Source: Blastocatellia bacterium (GTDB taxonomy: Bacteria; Acidobacteriota; Blastocatellia; Pyrinomonadales; Pyrinomonadaceae). Taken from it: a DNA stretch of 64,000 nt. The notes under the pieces are model-generated. The model was not told the DNA's origin, ran no database searches, and saw only the letters and a program-made list of their open reading frames with translations. Positions 1 to 64,000 of the stretch are shown in pieces. The first letter of the stretch is position 1; each line of letters begins with the position of its first letter. The stretch covers positions 248,001-312,000 of the forward strand of contig PMSM01000013.1 in the NCBI GenBank assembly GCA_003168335.1, given 5' to 3'. Made by a program: the position numbers and the translations under genes.

Positions 1-1333
1 TTGAAGGCGAAAGAATTTCGTCCATCAACGCCTGAGCAGCGGGCAGCAGAGCCAGGCGCCCACTCAGCGCGGCCTTCATCAGGCGGCCGGGAATCAACAT
101 GCGATTGATTTCATTCGTGCCCTCGAAGATCCGATTGATACGCGTATCGCGATACGCGCGTTCGGCCGGATAGTCGGCTGAGTAGCCATAACCGCCAAAA
201 ATCTGGACCATCTCATCGGTCACGTAGTCGCAGTATTCGGACAGCGCCACCTTGATGATCGAGCACTCGGCTGCGTACTCCTCAATCGCTTTCAAGCGCG
301 CGTCCATGTCTTTGGAATCCGCGACGGCGCCGAGCCCTTCTTCAATCATTCCCAGCGTCCGGTAGATCATAGCTTCGCCGACCCAGGTGCGGATCGCCAT
401 TTCGCCGAGCTTTGATTTGATCGCGCCAAACGACGAGATCGACTTGCCGAACTGCTGGCGCTCGTTCGCGTAACGCACGGACTCATGCATGGCGAGTTTC
501 ATTCCGCCCAAACACATCGCTCCCAACTTAAAGCGACCGATGTTGAGGATGTTGAAGGCGATCTTGTGTCCCTTGCCGACCTCGCCGAGCAGGTTCTCGA
601 CCGGAGTCCTGGCGTCGGCCAGAATCAGCGGTGTGGTGCTCGAGCCTTTGATGCCCATCTTGTGTTCTTCCGCGCCGCTCTGGCAGCCTTCCTGCCGCTC
701 GACGATAAAGGCGGAAAACTTATCACCGTCAACCTTCGCGAAAACGATAAAGATGTCGGCAAAGCCGCCGTTGGTGATGAACATCTTCTCGCCGTTGAGA
801 ATGTAGTCCTTGCCGTCATCGCTCAGCCTGGCGGTCGCCTTCGCGGCCATCGCGTCCGAGCCCGAACTCGCTTCAGTCAAGGCGTAGGCCGTGACCAAAT
901 CACCGGCGGCAATCGGCGGCAGATACTTTTGCTTCGCGGCTTCCGTGCCGAAATAGATGATCGGGAGCAGGCCGATGCCGCTCTGCGCCCCGAGCGTGGC
1001 GGCAAACGAAGCGGACCGTCCAAGGTTCTCAGCAATGATCGCGCCGCTGGTCTGATCAAGTCCCAGACCTCCGTACTCTTCCGGGATGTTTGCGCCCACC
1101 AGCCCGAGGTCGGCGGCGCTCTTCACCAATGCGCGCGCCAGCTTCCAGTCTTTGTTTTCGAGTTCACCGATGCGTGGTTGCACCTCCGCGTCCATGAATT
1201 GCCGCGTGGTATCGGCGATCATGCGATGCTCTTCGTTGAAATCACCGGGGGTGAAGATTTCTTCCGGAGTGCGCTCTTCAATTAGAAAGCTTCCACCCTG
1301 GACAATCTTTTTCGCTTCGATTGCGGCTGCCAT
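1..1333 (-). CDS. fadE: Acyl-CoA dehydrogenase (FadE-like), C-terminus off the left edge
   Basis: Flavoprotein catalysing the first oxidation of fatty acyl-CoA beta-oxidation. The reading frame starts at ATG 1333, after an AAGGAA ribosome-binding site, and is open to base 1 (444 codons seen). Visible are the acyl-CoA dehydrogenase N-terminal and middle domains, with a YALTEASSGSD segment near residue 170, and the IFEGTNEINR segment with the family's catalytic-type Glu at about residue 404. Relatives of the long form (about 590 residues) carry another 150 or so, so the C-terminal domain is probably missing here only because the window ends. It is the third gene of fadN-fadA-fadE, the same order as fadNAE in Bacillus subtilis. 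The family is certain; chain-length specificity cannot be read from the sequence. Confidence 0.93.
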   Translation of the reverse strand, partial: MAAAIEAKKIVQGGSFLIEERTPEEIFTPGDFNEEHRMIADTTRQFMDAEVQPRIGELENKDWKLARALVKSAADLGLVGANIPEEYGGLGLDQTSGAIIAENLGRSASFAATLGAQSGIGLLPIIYFGTEAAKQKYLPPIAAGDLVTAYALTEASSGSDAMAAKATARLSDDGKDYILNGEKMFITNGGFADIFIVFAKVDGDKFSAFIVERQEGCQSGAEEHKMGIKGSSTTPLILADARTPVENLLGEVGKGHKIAFNILNIGRFKLGAMCLGGMKLAMHESVRYANERQQFGKSISSFGAIKSKLGEMAIRTWVGEAMIYRTLGMIEEGLGAVADSKDMDARLKAIEEYAAECSIIKVALSEYCDYVTDEMVQIFGGYGYSADYPAERAYRDTRINRIFEGTNEINRMLIPGRLMKAALSGRLALLPAAQALMDEILSPS

Positions 1334-1352
1334 AAGATTTCCTTTCAGTTTA

Positions 1353-1429
1353 TGGAGTGCGGCGACCTGTCGCCGCTTTCTCTTTTACGAACTCTCAAGA
1401 CCAAAGCGGTGACAAGTCACCGCACTCCA
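1353..1429. repeat. Double-palindrome intergenic element (GCGGTGAC type)
   Basis: This 77-bp inverted repeat lies between fadA and fadE. The outer arms begin TGGAGTGCGG and end CCGCACTCCA. Each arm is itself a palindrome, GCGGCGAC-ct-GTCGCCGC on the left and GCGGTGAC-aa-GTCACCGC on the right, so the differences between arms preserve base pairing. Similar sequence is often mis-annotated as a short protein beginning MECGDLSPL. It resembles a REPIN (two REP hairpins facing each other); that comparison is inference. Confidence 0.8.
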
Positions 1430-1433
1430 AAAT

Positions 1434-2615
1434 TCAATTCATTCTCTCGAAAATCCCCGCGGCGCCCATGCCGCCGCCCACGCACATCGTCACCATTCCA
1501 TAGCGGCCATTGCGCCGCTCCAGCTCTCGGAGAATTGAAGCGGTCAGCTTAGCTCCGGTGCAACCCAGCGGGTGACCCAGCGCAATTGCACCGCCATTAA
1601 CATTGACCTTGTCGATATCGAGCCCGAGGGTCTTGATCACCGCGAGCGACTGTGCGGCAAAAGCTTCGTTCAACTCGATTACATCAATTTGATCCAGCGT
1701 CAGCCCGGCGAGTTTCAGAACTTTTGGAATCGCGAAGACTGGGCCAATGCCCATCTCTTCCGGCGGACAGCCGGCCGTGGCGTAGGCGACAAAGCGAGCC
1801 AAAGGCTTGGCGCCCAGTTCCTTCGCGCGTGCCTCTGACATCACGACCGCGACGGCCGCGCCGTCCGACATCTGTGAAGAATTGCCCGCCGTGATTGTCC
1901 CTTTGACGTGAAATGCCGGCTTCAGTTTTCCGAGGGCTGCGGCCGACGTGTCACGCCGCGGACCTTCGTCCTTGTCGAACACCACTTCGCGATGCCGCTT
2001 CTTGCCTTTGCCGTCTAATTCTTCGACGACGACAGTCAGCGGCACCGTTTCATCCTTGAACTTGTCTGCATCCAGCGCCGCCGCTGCCCGGTTGTGCGAG
2101 CGCAGCGCGAACTCATCCTGCTCTTCACGGGAAACTTCGTATTTCCTGGCGACGTTCTCGGTCGCGAGTCCCATATTCAAATAAAAGTCTGGGTAGTGTT
2201 CGACCAAATATGGATTCGGTCGAATGATGTGACCGCCCATGGGGATCATGGACATGGATTCCAGACCACCGGCGAGCACGACCTGCGCGCCTCCGGTGCG
2301 AATCCGATCGGCCGCGATCGCAATCGATTGCAGCCCGGAAGAACAAAAGCGATTGATGGTCATGGCGCTGGTTTCCACGGGCAAGCCTGCGCGAATCGCA
2401 GCCGCGCGGGCTATGTTCATGCCTTGCTCGGCTTCGGGCATCGCGCAGCCCATGATCACATCTTCGATCTCGGCGGCTGCCAGACCCGGCACGCGAGCCA
2501 TGGCTTCTTTGATCACCGCTGCGCCCATTTCATCGGGCCGCGTATCACGCAAGGTGCCCTTGGGCGCTTTGCCGACTGCGGTGCGAACTGCCGAAACGAT
2601 TACTGCTTCCTTCAT
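1434..2615 (-). CDS. fadA: Acetyl-CoA acyltransferase (thiolase)
   Basis: Thiolase performing the last, thiolytic step of beta-oxidation (3-ketoacyl-CoA to acetyl-CoA plus shortened acyl-CoA). At 393 residues it has normal family length. The nucleophile Cys91 sits in NRFCSSG. The C-terminal HPLGCTGA and [10 protein letters not shown] motifs hold the catalytic His and the second Cys. The start is ATG 2615, where the conserved [12 protein letters not shown] begins; an upstream in-frame extension to 2672 only translates the repeat element. AGAGGA five bases before the start serves as ribosome-binding site. It lies between fadN and fadE in one operon. Confidence 0.96.
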
Positions 2616-2625
2616 GAGATTCCTC

Positions 2626-2795
2626 TGCGGCTTTGCCGCCTGATGTGCGGAAAGGCTGTGCCCTTCCGGCATCGCTGCTATTTGTTCCGGGAGGCTGGGC
2701 CTCCGATTTCACCGGCGCGAGGCATAGCCTCGCAAGTAAGAGTGAACTCTTTTCGGAAAGGCGAAGCCTTTCCGCACCTCAGGCGGCAAAGCCGC
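2626..2795. repeat. Compound palindromic island between fadN and fadA
   Basis: About 170 bp with an outer inverted repeat of roughly 42 bp: left arm 2627-2669 starting GCGGCTTTGCCGCC, right arm 2754-2795 ending GGCGGCAAAGCCGC. Between and within the arms are smaller hairpins such as GGAGGCTGGGCCTCC, GCGAGGCATAGCCTCGC, AAGAGTGAACTCTT and AAAGGCGAAGCCTTT. It is transcribed within the fad operon, so it should fold in the mRNA. No coding potential is apparent. Confidence 0.8.
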
Positions 2796-2815
2796 GCCCG
2801 CCGCTGTTCATGACT

Positions 2816-5221
2816 TCAGTTCCGCAAAGGCTTCCCCGTCTTCAACATGTGCGCGATGCGATCCTGCGTCTGGCGCGTGCCAATGAGCGAGAGAAAAGCT
2901 TCGCGTTCCAAATCGAGCAGATACTGCTCAGATACTCGCGTCTGATGGTTTAGATCGCCGCCGGTCAAAATCCGCGCGAGCTTTTCACCAATCAATGCGT
3001 CGTGATCCGAAATGTAACCGGCGCGCTTCATCATGTGCACGCCCAACTTCAAAGTCGCCAGCGCCGGCATTCCCATGGCCAGAATGTCCGTGCGCTGCTG
3101 TGGCTGCTGGTACCCGCTCGCGGCCAACGCCAGCACTTCTTTCTTCGCATCGGCAATCAAACGATCGCGGTTCATCGAAACTGAATCGTCCTGGCTGAGG
3201 AAACCGAAACCGCGGGCCTCTTCAGCTGACGTGGCGACCTTCGCCAATGCGATCGTTTCGAAAGCGCGTTTGACGAACGGAAACGGGTCCGCGTCTTTCA
3301 TGTCTTTCGGGATCGAGTCGAGCGCGCGCACCAGCATCTCTTTCGTGCCGCAGCCGGCCGGAATTATTCCCACGCCGACTTCGACCAGGCCGATGTAAGT
3401 TTCCGCCGAAGCTCGCACGCGGTCCGCGTGCAGGACCATTTCACAGCCGCCGCCAAAAACCAACTGGAAGGGCGCGACCACGACCGGCTTTGGCGAGTAT
3501 CGCAAACTCATAACTGACTGTTGAAAAAAGCGGCCGATCATATCCAGCTCTTCCCAGTTCTCGTCCTGCGCTTCCATCAACATCAGCATCAGGTTCGCGC
3601 CTACTGAGAAGTTCGTGCCCTGATTGCCCACGACCAGTCCCAGGAAATTCTTTTCGACTTCGGTCAACGCGATTTTCAACATTTCGAGCGTGTCGCCGCC
3701 AATCGAATTCATCTTTGAATGAAACTCGAGACAGGCGACGCCATCGCCGAGGTCAATCAGCGAAGCGCCGGAGTTCTTCCGGATGACGCCACTGCGATCC
3801 TTCAGTGACTTAAGAATGATGGTGCCCGGAGGATCGCTGGCCGGAACATACCTGCCGGAAGGAAAGTCGAAATAGAACCGCTGGCCATTCTCTTGTTTGT
3901 AGAAAGAGTTTGCGCCTGAGTCGAGCATCTTCTGGACGTTCGCGGGAACGGTCTTGCCTTCTTCCTTCAATTTCGCGACTGACTTGGCGACGCCAATTGC
4001 GTCCCATGCTTCGAACGGCCCGAGTTCCCAGTTGAATCCCCACTGCATCGCGTGATCGACTTCGACCACGGTGTCGGCAATCTCAGGAATCCGATCCGCG
4101 GCGTAACAGAGCGTGCGTGAAAATGTTTTCCAGAGAAATGCGCCGGCGCGATCTTTCGACCAAACGAGTGTCTTGATTCGTTCGGCGGTGTCTTCGATGT
4201 TCTTGGCCATCTCGAGCGACGGCAGTTTTACTTTCTGTGCCGGCCGGTATTCGAGCGTCGCCACATCGAGCGTCAGGATCTCGCGCTTGCCGCCTTCACC
4301 CTTTTGCTTCTTGTAAAAGCCGGCCTTGGTCTTATTGCCGAGCAAACCGCGCTCGATCATTTTGCCGACGAACTCGGGCATGACGAACATGGCGTGCTCG
4401 GGATCTTCGGGAAGGTTCTCGTTCAGGTTCTTTACCACATGCGCCAGGACGTCCAGGCCCACGAGATCGAATGTGCGAAACGTCGCGGTCTTGGGGCGGC
4501 CGACGGCGGGCCCGGTGATTTTGTCGACTTCTTCAATCGAATAACCGTCTGCGAGCATCGCGTGAATCGTCACCAGCGCGCCGAACGTGCCGATGCGGTT
4601 GGCGATAAAGTTCGGCCGGTCCTTCGCGACGACCACGCCTTTACCGAGGCGCTCGTCGAGAAAGCCGAACATCGAGCAAGAGACTTCCGGCCTCGTCCAC
4701 TCGGTGCGAATCAGTTCGACCAGGTGCATGTAGCGCGGGGGGTTAAAGAAGTGCATGCCGAGGAAGTGCGCGCGAAAATCTTCCGAGCGTCCGGCGGCAA
4801 GCTGACTGAGCGGGATGCCGCTGGTGTTTGAAGCCACCACCGAGCCCGGTCGCCGGTGCTGCTCGACCTTCTCGTACAGGCTTTGTTTGATCTGCGGGCT
4901 TTCGACGACCGCTTCGATGATCAGATCGCAGTCTTTCAACTTCGGCAGATCGTCATCGAAATTTCCGACGCTCACCAGGGAAGCGAGGTCATTGGTGAAG
5001 AAGGCTGCGGGCTTCGCTTTCCTTGCGGATTCGAATCCGGCGCGGGCGATGCGGCTGCGAACGGCTTCCAGCGTCAGTCCTTTGGCCTGCTCATCGGCGG
5101 TCAGCTCGCGCGGAACGATGTCGAGTAAGAGAGTTGGAATACCGGCATTGGCGAGGTGCGCGGCGATTTGCGCACCCATCGTGCCGGCCCCGAGAACGGC
5201 AGCTTTATTCACTCTAATCAT
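2816..5221 (-). CDS. fadN: 3-hydroxyacyl-CoA dehydrogenase / enoyl-CoA hydratase fusion (FadN type)
   Basis: Bifunctional beta-oxidation enzyme of 801 residues: hydration of enoyl-CoA and NAD-dependent oxidation of 3-hydroxyacyl-CoA. The order is dehydrogenase first, with the Rossmann GAGTMG at residues 11-16, then the hydratase domain from about residue 480, with FGGGCEM and GLVEVGVGIIPAGCGT carrying the two acidic residues of the crotonase site. This order matches Bacillus FadN (YusL) and is opposite to E. coli FadB. It heads the fadN-fadA-fadE operon, diverging from a TetR gene. The promoter lies directly against the start codon with a FadR-like palindrome in its spacer, so the mRNA is predicted to be almost leaderless and repressed in the absence of acyl-CoA. 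Confidence 0.95.
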   Translation of the reverse strand: MIRVNKAAVLGAGTMGAQIAAHLANAGIPTLLLDIVPRELTADEQAKGLTLEAVRSRIARAGFESARKAKPAAFFTNDLASLVSVGNFDDDLPKLKDCDLIIEAVVESPQIKQSLYEKVEQHRRPGSVVASNTSGIPLSQLAAGRSEDFRAHFLGMHFFNPPRYMHLVELIRTEWTRPEVSCSMFGFLDERLGKGVVVAKDRPNFIANRIGTFGALVTIHAMLADGYSIEEVDKITGPAVGRPKTATFRTFDLVGLDVLAHVVKNLNENLPEDPEHAMFVMPEFVGKMIERGLLGNKTKAGFYKKQKGEGGKREILTLDVATLEYRPAQKVKLPSLEMAKNIEDTAERIKTLVWSKDRAGAFLWKTFSRTLCYAADRIPEIADTVVEVDHAMQWGFNWELGPFEAWDAIGVAKSVAKLKEEGKTVPANVQKMLDSGANSFYKQENGQRFYFDFPSGRYVPASDPPGTIILKSLKDRSGVIRKNSGASLIDLGDGVACLEFHSKMNSIGGDTLEMLKIALTEVEKNFLGLVVGNQGTNFSVGANLMLMLMEAQDENWEELDMIGRFFQQSVMSLRYSPKPVVVAPFQLVFGGGCEMVLHADRVRASAETYIGLVEVGVGIIPAGCGTKEMLVRALDSIPKDMKDADPFPFVKRAFETIALAKVATSAEEARGFGFLSQDDSVSMNRDRLIADAKKEVLALAASGYQQPQQRTDILAMGMPALATLKLGVHMMKRAGYISDHDALIGEKLARILTGGDLNHQTRVSEQYLLDLEREAFLSLIGTRQTQDRIAHMLKTGKPLRN

Positions 5222-5230
5222 GGCGGGCCA

Positions 5231-5259
5231 ATGATACTGAATGAATGCTCATTCAGCAA
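5231..5259 (-). promoter_or_regulatory. fadN promoter
   Basis: On the minus strand TTGCTG (5259-5254) and TATCAT (5236-5231) are spaced 17 bp. Initiation would fall three to five bases before the ATG at 5221, leaving practically no leader; no Shine-Dalgarno motif is present. The whole spacer is occupied by the palindrome at 5237-5256. Confidence 0.55.
5237..5256. promoter_or_regulatory. FadR-like TetR operator palindrome
   Basis: CTGAATGA-atgc-TCATTCAG has perfect 8-bp arms around a 4-bp spacer. The published Bacillus FadR (YsiA) consensus is TGAATGA-N4-TCATTCA, and this site matches it in every conserved position. Its position between the -35 and -10 boxes of fadN implies repression by steric block. 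The likely ligand is the product of the divergent TetR gene at 5452. Confidence 0.75.
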
Positions 5260-5326
5260 GCGAAATTCAAGCCCGACACAGTGAGCGGCCGCGCGGGCAT
5301 CAAAGTGAGCGTCTCGGAAACTAGCG

Positions 5327-5343
5327 TGTTATGCGGCGTAACA
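5327..5343. promoter_or_regulatory. Possible second operator, TGTTA-N7-TAACA
   Basis: A 5-bp inverted repeat with a 7-bp spacer in the divergent intergenic region, about 53 bp upstream of the TetR -35 box. It is unrelated in sequence to the FadR-like site. Short arms make chance occurrence possible. Confidence 0.25.
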
Positions 5344-5395
5344 TGAGAACCCTATAAGCGTAAATATGATGAGGCTTTAGCGGTTCAAAGCGCCG

Positions 5396-5424
5396 TTGAC
5401 ACTAGTCTCTATTCTCGGTACATT
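5396..5424 (+). promoter_or_regulatory. Promoter of the TetR regulator
   Basis: A perfect TTGACA at 5396-5401, 17 bp, then TACATT at 5419-5424. Initiation near 5431 would give a leader of about 20 nt before ATG 5452. No FadR-like palindrome overlaps it, so autoregulation is not evident. Confidence 0.6.
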
Positions 5425-5451
5425 GCGTCCCGATATTCCCAACAGGCCTGT

Positions 5452-6099
5452 ATGACCAAGTCAAACACCCAAGCCGAAAGACTTCGTGAGGTTAGTCGCA
5501 AGCGCCGCGAGCAAGAGAAAGAGCAATTGCAGCGGAGAATCCTCGATGCAGCTGGTGAACTGTTTCTTGAGTTTGGATACGAAGGACTATCGATGCGTCA
5601 GATCGCGGAGCGGATCGGCTATTCGGCAACTACGATCTATCGTCATTACGAGAGCAAGGACGACTTGCTTTTTGCTATCGTTTACGAGGGCTTTGTTCGT
5701 TTTGGCAGGCAACTCGCGAAAGCCTCGCAGAGCAGCGGCGACTTGTTGCTCCGGTTAAAGGCTCTGGGTCGCGCATACATTGAGTTTGGACTGAAGAATC
5801 CAGTTTATTATCAATTGATGTTCATGCAGCGCTTCGACCTTCTCTTTGAAAAGCGCGCCGCCGAATCGGCCCCAATAATCGCGTCGTTCGGAGCGTTAGA
5901 GCAAATCGTAAAAGGAGCAATGCAGGCGCGCCTCCTGAAACCGGGTGATGCTGAGACAACTAGTGCCCTAATCTGGGCTGTGGTGCACGGCATTACGTCC
6001 CTGGCGATCGCAGATTCGAAACGTTTTACCAAGAAAAAGGTGAAGCAGACAGCCGAACTATCGATTCACATGATTCTCGATGGTTTACGTCAGCGCTAA
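5452..6099 (+). CDS. TetR/AcrR-family transcriptional regulator, probable fatty-acid regulator
   Basis: 215 residues with a basic N-terminus and a TetR-type helix-turn-helix at about residues 27-72 (LSMRQIAERIGYSATTIYRHYESKDDLL). The C-terminal part is a helical ligand-binding domain. It is divergent from fadN, and a palindrome of the Bacillus FadR type lies in the fadN promoter, so I infer an acyl-CoA-responsive repressor of the fad operon. The DNA-binding family is certain; the ligand is inferred from context only. Confidence 0.9.
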   Translation: MTKSNTQAERLREVSRKRREQEKEQLQRRILDAAGELFLEFGYEGLSMRQIAERIGYSATTIYRHYESKDDLLFAIVYEGFVRFGRQLAKASQSSGDLLLRLKALGRAYIEFGLKNPVYYQLMFMQRFDLLFEKRAAESAPIIASFGALEQIVKGAMQARLLKPGDAETTSALIWAVVHGITSLAIADSKRFTKKKVKQTAELSIHMILDGLRQR

Positions 6100-6163
6100 A
6101 ATTTTTTACAATTTGACGGAACACTGTTACGCTAAATGACGTTGATATGCACGGGAGGGGTGA

Positions 6164-6589
6164 ATGGAGATAGTTTTCAATTTGGGTAATCTTCTTGTTT
6201 TGCCATTCTGGGTCCTGATGATCTTTATTCCGCGCTGGCCTTGGACCGAGCGCGTGATGAAGAATTCGCTGGTCATCGCTCTGCCCGCGCTCTTGTATAC
6301 CTTGCTGGTAGTGCCTCGCTTATTGGAAATCTTTCCCGCCCTGCTGCGCCCTGAGTTGCATACAATCGCAGCGTTACTGGGCTCACCCGAGGGTGCCACC
6401 ATTGGGTGGACCCATTTCCTGGCTTTCGATCTATTCGTAGGACATTGGATCTATAGGGACAGCCGACTGAGGAATTTCAGTGTTTGGCTAATGGGACCCA
6501 TTCTGTTTTTGACACTAATGCTGGGACCCGTTGGTTTTCTGCTTTACCTGATAACAAAGCAATCGATACAGCGGGTTCAATCGCATTGA
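6164..6589 (+). CDS. ABA4-like (DUF4281) membrane protein
   Basis: 141 residues and four hydrophobic segments. The motif GWTHFLAFDLFVGHWIYRDS at about residues 85-104 is characteristic of the ABA4-like family. The plant founder, ABA DEFICIENT 4, is needed for neoxanthin formation, but bacterial members have no established reaction. It starts a run of four closely spaced membrane-protein genes, the last two of the PAP2 type. A lipid or carotenoid role would be a guess. Confidence 0.8.
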   Translation: MEIVFNLGNLLVLPFWVLMIFIPRWPWTERVMKNSLVIALPALLYTLLVVPRLLEIFPALLRPELHTIAALLGSPEGATIGWTHFLAFDLFVGHWIYRDSRLRNFSVWLMGPILFLTLMLGPVGFLLYLITKQSIQRVQSH

Positions 6590-6652
6590 CTTTTCGGCTC
6601 CGGATAACGAGAAGGAAACTTAGAGCGGCGCATTTGAGGTGAGGCGGAAGGA

Positions 6653-7501
6653 GTGTCGAGCTTTGTGAATAGAAAGTTTAGACTTGGCTTAGACTCGATT
6701 CTTGGGATAATCAGGGAGGCGCACCACCGTAGTCCCCTTCTGTTTGGCATAGGTGCCGGACACTTTCTTTTGCTGCTGGTAATGCTCTGCATATTGCCCT
6801 TCGATGCTCGCAGCGTAATGGGCATCAATCCATGGATCAAGCCAATCAAGTTTGCTTTCTCTATCGCTCTATACGCGCTCACTGTAGGATGGTTTTTAAA
6901 GGATCTGCCGGCCAGCGATCGAGCTAAACGTTGGGTGACATGGGTTGTCGCGCTTTCGATGATCGCAGAAATGGTTTTGATTGGACTACAGGCCACTCGC
7001 GGGACCACTTCACACTTTAATCTTTCATCTCTCCTAAACGCCGCGATCTTCGGTGTGATGGGTGTTGGGATCCTTTTTAATACGATTGCGATCGGCTACG
7101 CAACGTGGAAATTCTGGAGGAGCGGTCCAGGCATTCCGTCCCCTTACCTTTGGGGTATACGGCTCGGTTTCTCGATTTTCATGGTTGCCAGTCTCGAGGG
7201 GTTCGTGATGTCCGGCCACTTGTCGCACAGCATCGGCACAGCCGACGGTGGTCCGGGGTTGCCGCTCGTCAACTGGAGCACCATTGGCGGCGACCTCCGA
7301 GTCGCGCATTTTCTTGGCCTGCACTCTCTTCAGATTCTGCCCTTCCTCGGGTTTCTGCTCTCATCACCAGGACTAACCAGACGGATTAGGAAACCTGAGT
7401 ATTGGCTTTGGGCTGCGGCATTGATCTATGGAGGACTGGTAGTGTTTCTCCTTTTGCAGGCATTAGCGGGCCAACCCGTTTTGAGGACCGTTGCATGGTA
7501 A
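6653..7501 (+). CDS. Conserved-looking polytopic membrane protein of unknown function
   Basis: Up to 282 residues with about seven hydrophobic segments, starting near residue 22. Motifs that look constrained are WIKPIKFAFSIALY after the first segment and RGTTSHFN in the middle. I do not recognise a named family. The start is uncertain: GTG 6653 is the longest, but GTG 6665 is better spaced from the purine run GGAAGGAG at 6646-6653. It follows the ABA4-like gene by about 60 bp and overlaps the next gene by 7 bp, so it is probably cotranscribed and coupled to it. Confidence 0.8.
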   Translation: MSSFVNRKFRLGLDSILGIIREAHHRSPLLFGIGAGHFLLLLVMLCILPFDARSVMGINPWIKPIKFAFSIALYALTVGWFLKDLPASDRAKRWVTWVVALSMIAEMVLIGLQATRGTTSHFNLSSLLNAAIFGVMGVGILFNTIAIGYATWKFWRSGPGIPSPYLWGIRLGFSIFMVASLEGFVMSGHLSHSIGTADGGPGLPLVNWSTIGGDLRVAHFLGLHSLQILPFLGFLLSSPGLTRRIRKPEYWLWAAALIYGGLVVFLLLQALAGQPVLRTVAW

Positions 7502-8112
7502 ACCTTGAGATTCAAAAATCGATTAGTGCTCCGCCATCTCGCGTGCTTGGCGTGGCCAGATTTGTGTCGCTCATTGGCCACCCAATGGTCTTGCTCACTC
7601 TGACAATCACCCTTGTGCTAGCGAGGAATTTACCTCCTGCGAGACTGGTCACCATTGTCGGCATTTTCTTATTGTCAACCATCATCCCGCTCTGTCTAGT
7701 AATGTGGCGCAAAGTCGCTTCAGGCCAGTGGACCAATATGGACGTGTCCGACCCTGACCAGCGCGGTCATCTGTATTCCGCAGCCATCGTAATCATTGCC
7801 TTAGCCACGTTGATGTTTTGGCTGATGAGTCTGCCTCATACCTTGTTCATTGGGTCAGTCGTGAGCCTCCTGCTTTTGGTCTCAGGAATGCTTGTTAGTC
7901 GACGCTCGAAGATCTCGATGCACACAATGTTTGCCGCCTACTGCGCAGTGGCCCTTCTAGGGGTGAGTATTGCATTCAGTTTCGTGTTGATTGTGATGGT
8001 GGGTCTGGTAGCGTGGTCGCGGCTGGTACTTAAGCGCCACACGGCAAGTCAGGTAATTGGCGGTTTATGTTTGGGCATATGTGCCGGTGTCCTTCTCATT
8101 TGGCTGGTCTGA
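7495..8112 (+). CDS. PAP2-like membrane protein with degenerate first motif
   Basis: 205 residues with about six membrane segments. Near the C-terminus it has SKISMHT and WSRLVLKRHTASQVIGG, which resemble the second and third phosphatidic acid phosphatase type 2 motifs, but the usual PSGH is replaced by SMHT and no K-x6-RP motif is visible. It may be a divergent lipid phosphatase or an inactive relative. ATG 7495 was chosen because it overlaps the end of the preceding gene by 7 bp and starts a coherent N-terminus. A canonical PAP2 gene follows. Confidence 0.7.
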   Translation: MVNLEIQKSISAPPSRVLGVARFVSLIGHPMVLLTLTITLVLARNLPPARLVTIVGIFLLSTIIPLCLVMWRKVASGQWTNMDVSDPDQRGHLYSAAIVIIALATLMFWLMSLPHTLFIGSVVSLLLLVSGMLVSRRSKISMHTMFAAYCAVALLGVSIAFSFVLIVMVGLVAWSRLVLKRHTASQVIGGLCLGICAGVLLIWLV

Positions 8113-8216
8113 GCGATTGACAATATCGACATGATTTATCCTCTTTTCTACGCTCTTACATCTTTCGGTTGTTAGGCGGCCCAACCCTTTGGTCACGTCC
8201 TGCTCGTGAGAAATCA

Positions 8217-8951
8217 ATGTTAAGCGATCAGGAATGTATGGAATTATCCTGCAGAAACGAACAGTCTGGTCCTCATGCGACTTCGCGCGTCGGAGCGCGC
8301 CGGCGTCTTTGGCGGACTGGAGTCCTTTATGCCGCGGGCCTATCGACCTTTGCGGTATTGGCCGCCTTCGCACATCTCTATGCGTTTTTCGGATGGGACG
8401 TTCCGGCTCAGGATTTCATTTGCCATATCCAGGTGCCCGGCTTCGCTAACTCCATGCGCTTCGTTTCCGTTGCCGCGAATGGTAAGACACCTCACATCCT
8501 GACAGTTCTGACGTCGTTGATTTTTCTCTTAATGGGTCTGCGTATCGAGGCTGCCGGGCTGTTTTTCAGCGCTACTGGCAGTTCGCTGGTTAACCTAATT
8601 GCCAAGTTGCTTATTGCGCGCCCGCGTACTCTTCCGGAATCTAATAGCTTGATTACCACCTACACGGGCAACAGCTTTCCCTCAGGTCACGTAACTTTTT
8701 ACGTCTGTTATTTTGGATTTCTCTTCTTCGTCTCTCACGCGCTCCTACCACGCGAGTGGCTCACCCGCCGCTTAGCGCTTACCGTTACAGCTTTGCCTGT
8801 CTTGCTCATCGGATTCTCGCGAGTCTATCTCGGCGCACACTGGCCCTCGGACACAGTGGGCGCTTATGTTTTAGGTGGCGTATGGCTCGCGTTTTCCATA
8901 GGGATGTATCGAAGGATGAAACAGCAATCGAGTCGCGATCTTCGAGTTTGA
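8217..8951 (+). CDS. PAP2-family phosphatase (phosphatidic acid phosphatase type 2)
   Basis: 244 residues with about six membrane segments and all three motifs: KLLIARPRTLP, NSFPSGHVTF and SRVYLGAHWPSD, containing the catalytic His residues. Such enzymes dephosphorylate lipid phosphates, for example phosphatidate, undecaprenyl pyrophosphate or phosphatidylglycerol phosphate; the substrate cannot be told here. ATG 8217 is preferred over an upstream TTG at 8169. It is the last gene of the membrane cluster and follows the degenerate PAP2 gene by 104 bp. Confidence 0.88.
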   Translation: MLSDQECMELSCRNEQSGPHATSRVGARRRLWRTGVLYAAGLSTFAVLAAFAHLYAFFGWDVPAQDFICHIQVPGFANSMRFVSVAANGKTPHILTVLTSLIFLLMGLRIEAAGLFFSATGSSLVNLIAKLLIARPRTLPESNSLITTYTGNSFPSGHVTFYVCYFGFLFFVSHALLPREWLTRRLALTVTALPVLLIGFSRVYLGAHWPSDTVGAYVLGGVWLAFSIGMYRRMKQQSSRDLRV

Positions 8952-9114
8952 TGGAACCAGAAGCCTAGCCAGAGCGGGAAATCGAGCGGGCTACTTTAGT
9001 CAACGTGAATCTCGTTAGCAAGCCAATTAATGAAGGCTGTTATTTAACGATTATGAGTAGACTCAATCGAAGTGATCAAAGAAAACGGTATGTTCTCAAT
9101 CAACGTCAAAACTC

Positions 9115-10527
9115 TCAGTTCCCGGCTTGTCCCGTGAACACGGTCTTGTCGATCTGCTGCGGATTACCCAGCACGACGAAGCGAATGTTACGCATGTATT
9201 TTTGCGCCACGCGCTGCACTTCCGCGGGGGTGACCGCGCGCAGCTTTTCCAGAAACACCAGCGAGTTGTGCCAGCCACCGCCGATTAGTTCGTACTGGGC
9301 CAGTTCCGCTACCTGAGCACCGTTTGTCTCCTGGCCGATGTAGTAAGTCGTCAGGAACTGCGCGATCACCGCATTGATGTCATCGCGGCCAATCGGCTCG
9401 CGTTGCAGGCGCGCGATCTCGTTGAGCATGACTCGCACCGCCTGATTAGCGTCGACGGCTGTGACATAAAGACCGCCGATGTTTGCACTCTGATTCCGGA
9501 GAAAAGCATCGGGAGCGTACGAGAGATTCCGCTTCACCCGCACTTCCTCAAACACGCGGTCGCGCAACAGCGACGACGCGACCCGCATCGGATAAATGTC
9601 GGGCGAAGTTATCGACGGCGCAGTGAACAATCCCTGGATGTAGTTGGTTGGCAGCGTGCGACTGGTGACCTCGACGGTCGACGATGTGAACGAAAGCGGC
9701 GGCGGCGCCTGTGGCTTGTAATCGCCACGCGGCAGCTTTCCAAACGAAGCCGCGATTCGCGATTTCAGTTGGGCGGCGTCAAGATCGCCGACGATGACCA
9801 GCAACAAGCGCGAGGTCTGCATGATCTTCTGATGGTAAGCGCGCAGGTCTTCGGCGGTCAGGCGGCCGACGTTCTCAGCCGTGCCTTCGGGTCGGTTCAG
9901 GTAGGGATGGCCCACATAAGCCACCCGGTCCTGCAAACGCTGCAAGTAGCCGTCCGGGTCGTCGGCCTCACCCTGCAGCCCGGCCAGGATGCGCGACTGG
10001 ACCAGCGCCACATCTTCTTTGGTAAACGATGGATGCAGCGCGACGTCGGCAAAGATTTCCCACGAGCGGTCGAAGTTCGCGCGGGTCGCCGCCATCGAGA
10101 GCGAAGAGTAATCATAGTTCACCCCTTCGCCGATCACGGTTCCCATTCGGGCCGTTTCTTTGCGCATGCGGTCGCGCGGAAAGTTGGCGCTCGCCTCGCT
10201 GGCTACATTCAGCATGAACGCTTCCACGCCGGCGTTGCTCGCGCTGACATTCTCGACGCCTCCGCGAATGAAAAGTCCAACGGCGACGGTCTGGCTGCCG
10301 GCGCGACGCTTCACCAGAACCTTGAGCCCGTTGATTTCGAACTCGGTAACCAAAGAGGCCTGGCGGGCGATGACGCTTTGAAAGTCCGGTGCGGTTGCCG
10401 GCGGATTGGTCTGCGCTCCCGCTATCGGGGCGATCAGAGCGTTAAGCAGCAGCAAAAGAACCGCAGGCAATAGGCAGTAAGAAGTAGGCCGGAACCTACT
10501 AATGCCGGTTTGTGTTGATTGTTGCAT
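9115..10527 (-). CDS. M16-family peptidase, non-catalytic subunit
   Basis: 470 residues starting with a signal peptide (hydrophobic run at about residues 18-36, ending AGAQ). The two-domain M16 fold is recognisable (GLFIRGGVENVSASNAGVEAF, later RLLLVIVGDLD and ERVxAVTPAEVQRVAQKY-like features). The zinc motif HxxEH is absent: the segment reads NAGVEAFML where HLLEHM would be expected. It therefore most likely pairs with the catalytic M16 protein encoded 65 bp upstream, as in two-subunit pitrilysin-type proteases, acting in the periplasm. ATG 10527 is chosen because the signal peptide begins there. Confidence 0.9.
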   Translation of the reverse strand: MQQSTQTGISRFRPTSYCLLPAVLLLLLNALIAPIAGAQTNPPATAPDFQSVIARQASLVTEFEINGLKVLVKRRAGSQTVAVGLFIRGGVENVSASNAGVEAFMLNVASEASANFPRDRMRKETARMGTVIGEGVNYDYSSLSMAATRANFDRSWEIFADVALHPSFTKEDVALVQSRILAGLQGEADDPDGYLQRLQDRVAYVGHPYLNRPEGTAENVGRLTAEDLRAYHQKIMQTSRLLLVIVGDLDAAQLKSRIAASFGKLPRGDYKPQAPPPLSFTSSTVEVTSRTLPTNYIQGLFTAPSITSPDIYPMRVASSLLRDRVFEEVRVKRNLSYAPDAFLRNQSANIGGLYVTAVDANQAVRVMLNEIARLQREPIGRDDINAVIAQFLTTYYIGQETNGAQVAELAQYELIGGGWHNSLVFLEKLRAVTPAEVQRVAQKYMRNIRFVVLGNPQQIDKTVFTGQAGN

Positions 10528-10592
10528 CGCTTTTCGATTCGTCCTGAATTTGAAACGTGAAAGTTGAAACCTCAGACTGGTAACCGCGAAGC

Positions 10593-12026
10593 TTACTGTC
10601 CGATCAAATTCTCCGGCGTGAGCTTCGCTTGTTGCTGAGACTGTTCGGAGATCAAGGCGAGGCTGACGTGCGGCTTGCCCTGGATGTACGTCGTGACGTA
10701 GCGGCTGATGTCGGTGCGCGAAGTGCGACGCAAATTCCCGAGATAACCTCGAAAGTAATCGATGCCGGTTGAGGACCACCAGAAGCCAAGCGTCTTCGCG
10801 TACTCGTCAAACTTTTCGCGCGAATAGAGGTCGTCTGCCTCCAGCAGCGCTTTCGCGCTCTCGAGTTGTTCGTCGGTGTAGTAGTCCTTGTCGTTAAAAT
10901 GGGCGATCTCGTTGTAAATGGCTTTGAGTGCGGCCTGCGCCTTGTCCGGCGAGGTCTGTGCCAGGATGGTTATTGGTCCGGTATTGCGCTGCGTGTAATA
11001 ACCGATGCCGACGCCGTTGACCAATCCAGTGTCAACCAGGTTGCGTTGAAAGCGCGAGTCAGGCTGGGCCATGATGAATGAAAAAGTGTCCGCCGCGTAG
11101 GTGCCGGCGTCATCCTTGCCGACGGACGGGCCTTGCCAGCCGATCTCCAGAAACACATTCGCGACCGGCTGCTTGATGACATTGCCTTCGCTCTTCGAGA
11201 GCGGCGGATGCTCGACCATCGGGAATTCGGCGAAGGGATCTTTCTCGCGCCGGGGCCAGTCGCCATAAAACTCCTGCGCCATCTTGTAGATGTCCTCGGC
11301 CTGCACGTCTCCGGTAACTACCAGCGCGGAATTATTTGGCACGTAGTAACGGCCCTGAATCAGCCGCATCATCGCGGTGGTGGCACCGGAAACTGTCTGA
11401 CGATTACCGAGCGCATTCTTACGACTGGGGTATTTGTAAAAAAGGCGTTCGGTCATCTCTTTATTGAGATAGTAACCAGGTTCTGATTCGTTGCGATCAA
11501 TCTCGCCAATGACTACCTGACGCTCTCGCTCGAACTCTCCTTCGTCAAACAGCGGATAGCGAGTCGCGTCGCGCATGAAATTCATGGCCGCTCGCACGTT
11601 CGGCGAAGTCGTCGTGAAATAGTATTCGACCACTTCCTCGCGCGTCTCGCCGTTGTAGGCAATGCCCAACTGTCCAATCCTTTGCAGATATTGTTCGGCA
11701 TTGGCGATGGCGCGGTTGGCTTTGAAAAACATGTGCTCGTAGAGGTGTGACAGGCCGTTGAGTTCCGGTGGCTCGGTAAAAGATCCGTTGCGCACGGCCA
11801 GTTCGATAGTCACGATTGGCACCGAGTGGTCTTCGAACACGATAACTTCCAGGCCGTTGGAAAGTACGCGGCTCGCAATGTCTGAGACGGGCTTGGCGCT
11901 GGTAGTCTTGACCGGCGCAGCTCCCTGCGATTGCCGTAGCGGGAACAGGGAAGTGGGCACGGGCCGCGCCACGAGCGGCGCGATCATGGAAAAAGTCAGT
12001 CCGAGAACTAAAAGAATTCGTTTCAC
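10593..12026 (-). CDS. M16-family zinc metallopeptidase, catalytic subunit
   Basis: 477 residues with an N-terminal signal peptide (hydrophobic residues 4-20). The inverted zinc motif is H94-L-Y-E97-H98, and Glu175, exactly 76 residues after His98, provides the third ligand in EIDRNES. It is a secreted or periplasmic protease. The start is GTG 12026 with CGGAG six bases upstream. The next gene downstream encodes an M16 protein lacking HxxEH, so the pair probably forms a heterodimer. Substrate unknown. Confidence 0.93.
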   Translation of the reverse strand: MKRILLVLGLTFSMIAPLVARPVPTSLFPLRQSQGAAPVKTTSAKPVSDIASRVLSNGLEVIVFEDHSVPIVTIELAVRNGSFTEPPELNGLSHLYEHMFFKANRAIANAEQYLQRIGQLGIAYNGETREEVVEYYFTTTSPNVRAAMNFMRDATRYPLFDEGEFERERQVVIGEIDRNESEPGYYLNKEMTERLFYKYPSRKNALGNRQTVSGATTAMMRLIQGRYYVPNNSALVVTGDVQAEDIYKMAQEFYGDWPRREKDPFAEFPMVEHPPLSKSEGNVIKQPVANVFLEIGWQGPSVGKDDAGTYAADTFSFIMAQPDSRFQRNLVDTGLVNGVGIGYYTQRNTGPITILAQTSPDKAQAALKAIYNEIAHFNDKDYYTDEQLESAKALLEADDLYSREKFDEYAKTLGFWWSSTGIDYFRGYLGNLRRTSRTDISRYVTTYIQGKPHVSLALISEQSQQQAKLTPENLIGQ

Positions 12027-12044
12027 GGTAACTCCGGTTTATGT

Positions 12045-12161
12045 GTTTAGAGGAGGGCTACTGCCCTCCTGCTCTCGTTCGCTACAACTTATCGGCGGGC
12101 AGTAGCCCGCCTCTAAACATCCGATCAAGGGAACAATTCAATGGCGGGCGTTAGGCCCGCC
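12045..12161. repeat. Double-palindrome element (GGCGGGC-GCCCGCC type) plus a third hairpin
   Basis: An outer inverted repeat runs GTTTAGAGG (12045) to CCTCTAAAC (12118). The left arm contains the palindrome AGGAGGGC-tact-GCCCTCCT and the right arm GGCGGGC-agta-GCCCGCC. A further hairpin, GGCGGGC-gtta-GGCCCGCC, follows at 12143-12161. The architecture matches the element at 1353 although the sequence does not. It sits immediately upstream of the M16 operon. Apart from it, 12162-12310 shows nothing I can name. Confidence 0.75.
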
Positions 12162-12310
12162 TCAACAAATCAGGAATCGATATAAATGGCGGCAACAAAT
12201 CTACCACAAAGACTCCACGTCGCAGAACGCTCCGTTTAGGTGGATTCTTTTACGACCATGCGCACGGGTATGTTTCTCTTTCAATCGAGGCGGTTCGATG
12301 TCGAGTGCGC

Positions 12311-12348
12311 AAAAATGGATGTCAGCTATCTGAAAGGTGGCAGCTGAC
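12311..12348 (-). terminator. Possible terminator of the small secreted-peptide gene
   Basis: On the minus strand, GTCAGCT (12348-12342) and AGCTGAC (12327-12321) can form a 7-bp stem with a 14-nt loop, followed within five bases by a run of five T. It starts two bases after the stop codon of the small minus-strand gene. The loop is long and the stem modest. Confidence 0.4.
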
Positions 12349-12350
12349 TT

Positions 12351-12479
12351 TTATTGCCTGGGCGTAGCCGGTGAAGAGTAGGGCAGTTCGTAATCAGTGG
12401 CTCGTTCGCCGGTTGCGGCGACCATCGTCGCACCGATCAGAATCAAAGAGAAGTAACGCAGGCGTGACAGGCTGGTCAT
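12351..12479 (-). CDS. Small secreted peptide, 42 residues
   Basis: ATG 12479 is preceded by a full GGAGG at seven bases. The product starts MTSLSRLRYFSLILIGATMV, a typical short signal peptide (basic n-region, hydrophobic h-region), and ends with about 18 polar residues (GERATDYELPYSSPATPRQ). A terminator-like hairpin follows the stop. I recognise no family. The strength of the ribosome-binding site, the signal-peptide pattern and the following hairpin together support a real gene; it stands alone between the M16 operon and the cyclase gene. Confidence 0.5.
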   Translation of the reverse strand: MTSLSRLRYFSLILIGATMVAATGERATDYELPYSSPATPRQ

Positions 12480-12697
12480 GGGGGATCCTCCGATCAATTA
12501 TCGAGGTTCAGCCGGTTCCGAGAGCGACATCATCGCACTGCTCGAAGCAGGGCAAGAGGGGGCCCAGGCTTTTGACATTAATCGATGCGAGCGGACAAGG
12601 TTGCTAGGCTGAAATGGTACTTACCTTGTAGAATCAATCCTCCGGATCATCTTTGCGGAGATTAATCTTTGAATTAGTCAGCCGATCCAGAATCTGT

Positions 12698-14374
12698 ATG
12701 GCTCAACTGAATGTCACCGACGCCAGCGGACGCCAGGCGCAGCACCAACTAGACTCGCGAACACCGTGCATGATTGGGCGGGCGCCGGACAACCAGGTTG
12801 TGCTTGACGATCCGCGCGCTTCTCGACACCACGCGCATGTCAAACCTGATGACGAAGGCTCGTTCATGATTGTCGATGGCTTCGTCGATAACGGTCAGAT
12901 CAAACGAAGCGCTAACAAAGTCTTTGTCAATGGCGAACAAAAGTTCGAGCATCTGCTCAAGGACGGCGATCGCATTACGATCGGAGCCAGCACGCTGCGC
13001 TTTGAACAGCCGAAGGAAGAACGCACGGCCGATCTAAGTTACGACGACAAGCCTCTGGGCCATACGCAGCTCTTAATGTCGGCGAAGGACGTCCTGACCA
13101 CGGTCCTGCGTCAGTCGGATTCGACTACGGCCGCCGGAGCGCCACGCGATAAGGTGCTCGAATCGCTGCAGCGCAAAGCCAACATCCTGAGCGAGCTTTA
13201 CGAGATGAGCAAAGCGCTCGGCTCGGGGTTCGACCTTGATCGAATTTTCAAAATGGCCACCGACATAATCTTTCGTTCGACACCGGCCGATCGCGTGATC
13301 GCCCTGCTGTCCGAAACCGTGGTCACCGAACAAACGGCCGACGACGTGAAGTTGTTTCCGATTGCTACGCGCGCGCGTGATGAAAAATTGGAAGCCCACG
13401 CGCGCAAGATGACTATCGGCCGCAGCATCACCCGCAAAGTAATGAAGGACCGCGTGGCCCTGCTTTCACAGGATGCGGCTGCCGACGAACAGTTTGCCGG
13501 GGTCGAGTCGATCGTCTCTCAGGGCGTGCGTTCGACCATCTGCGCGCCGCTCGTTACTGAGTCGGGCGTGCACGGCGCGCTGTATGCTGATCGGCTCGAC
13601 CCTTTTTCCGCTTTCAAGCCTGACGATTTGGAATTGATTAGCGCCGTCGCGGCGCAGACGGCCATCGCGGTTGAGAATGTGCGCTCTCACGAACGACTGG
13701 CGAAGGAAGAAGTAGCGCGCGCTAACTATGGCCGGTTCCTGCCCGAGTATGTTGTGAAGCAAATGCTCGAGAATCCGGAATCTTTCAAGCTGGGCGGCGT
13801 ACTCCAGACAATCACCGTGCTCTTTGCGGATATTCGCGGCTTCACGCGAATCTCAGAACACGCGTCGCCGGAAAAGATCGTGCAATTACTCAATCGCTAT
13901 TTTTCAGCGATGACTGACATTATCTTTGCGCACGGCGGGACTCTCGACAAATATCTTGGTGATGGATTGATGGCGCTGTTTGGCGCGCCCACCGTTACGC
14001 CGAAAGACGCGGAGAATGCCATCGCGACCGCCGTGGCGATGCAGCGGCGCATGCTCAGCATCAACGATGAGTTGCACAAAGAAGGCTTTGCCGAAATCGG
14101 TATCGGCATCGGTTTGCATACCGGCGAAGTCACGGTCGGCTACATTGGCTCTGAGCGGCGATCCGAGTACACGGCGATTGGCGACGCGGTCAATACAGCC
14201 TCGCGCCTGGAATCAAATGCCAAGGCCGGAGAGATTCTGGTCAGCGAAGTTACTGCTAAAGCCGCGCACTCCCGCTATCAACTGGCGCCCCGCGATCCCA
14301 TCAGCGTCAAGAATCGCGAACAGCCCGTGCCGTTGTTTGAAGTTGAATGGCAGCACGCTACCAGCAGCGCATAG
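12698..14374 (+). CDS. FHA-GAF-class III adenylate cyclase
   Basis: 558 residues. Domains: FHA at about 5-100 with G27-R28, S42 and H45 of the phosphothreonine-binding site; GAF at about 160-335; cyclase homology domain at about 365-550. In the cyclase, metal-binding D378 (FADIRGF) and D422 (YLGDG), purine-specifying K418 and T492, and transition-state N499 and R503 are all present; Lys plus Thr is the class IIIb signature. It probably makes cAMP, gated by a phosphoprotein and a small-molecule signal. No membrane segment is seen, so it should be cytoplasmic. ATG 12698 starts the FHA domain; the longer TTG frame at 12653 adds nothing recognisable. Confidence 0.92.
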   Translation: MAQLNVTDASGRQAQHQLDSRTPCMIGRAPDNQVVLDDPRASRHHAHVKPDDEGSFMIVDGFVDNGQIKRSANKVFVNGEQKFEHLLKDGDRITIGASTLRFEQPKEERTADLSYDDKPLGHTQLLMSAKDVLTTVLRQSDSTTAAGAPRDKVLESLQRKANILSELYEMSKALGSGFDLDRIFKMATDIIFRSTPADRVIALLSETVVTEQTADDVKLFPIATRARDEKLEAHARKMTIGRSITRKVMKDRVALLSQDAAADEQFAGVESIVSQGVRSTICAPLVTESGVHGALYADRLDPFSAFKPDDLELISAVAAQTAIAVENVRSHERLAKEEVARANYGRFLPEYVVKQMLENPESFKLGGVLQTITVLFADIRGFTRISEHASPEKIVQLLNRYFSAMTDIIFAHGGTLDKYLGDGLMALFGAPTVTPKDAENAIATAVAMQRRMLSINDELHKEGFAEIGIGIGLHTGEVTVGYIGSERRSEYTAIGDAVNTASRLESNAKAGEILVSEVTAKAAHSRYQLAPRDPISVKNREQPVPLFEVEWQHATSSA

Positions 14375-14402
14375 GACAAGTAAGAAGGTAAAAGTAAAAA
14401 GG

Positions 14403-14489
14403 AAAGAATGTCCGACAAACTTCAGTTTATCGCTAACGCGGCCGGACTCGATTGGCAAACGACAAACTGAAGTTTGTCGGACATTCTTT
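14403..14489. repeat. Perfect 26-bp inverted repeat element (ACTTCAGTTTGTCGG type)
   Basis: Arms 14403-14428 and 14464-14489 are exact reverse complements over 26 bp, starting AAAGAATGTCCGACAAAC. The inner part of the right arm, CGACAAACT-ga-AGTTTGTCG, is also a palindrome, giving the same double-hairpin plan as the elements at 1353, 12045 and 23518. It lies between the cyclase and protease genes; there is no U-tract for a classical terminator. Confidence 0.85.
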
Positions 14490-14555
14490 GTGGGGAACAT
14501 CCGCAGCATTGACAGTGTCTTAAGCTTTTTACTTTGACCTTTTCCCTTTTCTTCG

Positions 14556-15695
14556 ATGTCCGCTAACTCCACGTGGTTTTTCAAGCGTCAGATACTGGTC
14601 GCGCGGGTTTACGGAATTCCCGTGCGGATCGACTATCGCTGGTTCATCGTGTTTGCGCTGAGCGTCGCCCTGATTGCCTCGAACGTGCGCCGACACCCGA
14701 TACAGTTGTTTACCTACCGGCTGCCGGCTACCGGGGAACTGACGGCCTGGGTCCTGGGAATCGCTACCACCCTGGGACTCTTTCTCTCAGTCTTTGGCCA
14801 TGAACTGTCGCATGCGTTGATGGGTCGCACGGAAGGGATTGAGATCGAAGAGATCGTGCTGCATCCGTTTGGTGGTCTGGCGCGCATGCGCACGCAACCC
14901 GAGAGCCCGGGCGCCGAGTTTCGCATCGCCGTGGCCGGACCGGCGGCGAGTTTTATCTTTGCGCTGGTCGGGTTTGCCGGGATGATGCTGACCGCACGTT
15001 TGGAATTCAATTTCGGCACGGCATTTTTCTTTTTCATCGGCGCAGGTAATCTCCTCCTGGCCGTCTTCAATTTGTTTCCGGGTTACCCGCTTGATGGTGG
15101 CCGCGTGCTGCGCGCGATTATCTGGAAACGAAGCGGCAGCATTCGTGACGCCACTCGCATCGCCGGTTTCTGCGGTCAACTGATGGCGCTGGTGCTGATC
15201 GCTTTCGGAGTCTACATGGCCCTGGCGCCGACGTTTCGTGCTTACTTCATGGGACTGTGGTCGGTCCTGGTCGGCGTGTTTCTGTTAGGAGCCGCCACCA
15301 GCGTGGTGAGAAGTGTCCGTGAGCCCACGGCCGTTGCTGATGCGATGTCTCCGGCGGTGGTGGTTGAGCCTGACCTACTAATTAGCCGCTTTGTGGATGA
15401 GATCTTGCCGCTGCACCGTTACTCGAGCTTTCCGGTGGGGCAGGACAAGCAACTGCTGGGAATCCTCACGCTCGAAGATCTAAAGAAACTCCCCCGCGAG
15501 CAATGGCGCAACCGTCGGGTGCGCGACGCGATGCGGCCGGTGACGCCGTCAATGTTCGTTAAGACTTCGGCCGACATGGATGCGGCCAATGAGTTGATCC
15601 AGAGTAATGGTGTCGGTGCGGTGGCGGTGATCGAAGAGTCGGGCGAGTTGGTTGGTTTTTTGCGACGCGGTCGAGTCAGACGGCGGAGGAAGTAA
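14556..15695 (+). CDS. Site-2 protease family (M50) membrane metalloprotease with CBS pair
   Basis: 379 residues. The zinc motif is H82-E83-L-S-H86 in a membrane segment, with the second M50 motif NLFPGYPLDGGRVLR further on. About six membrane segments precede a C-terminal tandem CBS domain region (residues about 255-370), the arrangement of SpoIVFB-like group 3 site-2 proteases. Such enzymes cleave transmembrane substrates such as anti-sigma factors; CBS domains usually sense adenine nucleotides. No ribosome-binding site is obvious before ATG 14556. No sigma or anti-sigma gene is nearby, so the substrate is unknown. Confidence 0.92.
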   Translation: MSANSTWFFKRQILVARVYGIPVRIDYRWFIVFALSVALIASNVRRHPIQLFTYRLPATGELTAWVLGIATTLGLFLSVFGHELSHALMGRTEGIEIEEIVLHPFGGLARMRTQPESPGAEFRIAVAGPAASFIFALVGFAGMMLTARLEFNFGTAFFFFIGAGNLLLAVFNLFPGYPLDGGRVLRAIIWKRSGSIRDATRIAGFCGQLMALVLIAFGVYMALAPTFRAYFMGLWSVLVGVFLLGAATSVVRSVREPTAVADAMSPAVVVEPDLLISRFVDEILPLHRYSSFPVGQDKQLLGILTLEDLKKLPREQWRNRRVRDAMRPVTPSMFVKTSADMDAANELIQSNGVGAVAVIEESGELVGFLRRGRVRRRRK

Positions 15696-15722
15696 AGAGC
15701 TTCATGGATGCTCTCCATGGCT

Positions 15723-15742
15723 TTCGCTCCTAACGGAGCGAA
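15723..15742. repeat. Short hairpin TTCGCTCC-taac-GGAGCGAA
   Basis: A perfect 8-bp stem with a 4-nt loop, about 30 bp after the protease stop codon. The remaining 15743-15966 holds no gene; a perfect 12-bp palindrome GTAGTCGACTAC at 15945-15956 lies 10 bp before the cdaA start. Confidence 0.5.
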
Positions 15743-15966
15743 GACTCGTCACCCTTTCAACGGGGACTCGACCAGTCTTTTCTTGCCAACCCAGCATTGC
15801 CTCACGCTCGCTTTTCCGCGATAATCCGTCCGGAGCGTCCGTTAACTGTTGGTCGGGCGCGACTGTCTGCGCGGCCCCTTTTCAGGCAATTGATTTCGGT
15901 TAAGAGACCCGACTGATAGCGGCTTATCGTCGCGGTATCAGAAGGTAGTCGACTACTACAAAGCTC

Positions 15967-16836
15967 ATGCTGCTGCTTCTGCTGCCATTGAAAGAATACG
16001 CCGTCAGGTTGGCCGAGCTGCGTTCGATCGCGGACATCGTGCTCGTGTTTCTGGTGGTGTATGGCGTGTTGAAGCTCGTGCGCGGAACGCGCGCCGCGCC
16101 CATGGCCGCCGCGATTGGGGCTTTTGCTCTTTTGTATTCGCTGGCGGTAAATCAGGGATTGGTGACGCTTGAATTTGTGCTGCGCGGTGCGCTGCTTTAC
16201 ATCGGCGTCGCGATCATTGTCTTGTTTCAGGCAGAAATTCGCCAGGCACTGATCGGCTTCGGCAATCGCTTCCGGATGCCGTTCACGCGGCGTCATCGCG
16301 GACAGTTCGGCGAGAGTATCTACGACGAGATAGTTCTGGCCGCCACCACGTTGGCGTCAACCAAAACGGGAGCACTGATTGTCCTCGAGCGTAATGTTGG
16401 CTTGAGAGGAATCGTCGAGGCTGGTGTCCGGTTGGACGCCGAACTGAGTTACGATTTGATCGTCGCGATTTTTAATCCGGCGTCTCCTTTACATGACGGC
16501 GCGATCATTGTGCGAGGTGATCGCATCGCCTCGGCGTCCTGTTTTTTGCCGTTGTCTTTGAATCCAATGTTGTCAAAGGATCTCGGCACGCGTCACCGCG
16601 CGGCACTGGGCGTCACGGAAGATTCAGACGCGGTGGCAATTGTAGTTTCAGAAGAAACCGGCTTGATATCATTCGTGCAGGCGGGACGAATCAAGCGCGC
16701 TCTTGATGCGACGCGCCTCCGAGTCGCAATCTTCCAAACGATCGAAGGTCGCGATGCCGGCGCAGCTATTATGGCCGCGCCGCGCACCGCGGAATTAGAA
16801 AGAGATCGAGAAGAGATCGCGTCCGCCCGAGGTTGA
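15967..16836 (+). CDS. cdaA: Diadenylate cyclase (c-di-AMP synthase, CdaA type)
   Basis: 289 residues. Three hydrophobic segments lie in the first 90 residues, followed by the DisA_N catalytic domain with D177-G-A and R209-H-R, the ATP-binding motifs. It condenses two ATP into c-di-AMP at the membrane. The next genes are a YbbR-domain protein and glmM, the conserved cdaA-cdaR-glmM operon that ties c-di-AMP to cell-wall precursor synthesis and osmotic control. ATG 15967 gives the expected N-terminus with a membrane segment. Confidence 0.96.
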   Translation: MLLLLLPLKEYAVRLAELRSIADIVLVFLVVYGVLKLVRGTRAAPMAAAIGAFALLYSLAVNQGLVTLEFVLRGALLYIGVAIIVLFQAEIRQALIGFGNRFRMPFTRRHRGQFGESIYDEIVLAATTLASTKTGALIVLERNVGLRGIVEAGVRLDAELSYDLIVAIFNPASPLHDGAIIVRGDRIASASCFLPLSLNPMLSKDLGTRHRAALGVTEDSDAVAIVVSEETGLISFVQAGRIKRALDATRLRVAIFQTIEGRDAGAAIMAAPRTAELERDREEIASARG

Positions 16837-16842
16837 TTTGTT

Positions 16843-17292
16843 ATGCCTTTTCGCGAAAGCAGTGGATTTACACGCGCGCCGGGCTCCGCCGAGCGTTGGC
16901 TGCGACGGATCTTTGTCGAAGACTGGGGTCTGAAATTATTGGCGCTGGCGATTACCCTCGTGCTCTGGTTTGTAGCATCCGGACGTCAAGTTGAGCGTGA
17001 GCTTACCGTTGAGCCGCGAGTGGAAGGAAGACCCGCCCCGACCTACGAAGTTAAAGAAGTCCTGGTCACGCCCGGCAAAGTTCGAGTAACCGGACCCGCA
17101 GGTCACGTGAACGCGCTCGAGAAAGCCCGGACCGAAGAAATATCAATCGAAGGCCGGCGCGAGAGTTTTGATGTGCCGCAGACGGCGATCTACATTTCCG
17201 ATCCGAAGGTTGGAGTGCTCGACAAAGTCAACGTTCACGTGACCATCGTCTCCGCCGGAGATGCGAAACCAAAGCCCCGAGACGCAAATTGA
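16843..17292 (+). CDS. YbbR-domain protein (CdaR-like)
   Basis: 149 residues: one membrane segment at about residues 29-46 (LKLLALAITLVLWFVAS), then a single YbbR-like domain outside the membrane. Firmicute CdaR has several YbbR repeats; this one has a single one. It starts 6 bp after cdaA and overlaps glmM by 4 bp, so it is presumably the regulator of the diadenylate cyclase. Confidence 0.88.
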   Translation: MPFRESSGFTRAPGSAERWLRRIFVEDWGLKLLALAITLVLWFVASGRQVERELTVEPRVEGRPAPTYEVKEVLVTPGKVRVTGPAGHVNALEKARTEEISIEGRRESFDVPQTAIYISDPKVGVLDKVNVHVTIVSAGDAKPKPRDAN

Positions 17293-18677
17293 AGCCGGAA
17301 AACACCAGAAGGCTTTTCGGCACGGATGGCATTCGCGGCGAAGCCGGGAAGTTCCCGCTCGATTCGCGCACCATCCGGGTCATCGGACGATCGCTTGCCC
17401 GGCACCTCGCCGAAAGAACCGGGCGTAATCCCCGAATCGTCACCGGTCGCGACACTCGCGAATCCGGCCCCTGGATTGAAAGCGACTTGATTGCCGGAGC
17501 GCGAGAAGTTGGCGCCGAAGTCCATTCAGCCGAAATCATCACTACGCCAGGCATCGCGTTTCTTGCGCGTACCCTACCTGCCGATGCCGGGGTGGTTATC
17601 AGCGCTTCGCACAATCCCTACCAGGATAATGGCATCAAGGTTTTCGATCCTTCCGGGCGCAAGCTTGACGAAGCGACCGAGCGCAGAATCGAAAAAGATA
17701 TTGCTGAGGCATCCGGCGCGAACCCATCGGTCAACGACCAGGTTCCGGAACTCGCTGCGAATGAAAAGCACGCCGCTGAGTTGCGGATGCGTTATCTGAA
17801 CTATCTTGAGCACGACGTCGCGCATGATCTTCCGCTGCGCGATCTCACGATGGTAGTTGATTGTGCCAACGGCGCCGCGTACGAACTGGCGCCCGAACTG
17901 TTCGGCCGACTTGGCGCTCGCGTCGTTCCGATTAACAACCAGCCTGACGGCCGCAATATCAATCGCGATTGTGGTTCGCTGCACATTGAAGGCTTGCAGC
18001 GCCGCGTGACAGAGGAGCGCGCGGATCTGGGCGTTGCCTTCGACGGCGACGCTGATCGCGCGCTTTTTGTCGACGCGAGCGGCAATTTTGTTGACGGCGA
18101 CGCGACCATGTGGGTAATGGCTAGCGATCTGAAATCGCGGAGCGAGCTAACCGGCGACGTCGTAGTTGCAACCGTAATGAGTAACATCGGTTTGGAAATT
18201 GCGCTACGTTCGTGTGGCATCAAGCTCACGCGCGCGGATGTCGGCGACAAGTACGTCCTTGAGGAGCTGATCCGCAGTGGGGCGGTCATGGGTGGCGAGC
18301 AGTCCGGTCACATTATTTTTCCGGGCTTGAGTCTGGCAGGTGATGGAATGATCACGACCATAAGTCTGCTGCGAGCGATGCGCCATCACAATAAAACTCT
18401 GGCTGAATTGGTCGCGGGGTTTCAACGTTATCCGCAAGTGCTGGTGAACGTACGCGTCCGCGAGAGAAAACCGTTTGCGGAACTTCCGGCAGTTCAGCGT
18501 CTGGCGCGTGAGATTGAACAGCAACTCGGCGATCGCGGGCGGCTCTTATTACGGTACTCCGGCACTGAATCGCTGGCTCGCGTCATGATCGAGGGTGAGA
18601 GTGAAAGCGAGGTCACATCACAAGCCAACGCTCTGGCTGAAGCTATCAGGGCCGAAGTCGGCGCCGATCAATCCTGA
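17289..18677 (+). CDS. glmM: Phosphoglucosamine mutase
   Basis: 462 residues; interconverts glucosamine-6-phosphate and glucosamine-1-phosphate for UDP-GlcNAc synthesis. FGTDGIRG is near the N-terminus, the phosphoserine loop ISASHNP has S107, the metal loop is DGDADR, and the sugar-phosphate loop RYSGTE is at the C-terminus. The start is TTG 17289, overlapping the YbbR stop codon, with no Shine-Dalgarno motif, which suggests translation by reinitiation. Third gene of the cdaA operon. Confidence 0.95.
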   Translation: MKPENTRRLFGTDGIRGEAGKFPLDSRTIRVIGRSLARHLAERTGRNPRIVTGRDTRESGPWIESDLIAGAREVGAEVHSAEIITTPGIAFLARTLPADAGVVISASHNPYQDNGIKVFDPSGRKLDEATERRIEKDIAEASGANPSVNDQVPELAANEKHAAELRMRYLNYLEHDVAHDLPLRDLTMVVDCANGAAYELAPELFGRLGARVVPINNQPDGRNINRDCGSLHIEGLQRRVTEERADLGVAFDGDADRALFVDASGNFVDGDATMWVMASDLKSRSELTGDVVVATVMSNIGLEIALRSCGIKLTRADVGDKYVLEELIRSGAVMGGEQSGHIIFPGLSLAGDGMITTISLLRAMRHHNKTLAELVAGFQRYPQVLVNVRVRERKPFAELPAVQRLAREIEQQLGDRGRLLLRYSGTESLARVMIEGESESEVTSQANALAEAIRAEVGADQS

Positions 18678-18852
18678 CTGCCGTCCGCGGTTTTCTTCCG
18701 ATTCGTTTTTGAGCAAGGTCCAGGAGTAGTCAGACCGAGAAAATCTTACCTTGCTGACAGTGAAAAAGTTGCGCTCTTGTTCCTTGCAGATCGCCTTGAA
18801 CCCGGCCAAAAAGGCCACTTATCGTACATTTCCCAATGCAATAAAATTATTA

Positions 18853-18882
18853 TTGCGCGGCATAAGTGTTGCGAAGTATATT
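18853..18882 (+). promoter_or_regulatory. Possible promoter of the structured RNA
   Basis: TTGCGC at 18853-18858, 18 bp, TATATT at 18877-18882. Initiation near 18889 would place the start just before the first hairpin of the candidate RNA. Confidence 0.4.
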
Positions 18883-18888
18883 GTGGGG

Positions 18889-19001
18889 CAAGAGAGACGG
18901 TTGGTGGATCCTCCGTCTCAAGTGGTTGCTGGGGTGAGGACAGTAACCACGAAAATGAATGGGCGCTGCGACCCCACGTTGCAGCGCCCATTCGGTTTTT
19001 T
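18889..19001 (+). ncRNA. Candidate structured small RNA, about 112 nt, three hairpins
   Basis: Three consecutive hairpins and no reading frame. Hairpin 1: GAGACGG (18894-18900) pairs CCGTCTC (18913-18919), with a 12-nt loop containing GGATCCT. Hairpin 2: GTGGTTGCTG (18922-18931) pairs CAGTAACCAC (18941-18950) with one G-U pair and a purine loop GGGTGAGGA. Hairpin 3 is a 13-bp stem (18957-18969 with 18981-18993) followed by six T, a strong intrinsic terminator. A plausible promoter ends just upstream. CCTCC at 18910-18914 resembles an anti-Shine-Dalgarno sequence and could pair with the loop of hairpin 2. I do not recognise the family; it is not 4.5S, 6S, tmRNA or RNase P by its motifs. Confidence 0.5.
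18957..19001 (+). terminator. Intrinsic terminator
   Basis: A 13-bp perfect stem, beginning GAATGGGCGCTGC and closing GCAGCGCCCATTC, with an 11-nt loop, then GG and six T. It is 280 bp after glmM, too far to look dedicated to that gene, and probably ends the small RNA above. Confidence 0.8.
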
Positions 19002-19090
19002 GACGACCCGCAGACTTCAAATCCATCCCCTAAATCTTCTTTCGTAATTTGACTCAGGATTGCATTTCGGCGTAGATACATGGCTGCTTC

Positions 19091-19906
19091 ATGCCTATGC
19101 CGTCTGCAATCTTGTCGAGGACGCGGCGTCTTCTCGTCATTACCGCGGGTTTGTTCCTGCTGGCGGGAGTCTGCGCATGTCGCAGAGGATCCAACAAGAA
19201 CGCAAACGCAAACGGCGGCGGATTGTCTTCGACCGCGTCAGATCCCGAGCAAGCAAAACGCCAGGCACAGTCGCTGGTTGATCAGGGCAAAGAGCTTTAT
19301 AAGAACGATCAAGAGGAGCAAGCGGCAGAAGTTCTTAAGCAGGCAATTGGTCAGGATCCCGGTAACGCGGAGGCCCATCTTCGTTTGGGAATGGCTTATG
19401 CCGCTCTCGGCAAGAAGGCAGAGGCCGACGAGTCATACAAGAAAGCCATCGAACTTTATAAGAAGAGAGTTCAGTCAGATCCAAAGGATGCCGGGGCTTA
19501 CTTCAATCTCGGCGAGGCGCATAGTTTTCTGCATCAGGATGAAGAAGGCGCGCGCGCCTATCGTCAGGCGACCCGCCTCAAGCCTGATGACGAAGAAGCT
19601 TTTTATCAGTTGGGAATGTCTGAAACTCGGCTCGCTCATTATCCTGAGGCTACGGCAGCGTTTAAGAAAGCTCTCGAGCTCGATCCTGATGATTATCGAG
19701 CGACCGATGCAATCGAAAATGCCCAGGAAGGGGCAAATCGAATCAAGGAAGGCAAGAAGCACGCGGAAGAGATGCTGAAGAAGCAAGCGAATCAAAACGC
19801 TAACGGGAACACAAACGCCAATTCCAATTCCGCCCGCCCGCCCGCGCCGAAGCGGAGTCCAGCACCACCCAAGCGCAGCCCGGCGAAGTCGGCGGTAAAA
19901 AACTAG
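19091..19906 (+). CDS. TPR-containing probable lipoprotein
   Basis: 271 residues. The N-terminal signal (RRLLVITAGLFLLAGVCAC) ends in a lipobox-like VCAC with Cys30, followed by an Asn-rich linker (NKNANANGGG). Three to four tetratricopeptide repeats span about 55-200. The C-terminus is Asn-rich then Pro/Ser/Lys-rich (KRSPAPPKRSPAKS). It is presumably anchored to a membrane and scaffolds protein interactions. Asn-Ala-Asn linkers after the lipidation site are common in acidobacterial lipoproteins, which is one reason for my organism guess. TTGACT and TAGATA at 19049 and 19073 form a weak promoter just upstream. Confidence 0.82.
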   Translation: MPMPSAILSRTRRLLVITAGLFLLAGVCACRRGSNKNANANGGGLSSTASDPEQAKRQAQSLVDQGKELYKNDQEEQAAEVLKQAIGQDPGNAEAHLRLGMAYAALGKKAEADESYKKAIELYKKRVQSDPKDAGAYFNLGEAHSFLHQDEEGARAYRQATRLKPDDEEAFYQLGMSETRLAHYPEATAAFKKALELDPDDYRATDAIENAQEGANRIKEGKKHAEEMLKKQANQNANGNTNANSNSARPPAPKRSPAPPKRSPAKSAVKN

Positions 19907-19947
19907 GACCTTTTGGCCCGCGCGGAAATTCTTGTTTGGAGAATACT

Positions 19948-20118
19948 ATGGCTACCTACACACCACCTCCTTACTTCCCACAAAGTTCATTATCGCCGCC
20001 TGATGAGAAGCGCTATCGAAAGTTCAAGCTGGCAATATTCGCCGGCATTGTTTTGCTGTTGCTTATCGTTGGCGGCCTTGTCGTTGGCGCAGTGTACCTT
20101 TTGAAATGGATGTTTTGA
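19948..20118 (+). CDS. Small single-span membrane protein, 56 residues
   Basis: Starts ATG 19948 after GGAGA at six bases. The first 28 residues are polar (MATYTPPPYFPQSS), then KRYRKFK and one strong membrane segment (LAIFAGIVLLLLIVGGLVVGAVYLL), ending KWMF. It lies 42 bp after the TPR lipoprotein and is probably cotranscribed. No family recognised. Confidence 0.6.
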   Translation: MATYTPPPYFPQSSLSPPDEKRYRKFKLAIFAGIVLLLLIVGGLVVGAVYLLKWMF

Positions 20119-20562
20119 CGCGACGCGCCGGCGCGCTACTTCTCCGCCGGAAGGCGACCCAGCTTGACACCAGTAAGCCCTGCCCCGTATAGTTTCCCGT
20201 TTCGGACCCCGGTCTGAATTCCCCATGAGCAACGCTGCAACTGGTTCTGCGGTGCGGAGGCGTTGCCCGGCTGCGTGTCACAGGTCATCAGCCGTTTGAC
20301 ATTATTGTGGCGTAAGAGCTTCGCTGGCGATTCGAAGACCAAGCCAGTGTGAGTGCGCATGAAATGAAACCGCTTATTTCTGCGACGCTACAGAAAAGTT
20401 TCGGCTCCAGGGAAGCCATAATCCGCGCCCGCCCTTAAAGCGAAGTCAGAACGTCCCTAAACCAGAATTTGTAGCAGGGCAGTTGCCTGCGCTGACTGCC
20501 GGACTTGTTCCGGAAAGAGGCAGGCCCCGGCCCTTCTGCGCTTTATTCGAGGGAAATTAACC
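20119..20562 (+). other. Intergenic region and probable rpsL leader
   Basis: 444 bp without a supported gene. It holds the promoter at 20164-20193, so a leader of about 360 nt precedes rpsL. In that leader are GC-rich palindromes GCAGG-N7-CCTGC (20474-20490) and CCGGA-cttgt-TCCGG (20499-20513). A 74-codon minus-strand frame (20136-20360) has no ribosome-binding site and I do not believe it. Confidence 0.6.
20164..20193 (+). promoter_or_regulatory. Promoter of the str operon
   Basis: Perfect TTGACA (20164-20169), 18 bp, TATAGT (20188-20193). It faces rpsL and nothing else lies between, so it is the likely start of rpsL-rpsG-fusA transcription. Confidence 0.6.
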
Positions 20563-20946
20563 GTGCCGACGATCAATCAGCTAGTTCGCAAAGGCCGCCA
20601 GCGAGTTAAGTACAAGACGGGGAGCCCGGCCTTGCAAAGCTCGCCGCAGAAACGCGGAGTTTGCACTCGCGTGTACACACAAACGCCCAAGAAGCCGAAT
20701 TCGGCGTTGCGGAAAGTCGCCCGCGTGCGTTTGACCAACGGCATCGAGGTGACGACTTACATCCCGGGCGTCGGCCATAATTTGCAGGAACACTCGATCG
20801 TCTTGATCCGCGGGGGACGCGTAAAGGATTTGCCAGGTGTTCGTTATCACGTAATCCGCGGCACGCTCGATTCAGTCGGAGTCAGCGACCGCAAGAAGAG
20901 TAGATCGAAGTACGGCGCTAAGCGTCCGAAGGGAGGCGCCAAGTAA
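20563..20946 (+). CDS. rpsL: 30S ribosomal protein S12
   Basis: 127 residues, the usual length, from GTG 20563. The decoding-centre segments [20 protein letters not shown] and [28 protein letters not shown] are intact, with the Lys residues whose substitution gives streptomycin resistance in other bacteria both wild type. First gene of the str operon; rpsG follows 3 bp later. Confidence 0.98.
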
Positions 20947-20949
20947 GCA

Positions 20950-21420
20950 ATGCCCAGACGAAGAGTTGCAGAGAGACGCGCGGTGCTGCCTGACCCTGTT
21001 TACAACAGCGCCCTGGTAACCAAGTTCATCAACGGGATCATGTGGGGCGGGAAGCGCTCCATCGCCGAGAGGACGTTCTACGATGCTTTGGCGCAAGTTG
21101 GCGAAAAGGGCGGTGATGAACCGCTCAAGCTTTTCAAGCGCGCGATCGAAAACGTCCGGCCGACAGTCGAAGTGAAATCGCGACGTGTGGGTGGCTCGAC
21201 CTATCAGGTGCCGGTAGAAGTTCATCAGGAGCGCCGTGGCGCGTTGGCTATTCGCTGGATCGTCGCTTATGCGCGGAGCCGCGGTGAAAAGACGATGACC
21301 GATCGCCTGGCAGGAGAACTGCTGGACGCAGCAAACAATCGCGGCAATGCGGTTAAGAAGAAGGAAGACACGCATCGCATGGCCGATGCCAACAAAGCGT
21401 TTGCGCATTATAAGTGGTAA
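20950..21420 (+). CDS. rpsG: 30S ribosomal protein S7
   Basis: 156 residues, standard length, beginning [17 protein letters not shown]7 binds the 3' major domain of 16S rRNA and nucleates 30S head assembly. Its stop codon overlaps the fusA start as TAATG, so translation of the two is probably coupled. In E. coli S7 represses its own operon; no equivalent site is obvious here. Confidence 0.98.
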
Positions 21421-23516
21421 TGGCTAAGTACGACCTCAATACATTCAGGAATATCGGCATCATGGCGCACATCGATGCCGGTAAGACCACCACGACCGAA
21501 CGTATCCTTTATTACACGGGCGTCTCGCACAAAATTGGCGAGGTGCACGAGGGCACGGCGACGATGGACTGGATGGAGCAGGAGCAGGAGCGGGGCATTA
21601 CGATCACGAGCGCTGCGACCACGTGCTTTTGGGATCGAAATGGCGAGGAATATCGCATTAACATTATCGACACGCCGGGCCATGTCGATTTCACGATGGA
21701 AGTCGAACGCAGCTTGCGCGTGCTTGACGGCGCCGTGGCAGTGTTTGACGGCGTGGCCGGAGTCGAGCCGCAATCGGAAACCGTCTGGCGTCAGGCCGAC
21801 AAGTACGGCGTGCCGCGCATTTGCTTCATTAACAAGCTCGATCGCGCGGGCGCATCTTTTCAGCGATCATTCGATTCGATTATTACTCGCCTGGGCGCAA
21901 ACCCCGTCGCTCTTCAGATTCCCATTGGCTCGGAAGATCAGTTCAAAGGCGTAGTCGATCTCATTTCCATGAAGGGCCTCATCTGGAACGACGAAAGCAA
22001 AGGCTCGGAGTACGAAACCGCCGAGGTTCCGGATGAATTAAAGGACGAAGCCGTCGCCGCGCGCGAGAGGTTAATAGAAGCCGTGGCCACCGTCGACGAC
22101 CACCTGATGCACAAGTACGTCGAAGGTGAAAAGATTTCAGAGGACGAGATTCGCGCCGCGCTGCGCAAAGGGACCCTCGCGTTGCGCCTGGTGCCCGTCG
22201 TCACCGGTTCGGCGTTTAAGAATAAAGGAGTCCAGACGCTGCTCGACGCAGTGGTCGACTATCTGCCGTCACCGCTCGACATTCCTCCGGTCGAAGGAAT
22301 TAATCCCAAGACTGGTAATCAGGAGCAGCGACCCGCGGACGCGAGCGCGCCCTTTAGTGGTTTGGTGTTCAAGATTATGGCCGACAAGCATCTTGGCCAG
22401 CTTTCGTTCGTCCGCATTTATAGCGGGACCATCAAGTCAGGCTCTTACGCTTACAACACCGGCAAAGACACGAGAGAACGCGTTGGGCGATTGATGCGCA
22501 TGCACGCGAACAAGCGCGAAGACACTGAAGAAGCGAGCGCCGGCGAGATCATCGCTATTGGCGGCATGAAGCAGGTCACCACCGGCGACACGATTTGCGA
22601 CGATAATAAGCCGATCATACTGGAGAAGATTGAGTTTCCCGCGCCCGTCATTCGCGTAGCTGTCGAGCCCAAGACGCGCGCCGATCAGGACAAGCTGGGC
22701 ATCGCTCTGGGACGTCTGGCGCAGGAAGATCCTTCGTTTATTGTTTCGACCGATCAGGAGACCGGCCAGACGATCATCGCCGGCATGGGTGAGCTGCACC
22801 TCGAGATTATCGTCGATCGTATGAAGCGCGAGTTTGGCGTCGAAGCCAATGTCGGCAAGCCGCAGGTCGCCTATCGCGAAACGATTACGCAGGCGGCGTC
22901 CGGCAAGGAGATTTTCAAAAAACAGACAGGTGGCCGGGGACAATACGCGCATGTGGAGATAGAGATCGAGCCCGCGCCAGGCGAAGGTTTTGTTTTCGAG
23001 AATCAGATCAAGGGCGGTGCAATTCCGCGCGAGTTCATCAAGCCCACTTCAGAAGGCATTCGCGAAGCGATGGAGCGCGGGTACCTCGCCGGCTACGACA
23101 TGGTGGACATCAAAGTGCACCTGATTGATGGCGGCTTTCACGAAGTCGATTCCGACGAGCGCGCTTTTCACATTGCCGGCTCGCTGGCGTTTCAGGATGC
23201 TTTGAGAAAAGCTAAGCCGGTGTTGCTTGAGCCAATCATGCGCGTTGAAGTGGTGACACCTGAAGAGTACATGGGCGCGGTTAATGGTGACTTGAGACGA
23301 CGGCGCGGTCAGATCGAAAAGATGGAGCCGCGGCTGGGCGGCGCGCAAGTGATCACGGCCTACGTGCCTTTATCAGACATGTTTGGTTACACGACCGACC
23401 TGCGCTCGGCCACGCAGGGCCGCGCTACTTCGACGATGCATTTTGAGCGTTATGATCAGGCGCCTAAGCACGTTGCCGAAGAAGTAATTGCGAAAGTGCA
23501 GGGCGTAGCGAAATAG
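21420..23516 (+). CDS. fusA: Elongation factor G
   Basis: 698 residues; GTPase driving ribosomal translocation. AHIDAGKTT is the P-loop, DTPGH the G3 motif and NKLDRAG the G4 motif; domains II to V follow, with the domain IV segment [13 protein letters not shown] intact. ATG 21420 overlaps the rpsG stop by one base; an upstream in-frame GTG (21414) would add two residues only. Confidence 0.98.
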
Positions 23517-23517
23517 A

Positions 23518-23583
23518 GTGGCATGGACTTTAGTCTGTGCGGTTTTACATGACAACTCAGACACAGACTGAAGTCTGTGCCAC
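23518..23583. repeat. Double-palindrome element (CAGACTGAAGTCTG type)
   Basis: A 66-bp inverted repeat between fusA and tuf, overlapping the base just after the fusA stop. Outer arms GTGGCA...TGCCAC; the right arm contains the perfect palindrome CAGACTGAAGTCTG and the left GGACTTTAGTCT. A diverged relative is at 48896. Confidence 0.8.
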
Positions 23584-23600
23584 GTGAGGAAGAGACAAAG

Positions 23601-24786
<1,186 letters not shown>

Positions 24787-24788
<2 letters not shown>

Positions 24789-24818
24789 GACCCTATGAGT
24801 CCTATAGGACCTATATAA
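24787..24818. repeat. CCTATAGG word element, copy 1
   Basis: The 31-bp gap between tuf and rpsJ is filled by overlapping words of the form GGACCCTATGAGTCC-TATAGGACCTATA, built around the palindrome TCCTATAGGA. Related elements are at 28334 and 31741. Confidence 0.65.
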
Positions 24819-24819
24819 G

Positions 24820-25140
24820 ATGCTGAACGAAAAAATAAGAATCAGGCTGAAGGCCTACGATCATCGGGTGCTGGATCAGTCCACGACTGAAATTGTCGAG
24901 ACCGCGAAGCGCACCGGGGCGCGCGTGGCCGGGCCGATTCCACTGCCGACGGTCAAGAACAAATGGACCGTTTTGCGTTCGCCGCATGTAGATAAGAAGT
25001 CGCGTGAGCAGTTTGAGATCAGGACGCATAAGCGCTTGATGGACATCCTCGATCCAACTCCGCAGACGGTCGACGCGCTGATGAAGCTGGACTTGCCGGC
25101 AGGCGTGGATGTGGAAATTAAGGCGTTCGGGAAGAGTTAA
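24820..25140 (+). CDS. rpsJ: 30S ribosomal protein S10
   Basis: 106 residues, standard length. The sequence [17 protein letters not shown] near the start and [12 protein letters not shown] at the end are typical; in other bacteria S10 (NusE) also binds NusB in antitermination. First gene of the S10 operon; there is no separate promoter, so readthrough from tuf is likely. Confidence 0.98.
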
Positions 25141-25143
25141 GAG

Positions 25144-25227
25144 CATTGCCGATTTCCAATTGCCAATTTCCAATTGGCGCTTGGGTAAATCATGAATCGG
25201 CAATCGGCAATCGGCAATTGGAAATCG
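25144..25227. repeat. CCAATTGCCGATT word element (family A), copy 1
   Basis: Left arm 25145-25177 repeats words GATTTCCAATTGCCAATTT; right arm 25194-25227 is its approximate reverse complement (GAATCGGCAATCGGCAATTG). The gene that follows starts 4 bp after the right arm, with no Shine-Dalgarno motif other than the GGAAA of the repeat itself. Confidence 0.75.
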
Positions 25228-25230
25228 AAA

Positions 25231-25890
25231 ATGATCAACGGAATCATCGGCAAGAAGGTTGGGATGACGCAGTTGTTCGCGCCCGATGGCACGGTCACGC
25301 CGGTAACTGTTATTAAGGCCGGTCCGTGTGTCGTCGTGCAAAAGAAGACTGCCGGCGGCCGCGACGGTTACGATGCAGTCCAGGTTGGGCTGGTCGAAGA
25401 TCGTCCCATCAGACTGAAGAACGTCAACAAACCGATGCGCGGCCACTTTGAGAAGACCGGCGGCGGCATTCCGCCGACGCGAGTGCTGAAAGAGTTCCGG
25501 CTCGAGGCCTCGGATGACAGCACCAACGTGGGCGATAAGATTCTGGTGGACCAGTTTTCAGATGGCGACATCGTTGACGTGGTCGGCAGGTCGAAGGGGC
25601 GCGGGTTTGCCGGCACGGTCAAGCGGCATAATTTTAATCGCGGACCCGAATCGCACGGCTCGATGAACGTGCGTGCCCCCGGATCGATTGGGCAATCGGC
25701 TTATCCATCGCGAGTGTTCAAGGGCATGCGATCTTCAGGTCATATGGGTGATGAGCGGGTGACGGTGAAGCGGCTGACGGTCGCACGAGTTGATGCAGAG
25801 AACAATCTCCTGATGATTCGCGGTGCAGTGCCGGGCGCGAACGGCACCGTCGTAGTGGTTAAAAAAGCAGCCAGACAGGCGAAGAGATAG
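25231..25890 (+). CDS. rplC: 50S ribosomal protein L3
   Basis: 219 residues starting [16 protein letters not shown] at ATG 25231; codons upstream to 25192 are repeat sequence. The conserved central loop contains [13 protein letters not shown] and [18 protein letters not shown], which in the family reaches towards the peptidyl-transferase centre. Start context is purine-rich but lacks a canonical ribosome-binding site. Confidence 0.98.
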
Positions 25891-25936
25891 CGAGATACAG
25901 ACAGCAGGTCTGTACTTCGGAAGCGGAGGTTCGGTT

Positions 25937-26665
25937 ATGCCAACAGTCAAAATTATGGACTTGACCAGCACGGAGGTTGGCGAGATAGAGTTGGCTGACT
26001 CAGTATTCGGCGTGGCCCTCAACGAACCCTTGATTCACGAGGCGGTGCGCAGCTTTTTAGCTAACCGGCGCGCGGGCACATCGGCAACGAAGACGCGCGG
26101 CGATGTCTCGGGCTCGGGGCGAAAGCTCTGGAAGCAGAAGGGTACTGGCCGGGCGCGGATTGCCAGCTTGCGCTCTCCTTTGTGGAAAGGCGGGGGCAAC
26201 GCGCACGGACCCCAGCCGCGCGACTGGTCGTACAACTTGCCCAAGAAGATGAGGAAGAGGGCGTTGTGTTCGGCCCTTTCCGAGCGCCTGCGCGAAGGCA
26301 ATCTGATCATCGTGGACGAGTGGAAATTCGATCAGCCAAAGACCAAAGAGTTCATTAACACTCTCGGCAGTTTGAAGCTGACTGGGAAGACCCTGATCGT
26401 GGATTCGCTGAAGAATACAAAGTTGATGCTGGCATCGCGCAACGTGCAAACGGCCAAGGTGGTCAACAGCTATAGCCTGAACATCTATGATCTGGTGAAT
26501 CACCAGAAACTGGTCCTGACGCCCACGATCGTCGAGGAGTTGACGGGCATTCTGCAACCGCGGGCCAGGGACGACGAGGAAGAGCGTTTCCGATCACACT
26601 CGAGCGAAGGCGAGGCGGCCAAACCGGCGCGCCGCGTACCGCGGGACGAAGGAGCTGCGGCTTAA
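25937..26665 (+). CDS. rplD: 50S ribosomal protein L4, C-terminally extended
   Basis: 242 residues against about 205 in most bacteria. The core holds the TSATKTRGDVSGSGRKLWKQKGTGRAR-like loop (here AGTSATKTRGDVSGSG) that lines the exit tunnel. The last 35 residues are charged and of low complexity (DDEEERFRSHSSEGEAAK...). GGAGG at 25924-25928 sets the start. In E. coli L4 represses the S10 operon. Confidence 0.97.
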   Translation: MPTVKIMDLTSTEVGEIELADSVFGVALNEPLIHEAVRSFLANRRAGTSATKTRGDVSGSGRKLWKQKGTGRARIASLRSPLWKGGGNAHGPQPRDWSYNLPKKMRKRALCSALSERLREGNLIIVDEWKFDQPKTKEFINTLGSLKLTGKTLIVDSLKNTKLMLASRNVQTAKVVNSYSLNIYDLVNHQKLVLTPTIVEELTGILQPRARDDEEERFRSHSSEGEAAKPARRVPRDEGAAA

Positions 26666-26668
26666 GCA

Positions 26669-26974
26669 ATGCGAACCGTTTGGGACGTTATCAAGTCACC
26701 GGTCATCACGGAAAAAGCGTTGGTGGCCAAAGAAGAGACGCAGGATCGGCGGCAGTTGCTGACGTTGCGCGTCGATCGTCGCGCTACCAAGCCGGAGATC
26801 AAGAACGCGGTCGAGTCGATCTTTCATGTCAAGGTTGAGGCTGTGCATACGGCGAACTACCTCGGCAAGATGGCCCGGCGCGGCAGGCATGAAGGCCGCA
26901 AGCCCTCCTGGAAAAAAGCGTACGTGACGCTGAAGCAGGGCGAGAAGCCGGTCGACTATGGTGAGGCTATTTAG
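26669..26974 (+). CDS. rplW: 50S ribosomal protein L23
   Basis: 101 residues, standard. Begins MRTVWDVIKSPVITEKA and contains the KPEIKNAVESIFHVKVEAVHT segment. L23 forms the docking site for trigger factor and SRP at the tunnel exit. It follows rplD by 3 bp. Confidence 0.98.
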   Translation: MRTVWDVIKSPVITEKALVAKEETQDRRQLLTLRVDRRATKPEIKNAVESIFHVKVEAVHTANYLGKMARRGRHEGRKPSWKKAYVTLKQGEKPVDYGEAI

Positions 26975-27052
26975 GAATTTCGAAATTCGAATTGCGAATT
27001 TAGGACTGATTTGTTTTTCAAATTCGCAATCCGAAATTCGCAATTGAGAAGC
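26973..27052. repeat. AATTTCGAATTGCG word element (family B), copy 1
   Basis: The gap between rplW and rplB reads GGAATTTCGAAATTCGAATT on the left and AAATTCGCAATCCGAAATTC on the right, near reverse complements around a short A/T-rich middle. Same plan as family A but different words. A second copy is at 30945. Confidence 0.7.
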
Positions 27053-27053
27053 T

Positions 27054-27884
27054 ATGGGCATCAAGAAACTAAAACCGACATCGCCGGCACGGCGCTATCA
27101 GACTTATCTGACGCGTGACGAGTTGACTGCGGGCGCAGTGCCGGAAAAGTCGCTGCTGGAACCGAAAGTACGAATCTCGGGCCGCAACAACGACGGTCAC
27201 ATCACCGTGCGGCATCGCGGCGGCGGACACAAGCGCCATTATCGCGTGATCGATTTTAAGCGGGACAAGGACGGCGTGCCGGGTCGTATCACCCAGATCG
27301 AATACGATCCGAATCGGTCTTCGAATATCGCGCTGGTTTCCTACCTCGACGGCGAGAAGCGTTACATCATCGCTCCGGTCGGTCTGGAAGTGGGAAAGAC
27401 GATCACCAGCGGAGAAGAGGCGGACATTCTTCCCGGAAATACTTTGCCAATCCGCAATATCCCGTTGGGCACGCAGATTCACAATATCGAGATGCGTCCC
27501 GGGAAAGGTGGACAAATGGCGCGCGCGGCTGGATCGTTCGCGCAGTTGTTGGCCAAGGAAGGCGCGTATGCTCAGTTGCGCATGCCTTCGGGGGAAGTTC
27601 GGCGCGTGCCGGTCGAGTGCCGGGCGACGGTGGGCCAGGTTGGTAATGTCGAGCATGAAAATATCTCGCTGGGTAAAGCCGGACGAACACGCTGGCGCGG
27701 GATCAGGCCGCATGTGCGGGGCGTGGCGATGAATCCGGTCGACCATCCACACGGTGGCGGTGAGGGCAAGACCTCCGGTGGCCGCAATCCGGTAACGCCG
27801 TGGGGACAACCGACGCGCGGCTATAAGACGCGTCGCAACAAGCGGACGAAGAAGATGATTGTGAGAGATCGGAGAGTCAAGTAG
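27054..27884 (+). CDS. rplB: 50S ribosomal protein L2
   Basis: 276 residues, standard. The C-terminal [18 protein letters not shown] segment holds the conserved His near the peptidyl-transferase centre. [19 protein letters not shown]-like stretch is also intact. It is preceded directly by the family B repeat. Confidence 0.98.
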
Positions 27885-27885
27885 T

Positions 27886-27980
27886 CATTGTCGATTGCCA
27901 ATTGCCAATTGCCGATTTGATTTGTAAGCGGGGTTGGGCGTTTCAGAAAATTGGCAATCTAAAATCGGCAATCGGAAATG
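27886..27980. repeat. CCAATTGCCGATT word element (family A), copy 2
   Basis: Left arm GATTGCCAATTGCCAATTGC, right arm AAATCGGCAATCGGAAAT, about 40 bp of non-repeated sequence between. It fills the rplB-rpsS gap and ends 4 bp before the rpsS start. Confidence 0.75.
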
Positions 27981-27984
27981 AATC

Positions 27985-28326
27985 ATGCCACGTTCAGTAA
28001 AAAAAGGCGCCTGGGTCGATAAAGGCATTCAGAAGGTTGTCGAGCGTATTCGCGCGGGTTCGCAAAGGCCGCAGGTGATTCGCACCTGGTCGCGACGTTC
28101 GACGATTACGCCCGAGATGGTGGGGATGACGTTTGGCGTGCACAACGGCAAGCGGCATATTCCGGTTTACATAACTGAGAACATGGTGGGGCATAAGCTG
28201 GGAGAGTTTTCGCCGACACGCACCTTCAAAGGCCACTCCGGAACCAAGGCTGAGAAGTCGGAGAAAACCGCGAAAATGTCCGGAGCGTCTGGAAGTTCCG
28301 CGCCGGCAGCGGCCCCGGCAGCTTAG
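27985..28326 (+). CDS. rpsS: 30S ribosomal protein S19, C-terminally extended
   Basis: 113 residues against about 90-95. Core motifs [12 protein letters not shown] and [29 protein letters not shown] are intact. The last 25 or so residues ([21 protein letters not shown]) are Ala/Ser/Lys-rich. S19 sits in the 30S head near the A-site finger. Confidence 0.97.
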
Positions 28327-28333
28327 AAAAGAA

Positions 28334-28368
28334 ATATAGGTCAGATAGGACCTATAGGACCGATAGAT
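28334..28368. repeat. CCTATAGG word element, copy 2
   Basis: Reads ATATAGGTCAGATAGGACC then TATAGGACCGATAGATA in the rpsS-rplV gap, ending at the rplV start codon. Contains the palindrome GGACCTATAGGACC-like core. Confidence 0.65.
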
Positions 28369-28369
28369 A

Positions 28370-28963
28370 ATGGAAGCAAGAGCGAGCGCAAAATATCTCC
28401 GCGGGTCCGCCCAAAAGGCGCGCCTGGTGATCGACATGATCCGTGGAAAGAACGTCAACCAGGCCCTGGCGATTCTGCGTTATTCCAACAAGCGGGCGGC
28501 GCGGGGAATCGAGAAGTGCGTCAAGTCGGCCATTGCTAACGCGAACGAGGCAGCAGAAAAGGCGAACATTGCCGTTGACCCCGACGATCTTTGGTTGAGA
28601 GCCGCGTACGTGGATCGAGGACCGACGAAGAATCGCAGTCGCATGCGGCCTGCGCCGCAGGGTCGGGCGTTCCGGGAGCGGCGGCATTTCTGTCACGTCA
28701 CGATTCTGGTTTCGAGTGATAAGCAGGACGGCACCGCCGACGGTAAGTCGGGTGCGGCCAAGCCGGCCGTCAGTAAACGAGCGAAGCGCGGCGGTGCCGC
28801 GGCTGCGCCCCGGGCCAAACGCGTTGGGCCCAAGACTGAAAGCGGCGAAAGCGGGGCGAAGAAAGCCGCCGCGTCCAAGACCGAGAGCAAGGGCGAGAAG
28901 AAGCCCGGTAAGACCGCGGCGAAGCCCGGCAAAGCGGCCGGACGGAAGAAGGCTGAGGACTAA
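28370..28963 (+). CDS. rplV: 50S ribosomal protein L22 with long basic C-terminal tail
   Basis: 197 residues against about 110. The core ends near residue 118 (RRHFCHVTILVSSD) and includes the tunnel loop MRPAPQGRAFRERR. About 78 further residues are Lys/Ala/Gly-rich (AKRGGAAAAPRAKR, KAAGRKK), similar to histone H1-like tails. The extension has the same codon style as the core, so I regard it as coding. Confidence 0.96.
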   Translation: MEARASAKYLRGSAQKARLVIDMIRGKNVNQALAILRYSNKRAARGIEKCVKSAIANANEAAEKANIAVDPDDLWLRAAYVDRGPTKNRSRMRPAPQGRAFRERRHFCHVTILVSSDKQDGTADGKSGAAKPAVSKRAKRGGAAAAPRAKRVGPKTESGESGAKKAAASKTESKGEKKPGKTAAKPGKAAGRKKAED

Positions 28964-28967
28964 CTCG

Positions 28968-29022
28968 TGTCAGATCTCAAGTTTGAGATTTGAGATTTCG
29001 GATTTGAGATTGGAAATTTCAA
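28968..29022. repeat. GAGATTTGAGAT word element (family C), copy 1
   Basis: CAGATCTCAAGTTTGAGATT followed by GAGATTTCGGATTTGAGATT: a hairpin plus direct repeats, filling most of the rplV-rpsC gap. Related short copies are at 45655 and 49825. Confidence 0.65.
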
Positions 29023-29036
29023 GAGCGGAGAAATAA

Positions 29037-29783
29037 GTGGGCCAAAAAGTTCATCCATACGGTTTTCGCCTTGGCTATAACAAGGACTGGCATTCGCACT
29101 GGTTTGCCAAGAAGCAGTATGGCGATTTCCTGATCGAGGATCTAAAGCTGAAGGCCGAGCTGAAGCGGCGCTTTACCGGGGCGGGTGTATCGCATGTCGA
29201 CGTTGAGCGCGCGGCGAATCGCTTGAAGATCATCATCTACACGTCGCGGCCGGGCATTATCATTGGGCGGAAGGGTTCGGAGATCGACAAGCTGAAGGGC
29301 GACATCTCTTCGCGCACCGGCCGGGAAGTTCTGGTTTCAATTCAAGAGATTCATAAGCCGGAGCTGAACGCCCAGTTGCAGGCGGAAAAGATTGCGGCGC
29401 AGCTCGAAAAGCGAATTGCGTTTCGTCGCGCCATGCGCAAAGCGGTCGAAGAATCGCTGCGGTTCGGCGCCCAGGGAATCAAGGTCAAGGTCAGCGGCCG
29501 GCTAAACGGGGCCGAGATTGCGCGCAGTGAGTGGCACCTGCAAGGCCAGTTGCCCCTGCATACTCTGCGTTCGGACGTCGACTATGGTTTCGCGGAAGCG
29601 CACACGACTTTCGGCGTGATCGGGGTAAAGGTTTGGATCTATCGCGGCGTGATCCTGGACGCCAACGCGGCCATGGCCCGCGGCACCGGGACCGACCCGA
29701 TTAATGACACGCGGCCGGGCCAGCGCGAAGGCCGGCCACGTCCGCAGCGTCCGCGGCGGGACCGTGAGAGGACGGAGAGATAG
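29037..29783 (+). CDS. rpsC: 30S ribosomal protein S3
   Basis: 248 residues. Starts GTG 29037 ([20 protein letters not shown]) and has the KH-domain motif [16 protein letters not shown]. The C-terminus adds about 20 Arg/Pro-rich residues ([20 protein letters not shown]). S3 lines the mRNA entry channel. Confidence 0.98.
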
Positions 29784-29789
29784 CCAGCC

Positions 29790-30218
29790 ATGTTGATGCC
29801 GAAAAAAGTTAAGCATCGCAAGCAGATGCGGGGCCGAATGAAAGGCGTTGCGCTGCGCGGCAGCCTGATCAGTTTTGGCGAATACGGATTGAAAAGTCTC
29901 GAGTGCGCCTGGATTACTGATCGTCAGATTGAAGCGGCGCGCATCGCGATGACGCGGCACATTAAGCGCGGCGGCAAGATCTGGATTCGCATGTTTCCCG
30001 ATAAACCGGTGACGAAGAAGCCGGCGGAGACTCGCATGGGCAAAGGAAAGGGCGCGCCTGAATATTGGGTCGCAGTCGTCAAGCCCGGCCGAATTCTTTA
30101 CGAGATCGAGGGCGTGGACGAAAAGACGGCGCGCGCCGCGATGAATCTGGCGTCGCAGAAGCTGCCGATCAAGACAAAATTCGTGACGCGTGCCGAGCAG
30201 GAAGGCGGAGCCCTCTAA
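29790..30218 (+). CDS. rplP: 50S ribosomal protein L16
   Basis: 142 residues, standard. [19 protein letters not shown] is the usual start; the later [23 protein letters not shown] segment is intact. L16 organises the tRNA A site on 23S rRNA. Follows rpsC by 6 bp. Confidence 0.98.
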
Positions 30219-30236
30219 GAGTGAGCGAAGCGAGTT

Positions 30237-30449
30237 ATGAAAAGACGAGAAGAAGTCGATAAGTATCGGGACATGCTGGACGAAGACTTGCAGGCTGAAG
30301 AGGCGCGCCTGAAAGAGTCGCTGTTTCGTCTGAATTTCAAATTGGCGCTGGGCGAAGTCGACGCCATCAAGAAGATGCGCCTGGAAAGAAAATCGCTCGC
30401 GCGCATTCGCACCATGGTGCGACAGCGAGAGATTCAAGCTGGAAAATAA
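30237..30449 (+). CDS. rpmC: 50S ribosomal protein L29
   Basis: 70 residues, standard size. Contains the two-helix pattern with LFRLNFKLALGE and the closing RKSLARIRTMVRQREI. ATG 30237 begins a short polar N-terminus. Between rplP and rpsQ as in almost all bacteria. Confidence 0.95.
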   Translation: MKRREEVDKYRDMLDEDLQAEEARLKESLFRLNFKLALGEVDAIKKMRLERKSLARIRTMVRQREIQAGK

Positions 30450-30465
30450 CGGACGCGAATAACAA

Positions 30466-30945
30466 ATGTTTAGAAGGAAACAGAAAGAGGAAGCGGTTGC
30501 GCCGGTCTCGGGCGCGGAAACTCCCGCCACAGATGTCAGTCCGGAAGCGATAGCTGCCGGCGAAGACTCAACCATTCCGGCCATTTCGGCATCACCGGCT
30601 GAGGTCCAAAGTGCGCCCGAGGCTGTCCCGGCGCTACCGGCCGGAGACGCCGAAGCGATTACCGGCGGGAAGTCTTCGTCCACTTCATCCAGGGCCCGCG
30701 GCAATCGCGTGCAGAAGGTCGGCATCGTCTCGTCCGACAAGATGCAGAAGACGGTAACGGTTCGCGTTGATCGCCTGGTGCTGCATCGAAAATATCGGCG
30801 CTATGTGCGGCGCACTTCAAAGTTCATGGCCCACGATGAGTTGGGTTCGACCATTGGCGACCGCGTACGAATAGTGGAAACCCGGCCGCTCTCGGCGCAC
30901 AAGCGCTGGCGAGTGGTGGAAATTGTGCAGAAAGCTGCCAAATGA
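30466..30945 (+). CDS. rpsQ: 30S ribosomal protein S17 with 78-residue N-terminal extension
   Basis: 159 residues against about 85. The core starts near residue 79 (RGNRVQKVGIVSSDKMQKTVTVRVD) and ends normally. Residues 1-78 are acidic, rich in Ala, Pro, Ser and Glu, and predicted unstructured. The extension has no stop codons and keeps GC-rich third positions, so it looks translated from ATG 30466; a GTG at the core (residue about 82) has no ribosome-binding site. Extension function unknown. Confidence 0.93.
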   Translation: MFRRKQKEEAVAPVSGAETPATDVSPEAIAAGEDSTIPAISASPAEVQSAPEAVPALPAGDAEAITGGKSSSTSSRARGNRVQKVGIVSSDKMQKTVTVRVDRLVLHRKYRRYVRRTSKFMAHDELGSTIGDRVRIVETRPLSAHKRWRVVEIVQKAAK

Positions 30946-31026
30946 TTTCGAATTGCGAAATGGGGATTTCGAATTTCAAAGCTAAGCCTTTAAATTCGCA
31001 ATTCCAAATTCGCAATCCGCAATAGA
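30945..31026. repeat. AATTTCGAATTGCG word element (family B), copy 2
   Basis: Left arm TTTCGAATTGCGAAATGGGG, right arm AATTCGCAATTCCAAATTCG with GCAATCCGCAAT. It fills the rpsQ-rplN gap and overlaps the end of the rpsQ stop codon. Confidence 0.7.
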
Positions 31027-31034
31027 GAATTGAC

Positions 31035-31403
31035 ATGATTCAAATGCAGACCTCCTTGGAGGTCGCTGACAACTCAGGGGCGCGTCGAGTCGAGATGATT
31101 ATGGGCATCGGCGGTGCGACCGGAGCGATCGCCGGTCTCGGCGATCGGATCAAGGTCACGGTGAAAGAAGCGTCGCCCGACGGCGGTATTAAAAAAGGCA
31201 CGGTGCAGGACGCCGTGATTGTGCGGACGCGTAAGGAAGTGCGCCGGCGTGACGGCACCTACATTCGCTTCGATCAGAACGCCGCGGTGCTGATCAAAGA
31301 AGACGGGACGCCGATCGGCACTCGAGTTTTCGGTCCGGTCGCGCGCGAGTTGCGCGACAAGAATTACATGAAAATAGTTTCCCTGGCGCCGGAGGTCATT
31401 TGA
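31035..31403 (+). CDS. rplN: 50S ribosomal protein L14
   Basis: 122 residues, standard. Starts [22 protein letters not shown]; the closing [16 protein letters not shown] is typical. Its stop overlaps the rplX start in TGATG. Confidence 0.98.
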
Positions 31404-31735
31404 TGGTGAAAGCCAGCAAGCGAGCGAAGATTAAAAAGAACGATCAAGTGGTCCTGATGGCCGGGCGCGACAAGGGAAAGCGCGGCCGGGTGTTGGCGGT
31501 GGCGCCGCTCCGCGGCAAGGTGAAGGTGGAAGGCGCCGGAATGATCAAGCGACATCAGAAGCCGGCGGGAAATCGCGGCGGTGGGATCATCGACAAGGAA
31601 GCCTGGATCGACATCTCCAATGTGCAGATAGTCGATCCACAGTCGGGCAAGCCTTCGCGGGTGAATTACAAAATAGAGGGTGACGGAACGAAGTTCCGAG
31701 TGGCCACGACCAGCGGGCACTCTTTGGAGAAATGA
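31403..31735 (+). CDS. rplX: 50S ribosomal protein L24
   Basis: 110 residues, standard. The KOW motif is at residues 9-35 (KIKKNDQVVLMAGRDKGKRG). ATG 31403 overlaps the rplN stop by one base, with GGAGG six bases upstream; the TTG three bases earlier is not needed. Confidence 0.97.
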   Translation: MVKASKRAKIKKNDQVVLMAGRDKGKRGRVLAVAPLRGKVKVEGAGMIKRHQKPAGNRGGGIIDKEAWIDISNVQIVDPQSGKPSRVNYKIEGDGTKFRVATTSGHSLEK

Positions 31736-31740
31736 AAACA

Positions 31741-31780
31741 TTAATATAGGGCCGATAGGTCGAATAGGACCTGTTTCTTA
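31741..31780. repeat. CCTATAGG word element, copy 3
   Basis: TTAATATAGGGCCGATAGGT then CGAATAGGACCTG in the rplX-rplE gap. More diverged than the copies at 24787 and 28334. Confidence 0.55.
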
Positions 31781-31785
31781 AAACA

Positions 31786-32325
31786 ATGGCTAGACTGAAA
31801 GAGCGTTATCAAAAGGAAGTGGCGCCGGCAATCGCCAAAGAATTCGGGATCAAGAACCCGATGGCTGTGCCGTGCCTCGACAAGATAGTTCTCAATATGG
31901 GCGTTGGAGAGGCCATCGCCAACGCCAAGATCCTGGACACGGCGGGAGAAGAGCTGAGGGCGATTGCCGGACAGAAACCGGTAATTACGAAAGCCAAGAA
32001 GTCGATCGCCAGCTTCAAATTGCGCCAGGGCATGCCGATTGGCGTGATGGTAACGCTGCGCGGTGAGCAAATGTATGAGTTCTTCGACCGGCTGGTTTCG
32101 GTGGCCCTGCCGCGCGTGAGAGACTTTCGGGGCGTCTCGCCGAAGGCGTTTGACGGCCGCGGCAATTATACGATTGGAATCCGCGAGCAATTGATCTTTC
32201 CGGAAATCGATTTCAATAAGGTAGACAAGCTGCGCGGCATGAACATATCAATCGTGACCACCGCGCGCGACGACGATCAGGCGCGCGCGCTGCTGAAAGC
32301 TTTGGGGATGCCGTTCAGGCAATGA
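31786..32325 (+). CDS. rplE: 50S ribosomal protein L5
   Basis: 179 residues, standard. [19 protein letters not shown] is at the start, [19 protein letters not shown] in the 5S-binding region and [17 protein letters not shown] at the end. L5 binds 5S rRNA and contacts P-site tRNA. Confidence 0.98.
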
Positions 32326-32327
32326 TA

Positions 32328-32402
32328 CCGGGAACTGTGAACCGTAAACCGGAAACAGCGATGTCTTTCTTTGGTTTACAATTCACGGTTTACAGTTAAC
32401 GA
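32328..32402. repeat. GTAAACCG word element (family D)
   Basis: Left arm GGAACTGTGAACCGTAAACC and right arm GGTTTACAATTCACGG with TTTACAGTTAAC are approximate reverse complements across a 20-bp middle. It fills the rplE-rpsN gap. I saw this word family only once in the window. Confidence 0.65.
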
Positions 32403-32409
32403 GAGTTAT

Positions 32410-32595
32410 ATGGCAAAGAAATGTTTAATCGCGAAAGCGAATCGCAAGCCGAAGTTTTCGTCCCGGGCGTACACTCGTTGTAAGAGGTGCGGCCGCCCGC
32501 GCGCTTATCTGCGCAAGTTTCATCTGTGCCGGATTTGCTTTCGCGAGTTGGCGTTGCAGGGACAAATTCCCGGCGTGGTGAAATCTAGTTGGTAG
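32410..32595 (+). CDS. rpsN: 30S ribosomal protein S14, zinc (type Z) form
   Basis: 61 residues. C24, C27, C40 and C43 form the zinc site (RCKRC, LCRIC), so this is the short Zn-dependent form rather than the 101-residue form. ATG 32410 starts [16 protein letters not shown]; upstream codons to 32371 are repeat. Confidence 0.97.
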
Positions 32596-32596
32596 A

Positions 32597-32672
32597 AGCA
32601 TTGCCGATTTTCGATTGCCGATTTCCAATTGGATTTTTCAATCGGCAATTGGCAATTGGAAATCGAAACTGG
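32597..32672. repeat. CCAATTGCCGATT word element (family A), copy 3
   Basis: Left arm GCATTGCCGATTTTCGATTG and right arm CAATCGGCAATTGGCAATTG flank a short middle. Located between rpsN and rpsH, starting one base after the rpsN stop. Confidence 0.75.
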
Positions 32673-32681
32673 AGTTAAGGA

Positions 32682-33074
32682 ATGACTGATCCTATTGCCG
32701 ACATGTTGGCGCGAATTCGGAATGCAGTTTCCGCCAAGCACTCGCGCGTCGATATTCCGGCGTCGAAATTGAAGCTGGAAATCGCGCGCATCCTCAAAGA
32801 GGAAGGCTATATCAACAACTTCGTCGTCAAAGGCGAAGGCCCGAAGAAGGTGGTCCGCATTTTCCTGCGTTACGACGCGCGGGGGACCTCGTCTATTACT
32901 TACCTGGCGCGAGTGTCGCGGCCGGGGCGGCGCGTTTATGTGGGCTCGCACCAGATTCCGCGCGTGCTGAATGGCTATGGAGTGAACATTGTTTCCACGT
33001 CGCGCGGATTGATGAGCGGTAAGACGGCGCGGAAGGAAAACGTCGGCGGAGAATTGCTGGCTGAGATCTATTAG
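32682..33074 (+). CDS. rpsH: 30S ribosomal protein S8
   Basis: 130 residues, standard. Begins MTDPIADMLARIRNAVSAKH; the C-terminal STSRGLMSGKTARKENVGGELL carries the 16S-binding STSRG motif. GGAGTTAAGG upstream serves as ribosome-binding site. In E. coli S8 is the spc operon repressor. Confidence 0.98.
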   Translation: MTDPIADMLARIRNAVSAKHSRVDIPASKLKLEIARILKEEGYINNFVVKGEGPKKVVRIFLRYDARGTSSITYLARVSRPGRRVYVGSHQIPRVLNGYGVNIVSTSRGLMSGKTARKENVGGELLAEIY

Positions 33075-33153
33075 CATTGCCGATTGTCAATTGCCGATTT
33101 TCGAATGAAAGACTTTTTCTTGGATCGGCAATTAAAAATCGGAAATTGGAAAT
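33075..33153. repeat. CCAATTGCCGATT word element (family A), copy 4
   Basis: Left arm GCATTGCCGATTGTCAATTG and right arm GATCGGCAATTAAAAATCGG, ending in GGAAATTGGAAAT just before rplF. Begins directly after the rpsH stop. Confidence 0.75.
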
Positions 33154-33159
33154 GAATTT

Positions 33160-33720
33160 ATGTCTCGTATTGGAAAAAAACCGATTGCAATTCCCAAGGG
33201 CGTCACCGTCGCTATTAATATTGGCGAGCTTGAGGTGAAGGGCGCCAAGGGCGTGCTCAAGACTCCGATTCCGCAGGGGATTACGTTCAAGCAGGAAGGC
33301 GAAGAGCTGATTGCTGAGCGGGCCTCGGACGAGCAGGCTGCGCTTCACGGCCTGGCGCGGGCGCTGGCGAATAACGCGGTGCGCGGCGTCACCGAAGGTT
33401 TTTCCAAACAGATGGATATCGTCGGTGTTGGTTACAAGGCGGATATACAGGGGCGCAAGATTGTCTTCGCGCTGGGCTACTCGCATCCGATCGAGTTTCC
33501 CCTGCCGGAAGGTATCGAAGCCAAGGCCGAACGCCTGACGACCAAGGGAAGCATTCAGCAGTATCAGACGACGCTGACGGTTTCCGGTATCGACAAACAG
33601 AGACTCGGGCAGGTGTGCGCAGAGATGCATCAGCTGCGCAAGCCGGACGCCTACAAAGGCAAGGGCGTGCGTTATGCCGATGTGGCGCTGAAGTTGAAAC
33701 CGGGCAAGACCGGGAAATAG
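33160..33720 (+). CDS. rplF: 50S ribosomal protein L6
   Basis: 186 residues, standard length. [15 protein letters not shown] at the start and the C-terminal [25 protein letters not shown] with the RNA-binding KGKGVRY are intact. Only repeat-derived purines precede the start. Confidence 0.98.
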
Positions 33721-33729
33721 TAAATTAAG

Positions 33730-34356
33730 ATGGCGAAGAGAAACAGAGCAGAGGTTCGTAGCGCGGTTCACCGGCGCATCCGGCGCAAGGTTCTGGGCAC
33801 GACTGAGCGTCCACGGTTGGCGGTCTATCGTAGCTTGAACCACATCTACGCGCAGGTAATCGATGACGAGCAGGCCCGGACTATCGCGGCCGCGTCAACG
33901 ACGGAAAAGACCTTAGGAGCAAAGACCGGTGGCAATATCGAAGCCGCCAAGCTCGTGGGGAAGACGATCGCTGAGCGCACGCTGGCGGCTGGAGTCGACC
34001 GGGTGGTGTTCGATCGCGGCGGCTATCTCTACCATGGCCGGGTTAGGGCGTTGACCGACGCGGCGCGCGCGGCCGGACTCAACAAGGACGAGGTCCGTGA
34101 GGCGGAAGCGGCTGAAGCTAAAGAGGCCGAAGCAGCCGAAGTTGAGCCGGCTAAGCCAGAGGGCAAGCAGAAGGCTCCGAAGGTAAAGACCAAGAAAGAG
34201 GCAGCTCCGAAAGAAGCCAGTGGCGGCGAAGCCAGTCCCGAACCGAAGGCCAAGAAAGAGGTGGCTCCAAAACAAGCGAAAGCCGCCGAAGCCAGTTCCG
34301 AATCGGAGGGGGCTAAATTGGGAGATACTGCAGACAGTGGCCACCAGGGCGGCTAA
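33730..34356 (+). CDS. rplR: 50S ribosomal protein L18 with long low-complexity C-terminal tail
   Basis: 208 residues against about 120. The core ends at [24 protein letters not shown] near residue 117. The remaining 90 are Ala/Glu/Lys repeats, twice with a pattern PKxKKEVAPKxA. This mixed-charge tail lacks any fold I recognise. L18 binds 5S rRNA; the tail would extend from the central protuberance. No frame disruption is seen. Confidence 0.95.
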
Positions 34357-34371
34357 AGCGAAAGAAGATTA

Positions 34372-34878
34372 ATGAGACAACCAAGACAGAGAATATTAGC
34401 TCAAGGACTTGACCTGAAGGATCAGGTCATCTCGATCAATCGCGTGACCAAGGTTGTGAAGGGCGGAAAGAATCTGTCGTTTGCGGCGCTGGTTGTCGTT
34501 GGTGACGAATCCGGCCACGTCGGCTTTGGCACGGGCAAAGCCCGCGAAGTGCCTTTGGCAATCAAGAAAGCCGTAGAGGCGGCCAAGAAAAATCTGATTC
34601 GCGTCCCGCTGATTGAAAACACCCTGCCGCATCAGTTGATCGGCCGATTTGGAGCTGGCCGAGTCATGATGAAGCCGGCGTCGCAGGGAACGGGAGTGAT
34701 TGCCGGCGGCGCGGTCCGCGCGGTGATGCGAGCGGCCGGCGTCCGTGACGTGCGCACAAAGGTCCTGGGATCCACCAATCCGCACAACGTGGTGCGCGCA
34801 ACCTTCGACGGCTTGCTCAAGATGAAAGATCCTTTCGAAGTCGCGCGCCTGCGCGGAAAACAGGTTGAGGAGCTTTAG
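34372..34878 (+). CDS. rpsE: 30S ribosomal protein S5
   Basis: 168 residues, standard. [30 protein letters not shown] and [22 protein letters not shown] are the double-stranded-RNA-binding and C-terminal fold motifs. S5 contributes to decoding fidelity. Follows rplR by 15 bp. Confidence 0.98.
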
Positions 34879-34882
34879 TCGT

Positions 34883-35095
34883 ATGGTGGCCAAGAAAAAG
34901 GGCAAGCAGGAAGCGGCAGCGGCAACAATTCGCATTCAGTATTATCGCAGTTCGATTTCGTGCTCGCAGAAGCAGAAAGAGATTGTTCGCAGCCTGGGGC
35001 TGCGGAAGCTGAATCAAATCGTCGAGCGTCCTGATACGGGGTCGATGCGCGGCGCGGTCAAGAAAGTCCCGCATCTGATCAGGATCATTGAATAG
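34883..35095 (+). CDS. rpmD: 50S ribosomal protein L30
   Basis: 70 residues, of which the first 13 (MVAKKKGKQEAAA) form a basic N-terminal extension. The core IRIQYYRSSISCSQKQKEIVRSLGLRKLNQIV is standard. ATG 34883 is four bases after the rpsE stop, with GAGGAG 10 bases upstream inside rpsE. Confidence 0.96.
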   Translation: MVAKKKGKQEAAAATIRIQYYRSSISCSQKQKEIVRSLGLRKLNQIVERPDTGSMRGAVKKVPHLIRIIE

Positions 35096-35117
35096 GAAAA
35101 TGATTTGGGAGCGATAG

Positions 35118-35570
35118 ATGGCACTCAGTCTAAATAATCTTCATCCAGCAAAAGGCTCGACGCACCGTAAGAAACGTCTCGGACGCGGACCCGGTTCGGG
35201 GCTGGGCAAGACTTCCGGTCGCGGTGAAAAAGGCCAGAAGTCGCGTTCCGGCTATTCCATGAAAATCGGTTTTGAAGGCGGCCAGATGCCCCTGCATCGC
35301 CGACTGCCCAAACGCGGCTTTACAAATATTTTTAAGAAGAAGTGGATCGAAGTCAGCCTCGCGGCGCTGGAAAAAGCATTCGCGGAAAACGACGAAGTGA
35401 CGCCTGAGCTTATGCACCATCGCGGCATCATCAAGAAAGCAAAGCATGATATCGTGGTGCTCGGCAACGGCGATGTTTCCAAGTCGCTGAAAGTCTCGGC
35501 GCACCGCTTTACCAAGAGCGCGCGCGCGAAGATTGAAAAGGCCGGCGGCGCCGTCACCGTAATCGAGTAA
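35118..35570 (+). CDS. rplO: 50S ribosomal protein L15
   Basis: 150 residues, standard. The Gly/Lys/Arg-rich N-terminal tail [26 protein letters not shown] and [15 protein letters not shown] are intact. GGGAG precedes the start at six bases. Confidence 0.98.
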
Positions 35571-35585
35571 GAAGTTTCGGTTCAA

Positions 35586-35680
35586 GGTCCGTGCTTGATA
35601 CTTTGATCTTAGTGCTTTGATGTGTCGGGTAGCTAACGCTTAATTTCAAAGTACCAGGAACAAAGTTCACAGCACATCAT
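35586..35680. repeat. CTTTGAACTTTG-like word element
   Basis: Left part GTGCTTGATACTTTGATC, with TTAGTGCTTTGATGTG; right part TTTCAAAGTACCAGGAAC, with AAAGTTCACAGCACA. The two halves are rough reverse complements. It occupies the rplO-secY gap. A different word family again. Confidence 0.55.
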
Positions 35681-35683
35681 CCT

Positions 35684-37096
35684 ATGGAAAAGTTCCTAGC
35701 TGCCGTTCGCAATATGTTCAGTGTGCCGGATCTGCGCAGGCGGATTCTGTTCACGTTGGGCATTCTGGCCATCTATCGCCTGGGGGCGCACGTTTCGGCC
35801 CCGGGAATTAATAAGGCGCGGCTGGATCAGGTTTGGCACGACGTCAGCGGCACGCTGCTGGGTGTGCTCGATCTCTTTTCCGGCGGCAACTTTCGTCTGA
35901 TTTCGGTCTTTGCGCTGGGAGTTACTCCCTACATCACCTCCTCGATCATTCTGCAATTGATGACAGTCGTCTCGCCGCAGTTGAAAAAATTGCAGGAAGA
36001 AGGCGAGATGGGGCGTCAGAAGATCAATCAGTGGACGCGTTATCTGACCGTGGCTCTGGGCGGCCTGCAGACTTCGTTCGTCGCCCACTGGCTGCAGATC
36101 AATGGCGTCGGCCCTCCCACGTGGGGATTTCTGGCGACGACGGTGCTGACGCTGACTACCGGGACCATTTTTGTAATGTGGCTCGGTGAACAGATCACTG
36201 AGCGCGGCGTGGGGAATGGCATTTCTCTACTGATCTTTGCCGGCATTGTGATAGGCCTCCCGCGCGGCGTGCAGCAGGTCATGGGCCGCGTCAGCGGCGG
36301 TGACACGCTCGAGATTCTGGGAGTGATAGGTCTGGTAGTAGCGTTGGTGGCGATTATCGCCTTCATTGTGTTTGTGGAAGCGGCGCGGCGAAAGATTCCG
36401 GTCAGCTATGCCAAGCGTCACGTCGGGCGTCAGTTGGTTGGCGGACAGCAAACGACGATGCCGCTGAAGCTGAACATGGGTGGTGTCATTCCGGTGATTT
36501 TCGCTTCATCGGTTTTGTCGATGCCCCAGAGTTTGTTCTCGGCCTTTCCGCCCAAGAATCCGGCCAACTGGTATGGAGGAATTTTTGCCTTCTTCCAGGT
36601 GTTTCACGCGGGCGATCCGTATTATGAGCTGATCTTCATGACGCTGATCATGTTCTTCACTTTCTTTTACGTGTCGATCGTATTCAACGTCGAAGAAGTG
36701 GCCGATAACCTGCGCAAGCACGGCGGGTTCATGCCGGGGATTCGGCCGGGAAGGGCCACGGCTGAGTACCTGAACACGATTCTTACTCGCTTAACTACAG
36801 TGGGCGCGATCTATCTGGCCATGGTTGCCTTCTTGCCACAATTCATGCTGAGCGGATACAAGGTGGCGCGCCTGCCACTGGTAGGCACCTGGCTGGATTC
36901 ATTTGTCAGCACCACGCCGGGGTTGAGTTGGATTCCCACGGGCATGGGGTATCAGTTTTATTTTGGGGGCACGTCGCTGCTAATCCTGGTAGGCGTAGCT
37001 ATGGATACCGTGGCCCAAATCGAAGCGCAACTGGTGATGCGCAACTACGAAGGCTTCCTGGGTGGTGGCGGAAGACTGCGCGGTCGCAGAGCCTGA
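35684..37096 (+). CDS. secY: Preprotein translocase subunit SecY
   Basis: 470 residues with ten membrane segments; forms the protein-conducting channel with SecE and SecG. The N-terminal helix, plug region and the cytosolic loops with [15 protein letters not shown] and [10 protein letters not shown] are typical. It lies downstream of rplO as in most spc operons. Confidence 0.98.
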
Positions 37097-37100
37097 CGCA

Positions 37101-37190
37101 TTTTCGATTGCCGAATTCCAATTGCCAGTTGAAATCGTTCTAAACGATCATGGACCAATCGGAAGTTGGCAATCGCCAATCGGCAATTCG
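37101..37190. repeat. CCAATTGCCGATT word element (family A), copy 5
   Basis: Left arm TTTTCGATTGCCGAATTCC with AATTGCCAG; right arm GTTGGCAATCGCCAATCGGC. Between secY and adk, ending at the adk start. Confidence 0.75.
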
Positions 37191-37192
37191 TT

Positions 37193-37885
37193 ATGTCCAA
37201 GATTATTGTTTTGATGGGCGCGCCGGGTGCGGGCAAGGGCACGCAGGCGCGCTTGCTGCAAGAACGTCTACATTTGCCGCAGGTTTCTACCGGCGATATG
37301 TTTCGCTCTCTGGCTGAAACGCAAACGCCGCTGGCTGAAGAAGTACGCGCGATCCAACAGGGGGGGCGGCTGATTCCTGACGAGTTGGTAATTCGAGTCG
37401 TCGAGGACCGGACGGCGAAAGAAGATTGCCACAAAGGTTACATTCTCGACGGATTTCCGCGGACGGCGGCGCAGGCCCGGATGCTCGAGGAGTTGGCCGC
37501 GCGTCAGCAAAAGAAGCTGAGCAGGATACTTATCGACGTTGCTCTGAACCTGCTGGAGAAGCGGATGACCGGGCGGCGTAGTTGTCCGGTCTGCGGAGAG
37601 ATTTACAATGTGTACTTCAGGCCGGCGAAGGTTGATAACCAATGCGACCGCCACCCCGAAGCGCGGTTGACTCAACGCGCGGATGATACGCAGGAGAAAG
37701 TCCGGGTGCGGTTGGAAACCTATAAACGCGAGACGGCGCCGCTGCTGGATTATTATCAGCGCACCGGACGCCTGCAGCGGGTGGATGGAACCAGATCGCC
37801 GGAAGAAATCTACAGCGACATTGAAGAGATATTGAACAATGAAGTCGTGCGCACTGAGCTCGGTGAGTCGACGAACGCGGATTAA
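37193..37885 (+). CDS. adk: Adenylate kinase, zinc-LID form
   Basis: 230 residues; ATP + AMP to 2 ADP. The P-loop GAPGAGKGT is at 9-17. The LID domain carries C131-x2-C134-x16-C151-x2-H154, a structural zinc site in which the fourth ligand is probably His rather than the common Cys or Asp. The FPRTAAQ motif binds AMP. ATG 37193 starts [12 protein letters not shown]; codons from 37166 are repeat. Confidence 0.97.
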
Positions 37886-37902
37886 AGCCTGCACCACCAG
37901 CG

Positions 37903-38688
37903 ATGATCATCGGAAAGTCCCAAAAAGAGATCGAAAAGATGCGGGCCTCGGGGCAGCTCGTGGGGCAAGTGCTGCGCAAGCTGGGCGCGATGGTCGAGCC
38001 CGGTCTGACTACTATTGAAGTTGATGCCGCGGCCGAAAAGATGATTTGCGATGCCGGGGCGTATCCGACGTTCAAGGGCTATAACGGATTCCCATTTTCG
38101 ATCTGTGCTTCAGTCAACGAGCAGGTTGTGCATGGCTTTCCATCCAGTTACGAGTTGCAGGAAGGTGATATTTTTTCCATAGATGTCGGGGTCACCCTGG
38201 ACGGATTTGTAGGTGACACAGCCGCAACTATTCCGGTGGGAACGGTCAGCGATGATCGATTGAAACTGATTCAGGTTACCGCAGAGTGCCTCCAGTTGGC
38301 GATCGAACAATGCCGGGCCGGAAATCACCTGGGTGATATTGGATGGGCGGTCCAATCGCACGCCGAAGCGCATGGGTATTCTGTGGTTCGCGACTATGTC
38401 GGTCACGGCATCGGCCGGCGCATGCATGAAGACCCCCAGATTCCCAACTACGGAAAGCCGGGTAAGGGGCCAAAGATTAAGAACGGCTATGTGTTTGCCG
38501 TCGAACCTATGATTAATCTGGGAGTACAGCAGACCAAAACCCTGAAGGACGGCTGGACGGTGGTGACGATCGACGGTCAACCCAGCGCGCACGCGGAACA
38601 CACGATTGCGATCACCGAGCAAGGGCCGGAAGTGTTGACTTTGGTGAAAGCGGGCGCCCCACAGTTCGAACTGGCGGGCGTTCCCTAG
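37903..38688 (+). CDS. map: Methionine aminopeptidase, type I
   Basis: 261 residues; removes the initiator Met from new proteins. It has the pita-bread fold motifs: [26 protein letters not shown] with two metal-binding Asp residues, [12 protein letters not shown] with a ligand His, EPMINLG and HAEHTIAIT with the ligand Glu residues. Located between adk and infA as in many bacteria. Confidence 0.98.
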
Positions 38689-38773
38689 TGTTTGCGCGGT
38701 TTGCGGATTGCTTGAGTGGCATGGTAGTATCCAAAGTTTGCCAGCAAAGACGAATTAGTGCCCCCGTGTCTAT

Positions 38774-38994
38774 ATGGCGAAGGAAGAGGCGATAGAGGCC
38801 ATGGCCAAAGTCCTCGAAACGCTGCCGAATGCAATGTTTAGGATCGAGCTTGAGGAAAACCAGCGTCAGGTGCGGCGCACATCTCAGGTAAGATGCGCAA
38901 ACATTTCATCAGAATTCTTCCCGGTGATCGAGTGTTGGTTGAGTTGTCGCCCTACGATTTGAATCGCGGCCGCATAACTTACCGGTATAAATAG
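38774..38994 (+). pseudogene. infA: Translation initiation factor IF-1, frameshifted as given
   Basis: The first 33 codons read [33 protein letters not shown], as IF-1 should. The second half, [39 protein letters not shown], is intact but in another frame. One base is missing near 38871-38873: CAGGTGC-GGCGCACATC needs one more base to read QV(x)AHIS. The element is 221 bp, where 222 would give 73 residues. As written the frame ends at 38962. IF-1 is essential in bacteria studied, so a sequencing or assembly error is the simplest explanation, followed by a second intact copy elsewhere. A -1 slip at GTG would also restore it (QVAAHIS). Confidence 0.9.
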
Positions 38995-39008
38995 ATCGAG
39001 AGTGTGCA

Positions 39009-39122
39009 ATGAAGGTACGTTCATCCGTCAAGAAGATTTGTGATAAGTGCAAGGTGATTCACCGCAAGGGCGTGGTGCGCGTTATCTGCGTCAACCCAAA
39101 GCATAAGCAGCGACAGAAGTGA
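39009..39122 (+). CDS. rpmJ: 50S ribosomal protein L36
   Basis: 37 residues, [20 protein letters not shown] at the start, with zinc ligands C11, C14, C27 and H32. Standard size and position between infA and rpsM. ATG 39009 is 14 bp after the infA stop. It is the zinc-binding form. Confidence 0.97.
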
Positions 39123-39185
39123 ACTAAGCAAGCCTGCTGGTGGTCAGGGATTAGCGGGTGTCAGTTGTCGGGAGAAGAGAGATAA

Positions 39186-39569
39186 ATGGCTCGTGTTGCA
39201 GGTATAGATCTTCCGCCCAATAAGCGCGCAGAGATCGGCCTTACATATATTTACGGAATCGGCAGATCGCGTTCAGCGTCGATCCTCAAAGAAGCACAGG
39301 TAAATCGCGACATTAAGATCAAGGATCTTAGTGAGGAAGATCTCAGTCGCATCCGTGCCGTGATTGACGAACAGGGCGAGATCGAAGGCGATCTGCGCAA
39401 GCGCGTGCAGATGGACATCAAACGTTTGATGGACATTGGCGCTTATCGCGGGTTGCGGCATCGTCGCGGATTGCCCGTGCGCGGCCAACGCACGCACACC
39501 AACGCGCGCACACGCAAAGGGCCACGGCGCGCGACTATCGCGAAGAAGAAGGCGCCTGGTAAGAAGTAA
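39186..39569 (+). CDS. rpsM: 30S ribosomal protein S13
   Basis: 127 residues, standard. Begins [26 protein letters not shown]; the C-terminal tail [21 protein letters not shown] reaches tRNA in the P site. GGGAGAAGAGAG precedes the start. Confidence 0.98.
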
Positions 39570-39575
39570 TTTCAT

Positions 39576-39980
39576 ATGGCAAAAGCAACCACGGCTGGAA
39601 AAAAGAAGGTCTTTCGCAAGAAAGAGAAGAAGAATATCCCGGTCGGGATCGCGTACGTCGCGGCGTCGTTCAACAACACGATGATCTCGATCACCGATCT
39701 GGAAGGTAACCTGGTCGCGCAATCGTCATCGGGCGCGCGCGGGTTTCGCGGCTCGCGCAAAGGCACGCCCTTCGCCGCGCAGCAGGCGGCGTACGAAGCG
39801 GCCAAGAGGGCCACGGAAGCCGGCATGCAACAGTGCGAAGTGCGCGTCAAAGGTCCGGGTGGCGGTCGTGAGTCGGCGATCCGCGCAATCAATAACGCCG
39901 GTATTCGCGTGACGGCGATCCGCGATATTACGCCGATTCCGCATAACGGATGTCGGCCGCCGAAGCGGCGCAGAGTGTAG
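39576..39980 (+). CDS. rpsK: 30S ribosomal protein S11
   Basis: 134 residues, standard. [22 protein letters not shown] and the C-terminal [20 protein letters not shown], part of the platform binding the mRNA E site, are intact. Confidence 0.98.
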
Positions 39981-39981
39981 A

Positions 39982-40064
39982 GCACTGCCGATTTCCGATT
40001 GACGATTTTCAATTCGCTTCAATGCTTGAATGAATCGGCAATTTGCAATCGGAAGTTGAAAACG
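39982..40064. repeat. CCAATTGCCGATT word element (family A), copy 6
   Basis: Left arm GCACTGCCGATTTCCGATTG and right arm GAATCGGCAATTTGCAATCG, 30 bp apart, after the rpsK stop. The rest of the rpsK-rpsD gap (40065-40226) has a short GATTTCAAATT word but no gene. Confidence 0.7.
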
Positions 40065-40226
40065 GCTTTGACCTAAAGGATGAAGGGCTCCGTTCCTGAG
40101 AGCTGATTCGATGAAGAAGATTCGAAACCTGGAATCAATTTCAGATTTCAAATTGGACCTACGGAATCACCTGAGGACGCTGCCTGTAAACTTTTCCGTC
40201 TGTAGTTAGACTGGAGGCAGAAACAA

Positions 40227-40865
40227 TTGGCTAGGTATAGAGATGCGGTGTGCCGTCTGTGCCGCCGCGAAGGCGCAAAACTTTTCCTCAAGGGAGACCG
40301 TTGCTACAAACCTTCCTGTCCGATTGAAAAGCGCGGGACTCAGCCGCCCGGACAGCACGGTAATTCCATGCGTCGCGGGAAGGCGCTGGCGGGGTATGGT
40401 CAGCAGCTGCGCGAAAAGCAGAAGGTCAAACGGATCTACTTTATTCTCGAAGGACAATTCCGAAACTACTTTGAGCGCGCGCGCAAGTTCAAAGGCATCA
40501 CCGGTGCGACGCTTTTGATTCTTTTGGAACGCCGCCTCGACAACGCGGTCTATCGGGCAGGGTTCTCGACCTCGCGACGCCAGGCGCGCCAACTCGTGAA
40601 TCACGGGCATGTGCTGGTCAACGGACGAAAGGTTGATATTCCCTCGTACCAGGTGAAGCCCGGCGAGGTGGTCACCATCAAAGACGCCAGCCGGAAAAAC
40701 GTTCACGTGGAAGGCGCGTGGCAGACGGCCGCGGGCCGCGGGCGTCCCTCGTGGATTTCGGCTGCCGGCGCGGAAATGAGCGCGACCATTACCGGGCTGC
40801 CGACGCGGGAAGAAATCGACCGCTCGATAAACGAGCAGCTGATTGTAGAACTTTATAGCAAGTAA
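40227..40865 (+). CDS. rpsD: 30S ribosomal protein S4, zinc-binding form
   Basis: 212 residues, standard. C9, C12, C26 and C31 form the N-terminal zinc site. The S4 RNA-binding domain is at about residues 100-160 ([34 protein letters not shown]). It starts at TTG 40227 with GGAGG eight to nine bases before; no ATG gives the conserved [15 protein letters not shown]4 nucleates 30S assembly and represses the alpha operon in E. coli. Confidence 0.97.
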
Positions 40866-40944
40866 TACGTGCCCAGGAGCGGGTGACTACGAAGCACGCG
40901 CGAAGGGCTGCACAACTTTTCCTCAAATTTTCTGACGGTACGTT

Positions 40945-42000
40945 ATGGATCAAAACAATCTCTGGACGGGTTTTCAGATGCCGCGCCGCTTGGCGGCTGA
41001 CGGCGAAACTTTGACGGATCGCTATGGCCGGTTTTCGGCCCAGCCTTTCGAGCGCGGCTTTGGCACGACCGTGGGCAATTCGCTGCGCCGGGCCTTGCTG
41101 TCTTCAATCGAAGGTGCGGCCATCACTGCGGTCAAGATCGAGAGCGTCGAGCACGAGTTCTCTTCGATCAAGGGCGTGGTCGAAGACGCCACTGACGTGA
41201 TCTTGAACCTCAAGCAGGTGCCCTTTACGCTGCATGGCAACGAGCCCAAGACCCTGACTATCTCCAGGACCGGGCCGGGCGAAGTCACGGCCGGCGACAT
41301 TCAGGGAGACGCCGATGTCGAGGTGCTCGATCCTGCCCTGCATATCGCCACTCTGAGCGATGGCGGCTCGCTGAATATCGAGATGCGGCTAAAACGCGGC
41401 CGCGGCTACGTCTCTGCGGACCGCAACTTTGATGAAGACCTCTCGCTCGGCTATATCCCAATCGACTCGGTGCACACACCGGTCAAGAAGGTGAACTACG
41501 CGGTTGATGCGGCGCGTCTGGGTCAGAACACCGAATACGACAAGCTGACTATCGAGGTCTGGACAGACGGATCGGTCAAACCCGACGATGCCATCGGTCT
41601 GGCGGCGAAGTTGATCAAGGATCACATGGCGATCTTTATTAACTTTGAGGAAGACACGGAAGATTACAGCTATCAGCAACAGGAGCGGGCGCCTTTGCCG
41701 CGAAACGATCAATTGGATCGCTCGGTGGACGAGTTGGAGCTTTCCGTGCGTTCCTATAACTGCCTGAAGAACGCCGGGATCAAGACCATTCGCGATTTGG
41801 TACAGCGGTCTGAGCGCGAGATGCTGGCGACCAAGAACTTTGGCAAGAAATCTCTGGGTGAAATTCGCGACATCCTGCGCGGCATGGGTCTGGATTTTGG
41901 CGTGCAGTTTGACGAGCAAGGTAATCCTATTCCCGGCACCGGCGGGGGAGAGATTGAAGACGACGGCGGCGAGGATGAATCTGAAGCCCCCGTGCAATAG
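40945..42000 (+). CDS. rpoA: DNA-directed RNA polymerase subunit alpha
   Basis: 351 residues. The N-terminal dimerisation domain has [18 protein letters not shown]; the C-terminal domain (about 262-330) contains the DNA- and activator-binding [18 protein letters not shown] and [11 protein letters not shown]. The final 20 residues are acidic. Follows rpsD by 79 bp. Confidence 0.98.
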
Positions 42001-42023
42001 CCGCGCAGTAGGACGAAACGATC

Positions 42024-42608
42024 ATGCGTCATCTTAAGGCCCATCGGAAGCTCGGGCGGACCACTGAGCATCGCATCTCGATGTTGCGGAACCTGGCTAC
42101 TTCGCTGATTAACTCGCGGGAGGACCGCATAGTAACCACCCTGCCTAAAGCGAAAGAGTTGCGCCCGTTTGTTGAGAAGGCAATCACTCTGTCTCGCCGC
42201 GCCGCCAGCCTGGAAGGAAATACTTCGGAAGTTGGCGGGTTGCATTTGCGGCGGCAGGCAGCAGCTTTCTTTCACGCGGGGAATTATCGGCGCGCAAGCG
42301 CCAGCCGGCGCGGCCAGACGCCGCCGCCGCGCACTGCGGGGGTCGCTGCAATTCGCCGGCTGTTTGACGAATTGGGCGAGCGCTTCAAGGATCGTCCCGG
42401 CGGTTATACGCGCATAATCAAAATGGGACGGCGCACCGGCGACGGAGCGGAACTCGCAATTATCGAGTTGGTGGACAATCCGCGCGAAAAAGAAGCTCAG
42501 GCCGCTGGGCGCAAACGAACCAAGGGCGCGACGAAGAAAAAAACGGGCGAAACGAAAGCGACTGAGACCGCTGCAGACAAGAAGGAAGCAGGCGGAAGCG
42601 AGGAATAG
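42024..42608 (+). CDS. rplQ: 50S ribosomal protein L17 with internal insertion and basic tail
   Basis: 194 residues against about 120. The N-terminal [24 protein letters not shown] and C-terminal [24 protein letters not shown] are canonical. Between them, about 30 extra residues at 74-107 ([20 protein letters not shown]-rich) replace the short loop usual in the family. A tail of about 42 Lys/Ala/Glu/Thr-rich residues follows. It is the last gene of the cluster, ending just before a terminator. Confidence 0.95.
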
Positions 42609-42625
42609 GAAGACTCTCTGGGTGG

Positions 42626-42668
42626 GCCCCGATCGGCTAATTTAGCCGAGATCGGGGCTCTTGCTTTT
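42626..42668 (+). terminator. Terminator of the ribosomal cluster
   Basis: GCCCCGATC (42626-42634) pairs GATCGGGGC (42650-42658), with an inner GGCTA/TAGCC stem, then CTCTTGCTTTT. It is 18 bp after the rplQ stop and a plausible end of the 22-kb operon. Confidence 0.75.
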
Positions 42669-42736
42669 AAGTGGCGCAAAGCGTGGAACCGGCTCGTCAA
42701 CCCGTGCCGGATGCGACCGTTACCGAGGAGCGTCCA

Positions 42737-43408
42737 ATGTCAATCGGAGTCAAGAGGGCGATGAGCGATCAGGAAAACAAGCCGGCTGAAGTCGAGCCGT
42801 CATCACCGGAACGGCCTGCGGAGCCTGGACTGCGCGATCGTGATCGCGGCCGGCGGCGACATCGCAATCAGCCCAGACATCTCGAAGCTTCGATTAATAT
42901 GAACGAGCTCCGTGAGCTAATCGGCCTCATCACCGAAAACGGACTGACGAATTTTGAATTGGAACGCGAGGGCTTTCACGTGAAGGTCGGTCGCGGCACG
43001 TTGAGCGAAGAAGCCAGCGCACTCGCGCCGCTCCTCCCGGGAGCAACTGAAAAACAGTTTGCTGCCGGGACCGGTTCATCGACGGGTAGTTCGGTCCAGA
43101 GTATTCCTACGTCCGCTCCGCCACATCCGGGGGCCCAGGCGGAAGAGGCTGCTTCGGAAGATCAGGATCTGCACATCATTACCTCGCCTATCGTCGGAAC
43201 TTTCTTCCGGTCCCCATCCCCCACGGCGGACAGCTTTGTGCGCATCGGCAGCCAGGTCGAAACCGACACCGTCGTGTGCATTATCGAAGCCATGAAATTA
43301 ATGAATGAGATTCAGGCAGAGACCACGGGCGAAGTCGTCAAGATTTACGTCGAAAACGCACAGGCAGTCGAGTATGGCCAGCCGCTTTTCGGAATCAAGA
43401 CTCAGTGA
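42737..43408 (+). CDS. accB: Biotin carboxyl carrier protein of acetyl-CoA carboxylase
   Basis: 223 residues. The first 50 residues are polar and basic, then an N-terminal helical MNELRELIGLITENGLTNFELEREG segment, a Pro/Ser linker, and the biotinyl domain with EAMKLMNEI, biotinylated Lys187. GAGGAG six bases before ATG 42737 decides the start over GTG 42671 and ATG 42761. It donates carboxybiotin in malonyl-CoA synthesis. accC follows 75 bp later. Confidence 0.94.
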   Translation: MSIGVKRAMSDQENKPAEVEPSSPERPAEPGLRDRDRGRRRHRNQPRHLEASINMNELRELIGLITENGLTNFELEREGFHVKVGRGTLSEEASALAPLLPGATEKQFAAGTGSSTGSSVQSIPTSAPPHPGAQAEEAASEDQDLHIITSPIVGTFFRSPSPTADSFVRIGSQVETDTVVCIIEAMKLMNEIQAETTGEVVKIYVENAQAVEYGQPLFGIKTQ

Positions 43409-43435
43409 GCCGCGCGCCGGACGCGGTAAACCGCG

Positions 43436-43481
43436 AACTTCCGGCTCCGACTGCTTACTGCTCACCACTTACTGCTCACTT
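43436..43481. repeat. TACTGCTCAC direct-repeat words
   Basis: Words CTGCTTACTGCTCACC and CTTACTGCTCACTT follow one another in the accB-accC gap and end just before the accC start. No hairpin is obvious, but the wordy composition resembles the other intergenic elements. Confidence 0.4.
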
Positions 43482-43483
43482 CT

Positions 43484-44902
43484 ATGACCACCAGCACGAG
43501 ACCATTTCGCAAGATCCTGATCGCCAATCGCGGCGAGATTGCGTGCAGAATTATCTGGACTTGCAAAGAGATGGGCATTCGCACGGTCGCCGTGCATAGC
43601 GACGTCGACCGCGACTCGTTGCACGTGCGTTTTGCTGACGAGTCTGCCTGTATCGGACCGGCGCCTTCGGCGCAAAGCTACTTAAACATACCCGCAATCA
43701 TTAGCGCGGCCGAGATTTTTAACGTTGACGCAATTCATCCCGGTTATGGTTTTTTGGCTGAGTCGGCTTACTTTGCAGAGATCTGCGAAGCCTGCAACAT
43801 AAAGTTCATCGGCCCGCGGTCCGGTGTCATTCAGTTGATGGGCGACAAGGTTGAGGCCCGCCGAGCAATGCAAGCAGCCGGCGTGCCCATACTTCCGGGG
43901 AGTCCCGAAGCATTGGATTCGGAAGAAGAAGCGATCAGGCTGGCGCGTGAGATTGGTTTTCCGGTGATTGTAAAAGCTTCGGCCGGTGGCGGCGGCCGCG
44001 GGATGCGCGTCGTGCGTGCGGAAGCTGAGCTCGGACATGCGCTGGAAGCGGCTTCGAATGAGGCGGCCGCGGCTTTCAAGAATGGCGACGTTTATATCGA
44101 ACGGTTCGTTGAGCGTCCCCGGCACATTGAGATTCAGGTACTGGCCGATGAATATGGCGAGTGCGTTTATCTGGGCGAGCGCGAGTGTTCAATCCAGCGA
44201 CGACATCAGAAACTTTTAGAGGAAGCACCGTCACCGGTGATGACTCCGCAACTGCGTCAGGAAATGGGTGCGGTCGCCGTGGCTGCCTGCAAGTCGATCG
44301 GTTATTCCAGCGCGGGCACGTTCGAGTTTCTACTCGACGAGGACAAGCGCTTCTACTTCATGGAGATGAACACCCGCATTCAGGTTGAGCATCCGGTGAC
44401 GGAGATGGTGACGCTAACGGATATTGTTCGGAACCAGATTCGGATCGCCGAAGGAGAGCCACTCGGTTTTGGTCAGGACGACGTCATTATGGTTGGCCAT
44501 GCCATTGAGTGCCGCATCAACGCTGAGAGTCCGGATACTTTCACGCCTTCGCCGGGAACGATCACCACTTTCAATCTACCGGGTGGGCCCGGCGTGCGCG
44601 TCGATACTTACGTCTATCCTGGTTATCGGGTGCCGCCTTTCTATGATTCGATGATCGCCAAGGTAATAGTTCACGCCCGGACGCGCGAATTGGCGATTGC
44701 CCGCATGCGTCGCGCGCTGGACGCGATGGTGATTGAGGGAATCAAAACTACGATTCCGCTGCACCTGAAGATAATGGACAATCCCGATTTCCAGGCCGGA
44801 AACATCTCCACGCGGTTCATGGAGGACTTCCTGGCCGGCAACGGGTTAAAGGAGAGGCCGGTGAGCACCGCAGCTGCCGCGTTGACTGGGGGCTCTGCGT
44901 GA
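43484..44902 (+). CDS. accC: Biotin carboxylase of acetyl-CoA carboxylase
   Basis: 472 residues; ATP-dependent carboxylation of biotin on Acc[15 protein letters not shown] is at the N-terminus, ATP-grasp glycine loop [13 protein letters not shown] near 165, and [15 protein letters not shown] near 290 with the catalytic Glu and Arg. The promoter for the next operon is inside its last 20 codons. Confidence 0.97.
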
Positions 44903-44911
44903 ATTTATAAT
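44882..44911 (+). promoter_or_regulatory. Promoter of rplU-rpmA(-obg), inside the 3' end of accC
   Basis: TTGACT (44882-44887), 18 bp, then a perfect TATAAT (44906-44911). Initiation near 44918 gives a leader of about 43 nt before rplU. The -35 box lies within the accC reading frame. Confidence 0.7.
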
Positions 44912-44961
44912 GCTCGACTTTTCGGCAATGAGTTGGGCTCGCTGATAGGTGTAGAGAGATT

Positions 44962-45270
44962 ATGTCAATTGCAATCGTCAGGGCAGGCGGAAAACAGTTT
45001 CGCGTGGAAAAGGGCGCCACGTTGCGCGTTCCTTCGCTAAAACAGGAGGTTGGGGCTTCGGTGGAGCTGGAAGTGCTGGCCGCGACCGATGACAAGCAAA
45101 CCAGGGTGGGTACACCTCTGGTGGATGGAGCGAAAGTGACTGCTACGGTGTTAGACCACGGACGCGCGCCCAAAATCATCGTGTTCAAGAAGAAACGACG
45201 CAAGCATTACAAGCGCACCAAAGGTCACCGGCAGGGATACACAACGTTGAAGATCGAATCGGTTGAATAA
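44962..45270 (+). CDS. rplU: 50S ribosomal protein L21
   Basis: 102 residues, standard. [18 protein letters not shown] at the start and [21 protein letters not shown] at the C-terminus bind 23S rRNA. Forms the widespread rplU-rpmA-obg gene order. Confidence 0.98.
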
Positions 45271-45288
45271 GGGAACTGAGGGTGTGTT

Positions 45289-45564
45289 ATGGCTCATAAG
45301 AAAGGTGTAGGCTCTTCGAGAAACGGGCGCGACTCGAACTCGCAGCGGCTCGGGCTCAAGAAGTTTGGCGGCGAGCGGGTGCTGGGCGGCAACATTCTGG
45401 CCCGCCAGCGCGGAACTAAGTGGAAACCTGGCAAGAATGTCGGCCGCGGCAAGGACGATACGTTGTTCGCGCTGATAGACGGCTTCGTGAAGTTTGAAGA
45501 AAAGGGCCGGCAGGGCAAGTTCATTAGCGTGTACCCAGAGGCAGCAGCCGCCCCGGTATCTTAG
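45289..45564 (+). CDS. rpmA: 50S ribosomal protein L27
   Basis: 91 residues. [20 protein letters not shown] directly gives the functional N-terminus near the peptidyl-transferase centre; there is no Firmicute-type cleavable pre-sequence. Starts 18 bp after rplU. Confidence 0.98.
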
Positions 45565-45597
45565 AAATCAAAGTTGTACTCAGGCATTCAACTCAAT

Positions 45598-45652
45598 GCG
45601 ACGCCCGCGCGGAAATGTTAGCTTAGCGGGCTCGCATTTTTGATTTTTGATT
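45598..45652 (+). terminator. Terminator after rpmA
   Basis: GCGA-c-GCCCGC (45598-45608) pairs GCGGGC-TCGC (45626-45635) with one bulged C, a 17-nt loop, then ATTTTTGATTTTT. It separates rplU-rpmA from obg, though readthrough to obg is possible. Confidence 0.6.
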
Positions 45653-45654
45653 TG

Positions 45655-45692
45655 ATTCGATCTCAGATCTGAAACTTCAATTTGAGATTCAT
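45655..45692. repeat. Family C word element, short copy
   Basis: GATTCGATCTCAGATCTGAA followed by CAATTTGAGATTC upstream of obg. Contains the palindrome TCAGATCTGA. Confidence 0.5.
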
Positions 45693-45695
45693 ATC

Positions 45696-46772
45696 GTGTT
45701 CATTGATCGCGTAAAGATTCGGATAGGAGGCGGCCACGGCGGCAACGGCGTGACTGCTTTTCGGCGTGAGAAGTTTGTCCCGCGCGGCGGACCGTCGGGC
45801 GGTGATGGGGGGCGCGGCGGTGACGTGTGGGTCGTAGCGGACGCGTCGCTGAACACGCTCCTGCATTTGCGTTACAACCCGCTCCACATTGCCGGTCGCG
45901 GTCTACACGGCGAGGGCAGCAATCGTTCGGGCAAAGAGGGAGCCGATGTGGTTGTGCGCGTGCCGGTGGGGACGCAGGTATTCGATCCGCTAACGAACGA
46001 ACTGTTATTTGACTGTATCGCCGATGGAGAGCGTTGGCTGGCCGCGCATGGCGGTCGCGGCGGGTTTGGCAACGCGCACTTTACCAGTTCGACGAACCGC
46101 GCGCCGCGTTACCATCAGGAAGGGAGCCCGGGCGAAGAGTGTGAATTGCAGCTTGAGTTGAAGCTCCTTGCCGATGTCGGTCTGCTGGGCTTTCCCAACG
46201 CCGGCAAGTCGACTTTTATCTCGACCGTTTCAGCGGCGAGACCAAAAATTGCCGACTATCCATTCACAACTTTGGAGCCGCATCTCGGGGTAGTCGATCT
46301 CGGAGACTTCCGCACCTTCGTGGTCGCGGATATTCCCGGGTTGATTGAGGGCGCGCATGAAGGCCACGGGCTTGGCGATCGTTTTCTGCGGCATATTGAG
46401 CGAACAAAATTGCTCCTGCACCTGGTCGACATTTCCTCTGCTTCCGGACGCGATCCCATAACTGATTACGAGGTCATTAATCGCGAGCTCGCGGCCTATG
46501 ATCCGCAACTTGCGGCGCGCCCGCAGATTGTAGTGGCGACGAAACTTGACGCGCTCGATGAACCCGACCGACTTGAGCGTTTGCGTGGTCGGGCGAGCGA
46601 GGATGAAAGGGAGTTCTTCGCGATTTCATCCGTTACGGGGGCCGGCGTGCGTGAGCTGATGAATGCAGTCGGGCACGCAGTTGAAGAACTGCGAGCGCGT
46701 TCAGCGGATCGAGTGGCGCTGGAGGTCGATGACTCGCTGCTCGTCGGTAGTGGGAACTCGCGCTCCTGGTAG
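45696..46772 (+). CDS. obg: GTPase Obg (ribosome assembly, stress)
   Basis: 358 residues from GTG 45696. The glycine-rich N-terminal Obg fold ([27 protein letters not shown]) is followed by a G domain with [18 protein letters not shown] and TKLD. Obg acts in late 50S assembly. The optional C-terminal extension domain is absent apart from a few residues. Confidence 0.96.
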
Positions 46773-46801
46773 TGAGGTAGCCCAAAAGGGTCTGCGACTG
46801 G

Positions 46802-47473
46802 ATGATGTCTTTGCGGCGCGTTGCGATTTACGGTGGCACGTTCGATCCCGTGCACAAAGGCCACGTAGAAGTGGCCCGCAGGGTTTTGGAGTTGTTTGAA
46901 CTTGATGAGGTGGTTTTTGTTCCAGCTTGCGTGCCGCCACATAAACGAAGTGTTTGCATCTCTTCCGCGTTTCACCGTTTGGCGATGCTGGCGCTGGCCA
47001 CTCAGGATGACGCGCTGTTACGTATCTCGACGGTCGAGCTGGATGAGCCCGAACGACCTTACGCCGTCGACACGGTCGCGCGGATGCAGCACGAAATTGG
47101 CGCGGACAGTCGCCTCTTTTTCATGATCGGCGCGGACTCCTGGTCCGAGATTACGACCTGGCACGAGTGGCAAAGGCTTTTGAAAATGTGCGACTTGATT
47201 GTAATCACGCGGCCCGGATATGAATTGAGCGGGAACCTTGCGGCCCAGGCCGCGCAGGTTGTCGATGTGCGGGGAATGAGCCGGCAGAAAATCTCAGAGT
47301 TGCTGGGCAGCGATAGCGGGCCACGCGAGTTTTTGACCGACGCGGCGATGGTGGATGTCTCGGCGACAAGGATTCGCGCGACTGTGCAATCAAATGATTG
47401 GGTTATGCTGAACGACATGGTGCCGGCGCCGGTCGCGAGCTACATTGAGAAATACGAACTGTATAAGAAGTAA
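46802..47473 (+). CDS. nadD: Nicotinate-nucleotide adenylyltransferase
   Basis: 223 residues; makes nicotinate adenine dinucleotide from NaMN and ATP. GGTFDPVHKGH is the nucleotidyl-transferase HxGH motif and VSATRIR the ISSTxxR-type motif near the C-terminus. Two tandem ATG codons (46802, 46805) are possible starts. The stop is immediately followed by the rsfS start. Confidence 0.96.
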   Translation: MMSLRRVAIYGGTFDPVHKGHVEVARRVLELFELDEVVFVPACVPPHKRSVCISSAFHRLAMLALATQDDALLRISTVELDEPERPYAVDTVARMQHEIGADSRLFFMIGADSWSEITTWHEWQRLLKMCDLIVITRPGYELSGNLAAQAAQVVDVRGMSRQKISELLGSDSGPREFLTDAAMVDVSATRIRATVQSNDWVMLNDMVPAPVASYIEKYELYKK

Positions 47474-47959
47474 ATGAGTCAGAAACTAAAAGACGATTTG
47501 GTGAGTTCCGAGGCGCGCGCGGCGGCGCTGGGCTCGCACGCGTCAGCTACCGCTGATGACATTGCGGCCTTTGATGACCGCATTCAGCGAACTTTGGGCG
47601 CGGCGTTGGAGAAGAAGGCGCTGGATCTGACCGTGCTGGATCTCCGCGGCATCGCCAGCTTCACGGACTTTTTTGTCATCACCACAGGGACGAACCGGCG
47701 GCAGTGCCAGGCGATCAGCGACGAAGTGGTCGAGCAGTTAAAGCGCAGCGGCACGCGCGCGGCCCGCGTCGAAGGTTTTCAAACCGCCGAATGGATCCTG
47801 ATCGATTACGGCGATTTTGTCGTACATGTGTTCGATGAAAAGGCGCGGCGCTTTTACGATCTTGAGCGCCTATGGCGTGAAGCGAGACGCCTCGATATCT
47901 CGCCGCAGCAACTCGGATCTGAGGCGCTAAGTCTCAAATCTGAAAATTTAGATCTTTGA
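47474..47959 (+). CDS. rsfS: Ribosomal silencing factor RsfS
   Basis: 161 residues. The RsfS domain lies at about 38-145 (LDLTVLDLRGIASFTDFFVITTG, EWILIDYGDFVVHVF); the first 35 are a polar N-terminal extension. It binds L14 and prevents subunit joining when nutrients are scarce. ATG 47474 directly abuts the nadD stop. The 3' end (AGTCTCAAATCTGAAAATTT) resembles the family C words and codes for the last residues. Confidence 0.94.
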   Translation: MSQKLKDDLVSSEARAAALGSHASATADDIAAFDDRIQRTLGAALEKKALDLTVLDLRGIASFTDFFVITTGTNRRQCQAISDEVVEQLKRSGTRAARVEGFQTAEWILIDYGDFVVHVFDEKARRFYDLERLWREARRLDISPQQLGSEALSLKSENLDL

Positions 47960-47969
47960 GAGCAAAACC

Positions 47970-48896
47970 GTGATCGAGATGGTAGCGTTGTCGGATGCGA
48001 TGCGCGAGGTGGTGGGCCTCGCTGAGCGCGTGGCCACGACCGACGCGAACGTCCTGGTGACCGGCGAGTCCGGCGCGGGCAAAGACGCGCTGGCGTCGTT
48101 CATTCACTCGCGCTCACCACGCGCCGCGCAGCCGCTGGTCAAGATCGATTGTGCGACCTTGCCGGCCGACCTGCTCGAGGCCGAACTTTTCGGTTACGAG
48201 CGAGGGGCGTTCACCGGCGCGACTGAGGCGAAGCCGGGACGGCTGGAAGCGGCGCATCGCGGCACTCTGGTGCTCGATGAAATTGCGCATCTGCCGCTGG
48301 ATGCGCAGGCCAAACTCCTGCGCGTGATCGAACACCGCGAGTTTGAACGTCTGGGCGGACGCCAGACAATTGAGATTGACACGCGGCTGGTGGCGCTGAC
48401 CAACGCCGATCTGAAGAACGCGGTCGAGCGGCGCGCTTTCCGTGACGACTTGTTCTACCGGCTGAATGTCGTTCAGCTTCAGCTTCCGCCACTCCGCGAA
48501 CGGGGCGAGGATTTGGCAGAGCTGAGCCGGGGATTCTTGAAGTCCTTCGCGGTGAAGCACGGTCGAGTGGCGAAACAAATCTCGGCTGAGGCGCAGAAGT
48601 TTTTACGCGCCTACGATTTTCCCGGCAACGTTCGCGAGCTGGCAAACATCATTGAGCGCGCGGTAATTGTCTCGACTGGTGCGGAAATCGAAGCGGCCGA
48701 CTTGCCAGAGAGTACCCGGGTAGCCGCGGCGCGCCGCGAGCGTAAAGCTCAGCAGCCGACGCTGGCTGCAGTGGAAGCCGAGTATGTTCACGAGACTTTG
48801 ACGGCGACTAAAGGCAACAAGACTGAGGCGGCCCGGATCCTTGGTATCAGCCGTAAGAATCTTTACGAGCGGCTGGCGCGGGAGCAGAAGAAGTAG
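47970..48896 (+). CDS. Sigma-54-dependent activator without sensor domain
   Basis: 308 residues from GTG 47970. AAA+ domain at about 5-230 with Walker A GESGAGKD, the sigma-54 contact loop GAFTGA, Walker B LVLDEIA and FPGNVRELANIIE. The C-terminal Fis-type helix-turn-helix is at about 265-305 (NKTEAARILGISRKNLYERL). There is no receiver, GAF or PAS domain ahead of AAA+, so it is either constitutive or controlled by a partner. It lies between rsfS and rlmH; its target promoters are unknown. Confidence 0.9.
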   Translation: MIEMVALSDAMREVVGLAERVATTDANVLVTGESGAGKDALASFIHSRSPRAAQPLVKIDCATLPADLLEAELFGYERGAFTGATEAKPGRLEAAHRGTLVLDEIAHLPLDAQAKLLRVIEHREFERLGGRQTIEIDTRLVALTNADLKNAVERRAFRDDLFYRLNVVQLQLPPLRERGEDLAELSRGFLKSFAVKHGRVAKQISAEAQKFLRAYDFPGNVRELANIIERAVIVSTGAEIEAADLPESTRVAAARRERKAQQPTLAAVEAEYVHETLTATKGNKTEAARILGISRKNLYERLAREQKK

Positions 48897-48955
48897 CATA
48901 GACTTTATAGTCTGTGATGTCTCGACTGCGAATCTCAGACTGAAGTCCAAGCCAC
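48896..48955. repeat. CAGACTGAAGTCTG-type element, diverged copy
   Basis: AGCATAGACTTTATAGTCTG on the left and CAGACTGAAGTCCAAGCCAC on the right, sharing 14-20 bp similarity with the element at 23518. Between the activator gene and rlmH. Confidence 0.65.
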
Positions 48956-48957
48956 TA

Positions 48958-49416
48958 ATGCGTATTCGCTTCATTTGGCCCGGCAAGACGAAAGACGAGC
49001 ACCTGCGGGCGCTCGTCGCGGAATACGTGAAACGCCTGACGCGATTTGTACGTTGTGAAGTGATTGAAACCCGCGAAGGCTCGGGCACCGATAGCTCCGG
49101 CGTGAAAAAGGAATCGCAGCGAATTCTGGAGGCGATTCCGGCCGCGAGCATGACGGTGCTGCTGGATGTGAAAGGCCTCGAGTGGGATTCGCAGGGACTG
49201 GCGGATGAAGTGCGGCGTTGGGAGCATGATTCGATCAAGGAAGTGGCAATCGTGATTGGCGGGGCGGAAGGAGTCAGTGCGGAAGTGGCCGCCCACGCAC
49301 AGAAGCGTTGGCGCCTGTCGCGTCTGACGCTGACTCATGAAATGGCGCGGGTCGTTGCCGTCGAGCAGCTTTATCGCGCTTATACCATCAATCGCGGATT
49401 GCCATATCAGAAGTGA
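48958..49416 (+). CDS. rlmH: 23S rRNA (pseudouridine1915-N3)-methyltransferase RlmH
   Basis: 152 residues, standard. SPOUT-fold knot motifs VIGGAEGVS and LSRLTLTHEMARVVAVEQLYRAY are intact, ending NRGLPYQK. ATG 48958 is the family start; the earlier in-frame codons are repeat. Methylates pseudouridine 1915 of 23S rRNA in helix 69. Confidence 0.97.
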   Translation: MRIRFIWPGKTKDEHLRALVAEYVKRLTRFVRCEVIETREGSGTDSSGVKKESQRILEAIPAASMTVLLDVKGLEWDSQGLADEVRRWEHDSIKEVAIVIGGAEGVSAEVAAHAQKRWRLSRLTLTHEMARVVAVEQLYRAYTINRGLPYQK

Positions 49417-49443
49417 AAAAGAGTTGGAGGACTGGACGAAAGA

Positions 49444-49812
49444 ATGGACAAGAGGAAATCAACAAAGTATCGAGATAAATTACTGGTTCGGCGTGAGGGT
49501 TTAGTGGGCCAGGTTCAGGCTGCCGAGGCCTACAGCCGGGAACGTGACGCGGAAGCAACCCAAGATCCGGCGGACATGGCCGCAAACGCCTACACGAAAG
49601 AGTTGATGATGTCGATGTCGACGAACGACCGGCAGTTGCTGGAATCGATCGACGCCGCGTTGTATCGCATCGCAGAAGGCGGTTATGGGAAATGCATCCA
49701 CTGTGCAGAACCGATTCTGGAGAAGCGGCTTGAGGCTGTCCCCTGGGCCCGTTATTGTTTGCGTTGCGCCGATCTCAACGAGCGTGGGTTGCTGCATCGA
49801 GACGAGGAGTAG
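49444..49812 (+). CDS. DksA/TraR-family zinc-finger protein
   Basis: 122 residues. An N-terminal coiled-coil (residues 1-40), then a four-Cys zinc finger with C84, C87, C105 and C108 (CIHC ... CLRC), the DksA C-terminal motif. Such proteins bind the RNA polymerase secondary channel with ppGpp in proteobacteria. The acidic tip residues of E. coli DksA are not obvious, so the functional match is uncertain. A terminator-like hairpin follows. Confidence 0.88.
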   Translation: MDKRKSTKYRDKLLVRREGLVGQVQAAEAYSRERDAEATQDPADMAANAYTKELMMSMSTNDRQLLESIDAALYRIAEGGYGKCIHCAEPILEKRLEAVPWARYCLRCADLNERGLLHRDEE

Positions 49813-49824
49813 TCTCTCAACGGC

Positions 49825-49870
49825 ATGCCGATTTCAGATCTGCAATTTTGAGATCAGAAATCCGAGATGA
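49825..49870. repeat. Family C word element
   Basis: GCCGATTTCAGATCTGCAATT with TTGAGATCAGAAATCCGAGAT: approximate inverted repeat of GATTTCAGATCT words after the DksA-like gene. Confidence 0.5.
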
Positions 49871-49880
49871 CATAATCCGA

Positions 49881-49915
49881 GGCCTCCTGGGGAAACCCGG
49901 GAGGCCGCTTTGTTT
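49881..49915 (+). terminator. Terminator-like hairpin after the DksA-like gene
   Basis: GGCCTCC-TGGG and CCCGGGAGGCC (49881-49906) form a GC-rich stem with a small loop, followed by GCTTTGTTTG. The U-tract is interrupted by G. Confidence 0.55.
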
Positions 49916-49917
49916 GG

Positions 49918-49978
49918 GGCAGGAAGCCCGACCTTGAATGGGCTGGTGAAGTAAATCGGGGCAGTAGCCCGACCGTTA
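49918..49978. repeat. Direct repeat of GGGGCAG-AGCCCGACC
   Basis: GGGGCAGGAAGCCCGACC and CGGGGCAGTAGCCCGACC are directly repeated about 40 bp apart; each half contains a small hairpin. Related in style to the element at 12045. Confidence 0.55.
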
Positions 49979-50012
49979 GGGAGGGCTCGTGAATAGTTCG
50001 TTGTTTTAATTA

Positions 50013-50098
50013 GCGCAAAGGACGCAAAGTTCTCCGCGGAGCGCGCAAAGGACCAGGCTCTGCGTCACTTTGCGACTACCTTTGCGCCCTTTGCGTTT
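50013..50098. repeat. GCGCAAAGGACGCAAAG element
   Basis: Left arm GCGCAAAGGACGCAAAG and right arm CTTTGCGCCCTTTGCG, with CTCCGCGGAG inside: an 86-bp palindromic element directly upstream of comF. A partial relative ends the window at 63944. Confidence 0.75.
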
Positions 50099-50107
50099 CA
50101 AATCTAC

Positions 50108-50851
50108 TTGATAACCGTCAGCCACCTCGACCATCTCTACGACGCCGCGCTCGCGCTCGTCTATCCGCAAGCCTGCGCGGTGTGCGCCGCCAGCGTAGAG
50201 TCGCGCCACGACGGCGTCGCGTGTGCGTCCTGCTGGCGTTCTACGCGTTTGTTTGCTGAGAAGGATACCTTGTGTTGGAAGTGCGGACTTTTTACTGAGG
50301 CCGCCGTTAGCCAGGACAGGCGCATGAGTATCCGGTGCGGCGAGTGCGACGACGACGTGTTCACGGCGGCGCGCGCCTGCGGATTCTACGATGGGGCTTT
50401 GCGAGCGTCAGTGCTCGAGTTAAAGCGCCAGCCGCACGTCGCTTCTCGTCTGGCGCGTTTGATGCTCGCCACGCAACAGCGACCGCCTCTCAATAGCGCT
50501 AATTTGATCATCCCGGTTCCGCTGCACTCTGAACGTGAGCGCGAGCGTGGTTTCAACCAGGCGGCTCTGCTCGCGCGCGAACTCGCGCGCCTGAGTCAAC
50601 TGCCACTCGACGAACATAGCGTGGTGCGCCGTGTTCATACCGAGCGTCATCGTGCCGGCATGGATGCGCGCGCTCGACGCGAGAGTGTGGCCGAAGCCTT
50701 CGCCATTCGCCACCCAGAACTAGTCGCCGGTCAGCGGGTGTTGTTGGTTGACGACGTGTTCACCACCGGCGCTACCGTTTCCGCTTGCGCAGCGGCGCTG
50801 AAAGATGCCGGCGCGGAAGAAGTCTTTGTGCTTACAAGCGCGCGAGCTTAG
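50108..50851 (+). CDS. comF: ComF-family phosphoribosyltransferase-like protein
   Basis: 247 residues. An N-terminal zinc-ribbon (CAVC, CASC, CWKC, CGEC) precedes a phosphoribosyltransferase-type domain with the PRPP loop VLLVDDVFTTGAT at about residue 215. ComF (ComFC) members are needed for natural transformation in some bacteria. The start is uncertain: TTG 50108 lies at the edge of the repeat and lacks a ribosome-binding site. Convergent with the lectin gene, one base apart. Confidence 0.85.
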   Translation: MITVSHLDHLYDAALALVYPQACAVCAASVESRHDGVACASCWRSTRLFAEKDTLCWKCGLFTEAAVSQDRRMSIRCGECDDDVFTAARACGFYDGALRASVLELKRQPHVASRLARLMLATQQRPPLNSANLIIPVPLHSERERERGFNQAALLARELARLSQLPLDEHSVVRRVHTERHRAGMDARARRESVAEAFAIRHPELVAGQRVLLVDDVFTTGATVSACAAALKDAGAEEVFVLTSARA

Positions 50852-50852
50852 C

Positions 50853-51788
50853 TTACGACCAACCACTCCAGTCCCCGCCGGGCGAGGTTTGCGAGATTCC
50901 GATCAGCACCCCGTCATTGGTGATGGCCCAGAATTCAACGTTGCCGTTGTTCTGTTGGGCCGCGGCGATCTGTATGACGCCGGGTGCGCCCGCCCAGCTA
51001 CCCTTGGACCATCCGCTCCAGCCCCCACCGGGAGTGACCTGAAAATCGCTGATGAGCGTGTAGTCTTCGGTGATAGCCCAAAGCTGCGCTCCGCGATTTC
51101 CGCCCTGCTGCGAGGCCGCGACGTTAAAAAGCTTGGGAGCATTGTCCCAGTTCGGCCCTGACCAGCCTGTCCAGTCGCCTCCCGGCGAGGTTTGCCATGT
51201 AGACCAAAGTTGTAGGTATGAGTCGATCGCCCATAATTGGACGCGCCCGTCGTTTTGCTGTGCTGCCGCGAGCTGCGTAAACGTGGAATTGGCGGGCGTG
51301 GCGGGCCAGGGCGCCCATCCGCTCCAATCGCCGCCGGGCGTTACCTGATAGCAGGTGACCAGATTGTCGTTCTGATCGATGGCCCAGAGCTGGGCGCCGC
51401 GGGACCCGCCCTGTTGACAGGCACAGATCTCTCTCAGGGTTGTAGCCTTGTTCCAGTTCGGTCCCGACCATGCGCTCCAATTACCGCCTGGCGAGGTTTG
51501 CCAGATGCACCAGAGTTGTTGCCGATCGTCGAGCGCCCACAAAGCAACGCGCCCATCGTTTTGTTGGGCCGCCGTAAGATCTACAAACAGCGCCGGGCCA
51601 CCGGGTCCCGCCCAGTCGGGACCTTCCCACTTACTCCAACTGCCGCCGGGTGTCACTTGATAGATCGAGGTGATCTGATAGTCAATTCCTAAGCCCCAGA
51701 GTTGCGCACCACGACTGCCGCCTTGCTGTGAAGCCGCGATCATTGTTAGCTGGGGAGCGTTTTCCCATGGCCCAATGCCGTTTGCCAT
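50853..51788 (-). CDS. Tryptophan-rich beta-propeller lectin-like protein
   Basis: 311 residues made of six near-identical blades of about 52, each with a QLWAI strand, a Q-TSPGG-W or Q-VTPGG-W turn and W-GW-GPNW. Two blade types alternate: one with QQGGSRGAQLWAI and one with QQNDGRVQLWAID, i.e. three tandem pairs. It resembles PLL/tectonin-type propeller lectins. No signal peptide is seen, so it is either cytoplasmic or exported by an unusual route. AAGGAG at nine bases supports ATG 51788. A TTGACA lies upstream (51925-51920) without a matching -10. Sugar specificity unknown. Confidence 0.82.
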   Translation of the reverse strand: MANGIGPWENAPQLTMIAASQQGGSRGAQLWGLGIDYQITSIYQVTPGGSWSKWEGPDWAGPGGPALFVDLTAAQQNDGRVALWALDDRQQLWCIWQTSPGGNWSAWSGPNWNKATTLREICACQQGGSRGAQLWAIDQNDNLVTCYQVTPGGDWSGWAPWPATPANSTFTQLAAAQQNDGRVQLWAIDSYLQLWSTWQTSPGGDWTGWSGPNWDNAPKLFNVAASQQGGNRGAQLWAITEDYTLISDFQVTPGGGWSGWSKGSWAGAPGVIQIAAAQQNNGNVEFWAITNDGVLIGISQTSPGGDWSGWS

Positions 51789-52268
51789 TTGCTTAATCTC
51801 CTTTTTGGTCGAGTGGAAAAGTACTAGCTGCCCGCCAGTTGCCCGAGTTAGTTCTCAGGGCTTTGTCGCAAACCGCTTGATGTCAGTCCATCGAAGTAGC
51901 AAAAACTGAGTGAAGCGGTTGTCAAAGAATCCCAATGGACGAGCGCGGGCGCGGAGTATAGCCGTAAACCGCCGGAATAGTCAATTTATTGTTGTTAGCG
52001 CGTTTCCTTGAATTAGGATCAACGCCCGCGGTGCAGATCTATTCCGCGCCTTCAGCGCGTATCACATTTCTAAAAACAACCTCATCCTGGGCCGTCGGCC
52101 CAACGGCGGGATCCCCAGCCGAGCAAGCTCGGCTGCGGTGCGAGACTCTTGCATTTCGTGCCTTCGGCGCTTGAAATTCAGATTTTATGATAAGTTTGAA
52201 ACGCCTAATCACTTGGTTTGCCGACGTGTTATTGGCATAAGAGTGACGAACCCGTTTATCATGCGCCC
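51789..52268. other. Intergenic region without a supported gene
   Basis: 480 bp between the divergent lectin and proline iminopeptidase genes. The left half (51789-52025) is the lectin upstream region; 52026-52185 is the palindromic island listed separately. I see no reading frame with a ribosome-binding site. Confidence 0.6.
52026..52185. repeat. Compound palindromic island
   Basis: A run of small hairpins: CGCGCCTTCAGCGCG, GGGCCGTCGGCCC, CCGAGCAAGCTCGG, GCGCCGAAGGCAC-type. Composition and style match the island at 2626, although no long outer inverted repeat is visible here. Confidence 0.6.
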
Positions 52269-53222
52269 ATGACCCAACTCAGAACCTTATACGATCCGAT
52301 CGAGCCTTACGACACTGGCCGTCTGAAGGTCTCGAGCATTCACGAAATTTATTACGAGCAGTGCGGCAATCCGAATGGGAAGCCGGTAGTCTTTCTGCAC
52401 GGTGGGCCGGGCGGGGGGATCGTGCCCGAGTACCGGCAGTTTCATGACCCAGGGCTCTACCGCATTGTGCTGTTCGATCAGCGTGGCTCGGGACAGAGCA
52501 CGCCGCACGCGAGTCTCGAAGAGAACACGACGTGGGATCTCGTGGCTGATATCGAGAAGCTGCGCGAGCATCTCGGCATCGAAAAGTGGCAAGTGTTCGG
52601 CGGATCGTGGGGCAGCACACTCTCGCTCGCTTATGCCGAGACGCATCCCGCGCGTGCTACGGAACTCGTGCTGCGCGGAATCTTTCTGTGCCGGCCGAAG
52701 GAAATCAAGTGGTTCTATCAGGAGGGCGCGAGCTGGATCTTTGCCGACGTGTGGGAAGAATTCCTGAAGGTCATTCCCGAGAGCGAGCGCGATGATATGG
52801 TCGGCGCATACTATCGCCGGCTGACGAGCGATGATGAGAAGATCCGAGTGGAAGCCGCGCGCGCGTGGAGCATCTGGGAAGGCAGCACCTCAAAGCTCTT
52901 CTTTGATTACAAGTCGATCGAGAAGTTCGCCGACCCGGAGTTCGCGCTGGCGTTTGCGCGCATTGAATGCCATTACTTCATGCACAACTGCTTCTTCCCA
53001 ACCGAGAACTACCTCGTCGACAACGTGGGTAAGATTCGTCACATTCCCGGCGTAATCGTGCAGGGACGTTACGATGTGGTCTGCCCAATGACCAGCGCCT
53101 GGGATCTCCATCGCGCCTGGCCGGAAGCAGAACTACTGATCACGCCTGATGCGGGACACTCGATCACGGAGCCGGGGAACACCAGTGCGCTGGTCGAGGC
53201 GACGGACAAGTTCAGAGCTTAG
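52269..53222 (+). CDS. pip: Proline iminopeptidase (S33 alpha/beta hydrolase)
   Basis: 317 residues, family-typical. HGGPGG (44-49) forms the oxyanion region, S113 in GGSWGS is the nucleophile, and the C-terminal DAGHS holds the catalytic His. Releases N-terminal Pro from peptides. ATG 52269 starts MTQLRTLYDPIEPYD; the extension to 52218 is not conserved in the family as I know it. Confidence 0.94.
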   Translation: MTQLRTLYDPIEPYDTGRLKVSSIHEIYYEQCGNPNGKPVVFLHGGPGGGIVPEYRQFHDPGLYRIVLFDQRGSGQSTPHASLEENTTWDLVADIEKLREHLGIEKWQVFGGSWGSTLSLAYAETHPARATELVLRGIFLCRPKEIKWFYQEGASWIFADVWEEFLKVIPESERDDMVGAYYRRLTSDDEKIRVEAARAWSIWEGSTSKLFFDYKSIEKFADPEFALAFARIECHYFMHNCFFPTENYLVDNVGKIRHIPGVIVQGRYDVVCPMTSAWDLHRAWPEAELLITPDAGHSITEPGNTSALVEATDKFRA

Positions 53223-53438
53223 CACCGAGAACCATGGGCCAATCTCGCGGAAAGTCAGAGACCTTCCGCGCATCGAGCGGCTCGGCGCTCTGGGCTACTG
53301 GGTTCTCCTTTCCCCAGCCCTGGCTTGGCCGTCCTGGCGATTACCGTTGGTTAGCCTATTCCCTTCGCCACTGTCCCTGTTTTAGTGTTTTTCCCGTCGA
53401 TTAGGGCTTTCCATGCAGATTTCCTACCATTCTCCCTG
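53223..53438. other. Intergenic region before the tandem repeat
   Basis: 216 bp with no confident gene. The minus-strand read-through frame of the repeat array ends here (TAA at 53353-53351). Confidence 0.5.
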
Positions 53439-53767
53439 GCAAAGAAGGCTTTGTTTGTCGCTTTCTTCACCTTGCTCGGAGCAAACAAGGGTTTGTTTGT
53501 GACTTTCTTAACTTTGTTCGCGGCAAACAAGGCTTTGTTTGTCGCTTCCTTAACCTTGTTCAGGGCAAACTAAGGTTTGTTTGTCGCTTCCTTAACCTTG
53601 TTCGTGGCAAACAAAGGCTTGTTTGTCGTTTCGTTAACCTTGTTCAGGGTAAACAAAGGTTTGTCTGTCGTTCCCTTAACCTTGTTCATGGCAAACAAAG
53701 CTCTGTTTGTCGCTTCCTTAACCTTTCTCGCGGCAAAGAAAGCTTTCTTCGTGGCTTTGGTCAACAT
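53351..53767 (-). pseudogene. Possible Lys-rich 14-residue repeat protein with internal TAG
   Basis: Starting ATG 53767 (GGTGG four bases upstream), the minus strand reads [19 protein letters not shown], then seven 14-residue repeats of the type KVKEATNKALFAAN. A TAG at 53572-53570 stops the frame after 65 residues; where other repeats have TTG (Leu). Read through, the frame continues 138 residues to TAA 53351. The units vary mainly by conservative exchanges. The plus strand is also open and interrupted by the same position. Whether either is translated is unknown; the remnant could be a nonsense-mutated gene or noncoding repeat. Confidence 0.35.
53439..53766. repeat. 42-bp tandem repeat array, seven full units plus a partial one
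   Basis: Seven units of exactly 42 bp run from 53439 to 53732 and an eighth partial unit follows. Consensus unit begins GCAAACAAGG and includes CGCTTCCTTAACCTTGTTC. Each unit contains a short stem CAAACAA...TTGTTTG. No insertions or deletions between units. The period is a multiple of three, so both strands remain open except at unit 4. There are no unique spacers, so it is not a CRISPR array. Confidence 0.9.
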
Positions 53768-53899
53768 CCATCCACCAAGCAAACAAAAGGATAGACCGCG
53801 CGAGCACGCCTTTCGCGCTCAGTACGGGCGAAGGCGCCCGCGCTCCCAGCAAAATGGAGCTTCCTGATTTGAAACTAAGCCCGTGCCACCGCCTTAATT

Positions 53900-53929
53900 T
53901 TGACAGTTTCCGCCGGGCTCGCGTAATAT
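53900..53929 (+). promoter_or_regulatory. Promoter of the HNH endonuclease gene
   Basis: Perfect TTGACA (53900-53905), 18 bp, TAATAT (53924-53929). Initiation near 53936 leaves only about five bases before ATG 53941, predicting a leaderless mRNA; no ribosome-binding site is present. Confidence 0.6.
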
Positions 53930-53940
53930 CACCTCCAATC

Positions 53941-54486
53941 ATGAACGCGCGCGTGCTAGTCCTGAATGCTTCTTTCGAGCCGATCAACGTGTGTAATGAG
54001 CGGCGCGCGGTGGTCATGATCTTTAAAGGCGTGGCGCGCATGGAAGAGCACAACGGACACATGCTGCATTCTCAGAAGTTCACTTTGCACGCGCCGTCGG
54101 TAATCAGGCTGACTGAGTACCGTCATATTCCGTTTGAACGCCGTTCATTATCTCGTAAGAACATCCTGCTCCGCGACCATTCGTGCTGCCAGTATTGCGG
54201 CAAACAGTTTGCGCCGTCTGAGCTGACGTTGGACCACATCGTGCCGCGATCGCGCGGCGGAGAGTCAGCCTGGGACAATCTGGTTGCCTGTTGCAAGCGA
54301 TGTAATCACCGCAAAGGTAATCGCACGCCGGAAGAGTCGGGTATGGGCCTGTTGCGCCGTCCGCGCGCGTTTTCACTGCACGTCAATCGCCAGATCATGC
54401 GCTATCTGGGCCGAGCCGACGAAACCTGGCGCAAGTATCTTTTCTACGAGTCCGACGGCGGCAGCGATCTGTGCGTGCGCGCATGA
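53941..54486 (+). CDS. HNH endonuclease-domain protein
   Basis: 181 residues. The HNH core is at about residues 77-130: [34 protein letters not shown], with two CxxC pairs for structural zinc. The N-terminal half ([17 protein letters not shown]) is typical of a widespread stand-alone HNH family found outside mobile elements. The DNA substrate is not known. The promoter placement favours ATG 53941 over the longer frame to 53854. Confidence 0.9.
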
Positions 54487-54517
54487 AGCTACGTCTGAAG
54501 ACAGAAGGAGAACCCCT

Positions 54518-54805
54518 ATGAATGCGTTGCCGTTAGAGATATTGGGGAACCCGACGATCATAATCCTGGTTGTCGCCGCGATCTTTTTGTTGTTTGGCGG
54601 CAGTAAATTGCCGCAACTGGCGAAAGCGCTGGGCCAGAGCAAGAAGGCGTTTAAGGAAGGAATGGACGACGCCGATCATGACGAGAAGCCGAAGTCGGAT
54701 TCGCGCGCGAAGCTGGATGCGGTTGACGACGAAGCTTTGTTTGAAGAAGCACGCCGTCGGGCGCAAAATATGCGTGCCGAAGAAAGTAAGAAGCTTGAGC
54801 ATTGA
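54518..54805 (+). CDS. tatA: Sec-independent protein translocase TatA/E
   Basis: 95 residues. A short polar N-terminus, one membrane helix (IIILVVAAIFLLFGGSKLPQLAK with the FGG-LP hinge), an amphipathic helix and an acidic tail. GAAGGAG seven bases upstream gives ATG 54518. It forms the pore of Tat export, which the RR-signal aminotransferase at 57305 may use. No tatC lies in the window. Confidence 0.94.
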   Translation: MNALPLEILGNPTIIILVVAAIFLLFGGSKLPQLAKALGQSKKAFKEGMDDADHDEKPKSDSRAKLDAVDDEALFEEARRRAQNMRAEESKKLEH

Positions 54806-54819
54806 TCGAAGGAGAGAAT

Positions 54820-54956
54820 AGCGCCGTTAGGCGCGCAATGTTTATAGTTTCAAGAGATACATACAAAATTACGCAGGCGTGAAAGCTCAGCTTTCACGCC
54901 TGCGTTGTCTCGCAAGGCCGATACGTTGCTATAAATATTTCGCGCCTAACGGCGCT
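54820..54956. repeat. Nested inverted repeat between convergent genes
   Basis: Outer arms begin AGCGCCGTTAGGCGCG and end CGCGCCTAACGGCGCT. Inside is a perfect hairpin, ACGCAGGCGTGAAAGC-tca-GCTTTCACGCCTGCGT (54871-54905), with a 16-bp stem. It may end both converging transcripts. The right end encodes the stop and last residues of the methyltransferase gene. Confidence 0.85.
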
Positions 54957-55773
54957 CAGGCATTCTTGCTTTCTTTCCCACCACCAGCGTCGCCTTCAAC
55001 GTCAATGAAAAGTCCGCCTCATGCCGTTCCTCATCGATGATTTGGGCTAACTCAGAAACGACCCGGTCTCTTTCGCTCTCGGGCAGAGGCTCAAGCCATT
55101 TCGGGATGAGAAAGTCCGTGATCAGAGGTGAAGCCAGGAACTGTTCGCCAGAGTCGTAGGCGAACTCCTCAACCGTGGTCGTGGAAGTTACGCTTTCCAG
55201 TCCTGCCTGATGGGCCCAATTCTCGACGTCTGTGATCGTCGGGAGATCAGTGAGGAAGCGCTCGACTTCGCTGCTGCGATTTTCCAGGCCGGCGCGCACC
55301 AATGCCTCCCAGTAGACGGAAAAGAACTCGCCAAAGCTCGACGCCGTCGGCAGCCACCAGGCAACGGTGCCTCCAGGCTTCGTTACGCGAACCATCTCTG
55401 CCAGCATCGGCTTCAACTCAGTGGGCGTTGTGAAAGAGGCATCGCCCGGCACCAGGTCGAACTCATTGTCCTTAAACGACAGCGCCTTCACATCTTCACG
55501 CTGAAACTCAGCTTCCTGATGCAGCGCGACAGCCTTAGCGCGCGCGAGTTCAAGACATTCATCGTTTTCGTCGACACACCACAAACTTAGCTTTTCGCGG
55601 CGCGCATGCATAGCCAATGCGTGCCCGCCGGTGCCGGCGGCGACGTAAAGCACGCGGCCTTCTTTTGGCAGTTCAATATGCTCGTCCACCAACGCCGCAA
55701 ACCGTTCACCCCAGTCAGTCGCGACGTAGAGCTCGCGAAGGAAGGCCAGTTCTTTTTGTGATTTGGATTCCAT
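54946..55773 (-). CDS. Class I SAM-dependent methyltransferase
   Basis: 275 residues. The Rossmann glycine motif is YVAAGTGGHALAM (about 42-54), followed by VDEND for the ribose-binding acid and the post-II segment FDLVPGDASF. No motif shows the substrate. The last residues (MPERR and the stop) are encoded in the palindromic element. Convergent with tatA; rarA lies upstream on the same strand. Confidence 0.85.
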   Translation of the reverse strand: MESKSQKELAFLRELYVATDWGERFAALVDEHIELPKEGRVLYVAAGTGGHALAMHARREKLSLWCVDENDECLELARAKAVALHQEAEFQREDVKALSFKDNEFDLVPGDASFTTPTELKPMLAEMVRVTKPGGTVAWWLPTASSFGEFFSVYWEALVRAGLENRSSEVERFLTDLPTITDVENWAHQAGLESVTSTTTVEEFAYDSGEQFLASPLITDFLIPKWLEPLPESERDRVVSELAQIIDEERHEADFSLTLKATLVVGKKARMPERR

Positions 55774-55781
55774 TCAATTTC

Positions 55782-55863
55782 ACCACAGAGGACACAGAGA
55801 AAGCGGAAAGGAAACCAGATCACTTTTTGTCCTTCTCTGGGTACCTCGGTGTTCTCTGTGGTT
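55782..55863. repeat. ACCACAGAGGACACAGAG element
   Basis: An 82-bp inverted repeat, ACCACAGAGGACACAGAG on the left and GTTCTCTGTGGT on the right. Sequences of this type occur in the intergenic regions of many unrelated bacteria. Its right half encodes the last 14 or so residues of rarA. Confidence 0.8.
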
Positions 55864-57160
55864 GATCTCCCTCGTAATAAACTTTCCCCTTTAGCTTCTC
55901 AGGCAGACACGACATTTCTTCTTTTGCTTCAGCATCGCTGTGAACGTAACGATAGTCCTTGCCGTAGCCGAGGTTTTTCATTAACGAAGTCGCGGCGTTT
56001 CTGAGGTGCAGCGGCACCGGCTCGCGCGCTGTTTCCGCAGCGTCGCTCTGGGCTGCTGAGTAAGCGCGCAGCACTGCGTTTGATTTTGGCGCGCTGGCCA
56101 GGTAGATCGTCGCCTGCGCCAGCGGAAACAGCGCTTCGGGTAAGCCGATCAGTTTGGTGATGTCAGCAGCAGCGGCGGCCTGGACCATGGCCTGAGGATC
56201 GGCAAGTCCGATGTCTTCCGAGGCCAGAATGCAGAGCCGGCGCGCGATGAAGATTGGATCAGCGCCGCCTTCAATCATGCGCGCCAGCCAGTAGAGCGCC
56301 GCGTTTACGTCAGAGTTGCGCAGCGATTTGATCAGCGCCGAGGCCAGGTTGTAATGCTCTTCGCCCCCTTTGTCATAGGCAAACTGCGCGCGGCCCAGCG
56401 CTTCGATCATCGTATCGGCCGTAATCGAACGCCGGCCGAGTTCGTCCGGTTGAGTTGCCGCTACTGCAGCGTCCAATGCAGCCAGAGCCATGCGCGCGTC
56501 GCCACCGGACGAGTGCGCCAACCGGGTGATCAGTTGATCAGAGAGTTCAGGATTAAGGCTCCCCAGTCCGCGTTCTGCATCGGCCAGCGCGCGACGTAGG
56601 ATCGTTTCTACTTCGTCCTGGCCAAGCGGGTTTAGCACCAGGACCCGAGTGCGCGAGAGCAAGGCGCTGGTTACTTCAAAAGAAGGATTCTCAGTCGTAG
56701 CGCCAATCAAGGTAACGGTGCCGTTTTCGACCGCGGGTAGAAGGGCGTCCTGCTGCGCTTTGTTGAAACGATGAATCTCATCGATGAACAGAATCGTACG
56801 ACGACTGCGTTGACGATCCAGGCGCGCTTCAGCAATTGCCGCCCGCAAATCCTTCACGCCGGAGAAGACCGCCGAGAGTGCTACAAATCGGGCCTCGGTC
56901 CTCTCTGCCAACAGCCGCGCCAGCGTCGTCTTACCAGTTCCCGGCGGGCCCCACAAAATCAGCGATGGCAGCGTGCCGCCACTTTCAATCAGGCGCCGCA
57001 GTACTCGGCCCTGCCCCACCAGATGTTCCTGCCCGACGAACTCGCCGAGGGTCCGCGGACGCATGCGATCAGCGAGCGGCGCCGCTGTCGTGGAACCGGC
57101 GGTTCCGCTCTCGAGCTCAGACATTTCCGGAAACAGAGTTGTCGCGCTACGGTCCTGCAT
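55820..57160 (-). CDS. rarA: Replication-associated recombination protein RarA (MgsA)
   Basis: 446 residues. Walker [10 protein letters not shown], Walker [11 protein letters not shown] and the RarA C-terminal tetramerisation region ([22 protein letters not shown]). The AAA+ ATPase acts at stalled replication forks. Its final 14 residues ([14 protein letters not shown]) come from the CACAGAG repeat rather than the normal C-terminus. Confidence 0.96.
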
Positions 57161-57237
57161 TTCTTTCGTTTGAGCGTATCACAACCTCAAGCGCGAGGCA
57201 TCCTAACAATTCCCGGAAATATTCCGCGCAAAAACAT

Positions 57238-57266
57238 TTGGCCCGGTGAGACTCATGGCGGATAAT
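57238..57266 (+). promoter_or_regulatory. Promoter of the aminotransferase gene
   Basis: TTGGCC (57238-57243), 17 bp, GATAAT (57261-57266), with GGAGG at 57291-57295 as the ribosome-binding site. Confidence 0.5.
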
Positions 57267-57304
57267 GCAGCGACATTAATCTACGCTCGCGGAGGTTTCC
57301 ACTG

Positions 57305-58510
57305 ATGCCGGAATTACTATCAATGTCACGCCGCAGGTTTGCGCAGTTACTTGGCGCGGGTGCGGCAGTCGCTGTTGCCCGGCCGAGTCTTTCGCGGCCC
57401 TTGTTCGGCGACCGGGGACTGAGTTCGACTGCGGCCACGGCAGTCGTGCGGCTGAACTCAAACGAAAACCCTTACGGGCCGTCGCCCGCGGCGCTAAAAG
57501 CGATGACCGACGTATTCAGCCTGGCCTGGCGCTATCCGGACGAGCATGCGGACCAGTTGATTCAAACGCTGGCGAGAATGAACGGCGTCGATCAGAAACA
57601 AGTATTACTGGGCGACGGATCGGGCGAGATTCTAAAGCTGTGCGCGGCGGCATTCACCGGCCCAATGTCAGCCGGGAATGGTGCAGTGCCACTGGCGCGT
57701 CCCACGCGTGGCGGCTCGCTGACATTTATGCCGGGCCGCGGCAAGATGATCGTTGCCGATCCCACCTTCGAGGCGATTCTCAATCATGCGCGCGTCGCCG
57801 GCGCCGAGGTTGTTAAGGTCCCGCTCACTAAAAGTTTCAGTCACGACCTCCCGAAGATGGGAGCGGCGGCAATGGAGGGGTTGATCTACATCTGTAATCC
57901 CAACAACCCCACGGCCAGCATCACTCCAAAGAATGAAGTCCGCGAGTTCATCGATAGAGTGCCGCGTCAGACCATGATTCTGGTGGACGAAGCTTACTTC
58001 CACTACGCGGACAGTCCGGACTATGAAAGCATGATTCCGATGATCAAGGAGCATCCGAATCTGATCGTGGCCCGGACCTTCTCGAAGATTTATGGAATGG
58101 CGGGCCTGCGCTGCGGCTACTGCGTGGCCCAACCTGAAACGATCCAGCGCTTGCGGCCACAACAAGTCTGGGACAGTGTAAATATCATGGCGCTGGCGGC
58201 GGCCAACGCCAGTCTGAACGACCCTGATCAAGTAACAAACGGTCGCCGGCTGAATAGCGAAACCAAGAGATTTGTCACCGGCAAACTGGAGGCGATGGGC
58301 TTCGGGCACATTCCATCGCAGGCGAACTTCATGATGATCGACGTGAAGCGCCCGGTGCGTCCCTTGATCGATGCATTGAATCAGCGGGGCGTGCAAGTTG
58401 GCCGGGCGTTTCCGACACTGGCGAACCACATGCGCGTAACCATCGGCAAGCAAGCCGAGATGGAAATATTTCTATCGGCGTTTAGACAAGTGGTAAGTGG
58501 AGGTGTCTGA
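57305..58510 (+). CDS. Tat-signal HisC-like PLP aminotransferase
   Basis: 401 residues. SRRRFAQLLGAGAAVAVARPS at about 9-29 is a twin-arginine signal, unusual for an aminotransferase. The mature part is a class I/II fold with NENPYGPS, the PLP-contacting GDGSGE and NPNNPTAS, and the PLP Lys261 in RTFSKIYGMAGLRCGY. Its closest named family is histidinol-phosphate aminotransferase, but no other his gene is nearby. Predicted location is the periplasm, where the amine donor and substrate are unknown. GGAGG nine bases upstream supports ATG 57305. Confidence 0.88.
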   Translation: MPELLSMSRRRFAQLLGAGAAVAVARPSLSRPLFGDRGLSSTAATAVVRLNSNENPYGPSPAALKAMTDVFSLAWRYPDEHADQLIQTLARMNGVDQKQVLLGDGSGEILKLCAAAFTGPMSAGNGAVPLARPTRGGSLTFMPGRGKMIVADPTFEAILNHARVAGAEVVKVPLTKSFSHDLPKMGAAAMEGLIYICNPNNPTASITPKNEVREFIDRVPRQTMILVDEAYFHYADSPDYESMIPMIKEHPNLIVARTFSKIYGMAGLRCGYCVAQPETIQRLRPQQVWDSVNIMALAAANASLNDPDQVTNGRRLNSETKRFVTGKLEAMGFGHIPSQANFMMIDVKRPVRPLIDALNQRGVQVGRAFPTLANHMRVTIGKQAEMEIFLSAFRQVVSGGV

Positions 58511-58812
58511 TATCGGATTGATCTGAAAGGCAGTCATCCAACTACGGCGCGCTGGTGAACTGACCTCCTGTCTCTCAATTGACGGCACACAGGCTTATTT
58601 TCGTGCGGATTCGTGTGACTTCGTGGATCGTGTGCGGGTCGCTGAATATGGATCCAATCTTGGGGAATTTCCCGACGGGAGGGATGACGGGTGAATTTGG
58701 CCAGGCGCTACCGCTCTCCGTCTCTGGGACCAAGGAATACTCTGTTAAGGTTCCTGGCTTCCTTTTGCCTGTAGATGGTGACCGCTGCTCACCGTGAGTC
58801 AAGAGATCAGAT
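58511..58812. other. Intergenic region with a CGTGTG word element
   Basis: About 300 bp. Contains TTCGTGTGACTTCGTGGATC (58610-58631), whose inverted copy is at 59366. A 72-codon plus frame here has no ribosome-binding site and is not listed. Confidence 0.5.
58610..58631 (+). repeat. 22-bp inverted-repeat half (left)
   Basis: TTCGTGTGACTTCGTGGATC plus GT. The reverse complement, with one mismatch, is at 59366-59387. The pair flanks one small gene. Confidence 0.7.
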
Positions 58813-59262
58813 ATGACGAAGTCCCGGCTTGTGGCTACGGTAATAACTTCCTTGTTAGCAATTTTGGTGCTTGCTTTCTCCTCAGTTTTTCTAGTGGGTA
58901 GATTCATTTCCAAGAGACGGGCACAGGCGGAATTTATGCAACGAACATTGGAAAAGGAACTGAGTGAGATCCCACCCCCGTCGTCTGCAAATCGAATCCA
59001 GCACAATAGCCTCTACGATTCGGGCCAGGGGACTTTCAGCGATTATTACGCGACGAGCCTTACTCCTCCAGAAATTCGCTCGTACTATGACCGCGAGCTT
59101 GCAAAACGCGGTTGGGCGTTCCAACAGGAAGCCAAACGGACAAATTGGGGGGACGATTTGGGCGAATCAGAGAGACCTACTGCAAAGGCCCAATATCCGC
59201 TGACATATACTTTACAGGGCAGTTGGAAAAGAAACTGGGTTACAAATACTCCTTTGGACTGA
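58813..59262 (+). CDS. Hypothetical protein with N-terminal membrane anchor
   Basis: 149 residues. One hydrophobic segment at about residues 10-30 (TSLLAILVLAFSSVFLVGRF), then a polar part with PPEIRSYYDRELAKRGWAF and a closing GSWKRNWVTNTPLD. It is probably an anchored extracytoplasmic protein. I recognise no family. It lies between two inverted copies of a 22-bp word and has lower GC than its neighbours. Confidence 0.6.
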   Translation: MTKSRLVATVITSLLAILVLAFSSVFLVGRFISKRRAQAEFMQRTLEKELSEIPPPSSANRIQHNSLYDSGQGTFSDYYATSLTPPEIRSYYDRELAKRGWAFQQEAKRTNWGDDLGESERPTAKAQYPLTYTLQGSWKRNWVTNTPLD

Positions 59263-59365
59263 GTTGGGGATTATCTGAAACATGTAAGTAAGAGAAACCT
59301 CAAGGCTTAACAAAACCAGGGGCCACGCCGGCGATTCTTGCGATTGTCAATTCGCCGACCGAAAG

Positions 59366-59387
59366 ACGATCCACGAAGGCACACGAA
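59366..59387 (-). repeat. 22-bp inverted-repeat half (right)
   Basis: Reverse complement of the word at 58610 with one mismatch (ACGATCCACGAAGGCACACG plus AA). Confidence 0.7.
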
Positions 59388-59497
59388 AAATCACTAAATG
59401 CAGAACTCACTTTCTTTGAGCTCCCTTTCATTCATGAAACCAGGAAGACCGGCTGCGTGTTGTGCAGTTATTTCGGAGACTTCAGGCTAGAATAACT

Positions 59498-60325
59498 ATG
59501 ATGATCTCAGCCCAGACAGCACGACGGGCAGTGTGGCGACCACTGTGGCAACTGCCCCGGCGATTTGATCTAATCCTCTCGCTCACCAAACGTGAGTTAG
59601 CTGCGCGCTATCGCGGTTCGGTTCTGGGTATCGTCTGGGCGGTTCTCACCCCAGTGGTAATGATCGCGATATTCACGATTATCTTTGCGGGAATCTTTAA
59701 GGCGAGGTTCGGCGCCAGCAGTTCGCAGTGGGACTATGCGCTGTATCTTTTCTGCGGGCTGCTGCCATGGAACGCGTTTCAGGAATCTGTTCAGCTTTCC
59801 TCTACTACAATCGTTGGGCACGCGAATTTGGTCAAGCGAGTAGTATTTCCTCTCGAGACTCTGCCGGTCTCGCTATCCCTGGCGGCGGTAGCGAATCAGA
59901 TGTTTGGTACTGTGGCGCTCCTCCTGGCCGCGATTCTTTTGCGAGGTGAACTGCGCGCGACGATCGTCTTCCTGCCTGTGCTTGTCATTCCGCAGCTGTT
60001 CGCGACCTTGGGCGCGGCGTGGCTGATGGCCTCCCTCGGAGTTTTTGTGCGCGACATCGTGCAGGGAATTGCGCTGCTGTTAATGGCGTGGATGTACCTC
60101 ACACCGATTATTTATCCCGAATCGCTGGTGCCAGAACGCTATCTTGGTATCGTAAATCTCAATCCGTTCACGGCTCTGGTGCGAAACTATCGCCGGATTA
60201 TTCTGGATGGCAGCATGCCTGATTGGCGTGGTCTGGCATATTTTGGGGCCTTCGCCGCAGTCAGCTTCATCCTTGGATACTGGTGGTTTGCGAGAACCAG
60301 GAAGAACTTTGCGGATGTCATCTGA
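59498..60325 (+). CDS. Polysaccharide-type ABC transporter permease (ABC-2 family)
   Basis: 275 residues with six membrane segments. LTKRELAARYRGSVLGIVWAVLTPV and the C-terminal NLNPFTALVRNYRRIILDG are typical of Wzm/KpsM-type exporters of O-antigen, teichoic acid or capsule. Its ATPase partner is not adjacent. The start is uncertain: ATG 59498 is chosen over GTG 59462; both ribosome-binding sites are weak. Confidence 0.86.
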   Translation: MMISAQTARRAVWRPLWQLPRRFDLILSLTKRELAARYRGSVLGIVWAVLTPVVMIAIFTIIFAGIFKARFGASSSQWDYALYLFCGLLPWNAFQESVQLSSTTIVGHANLVKRVVFPLETLPVSLSLAAVANQMFGTVALLLAAILLRGELRATIVFLPVLVIPQLFATLGAAWLMASLGVFVRDIVQGIALLLMAWMYLTPIIYPESLVPERYLGIVNLNPFTALVRNYRRIILDGSMPDWRGLAYFGAFAAVSFILGYWWFARTRKNFADVI

Positions 60326-60378
60326 CACCCGGTCGTCAACTTGCCCTGTTGGCGGCGGTTTGTTTCGAAACAACATCG

Positions 60379-60407
60379 TTGACAGTGCGATTTTTGGGTG
60401 TTAGGGT
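60379..60407 (+). promoter_or_regulatory. Possible promoter of the TPR protein gene
   Basis: TTGACA (60379-60384), 17 bp, TAGGGT (60402-60407). The -10 box is weak. Confidence 0.35.
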
Positions 60408-60521
60408 AGAAGGGCCGCTGAGTTCCGCAGTGGCTTTCAGCATGCTAAAGATCTTTTTTCCTCAATGGCGTTAGGCACTCGACCTCGCCTTAATAATTTC
60501 CAGTCTAAGAGTTTCGAAAAC

Positions 60522-62837
60522 ATGGCGTTTGATAAGGTAAAGACTCTGCGTGCGGCCGAGAGATACCTCGAGTTGGGAAAGATCCCGGCGGCGGTCAAAG
60601 AGTATTGCAAGATTGTCGAAGGCGAGCCTGACGATTTCACCACGCTCAACATGCTGGGGGATCTGTATGTCCGTGTCGGCAATCAGCCGGCGGCGATTGT
60701 CTGTTTCCGGCGCATCGCCGAGCATTATCGCGAGCAGGATTTTGCGCTCAAGGCGATTGCGATGTTCAAGAAGATCGATCGCCTGCAGCCTCACGATACT
60801 GAAATCTCAACTCACCTTGCTGACCTGTACGCCCAACAGGATCTCGTCGTCGAAGCACGCGCTCATTATCTGACCGTAGCCAATGCTCACAATAAGGCAG
60901 GTGCGACGCAGGAGGGTCTGGAAGTCCTTCGCAAGATCGCTAATCTCGACTCGCAAAATACCGAACTGCGTATCAAGCTGGCTGAAGGCTACTTCAAAGA
61001 AGGCATGCAGGCGGAAGCGGCGGCCGCATTTACTGAGGCCGGTCAGCACTTGCTGGCGCGGGGCTCATTCGACGCCGCGCTGGATGTGTATGGAAAGGCC
61101 CTCGAACTTCGTCCGGCTGATCGGGTCGTGCTCAAAGGACTGCTGGCGGCGCATAGCGCGCGCGGGACTGCCGATGAAGCTGCCGAGATGATCGGACGTG
61201 CTGCGGCTGACAATCCCGACGACCTTGACTTGCTTTCGATGCTCGCCAGCGCTCATGTCCAAGCTGAAGATCCATCGCAGGCTGAGCAAGCCACCGCGTT
61301 GCTGGTGGCCAGGGACTCATCGGCGTATTTGCGATACGTGGATGTTGCGCGTCTGTTCCTAAGGGAAGATAAGGTTGATGACGCAGTACGCGTGATTGTC
61401 GGCATCGCCGAGCAAATGCTGGCCGAGCGCGAAGACAATCAATTGCTCGAGCTGGTCGACGAGTTCCTGGCCTGTGATTCCGACAATGTACAGGCTTTGC
61501 GTCTGTTGGTCCGCGCCTTTTGGTGGCAGCGAGACATGGAGAAATTGAAAGCTGCTTTGGAAAGACTGGCAGAAGCAGCCGAGGCGGCAGGTTTGGTGAA
61601 AGACGAGCGATATGCGCTGACCCAATTGACGCGACTCGCTCCGGACCAGATGCATCATGTCGAGCGCCTGAGACAACTTGGTGGCGCGGAAGAAGAAGCC
61701 GCCGCCGAAGTCTTGCCCATATGCGAGGCGGTGGGCGAGTCTGAAGCAACAGCAACTCCGGCAGCTAATGATGAGTATGTATTCGATTCGCCGGCTTCAA
61801 CCCCGGTTGGCGAAAGCGAGTTTGAATGGAGTCCAGTTGAAGACATGGCCGAGCTCAAGAGCAGCTCCGGCAATGAGCTTGAAATAGAGCGCGGCTTTAC
61901 TTTCGAGGCGGTTGTGGCAGAGGAGCTTGCGTCCCATGCTGACGAGGCGGTCGCAAGTCCGGTTTATGCTGATCAGGCGAAGGATGCGCGCACGCAGGAG
62001 CTTGAAAGCGTCGATTTCTACATCGCGCAGGGTTATGCGGACATCGCGGTCGACACTCTCGACTTGTTGGAACGGCAATTTGGAGCGCACCCGGATATCG
62101 ACCTGCGCCGGCGTCAACTGGGAACCATGGGGGACAGCCCGGAGTCGACGGCAACCGAGGCCGCCCTCCCGATTGACTCAGGCATTCCCGTGCAGCCGAA
62201 AGAAGAATTTGAATTCGCGGCCAACGGAGCTGACGTGACCGCCGAAGTCGCCGTCCCAATCCAGCACGTCTCGCAGATCTCGATGCCTGTGCTCAAGGCG
62301 CCCCAGGGGATTGACCCAGGCCTGGCCGAGATCTTCGAGGAGTACCGCGTCTCGGCGGAGAGCGAGGCCGAATCAAACGAAAACGGGGATTACGAAACAC
62401 ATTACAATCTTGGCCTGGCTTATAAGGAAATGGACTTGTTTGAAGAAGCCCTCGAAGAATTTCAAATGGCAGTCGGCCTGGTTGGTCCGGACGATGGCAC
62501 ACCACGCTATTTGCAATGCTGCAACCTTCTGGGACATTGTTTCATGCAGAAGGGCGTGCCACAGCTTGCAGTAAAGTGGTTTAATAAGGGATTCAATACG
62601 CCAGGCGCCTCGGAAGATGAGCGTCAGGCTCTACGATACGAACTAGCCGGCGCGTACGAACAGGTTGGTGATTTGCATCGCGCCATAGATCTTTTTACCG
62701 AAGTCTACGGAATCAATGTTTCTTATCGTGGTGTTAACGAGCGATTACGAGAGCTGCAGGCGCGCGCCAATGGAGAAAATGGCAAAGCTGCGCCGGTATC
62801 TGAACGAAACCAGAACCACGAGCGGCGCGTAAACTAA
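60522..62837 (+). CDS. Large tetratricopeptide-repeat protein
   Basis: 771 residues from ATG 60522 (MAFDKVKTLRAAERYLELGK). TPR repeats cover about 1-400 and about 640-760. Between them is an acidic, Glu/Ala-rich region (about 410-620) of low complexity without a recognised domain. No signal peptide or membrane segment; likely a cytoplasmic scaffold. ATG 60465 is a possible longer start but the preceding residues look non-conserved in style. A common type in Acidobacteriota; function unknown. Confidence 0.82.
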   Translation: MAFDKVKTLRAAERYLELGKIPAAVKEYCKIVEGEPDDFTTLNMLGDLYVRVGNQPAAIVCFRRIAEHYREQDFALKAIAMFKKIDRLQPHDTEISTHLADLYAQQDLVVEARAHYLTVANAHNKAGATQEGLEVLRKIANLDSQNTELRIKLAEGYFKEGMQAEAAAAFTEAGQHLLARGSFDAALDVYGKALELRPADRVVLKGLLAAHSARGTADEAAEMIGRAAADNPDDLDLLSMLASAHVQAEDPSQAEQATALLVARDSSAYLRYVDVARLFLREDKVDDAVRVIVGIAEQMLAEREDNQLLELVDEFLACDSDNVQALRLLVRAFWWQRDMEKLKAALERLAEAAEAAGLVKDERYALTQLTRLAPDQMHHVERLRQLGGAEEEAAAEVLPICEAVGESEATATPAANDEYVFDSPASTPVGESEFEWSPVEDMAELKSSSGNELEIERGFTFEAVVAEELASHADEAVASPVYADQAKDARTQELESVDFYIAQGYADIAVDTLDLLERQFGAHPDIDLRRRQLGTMGDSPESTATEAALPIDSGIPVQPKEEFEFAANGADVTAEVAVPIQHVSQISMPVLKAPQGIDPGLAEIFEEYRVSAESEAESNENGDYETHYNLGLAYKEMDLFEEALEEFQMAVGLVGPDDGTPRYLQCCNLLGHCFMQKGVPQLAVKWFNKGFNTPGASEDERQALRYELAGAYEQVGDLHRAIDLFTEVYGINVSYRGVNERLRELQARANGENGKAAPVSERNQNHERRVN

Positions 62838-62926
62838 TTTTCAGAAATCGTTTTAGGTTTATCGTCGGGCCAGTTAGGCGCAAGCCGGAGCTTGTGCAAG
62901 TTCGGTCTATTCGAGGAGCATGACGA

Positions 62927-63322
62927 ATGTCTTCGCGGCTTTCGGTCATCTTTTACATCATTCTTTGTCTGGAGATCGGAATCGCGCTGACGGTTCTGCC
63001 CTGGGTGCACCTTGAGTGGCTGGGGCTAAGCGATTGGAGCAATAATTATTTTTTGCTGCTCGCCGCCCACAAGACCGGTTATGGCGTGCAGCGGTTTATC
63101 GCCTCGGGCTGGGTGCGGGGAGCAGTTTCCGGAATCGGGATCTTGAATCTTGGCATGGGTCTTTGGGAGTTAGTTCATTTCCGCCAGACTGTGCGGGCGC
63201 TGGACTCAGGGCAGCCTTCTGTGGAAAGCTCGCGCCAGAAATTGCCCGAACGCGTTACCGCCAATGACGCTCAACCTGTCAAAGCCGATCCTTTATCTGA
63301 TTACCCGCGGCGCAACCGTTGA
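62927..63322 (+). CDS. Small membrane protein of unknown function
   Basis: 131 residues with two to three hydrophobic segments (FYIILCLEIGIALTVLPWV, and GAVSGIGILNLGMGLWELV) and a polar, Pro-rich C-terminal tail. I recognise no family. It overlaps thiE by 59 bp in another frame, so the two are probably translated from one mRNA. Confidence 0.65.
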   Translation: MSSRLSVIFYIILCLEIGIALTVLPWVHLEWLGLSDWSNNYFLLLAAHKTGYGVQRFIASGWVRGAVSGIGILNLGMGLWELVHFRQTVRALDSGQPSVESSRQKLPERVTANDAQPVKADPLSDYPRRNR

Positions 63323-63944
63323 GGCGACTACGCCGGAGAGTGAAGAGTTTCGGAACCTCCTGCAACAGGCTGCGGCGGCCGTCACCGCCGGCATTCAACT
63401 AATCCAAATCAGAGAAAAGCAGTTAGCGGCTCGAGTGCTCTTCGAGTTGACGGCCCGCGTCGTAGCCATCGCCCGTGGAAGTTCGACGCGAGTTTTGGTC
63501 AACGATCGCGCTGACATCGCGGCGAGCGCCGGTGCTGATGGGGTTCATCTGACGACGCGATCGCTGGGTGTGGATGTCATCAGAAAGATGTTTGGCTCGA
63601 ACTTTTTGATTGGGGCTTCGACACATTCGCTGCCAGAAGCTCAGACGGCTTGCGGGGAAGGCGCGGATTTCGCGGTCTTCGGGCCGATCTTCCCATCGCC
63701 TGCGAAAGAGAAGTATGGCCCTCCCCTGGGGGCCGGCGAACTGATCGCGGCCACGCGTGAATTGGCCCCTTTCCCCTTGCTTGCCCTCGGCGGCATTTCT
63801 ATTGAGAACGTGAATGAGTGCTGGTCAGCCGGAGCGAGCGGCATCGCCGGCATTACTCTGTTCGGCGAACCCAACACTCTGGCCAAAACGGTTGAGACTG
63901 TAAATGAAATAGCGAAAACTGAGGTCAGGAGAGCAGCGTCTTAA
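63264..63944 (+). CDS. thiE: Thiamine-phosphate synthase
   Basis: 226 residues; joins the pyrimidine and thiazole moieties of thiamine. Motifs in order: IQIREK, VLVNDRADIA, GVHL, IGASTHS and FGPIFPSPAKE. ATG 63264 lies inside the previous gene; it is the likely start because the conserved PILYLITRG begins seven residues later. No thiamine riboswitch is visible upstream. Confidence 0.94.
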   Translation: MTLNLSKPILYLITRGATVEATTPESEEFRNLLQQAAAAVTAGIQLIQIREKQLAARVLFELTARVVAIARGSSTRVLVNDRADIAASAGADGVHLTTRSLGVDVIRKMFGSNFLIGASTHSLPEAQTACGEGADFAVFGPIFPSPAKEKYGPPLGAGELIAATRELAPFPLLALGGISIENVNECWSAGASGIAGITLFGEPNTLAKTVETVNEIAKTEVRRAAS

Positions 63945-64000
63945 GAAATCTTTGCGCCTTTTGAAGTTTCTCCGCGCCTTTGCGCGAACTCATTTTCGCA
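63944..64000. repeat. CTTTGCGCC word element, partial at the right edge
   Basis: CTTTGCGCCTTTTGAAGTTT and CTCCGCGCCTTTGCGCG: related to the element at 50013 and cut off by the window end. It begins at the thiE stop. Confidence 0.6.

Follow-up and report, generated by a model that had tools for sequence, protein, structure and literature searches.

Several described small RNA (sRNA) systems resemble in part the locus reported here. The cyanobacterial Yfr2 family and the alphaproteobacterial 'cuckoo' RNAs are multi-copy sRNA families with one common loop, and CsrB acts on CsrA as a protein decoy or co-factor RNA. Rfam holds a model for Qrr and likewise models for GlmY and GlmZ. The Qrr sRNAs of Vibrio, present in several copies in some genomes (Qrr1-5), are described as having a sigma-54 promoter and two upstream 5-3-5 palindromes for the NtrC-type activator LuxO, whose site is given as TTGCAWWWTGCAA (PMC10162802). 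GlmY is described with overlapping sigma-54 and weak sigma-70 promoters and an upstream activating sequence TGTN12ACA (PMC6075780). For the Acidobacteria, a study of 104 motifs gives Acido-1 and Acido-Lenti-1 as Rfam families (PMC2864571).

Here we analyse a locus in a window of 64,000 nucleotides (the whole stretch of DNA under analysis, from contig C8 of the Blastocatellia genome G000), where 18853-19001 looks like a real and previously unnamed small RNA gene. We consider it about two-thirds probable that the locus encodes an independent, trans-acting regulatory sRNA of about 117 nt under sigma-54 control. The original prediction of an unassigned structured small RNA with a promoter and a strong terminator is supported by wide conservation, by covariation and by Rfam 15, which gave no match at gathering score in the whole 64-kb window; it had also held that the RNA does not fit the general small-RNA families, and this agrees with the Rfam result. 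Within the literature searched, which left most subscription papers and preprints outside, we found no report of the RNA and no paper with the loop sequence GGGGUGAGGA. The RNA, its promoter type, candidate enhancer boxes and a carrier isolate together provide a defined entry into the sRNA biology of a large phylum.

Structure, conservation and genomic setting

The hairpins, the terminator and the promoter-like pair at the locus are real and beyond chance. The minimum free energy of 18880-19002 is -63.3 kcal/mol, compared with -38.8 ± 3.3 kcal/mol in 200 dinucleotide shuffles, none of which is as low (z = -7.42). Three tandem hairpins had been predicted and are present, followed by six T (Table 1), but we count 17 pairs in the terminator stem and not 13. 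Judging from promoter geometry, the RNA probably starts near 18884-18885 rather than at 18853, giving a length of about 117 nt. The claim that the region holds no reading frame is right in substance, although literally three open reading frames (ORFs) of 91, 98 and 111 codons cross it on both strands: 1-nt indels between hairpins 1 and 2 in the alignment of relatives argue against coding, and the stems change in a compensatory manner.

Table 1. Coordinates of the RNA, its promoter elements and its upstream neighbour in the window
Feature	Position	Strand	Basis
glmM (phosphoglucosamine mutase), upstream neighbour, third gene of cdaA-ybbR-glmM	17289..18674	+	TIGR01455
Distal upstream activating sequence-like box GAGAAAATCTTACCT	18737..18751	+	degenerate, 8/12 to GTGTAA-N3-TTACAC
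Proximal upstream activating sequence-like box GTGAAAAAGTTGCGC	18760..18774	+	9/12 to GTGTAA-N3-TTACAC
Overlapping sigma-70-like pair TTGCGC-N18-TATATT (TTGCGC 18853-18858, TATATT 18877-18882)	18853..18882	+	by eye
Sigma-54 -24/-12 promoter, CGGCAT-N5-TTGC	18858..18872	+	GG/GC spacing in relatives
5' leader GGGGCAA; predicted RNA 5' end ~18884-18885	18885..18891	+	spacing from -12
Hairpin 1, loop GGTGGATCC	18894..18919	+	fold and alignment
Hairpin 2, conserved loop GGGTGAGGA at 18932-18940 (shared loop module)	18922..18950	+	fold, alignment, covariation
Intrinsic terminator hairpin, C-rich loop ACCCCAC	18956..18994	+	fold, covariation
T6 tract, predicted 3' end	18996..19001	+	

Comparison of aligned relatives shows the predicted three-hairpin RNA to be a covarying, conserved non-coding family of one class of Acidobacteriota. 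Our covariance model R1 was built from alignment A1, which comprises 52 of 69 collected rows, chosen by the letters GTGAGGACA and omitting near-duplicates and the differently built L066. In A1, 97.1% of cells are paired and two-sided changes affect 15 of 22 base pairs, so that stem conservation in relatives, a check named with the original prediction, is borne out by covariance analysis. The covariation score is 0.351 versus 0.188 ± 0.008 in shuffles, and none of 500 shuffles reaches any of five measures, with the caveat that related sequences can exceed shuffles; slid controls gave 3-8 two-sided pairs.

Hairpin 2 is the best-kept part of the RNA. Its loop contains GTGAGGA in all 70 loci that blastn returned for the full 191-nt query; among 32 covariance-model loci TGAGGA is present in 31 and GTGAGGA in 30 (L140 has TGAGAA); the 52/52 seen in A1 is uninformative, because A1 was picked by loop letters. 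In other families the loop reads AGGGTGAGGAA, TGGTGAGGA or a close variant. Hairpin 1 carries GGTGRANCC in 45 of 52 aligned family rows and is variable outside the window's family. The terminator stem varies freely, with YCCA in its loop in 53 of 66 distinct loop combinations (59 of 66 under a looser pattern).

It had been suggested that CCTCC (18910-18914) could bind Shine-Dalgarno sequences and that the hairpin-2 loop could pair with it. Of the 52 aligned family rows, 31 have CCTCC in hairpin 1, and none of the 23 distant rows does (24 with an antisense match in L123, here excluded), which rules it out as a conserved anti-Shine-Dalgarno element. As CCTCC is patchy while the loop is kept, neither proposal finds support, and the conserved part of the RNA is, by this comparison, the hairpin-2 loop and not CCUCC.

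Kissing between the hairpin-2 and terminator loops was likewise unsupported, with a mean duplex energy of -5.67 versus -5.63 for letter-shuffled terminator loops and 2 of 66 distinct combinations at p ≤ 0.05; since shuffling keeps C-richness, the comparison probes letter order only. In a single case, a match in L107 of family f8 (1501-1619, minus strand), the hairpin-2 loop is UAAAGUGAGGA in place of GGGUGAGGA, the terminator loop is a longer GUUUACCUCCCAC, and the changed parts are complementary (GUAAA/UUUAC).

Matches to 18820-19010 were found by blastn in 54 of 97 relatives; the window's family accounts for 53 of these (out of 60 genomes), and other families of the class for 1 (out of 37). 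With the covariance model, the RNA was detected in 76 of the 119 genomes searched in the family and in 94 of 162 across the class. The 18 additional genomes come from families f2, f6 and f8 (best E-values ≤ 8.5e-6). A draw across the phylum gave 17 matching genomes among 347, all within the window's class. Large covariance searches score few candidates with stricter filters, and thus misses are possible; in genus g8, for example, G112 and G116 alone matched among its listed genomes. Scanning a titled genome collection for TTGC-N12-GGGGCAA-GAGA-...-TGAGGA yielded 72 stretches. The model confirmed 60 of these, each from a record titled Acidobacteria/Acidobacteriota, Blastocatellia, Chloracidobacterium or Pyrinomonadaceae/Pyrinomonas, but no stretch among the 12 others, one of which is from an elusimicrobiote. 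One carrier of the RNA (L191) is Pyrinomonas methylaliphatogenes K22, an isolate from the family Pyrinomonadaceae of the Blastocatellia, and further copies with other promoters by eye occur in several genera. The RNA looks to have been long kept by one class of Acidobacteriota.

In the window, the RNA sits between glmM (TIGR01455, 530.8 bits, cut-off 447.55) and a gene for a TPR protein (19091-19903), followed by rpsL; cdaA was recognized by TIGR00159 at 217 bits and ybbR by a Pfam match. The RNA could belong to the cdaA-ybbR-glmM operon, as an element of its 3' UTR or as its terminator, kept only for ending the mRNA: 37 of the 70 first-set loci have glmM upstream on the same strand (many of the remaining 33 are extra copies, or come from stretches that are too short to include the gene). 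We regard this as very unlikely, because the RNA has its own conserved promoter elements, no glmM was found in the 3-kb stretches of 22 loci from families f2, f6 and f8 (L116 not among them), and hairpin 2, which like hairpin 1 is dispensable for termination, is nevertheless the best-conserved part.

The downstream side raises a second cis-acting explanation, a leader or riboswitch-attenuator of the TPR gene with the terminator as its off state, which would account for hairpins preceding a terminator and a same-strand ORF 90 nt downstream. However, among the 22 distant loci the first mechanically called ORF after the RNA has the opposite orientation to it in 11, the same orientation in 10 and an ambiguous one in L113, which makes a cis leader hardly likely; the neighbours differ by eye, and no riboswitch scored above threshold (the Na+ riboswitch, DUF1646 motif, was rejected at 14.0 bits versus 40.5). 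We give this explanation very little credence. The differing neighbours, the lack of a nearby glmM and the opposite-strand ORFs instead suggest that the RNA is an independent unit.

Promoter and candidate enhancer sites

The promoter-like pair predicted upstream of the RNA is present by eye, and was missed by a sigma-70 scan with a threshold of 9/12 matches. As a simple sigma-70 pair it did not stand, since a sigma-54 box overlaps it. Our promoter set consists of 60 distinct, gapless 50-nt stretches upstream of GGGGCAA-led copies, and omits copies truncated by a contig end or lacking GGGGCAA; 38 are from the window's family and 21 from other families, and the family row L061, placed in neither group, also carries TGGCAC-N5-TTGC. 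GG and GC at the sigma-54 -24/-12 spacing occur in 38/38 family and 21/21 other-family GGGGCAA-led promoters, 18 of the latter in the same register to GGGGCAA and 3 shifted (L070, L105 and L111, family f8). TATATT is found in 32 of the 38 family promoters versus none of the 21 others.

With the sigma-54 box seen across families and TATATT in the window's family alone, the promoter common to the families is of the sigma-54 type and probably ancestral, and the sigma-70 -10 element is, on this comparison, an addition within the window's family. The copy next to glmM in some of the family's other genera has neither the sigma-54 box nor GGGGCAA and instead has TTGCC...TATATT by eye. A promoter series from sigma-54 to sigma-70 type is traceable across living genera. 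Transcription of the RNA is apparently through sigma-54, and the sigma-70-like pair alone could also drive it.

Palindromes ~100-150 nt upstream look like candidate sites for an enhancer-binding protein. Over 66 promoters, the best GTGTAA-N3-TTACAC dyad scores a mean of 9.8/12 versus 7.4 in letter shuffles, with scores of at least 9 in 63 promoters compared with ~7% of shuffles; dyads are perfect (12/12) in 7 of the 66, and all but one begin 97-149 nt ahead of the -24 GG. Many promoters have a second box, often 23 nt further upstream, a feature counted without a shuffled control. In the window's own genus the best box reaches just 9-10 of 12, and the window's proximal box starts 99 nt upstream of the -24 GG.

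RpoN was detected in 92 of 97 genomes. PrsR was rejected as the activator, because none of the 97 genomes exceeds the cut-off of TIGR02915, a profile for which 15 or 16 sub-threshold NtrC-like matches were listed per genome. Scanning for the layout of enhancer plus sigma-54 box gave one match each in 15 of 97 genomes, 13 at the RNA as judged from coordinates and 2 elsewhere, and as the reversed control gave 4 matches, the 2 lie within chance. Such a palindrome and box stand upstream of a small ORF in L220 and, in L230, before a small protein with a signal-peptide-like start and a glycine-rich stretch, which precedes a likely polysaccharide chain-length gene by eye; both are within chance by count.

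A loop module shared among small elements

Searching six genomes of the window's genus with the complement of the loop, for mRNA target sites, returned 52 sites versus 11 for the reversed pattern, and gave further loop-bearing elements on the other strand rather than targets. Inspection of 51 sites, for which we coined the type names B-F, assigned 5 to the window's type, 12 to B, 4 to C, 2 to D, 2 to E and 4 to F (two loci with two sites each); 6 belong to a one-genome repeat and 16 were without a site-aligned relative. Type B combines a CCGCCTCCCCGGTGGGCG hairpin, the loop hairpin and a terminator with loop CTTGTGGGAGGG, its copies within the genus being mostly 84-97% alike over ~70-160 nt. 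Type C has the loop hairpin, a GGCTGAACGTCTCCGCC stretch, a hairpin with a CCCTAAAG-like loop and a CTTGTGGGAGGG terminator, and in types D and E GGGGTGAGGA is the loop of the terminator-like hairpin itself (L233, L256 and L249, L277).

The window's genome has at least four copies of type B, recognizable as a C-rich hairpin with a GGGGTGAGGA loop hairpin (L260, L267, L268 and L271), and others in the genus are L232, L236, L239, L241, L246, L257, L258 and L278. Type C members are L243, L269, L272 (G000) and L252 (G001), with TTGACA-N16-TAGAAT upstream of L272. Another build, consisting of the loop hairpin, a AGGCTGAANGCCT-like hairpin and a terminator, was seen in genus g9 (L126, L128-L131 and L134) and genus g29 (L066), some of these elements having a TTGAC...TA--AT pair upstream by eye. 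A repeat of CCCTCTCCGC..GCGGAGAGGGGG followed by GGGGTGAGGA in G005 (L254, L259, L281, L282 and L284) looks like an unrelated palindromic repeat. In L068, positions 134-179 (minus strand) and 266-311 (plus strand) match Acido-Lenti-1 at 36.7 bits (cut-off 37) and 26.6 bits, adjoining a loop-bearing paralogue.

In G000, 11 of 13 loop 10-mer sites, including that of the window, fall in hairpin loops with stems of 4-13 pairs (a count made without a shuffled stem control); one of these, L268, overlaps one end of an ORF of 186 codons that runs on the opposite strand. Of the two remaining sites, one is unpaired and one is inside a long ORF. The loop 12-mer GGGGTGAGGACA was found at 144 sites in 60 family genomes versus 6 for the reversed control, with up to 14 in a single genome (G051). 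It was not enriched in 37 non-family genomes (18 versus 12 in the control), because most loops there differ by one or two bases.

The repetition of loop sites within a genome, and the likeness of type B copies, raise the prospect of a mobile or repeated DNA element (REP or MITE-like) in which the hairpin is a DNA recognition site. We consider this highly improbable given that the copy in the window keeps its place behind glmM across many genera, that the stems show compensatory changes and the promoter elements are conserved, and that many loop sites have unrelated flanks, as for the 16 of 51 without an aligned relative.

A second short sequence, CTTGTGGGAGG, occurs 9 times in G000 (control 0), where 7 of the occurrences have a loop site within ~85 nt, and G001 has 7 occurrences (control 1). 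Counts in other genomes mostly stay close to those of the control, G092 (19 versus 5) being an exception, and within the family the CTTGTGGGAGG loop is commonest in the window's genus. By eye, we found no support for the terminator loop as a pairing partner of the CTTGTGGGAGG loop in types B and C: the CUCCCAC form of the terminator loop would pair over 7 bp, and the window's genus has CCCCAC or GCCCAC, leaving ~5 bp.

The reuse of the loop in other small-RNA-like elements of the same genomes hints at a new regulatory network. We see even odds that the class holds an undescribed sRNA network, in which a widespread sigma-54-driven RNA and several lineage-specific types that differ in build and promoter, all with the loop GGGGUGAGGA, would bring different signals together on one partner, which could be an RNA site in common or a protein that binds RNA. 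The loop would then be an exchangeable module, and the founding promoter would have passed in one family from sigma-54 through overlapping sigma-54/sigma-70 to sigma-70. If true, one loop on several scaffolds per genome represents a clear case of modular sRNA evolution.

Proposed mechanism and comparison with known systems

We infer the transcription, trans action, activator and partner of the RNA from sequence. As a trans-acting sRNA, it would be activated by an NtrC-type enhancer-binding protein answering some signal, and released at its terminator. The exposed hairpin-2 loop, perhaps together with the C-rich terminator loop, may then recognize a common partner. Our first choice for this partner is mRNAs, most likely reached via base pairing aided by Hfq, and other scaffolds that bear this loop and have sigma-70-like promoters could let several inputs reach one partner. 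At E ≤ 0.001, Hfq was detected in 92 of 97 genomes, the window's included, and 90 of these exceed the cut-off. However, neither Hfq nor RpoN discriminates, since both are also encoded by genomes that lack the RNA.

The invariance of the loop would fit protein binding equally well as pairing. An RNA-binding protein might recognize the GGGGUGAGGA loop, making the RNA a decoy or co-factor, as GlmY is for RapZ; the loop is kept at 70/70 blastn loci while its stem covaries, the same loop tops hairpins of differently built elements, and loop 12-mers reach 14 per genome in G051. Against this explanation, CsrA is excluded as a general partner: a sponge of the CsrB/RsmZ type was rejected because PF02599 was found in 8 of 97 genomes and not in the window's. 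We hold protein binding, the main rival, to be possible but rather unlikely, and favour the trans-acting, sigma-54-controlled sRNA.

Rfam matches at the locus itself were sub-threshold, with E ≥ 0.39 (MIR5534 at 18.4 bits, cut-off 79; STnc380 at 17.5, cut-off 60), and Acido-1 and Acido-Lenti-1 were not among them. At E ≤ 10, no family recurred on the RNA itself across 20 homologous loci, where single sub-threshold overlaps were with tpke11 in L061 (28.8 bits, cut-off 43), CC0196 in L066 (18.2, cut-off 35) and ncS01 in L067 (20.6, cut-off 58). Whalefall-1 RNA (RF01762) has the stretch GGGUGAGGAC in common with our RNA, but scores 9.2 bits against a gathering score of 37, and a short unpaired stretch alone aligns. 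Like the Yfr2 and 'cuckoo' RNAs, the RNA belongs to a set with one short loop sequence in several sRNA copies per genome; unlike them, it carries the loop GGGGUGAGGA, which differs from the loops of those families, and its scaffolds vary by type.

The closest parallels lie in promoter layout. With Qrr, the RNA has in common several copies in some genomes and, from sequence, a sigma-54 -24/-12 promoter with upstream activator-like sites, the boxes being degenerate in the window. The recurrent palindrome here is GTGTAA-N3-TTACAC, and the LuxO site is given as TTGCAWWWTGCAA. The phylum is different, and Qrr was absent from Rfam matches at the locus (E ≤ 10). With GlmY/GlmZ of Enterobacteriaceae, the likeness is confined to the window's family, where sigma-54 and sigma-70 promoters appear to overlap and the RNA gene adjoins the glucosamine-pathway gene glmM. 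GlmY and GlmZ were likewise absent from Rfam matches at E ≤ 10, and because glmM is missing from the 3-kb loci of other families, the metabolic parallel may be coincidence. On the features compared here, the RNA is laid out like Qrr or GlmY by its promoter, but matches neither family.
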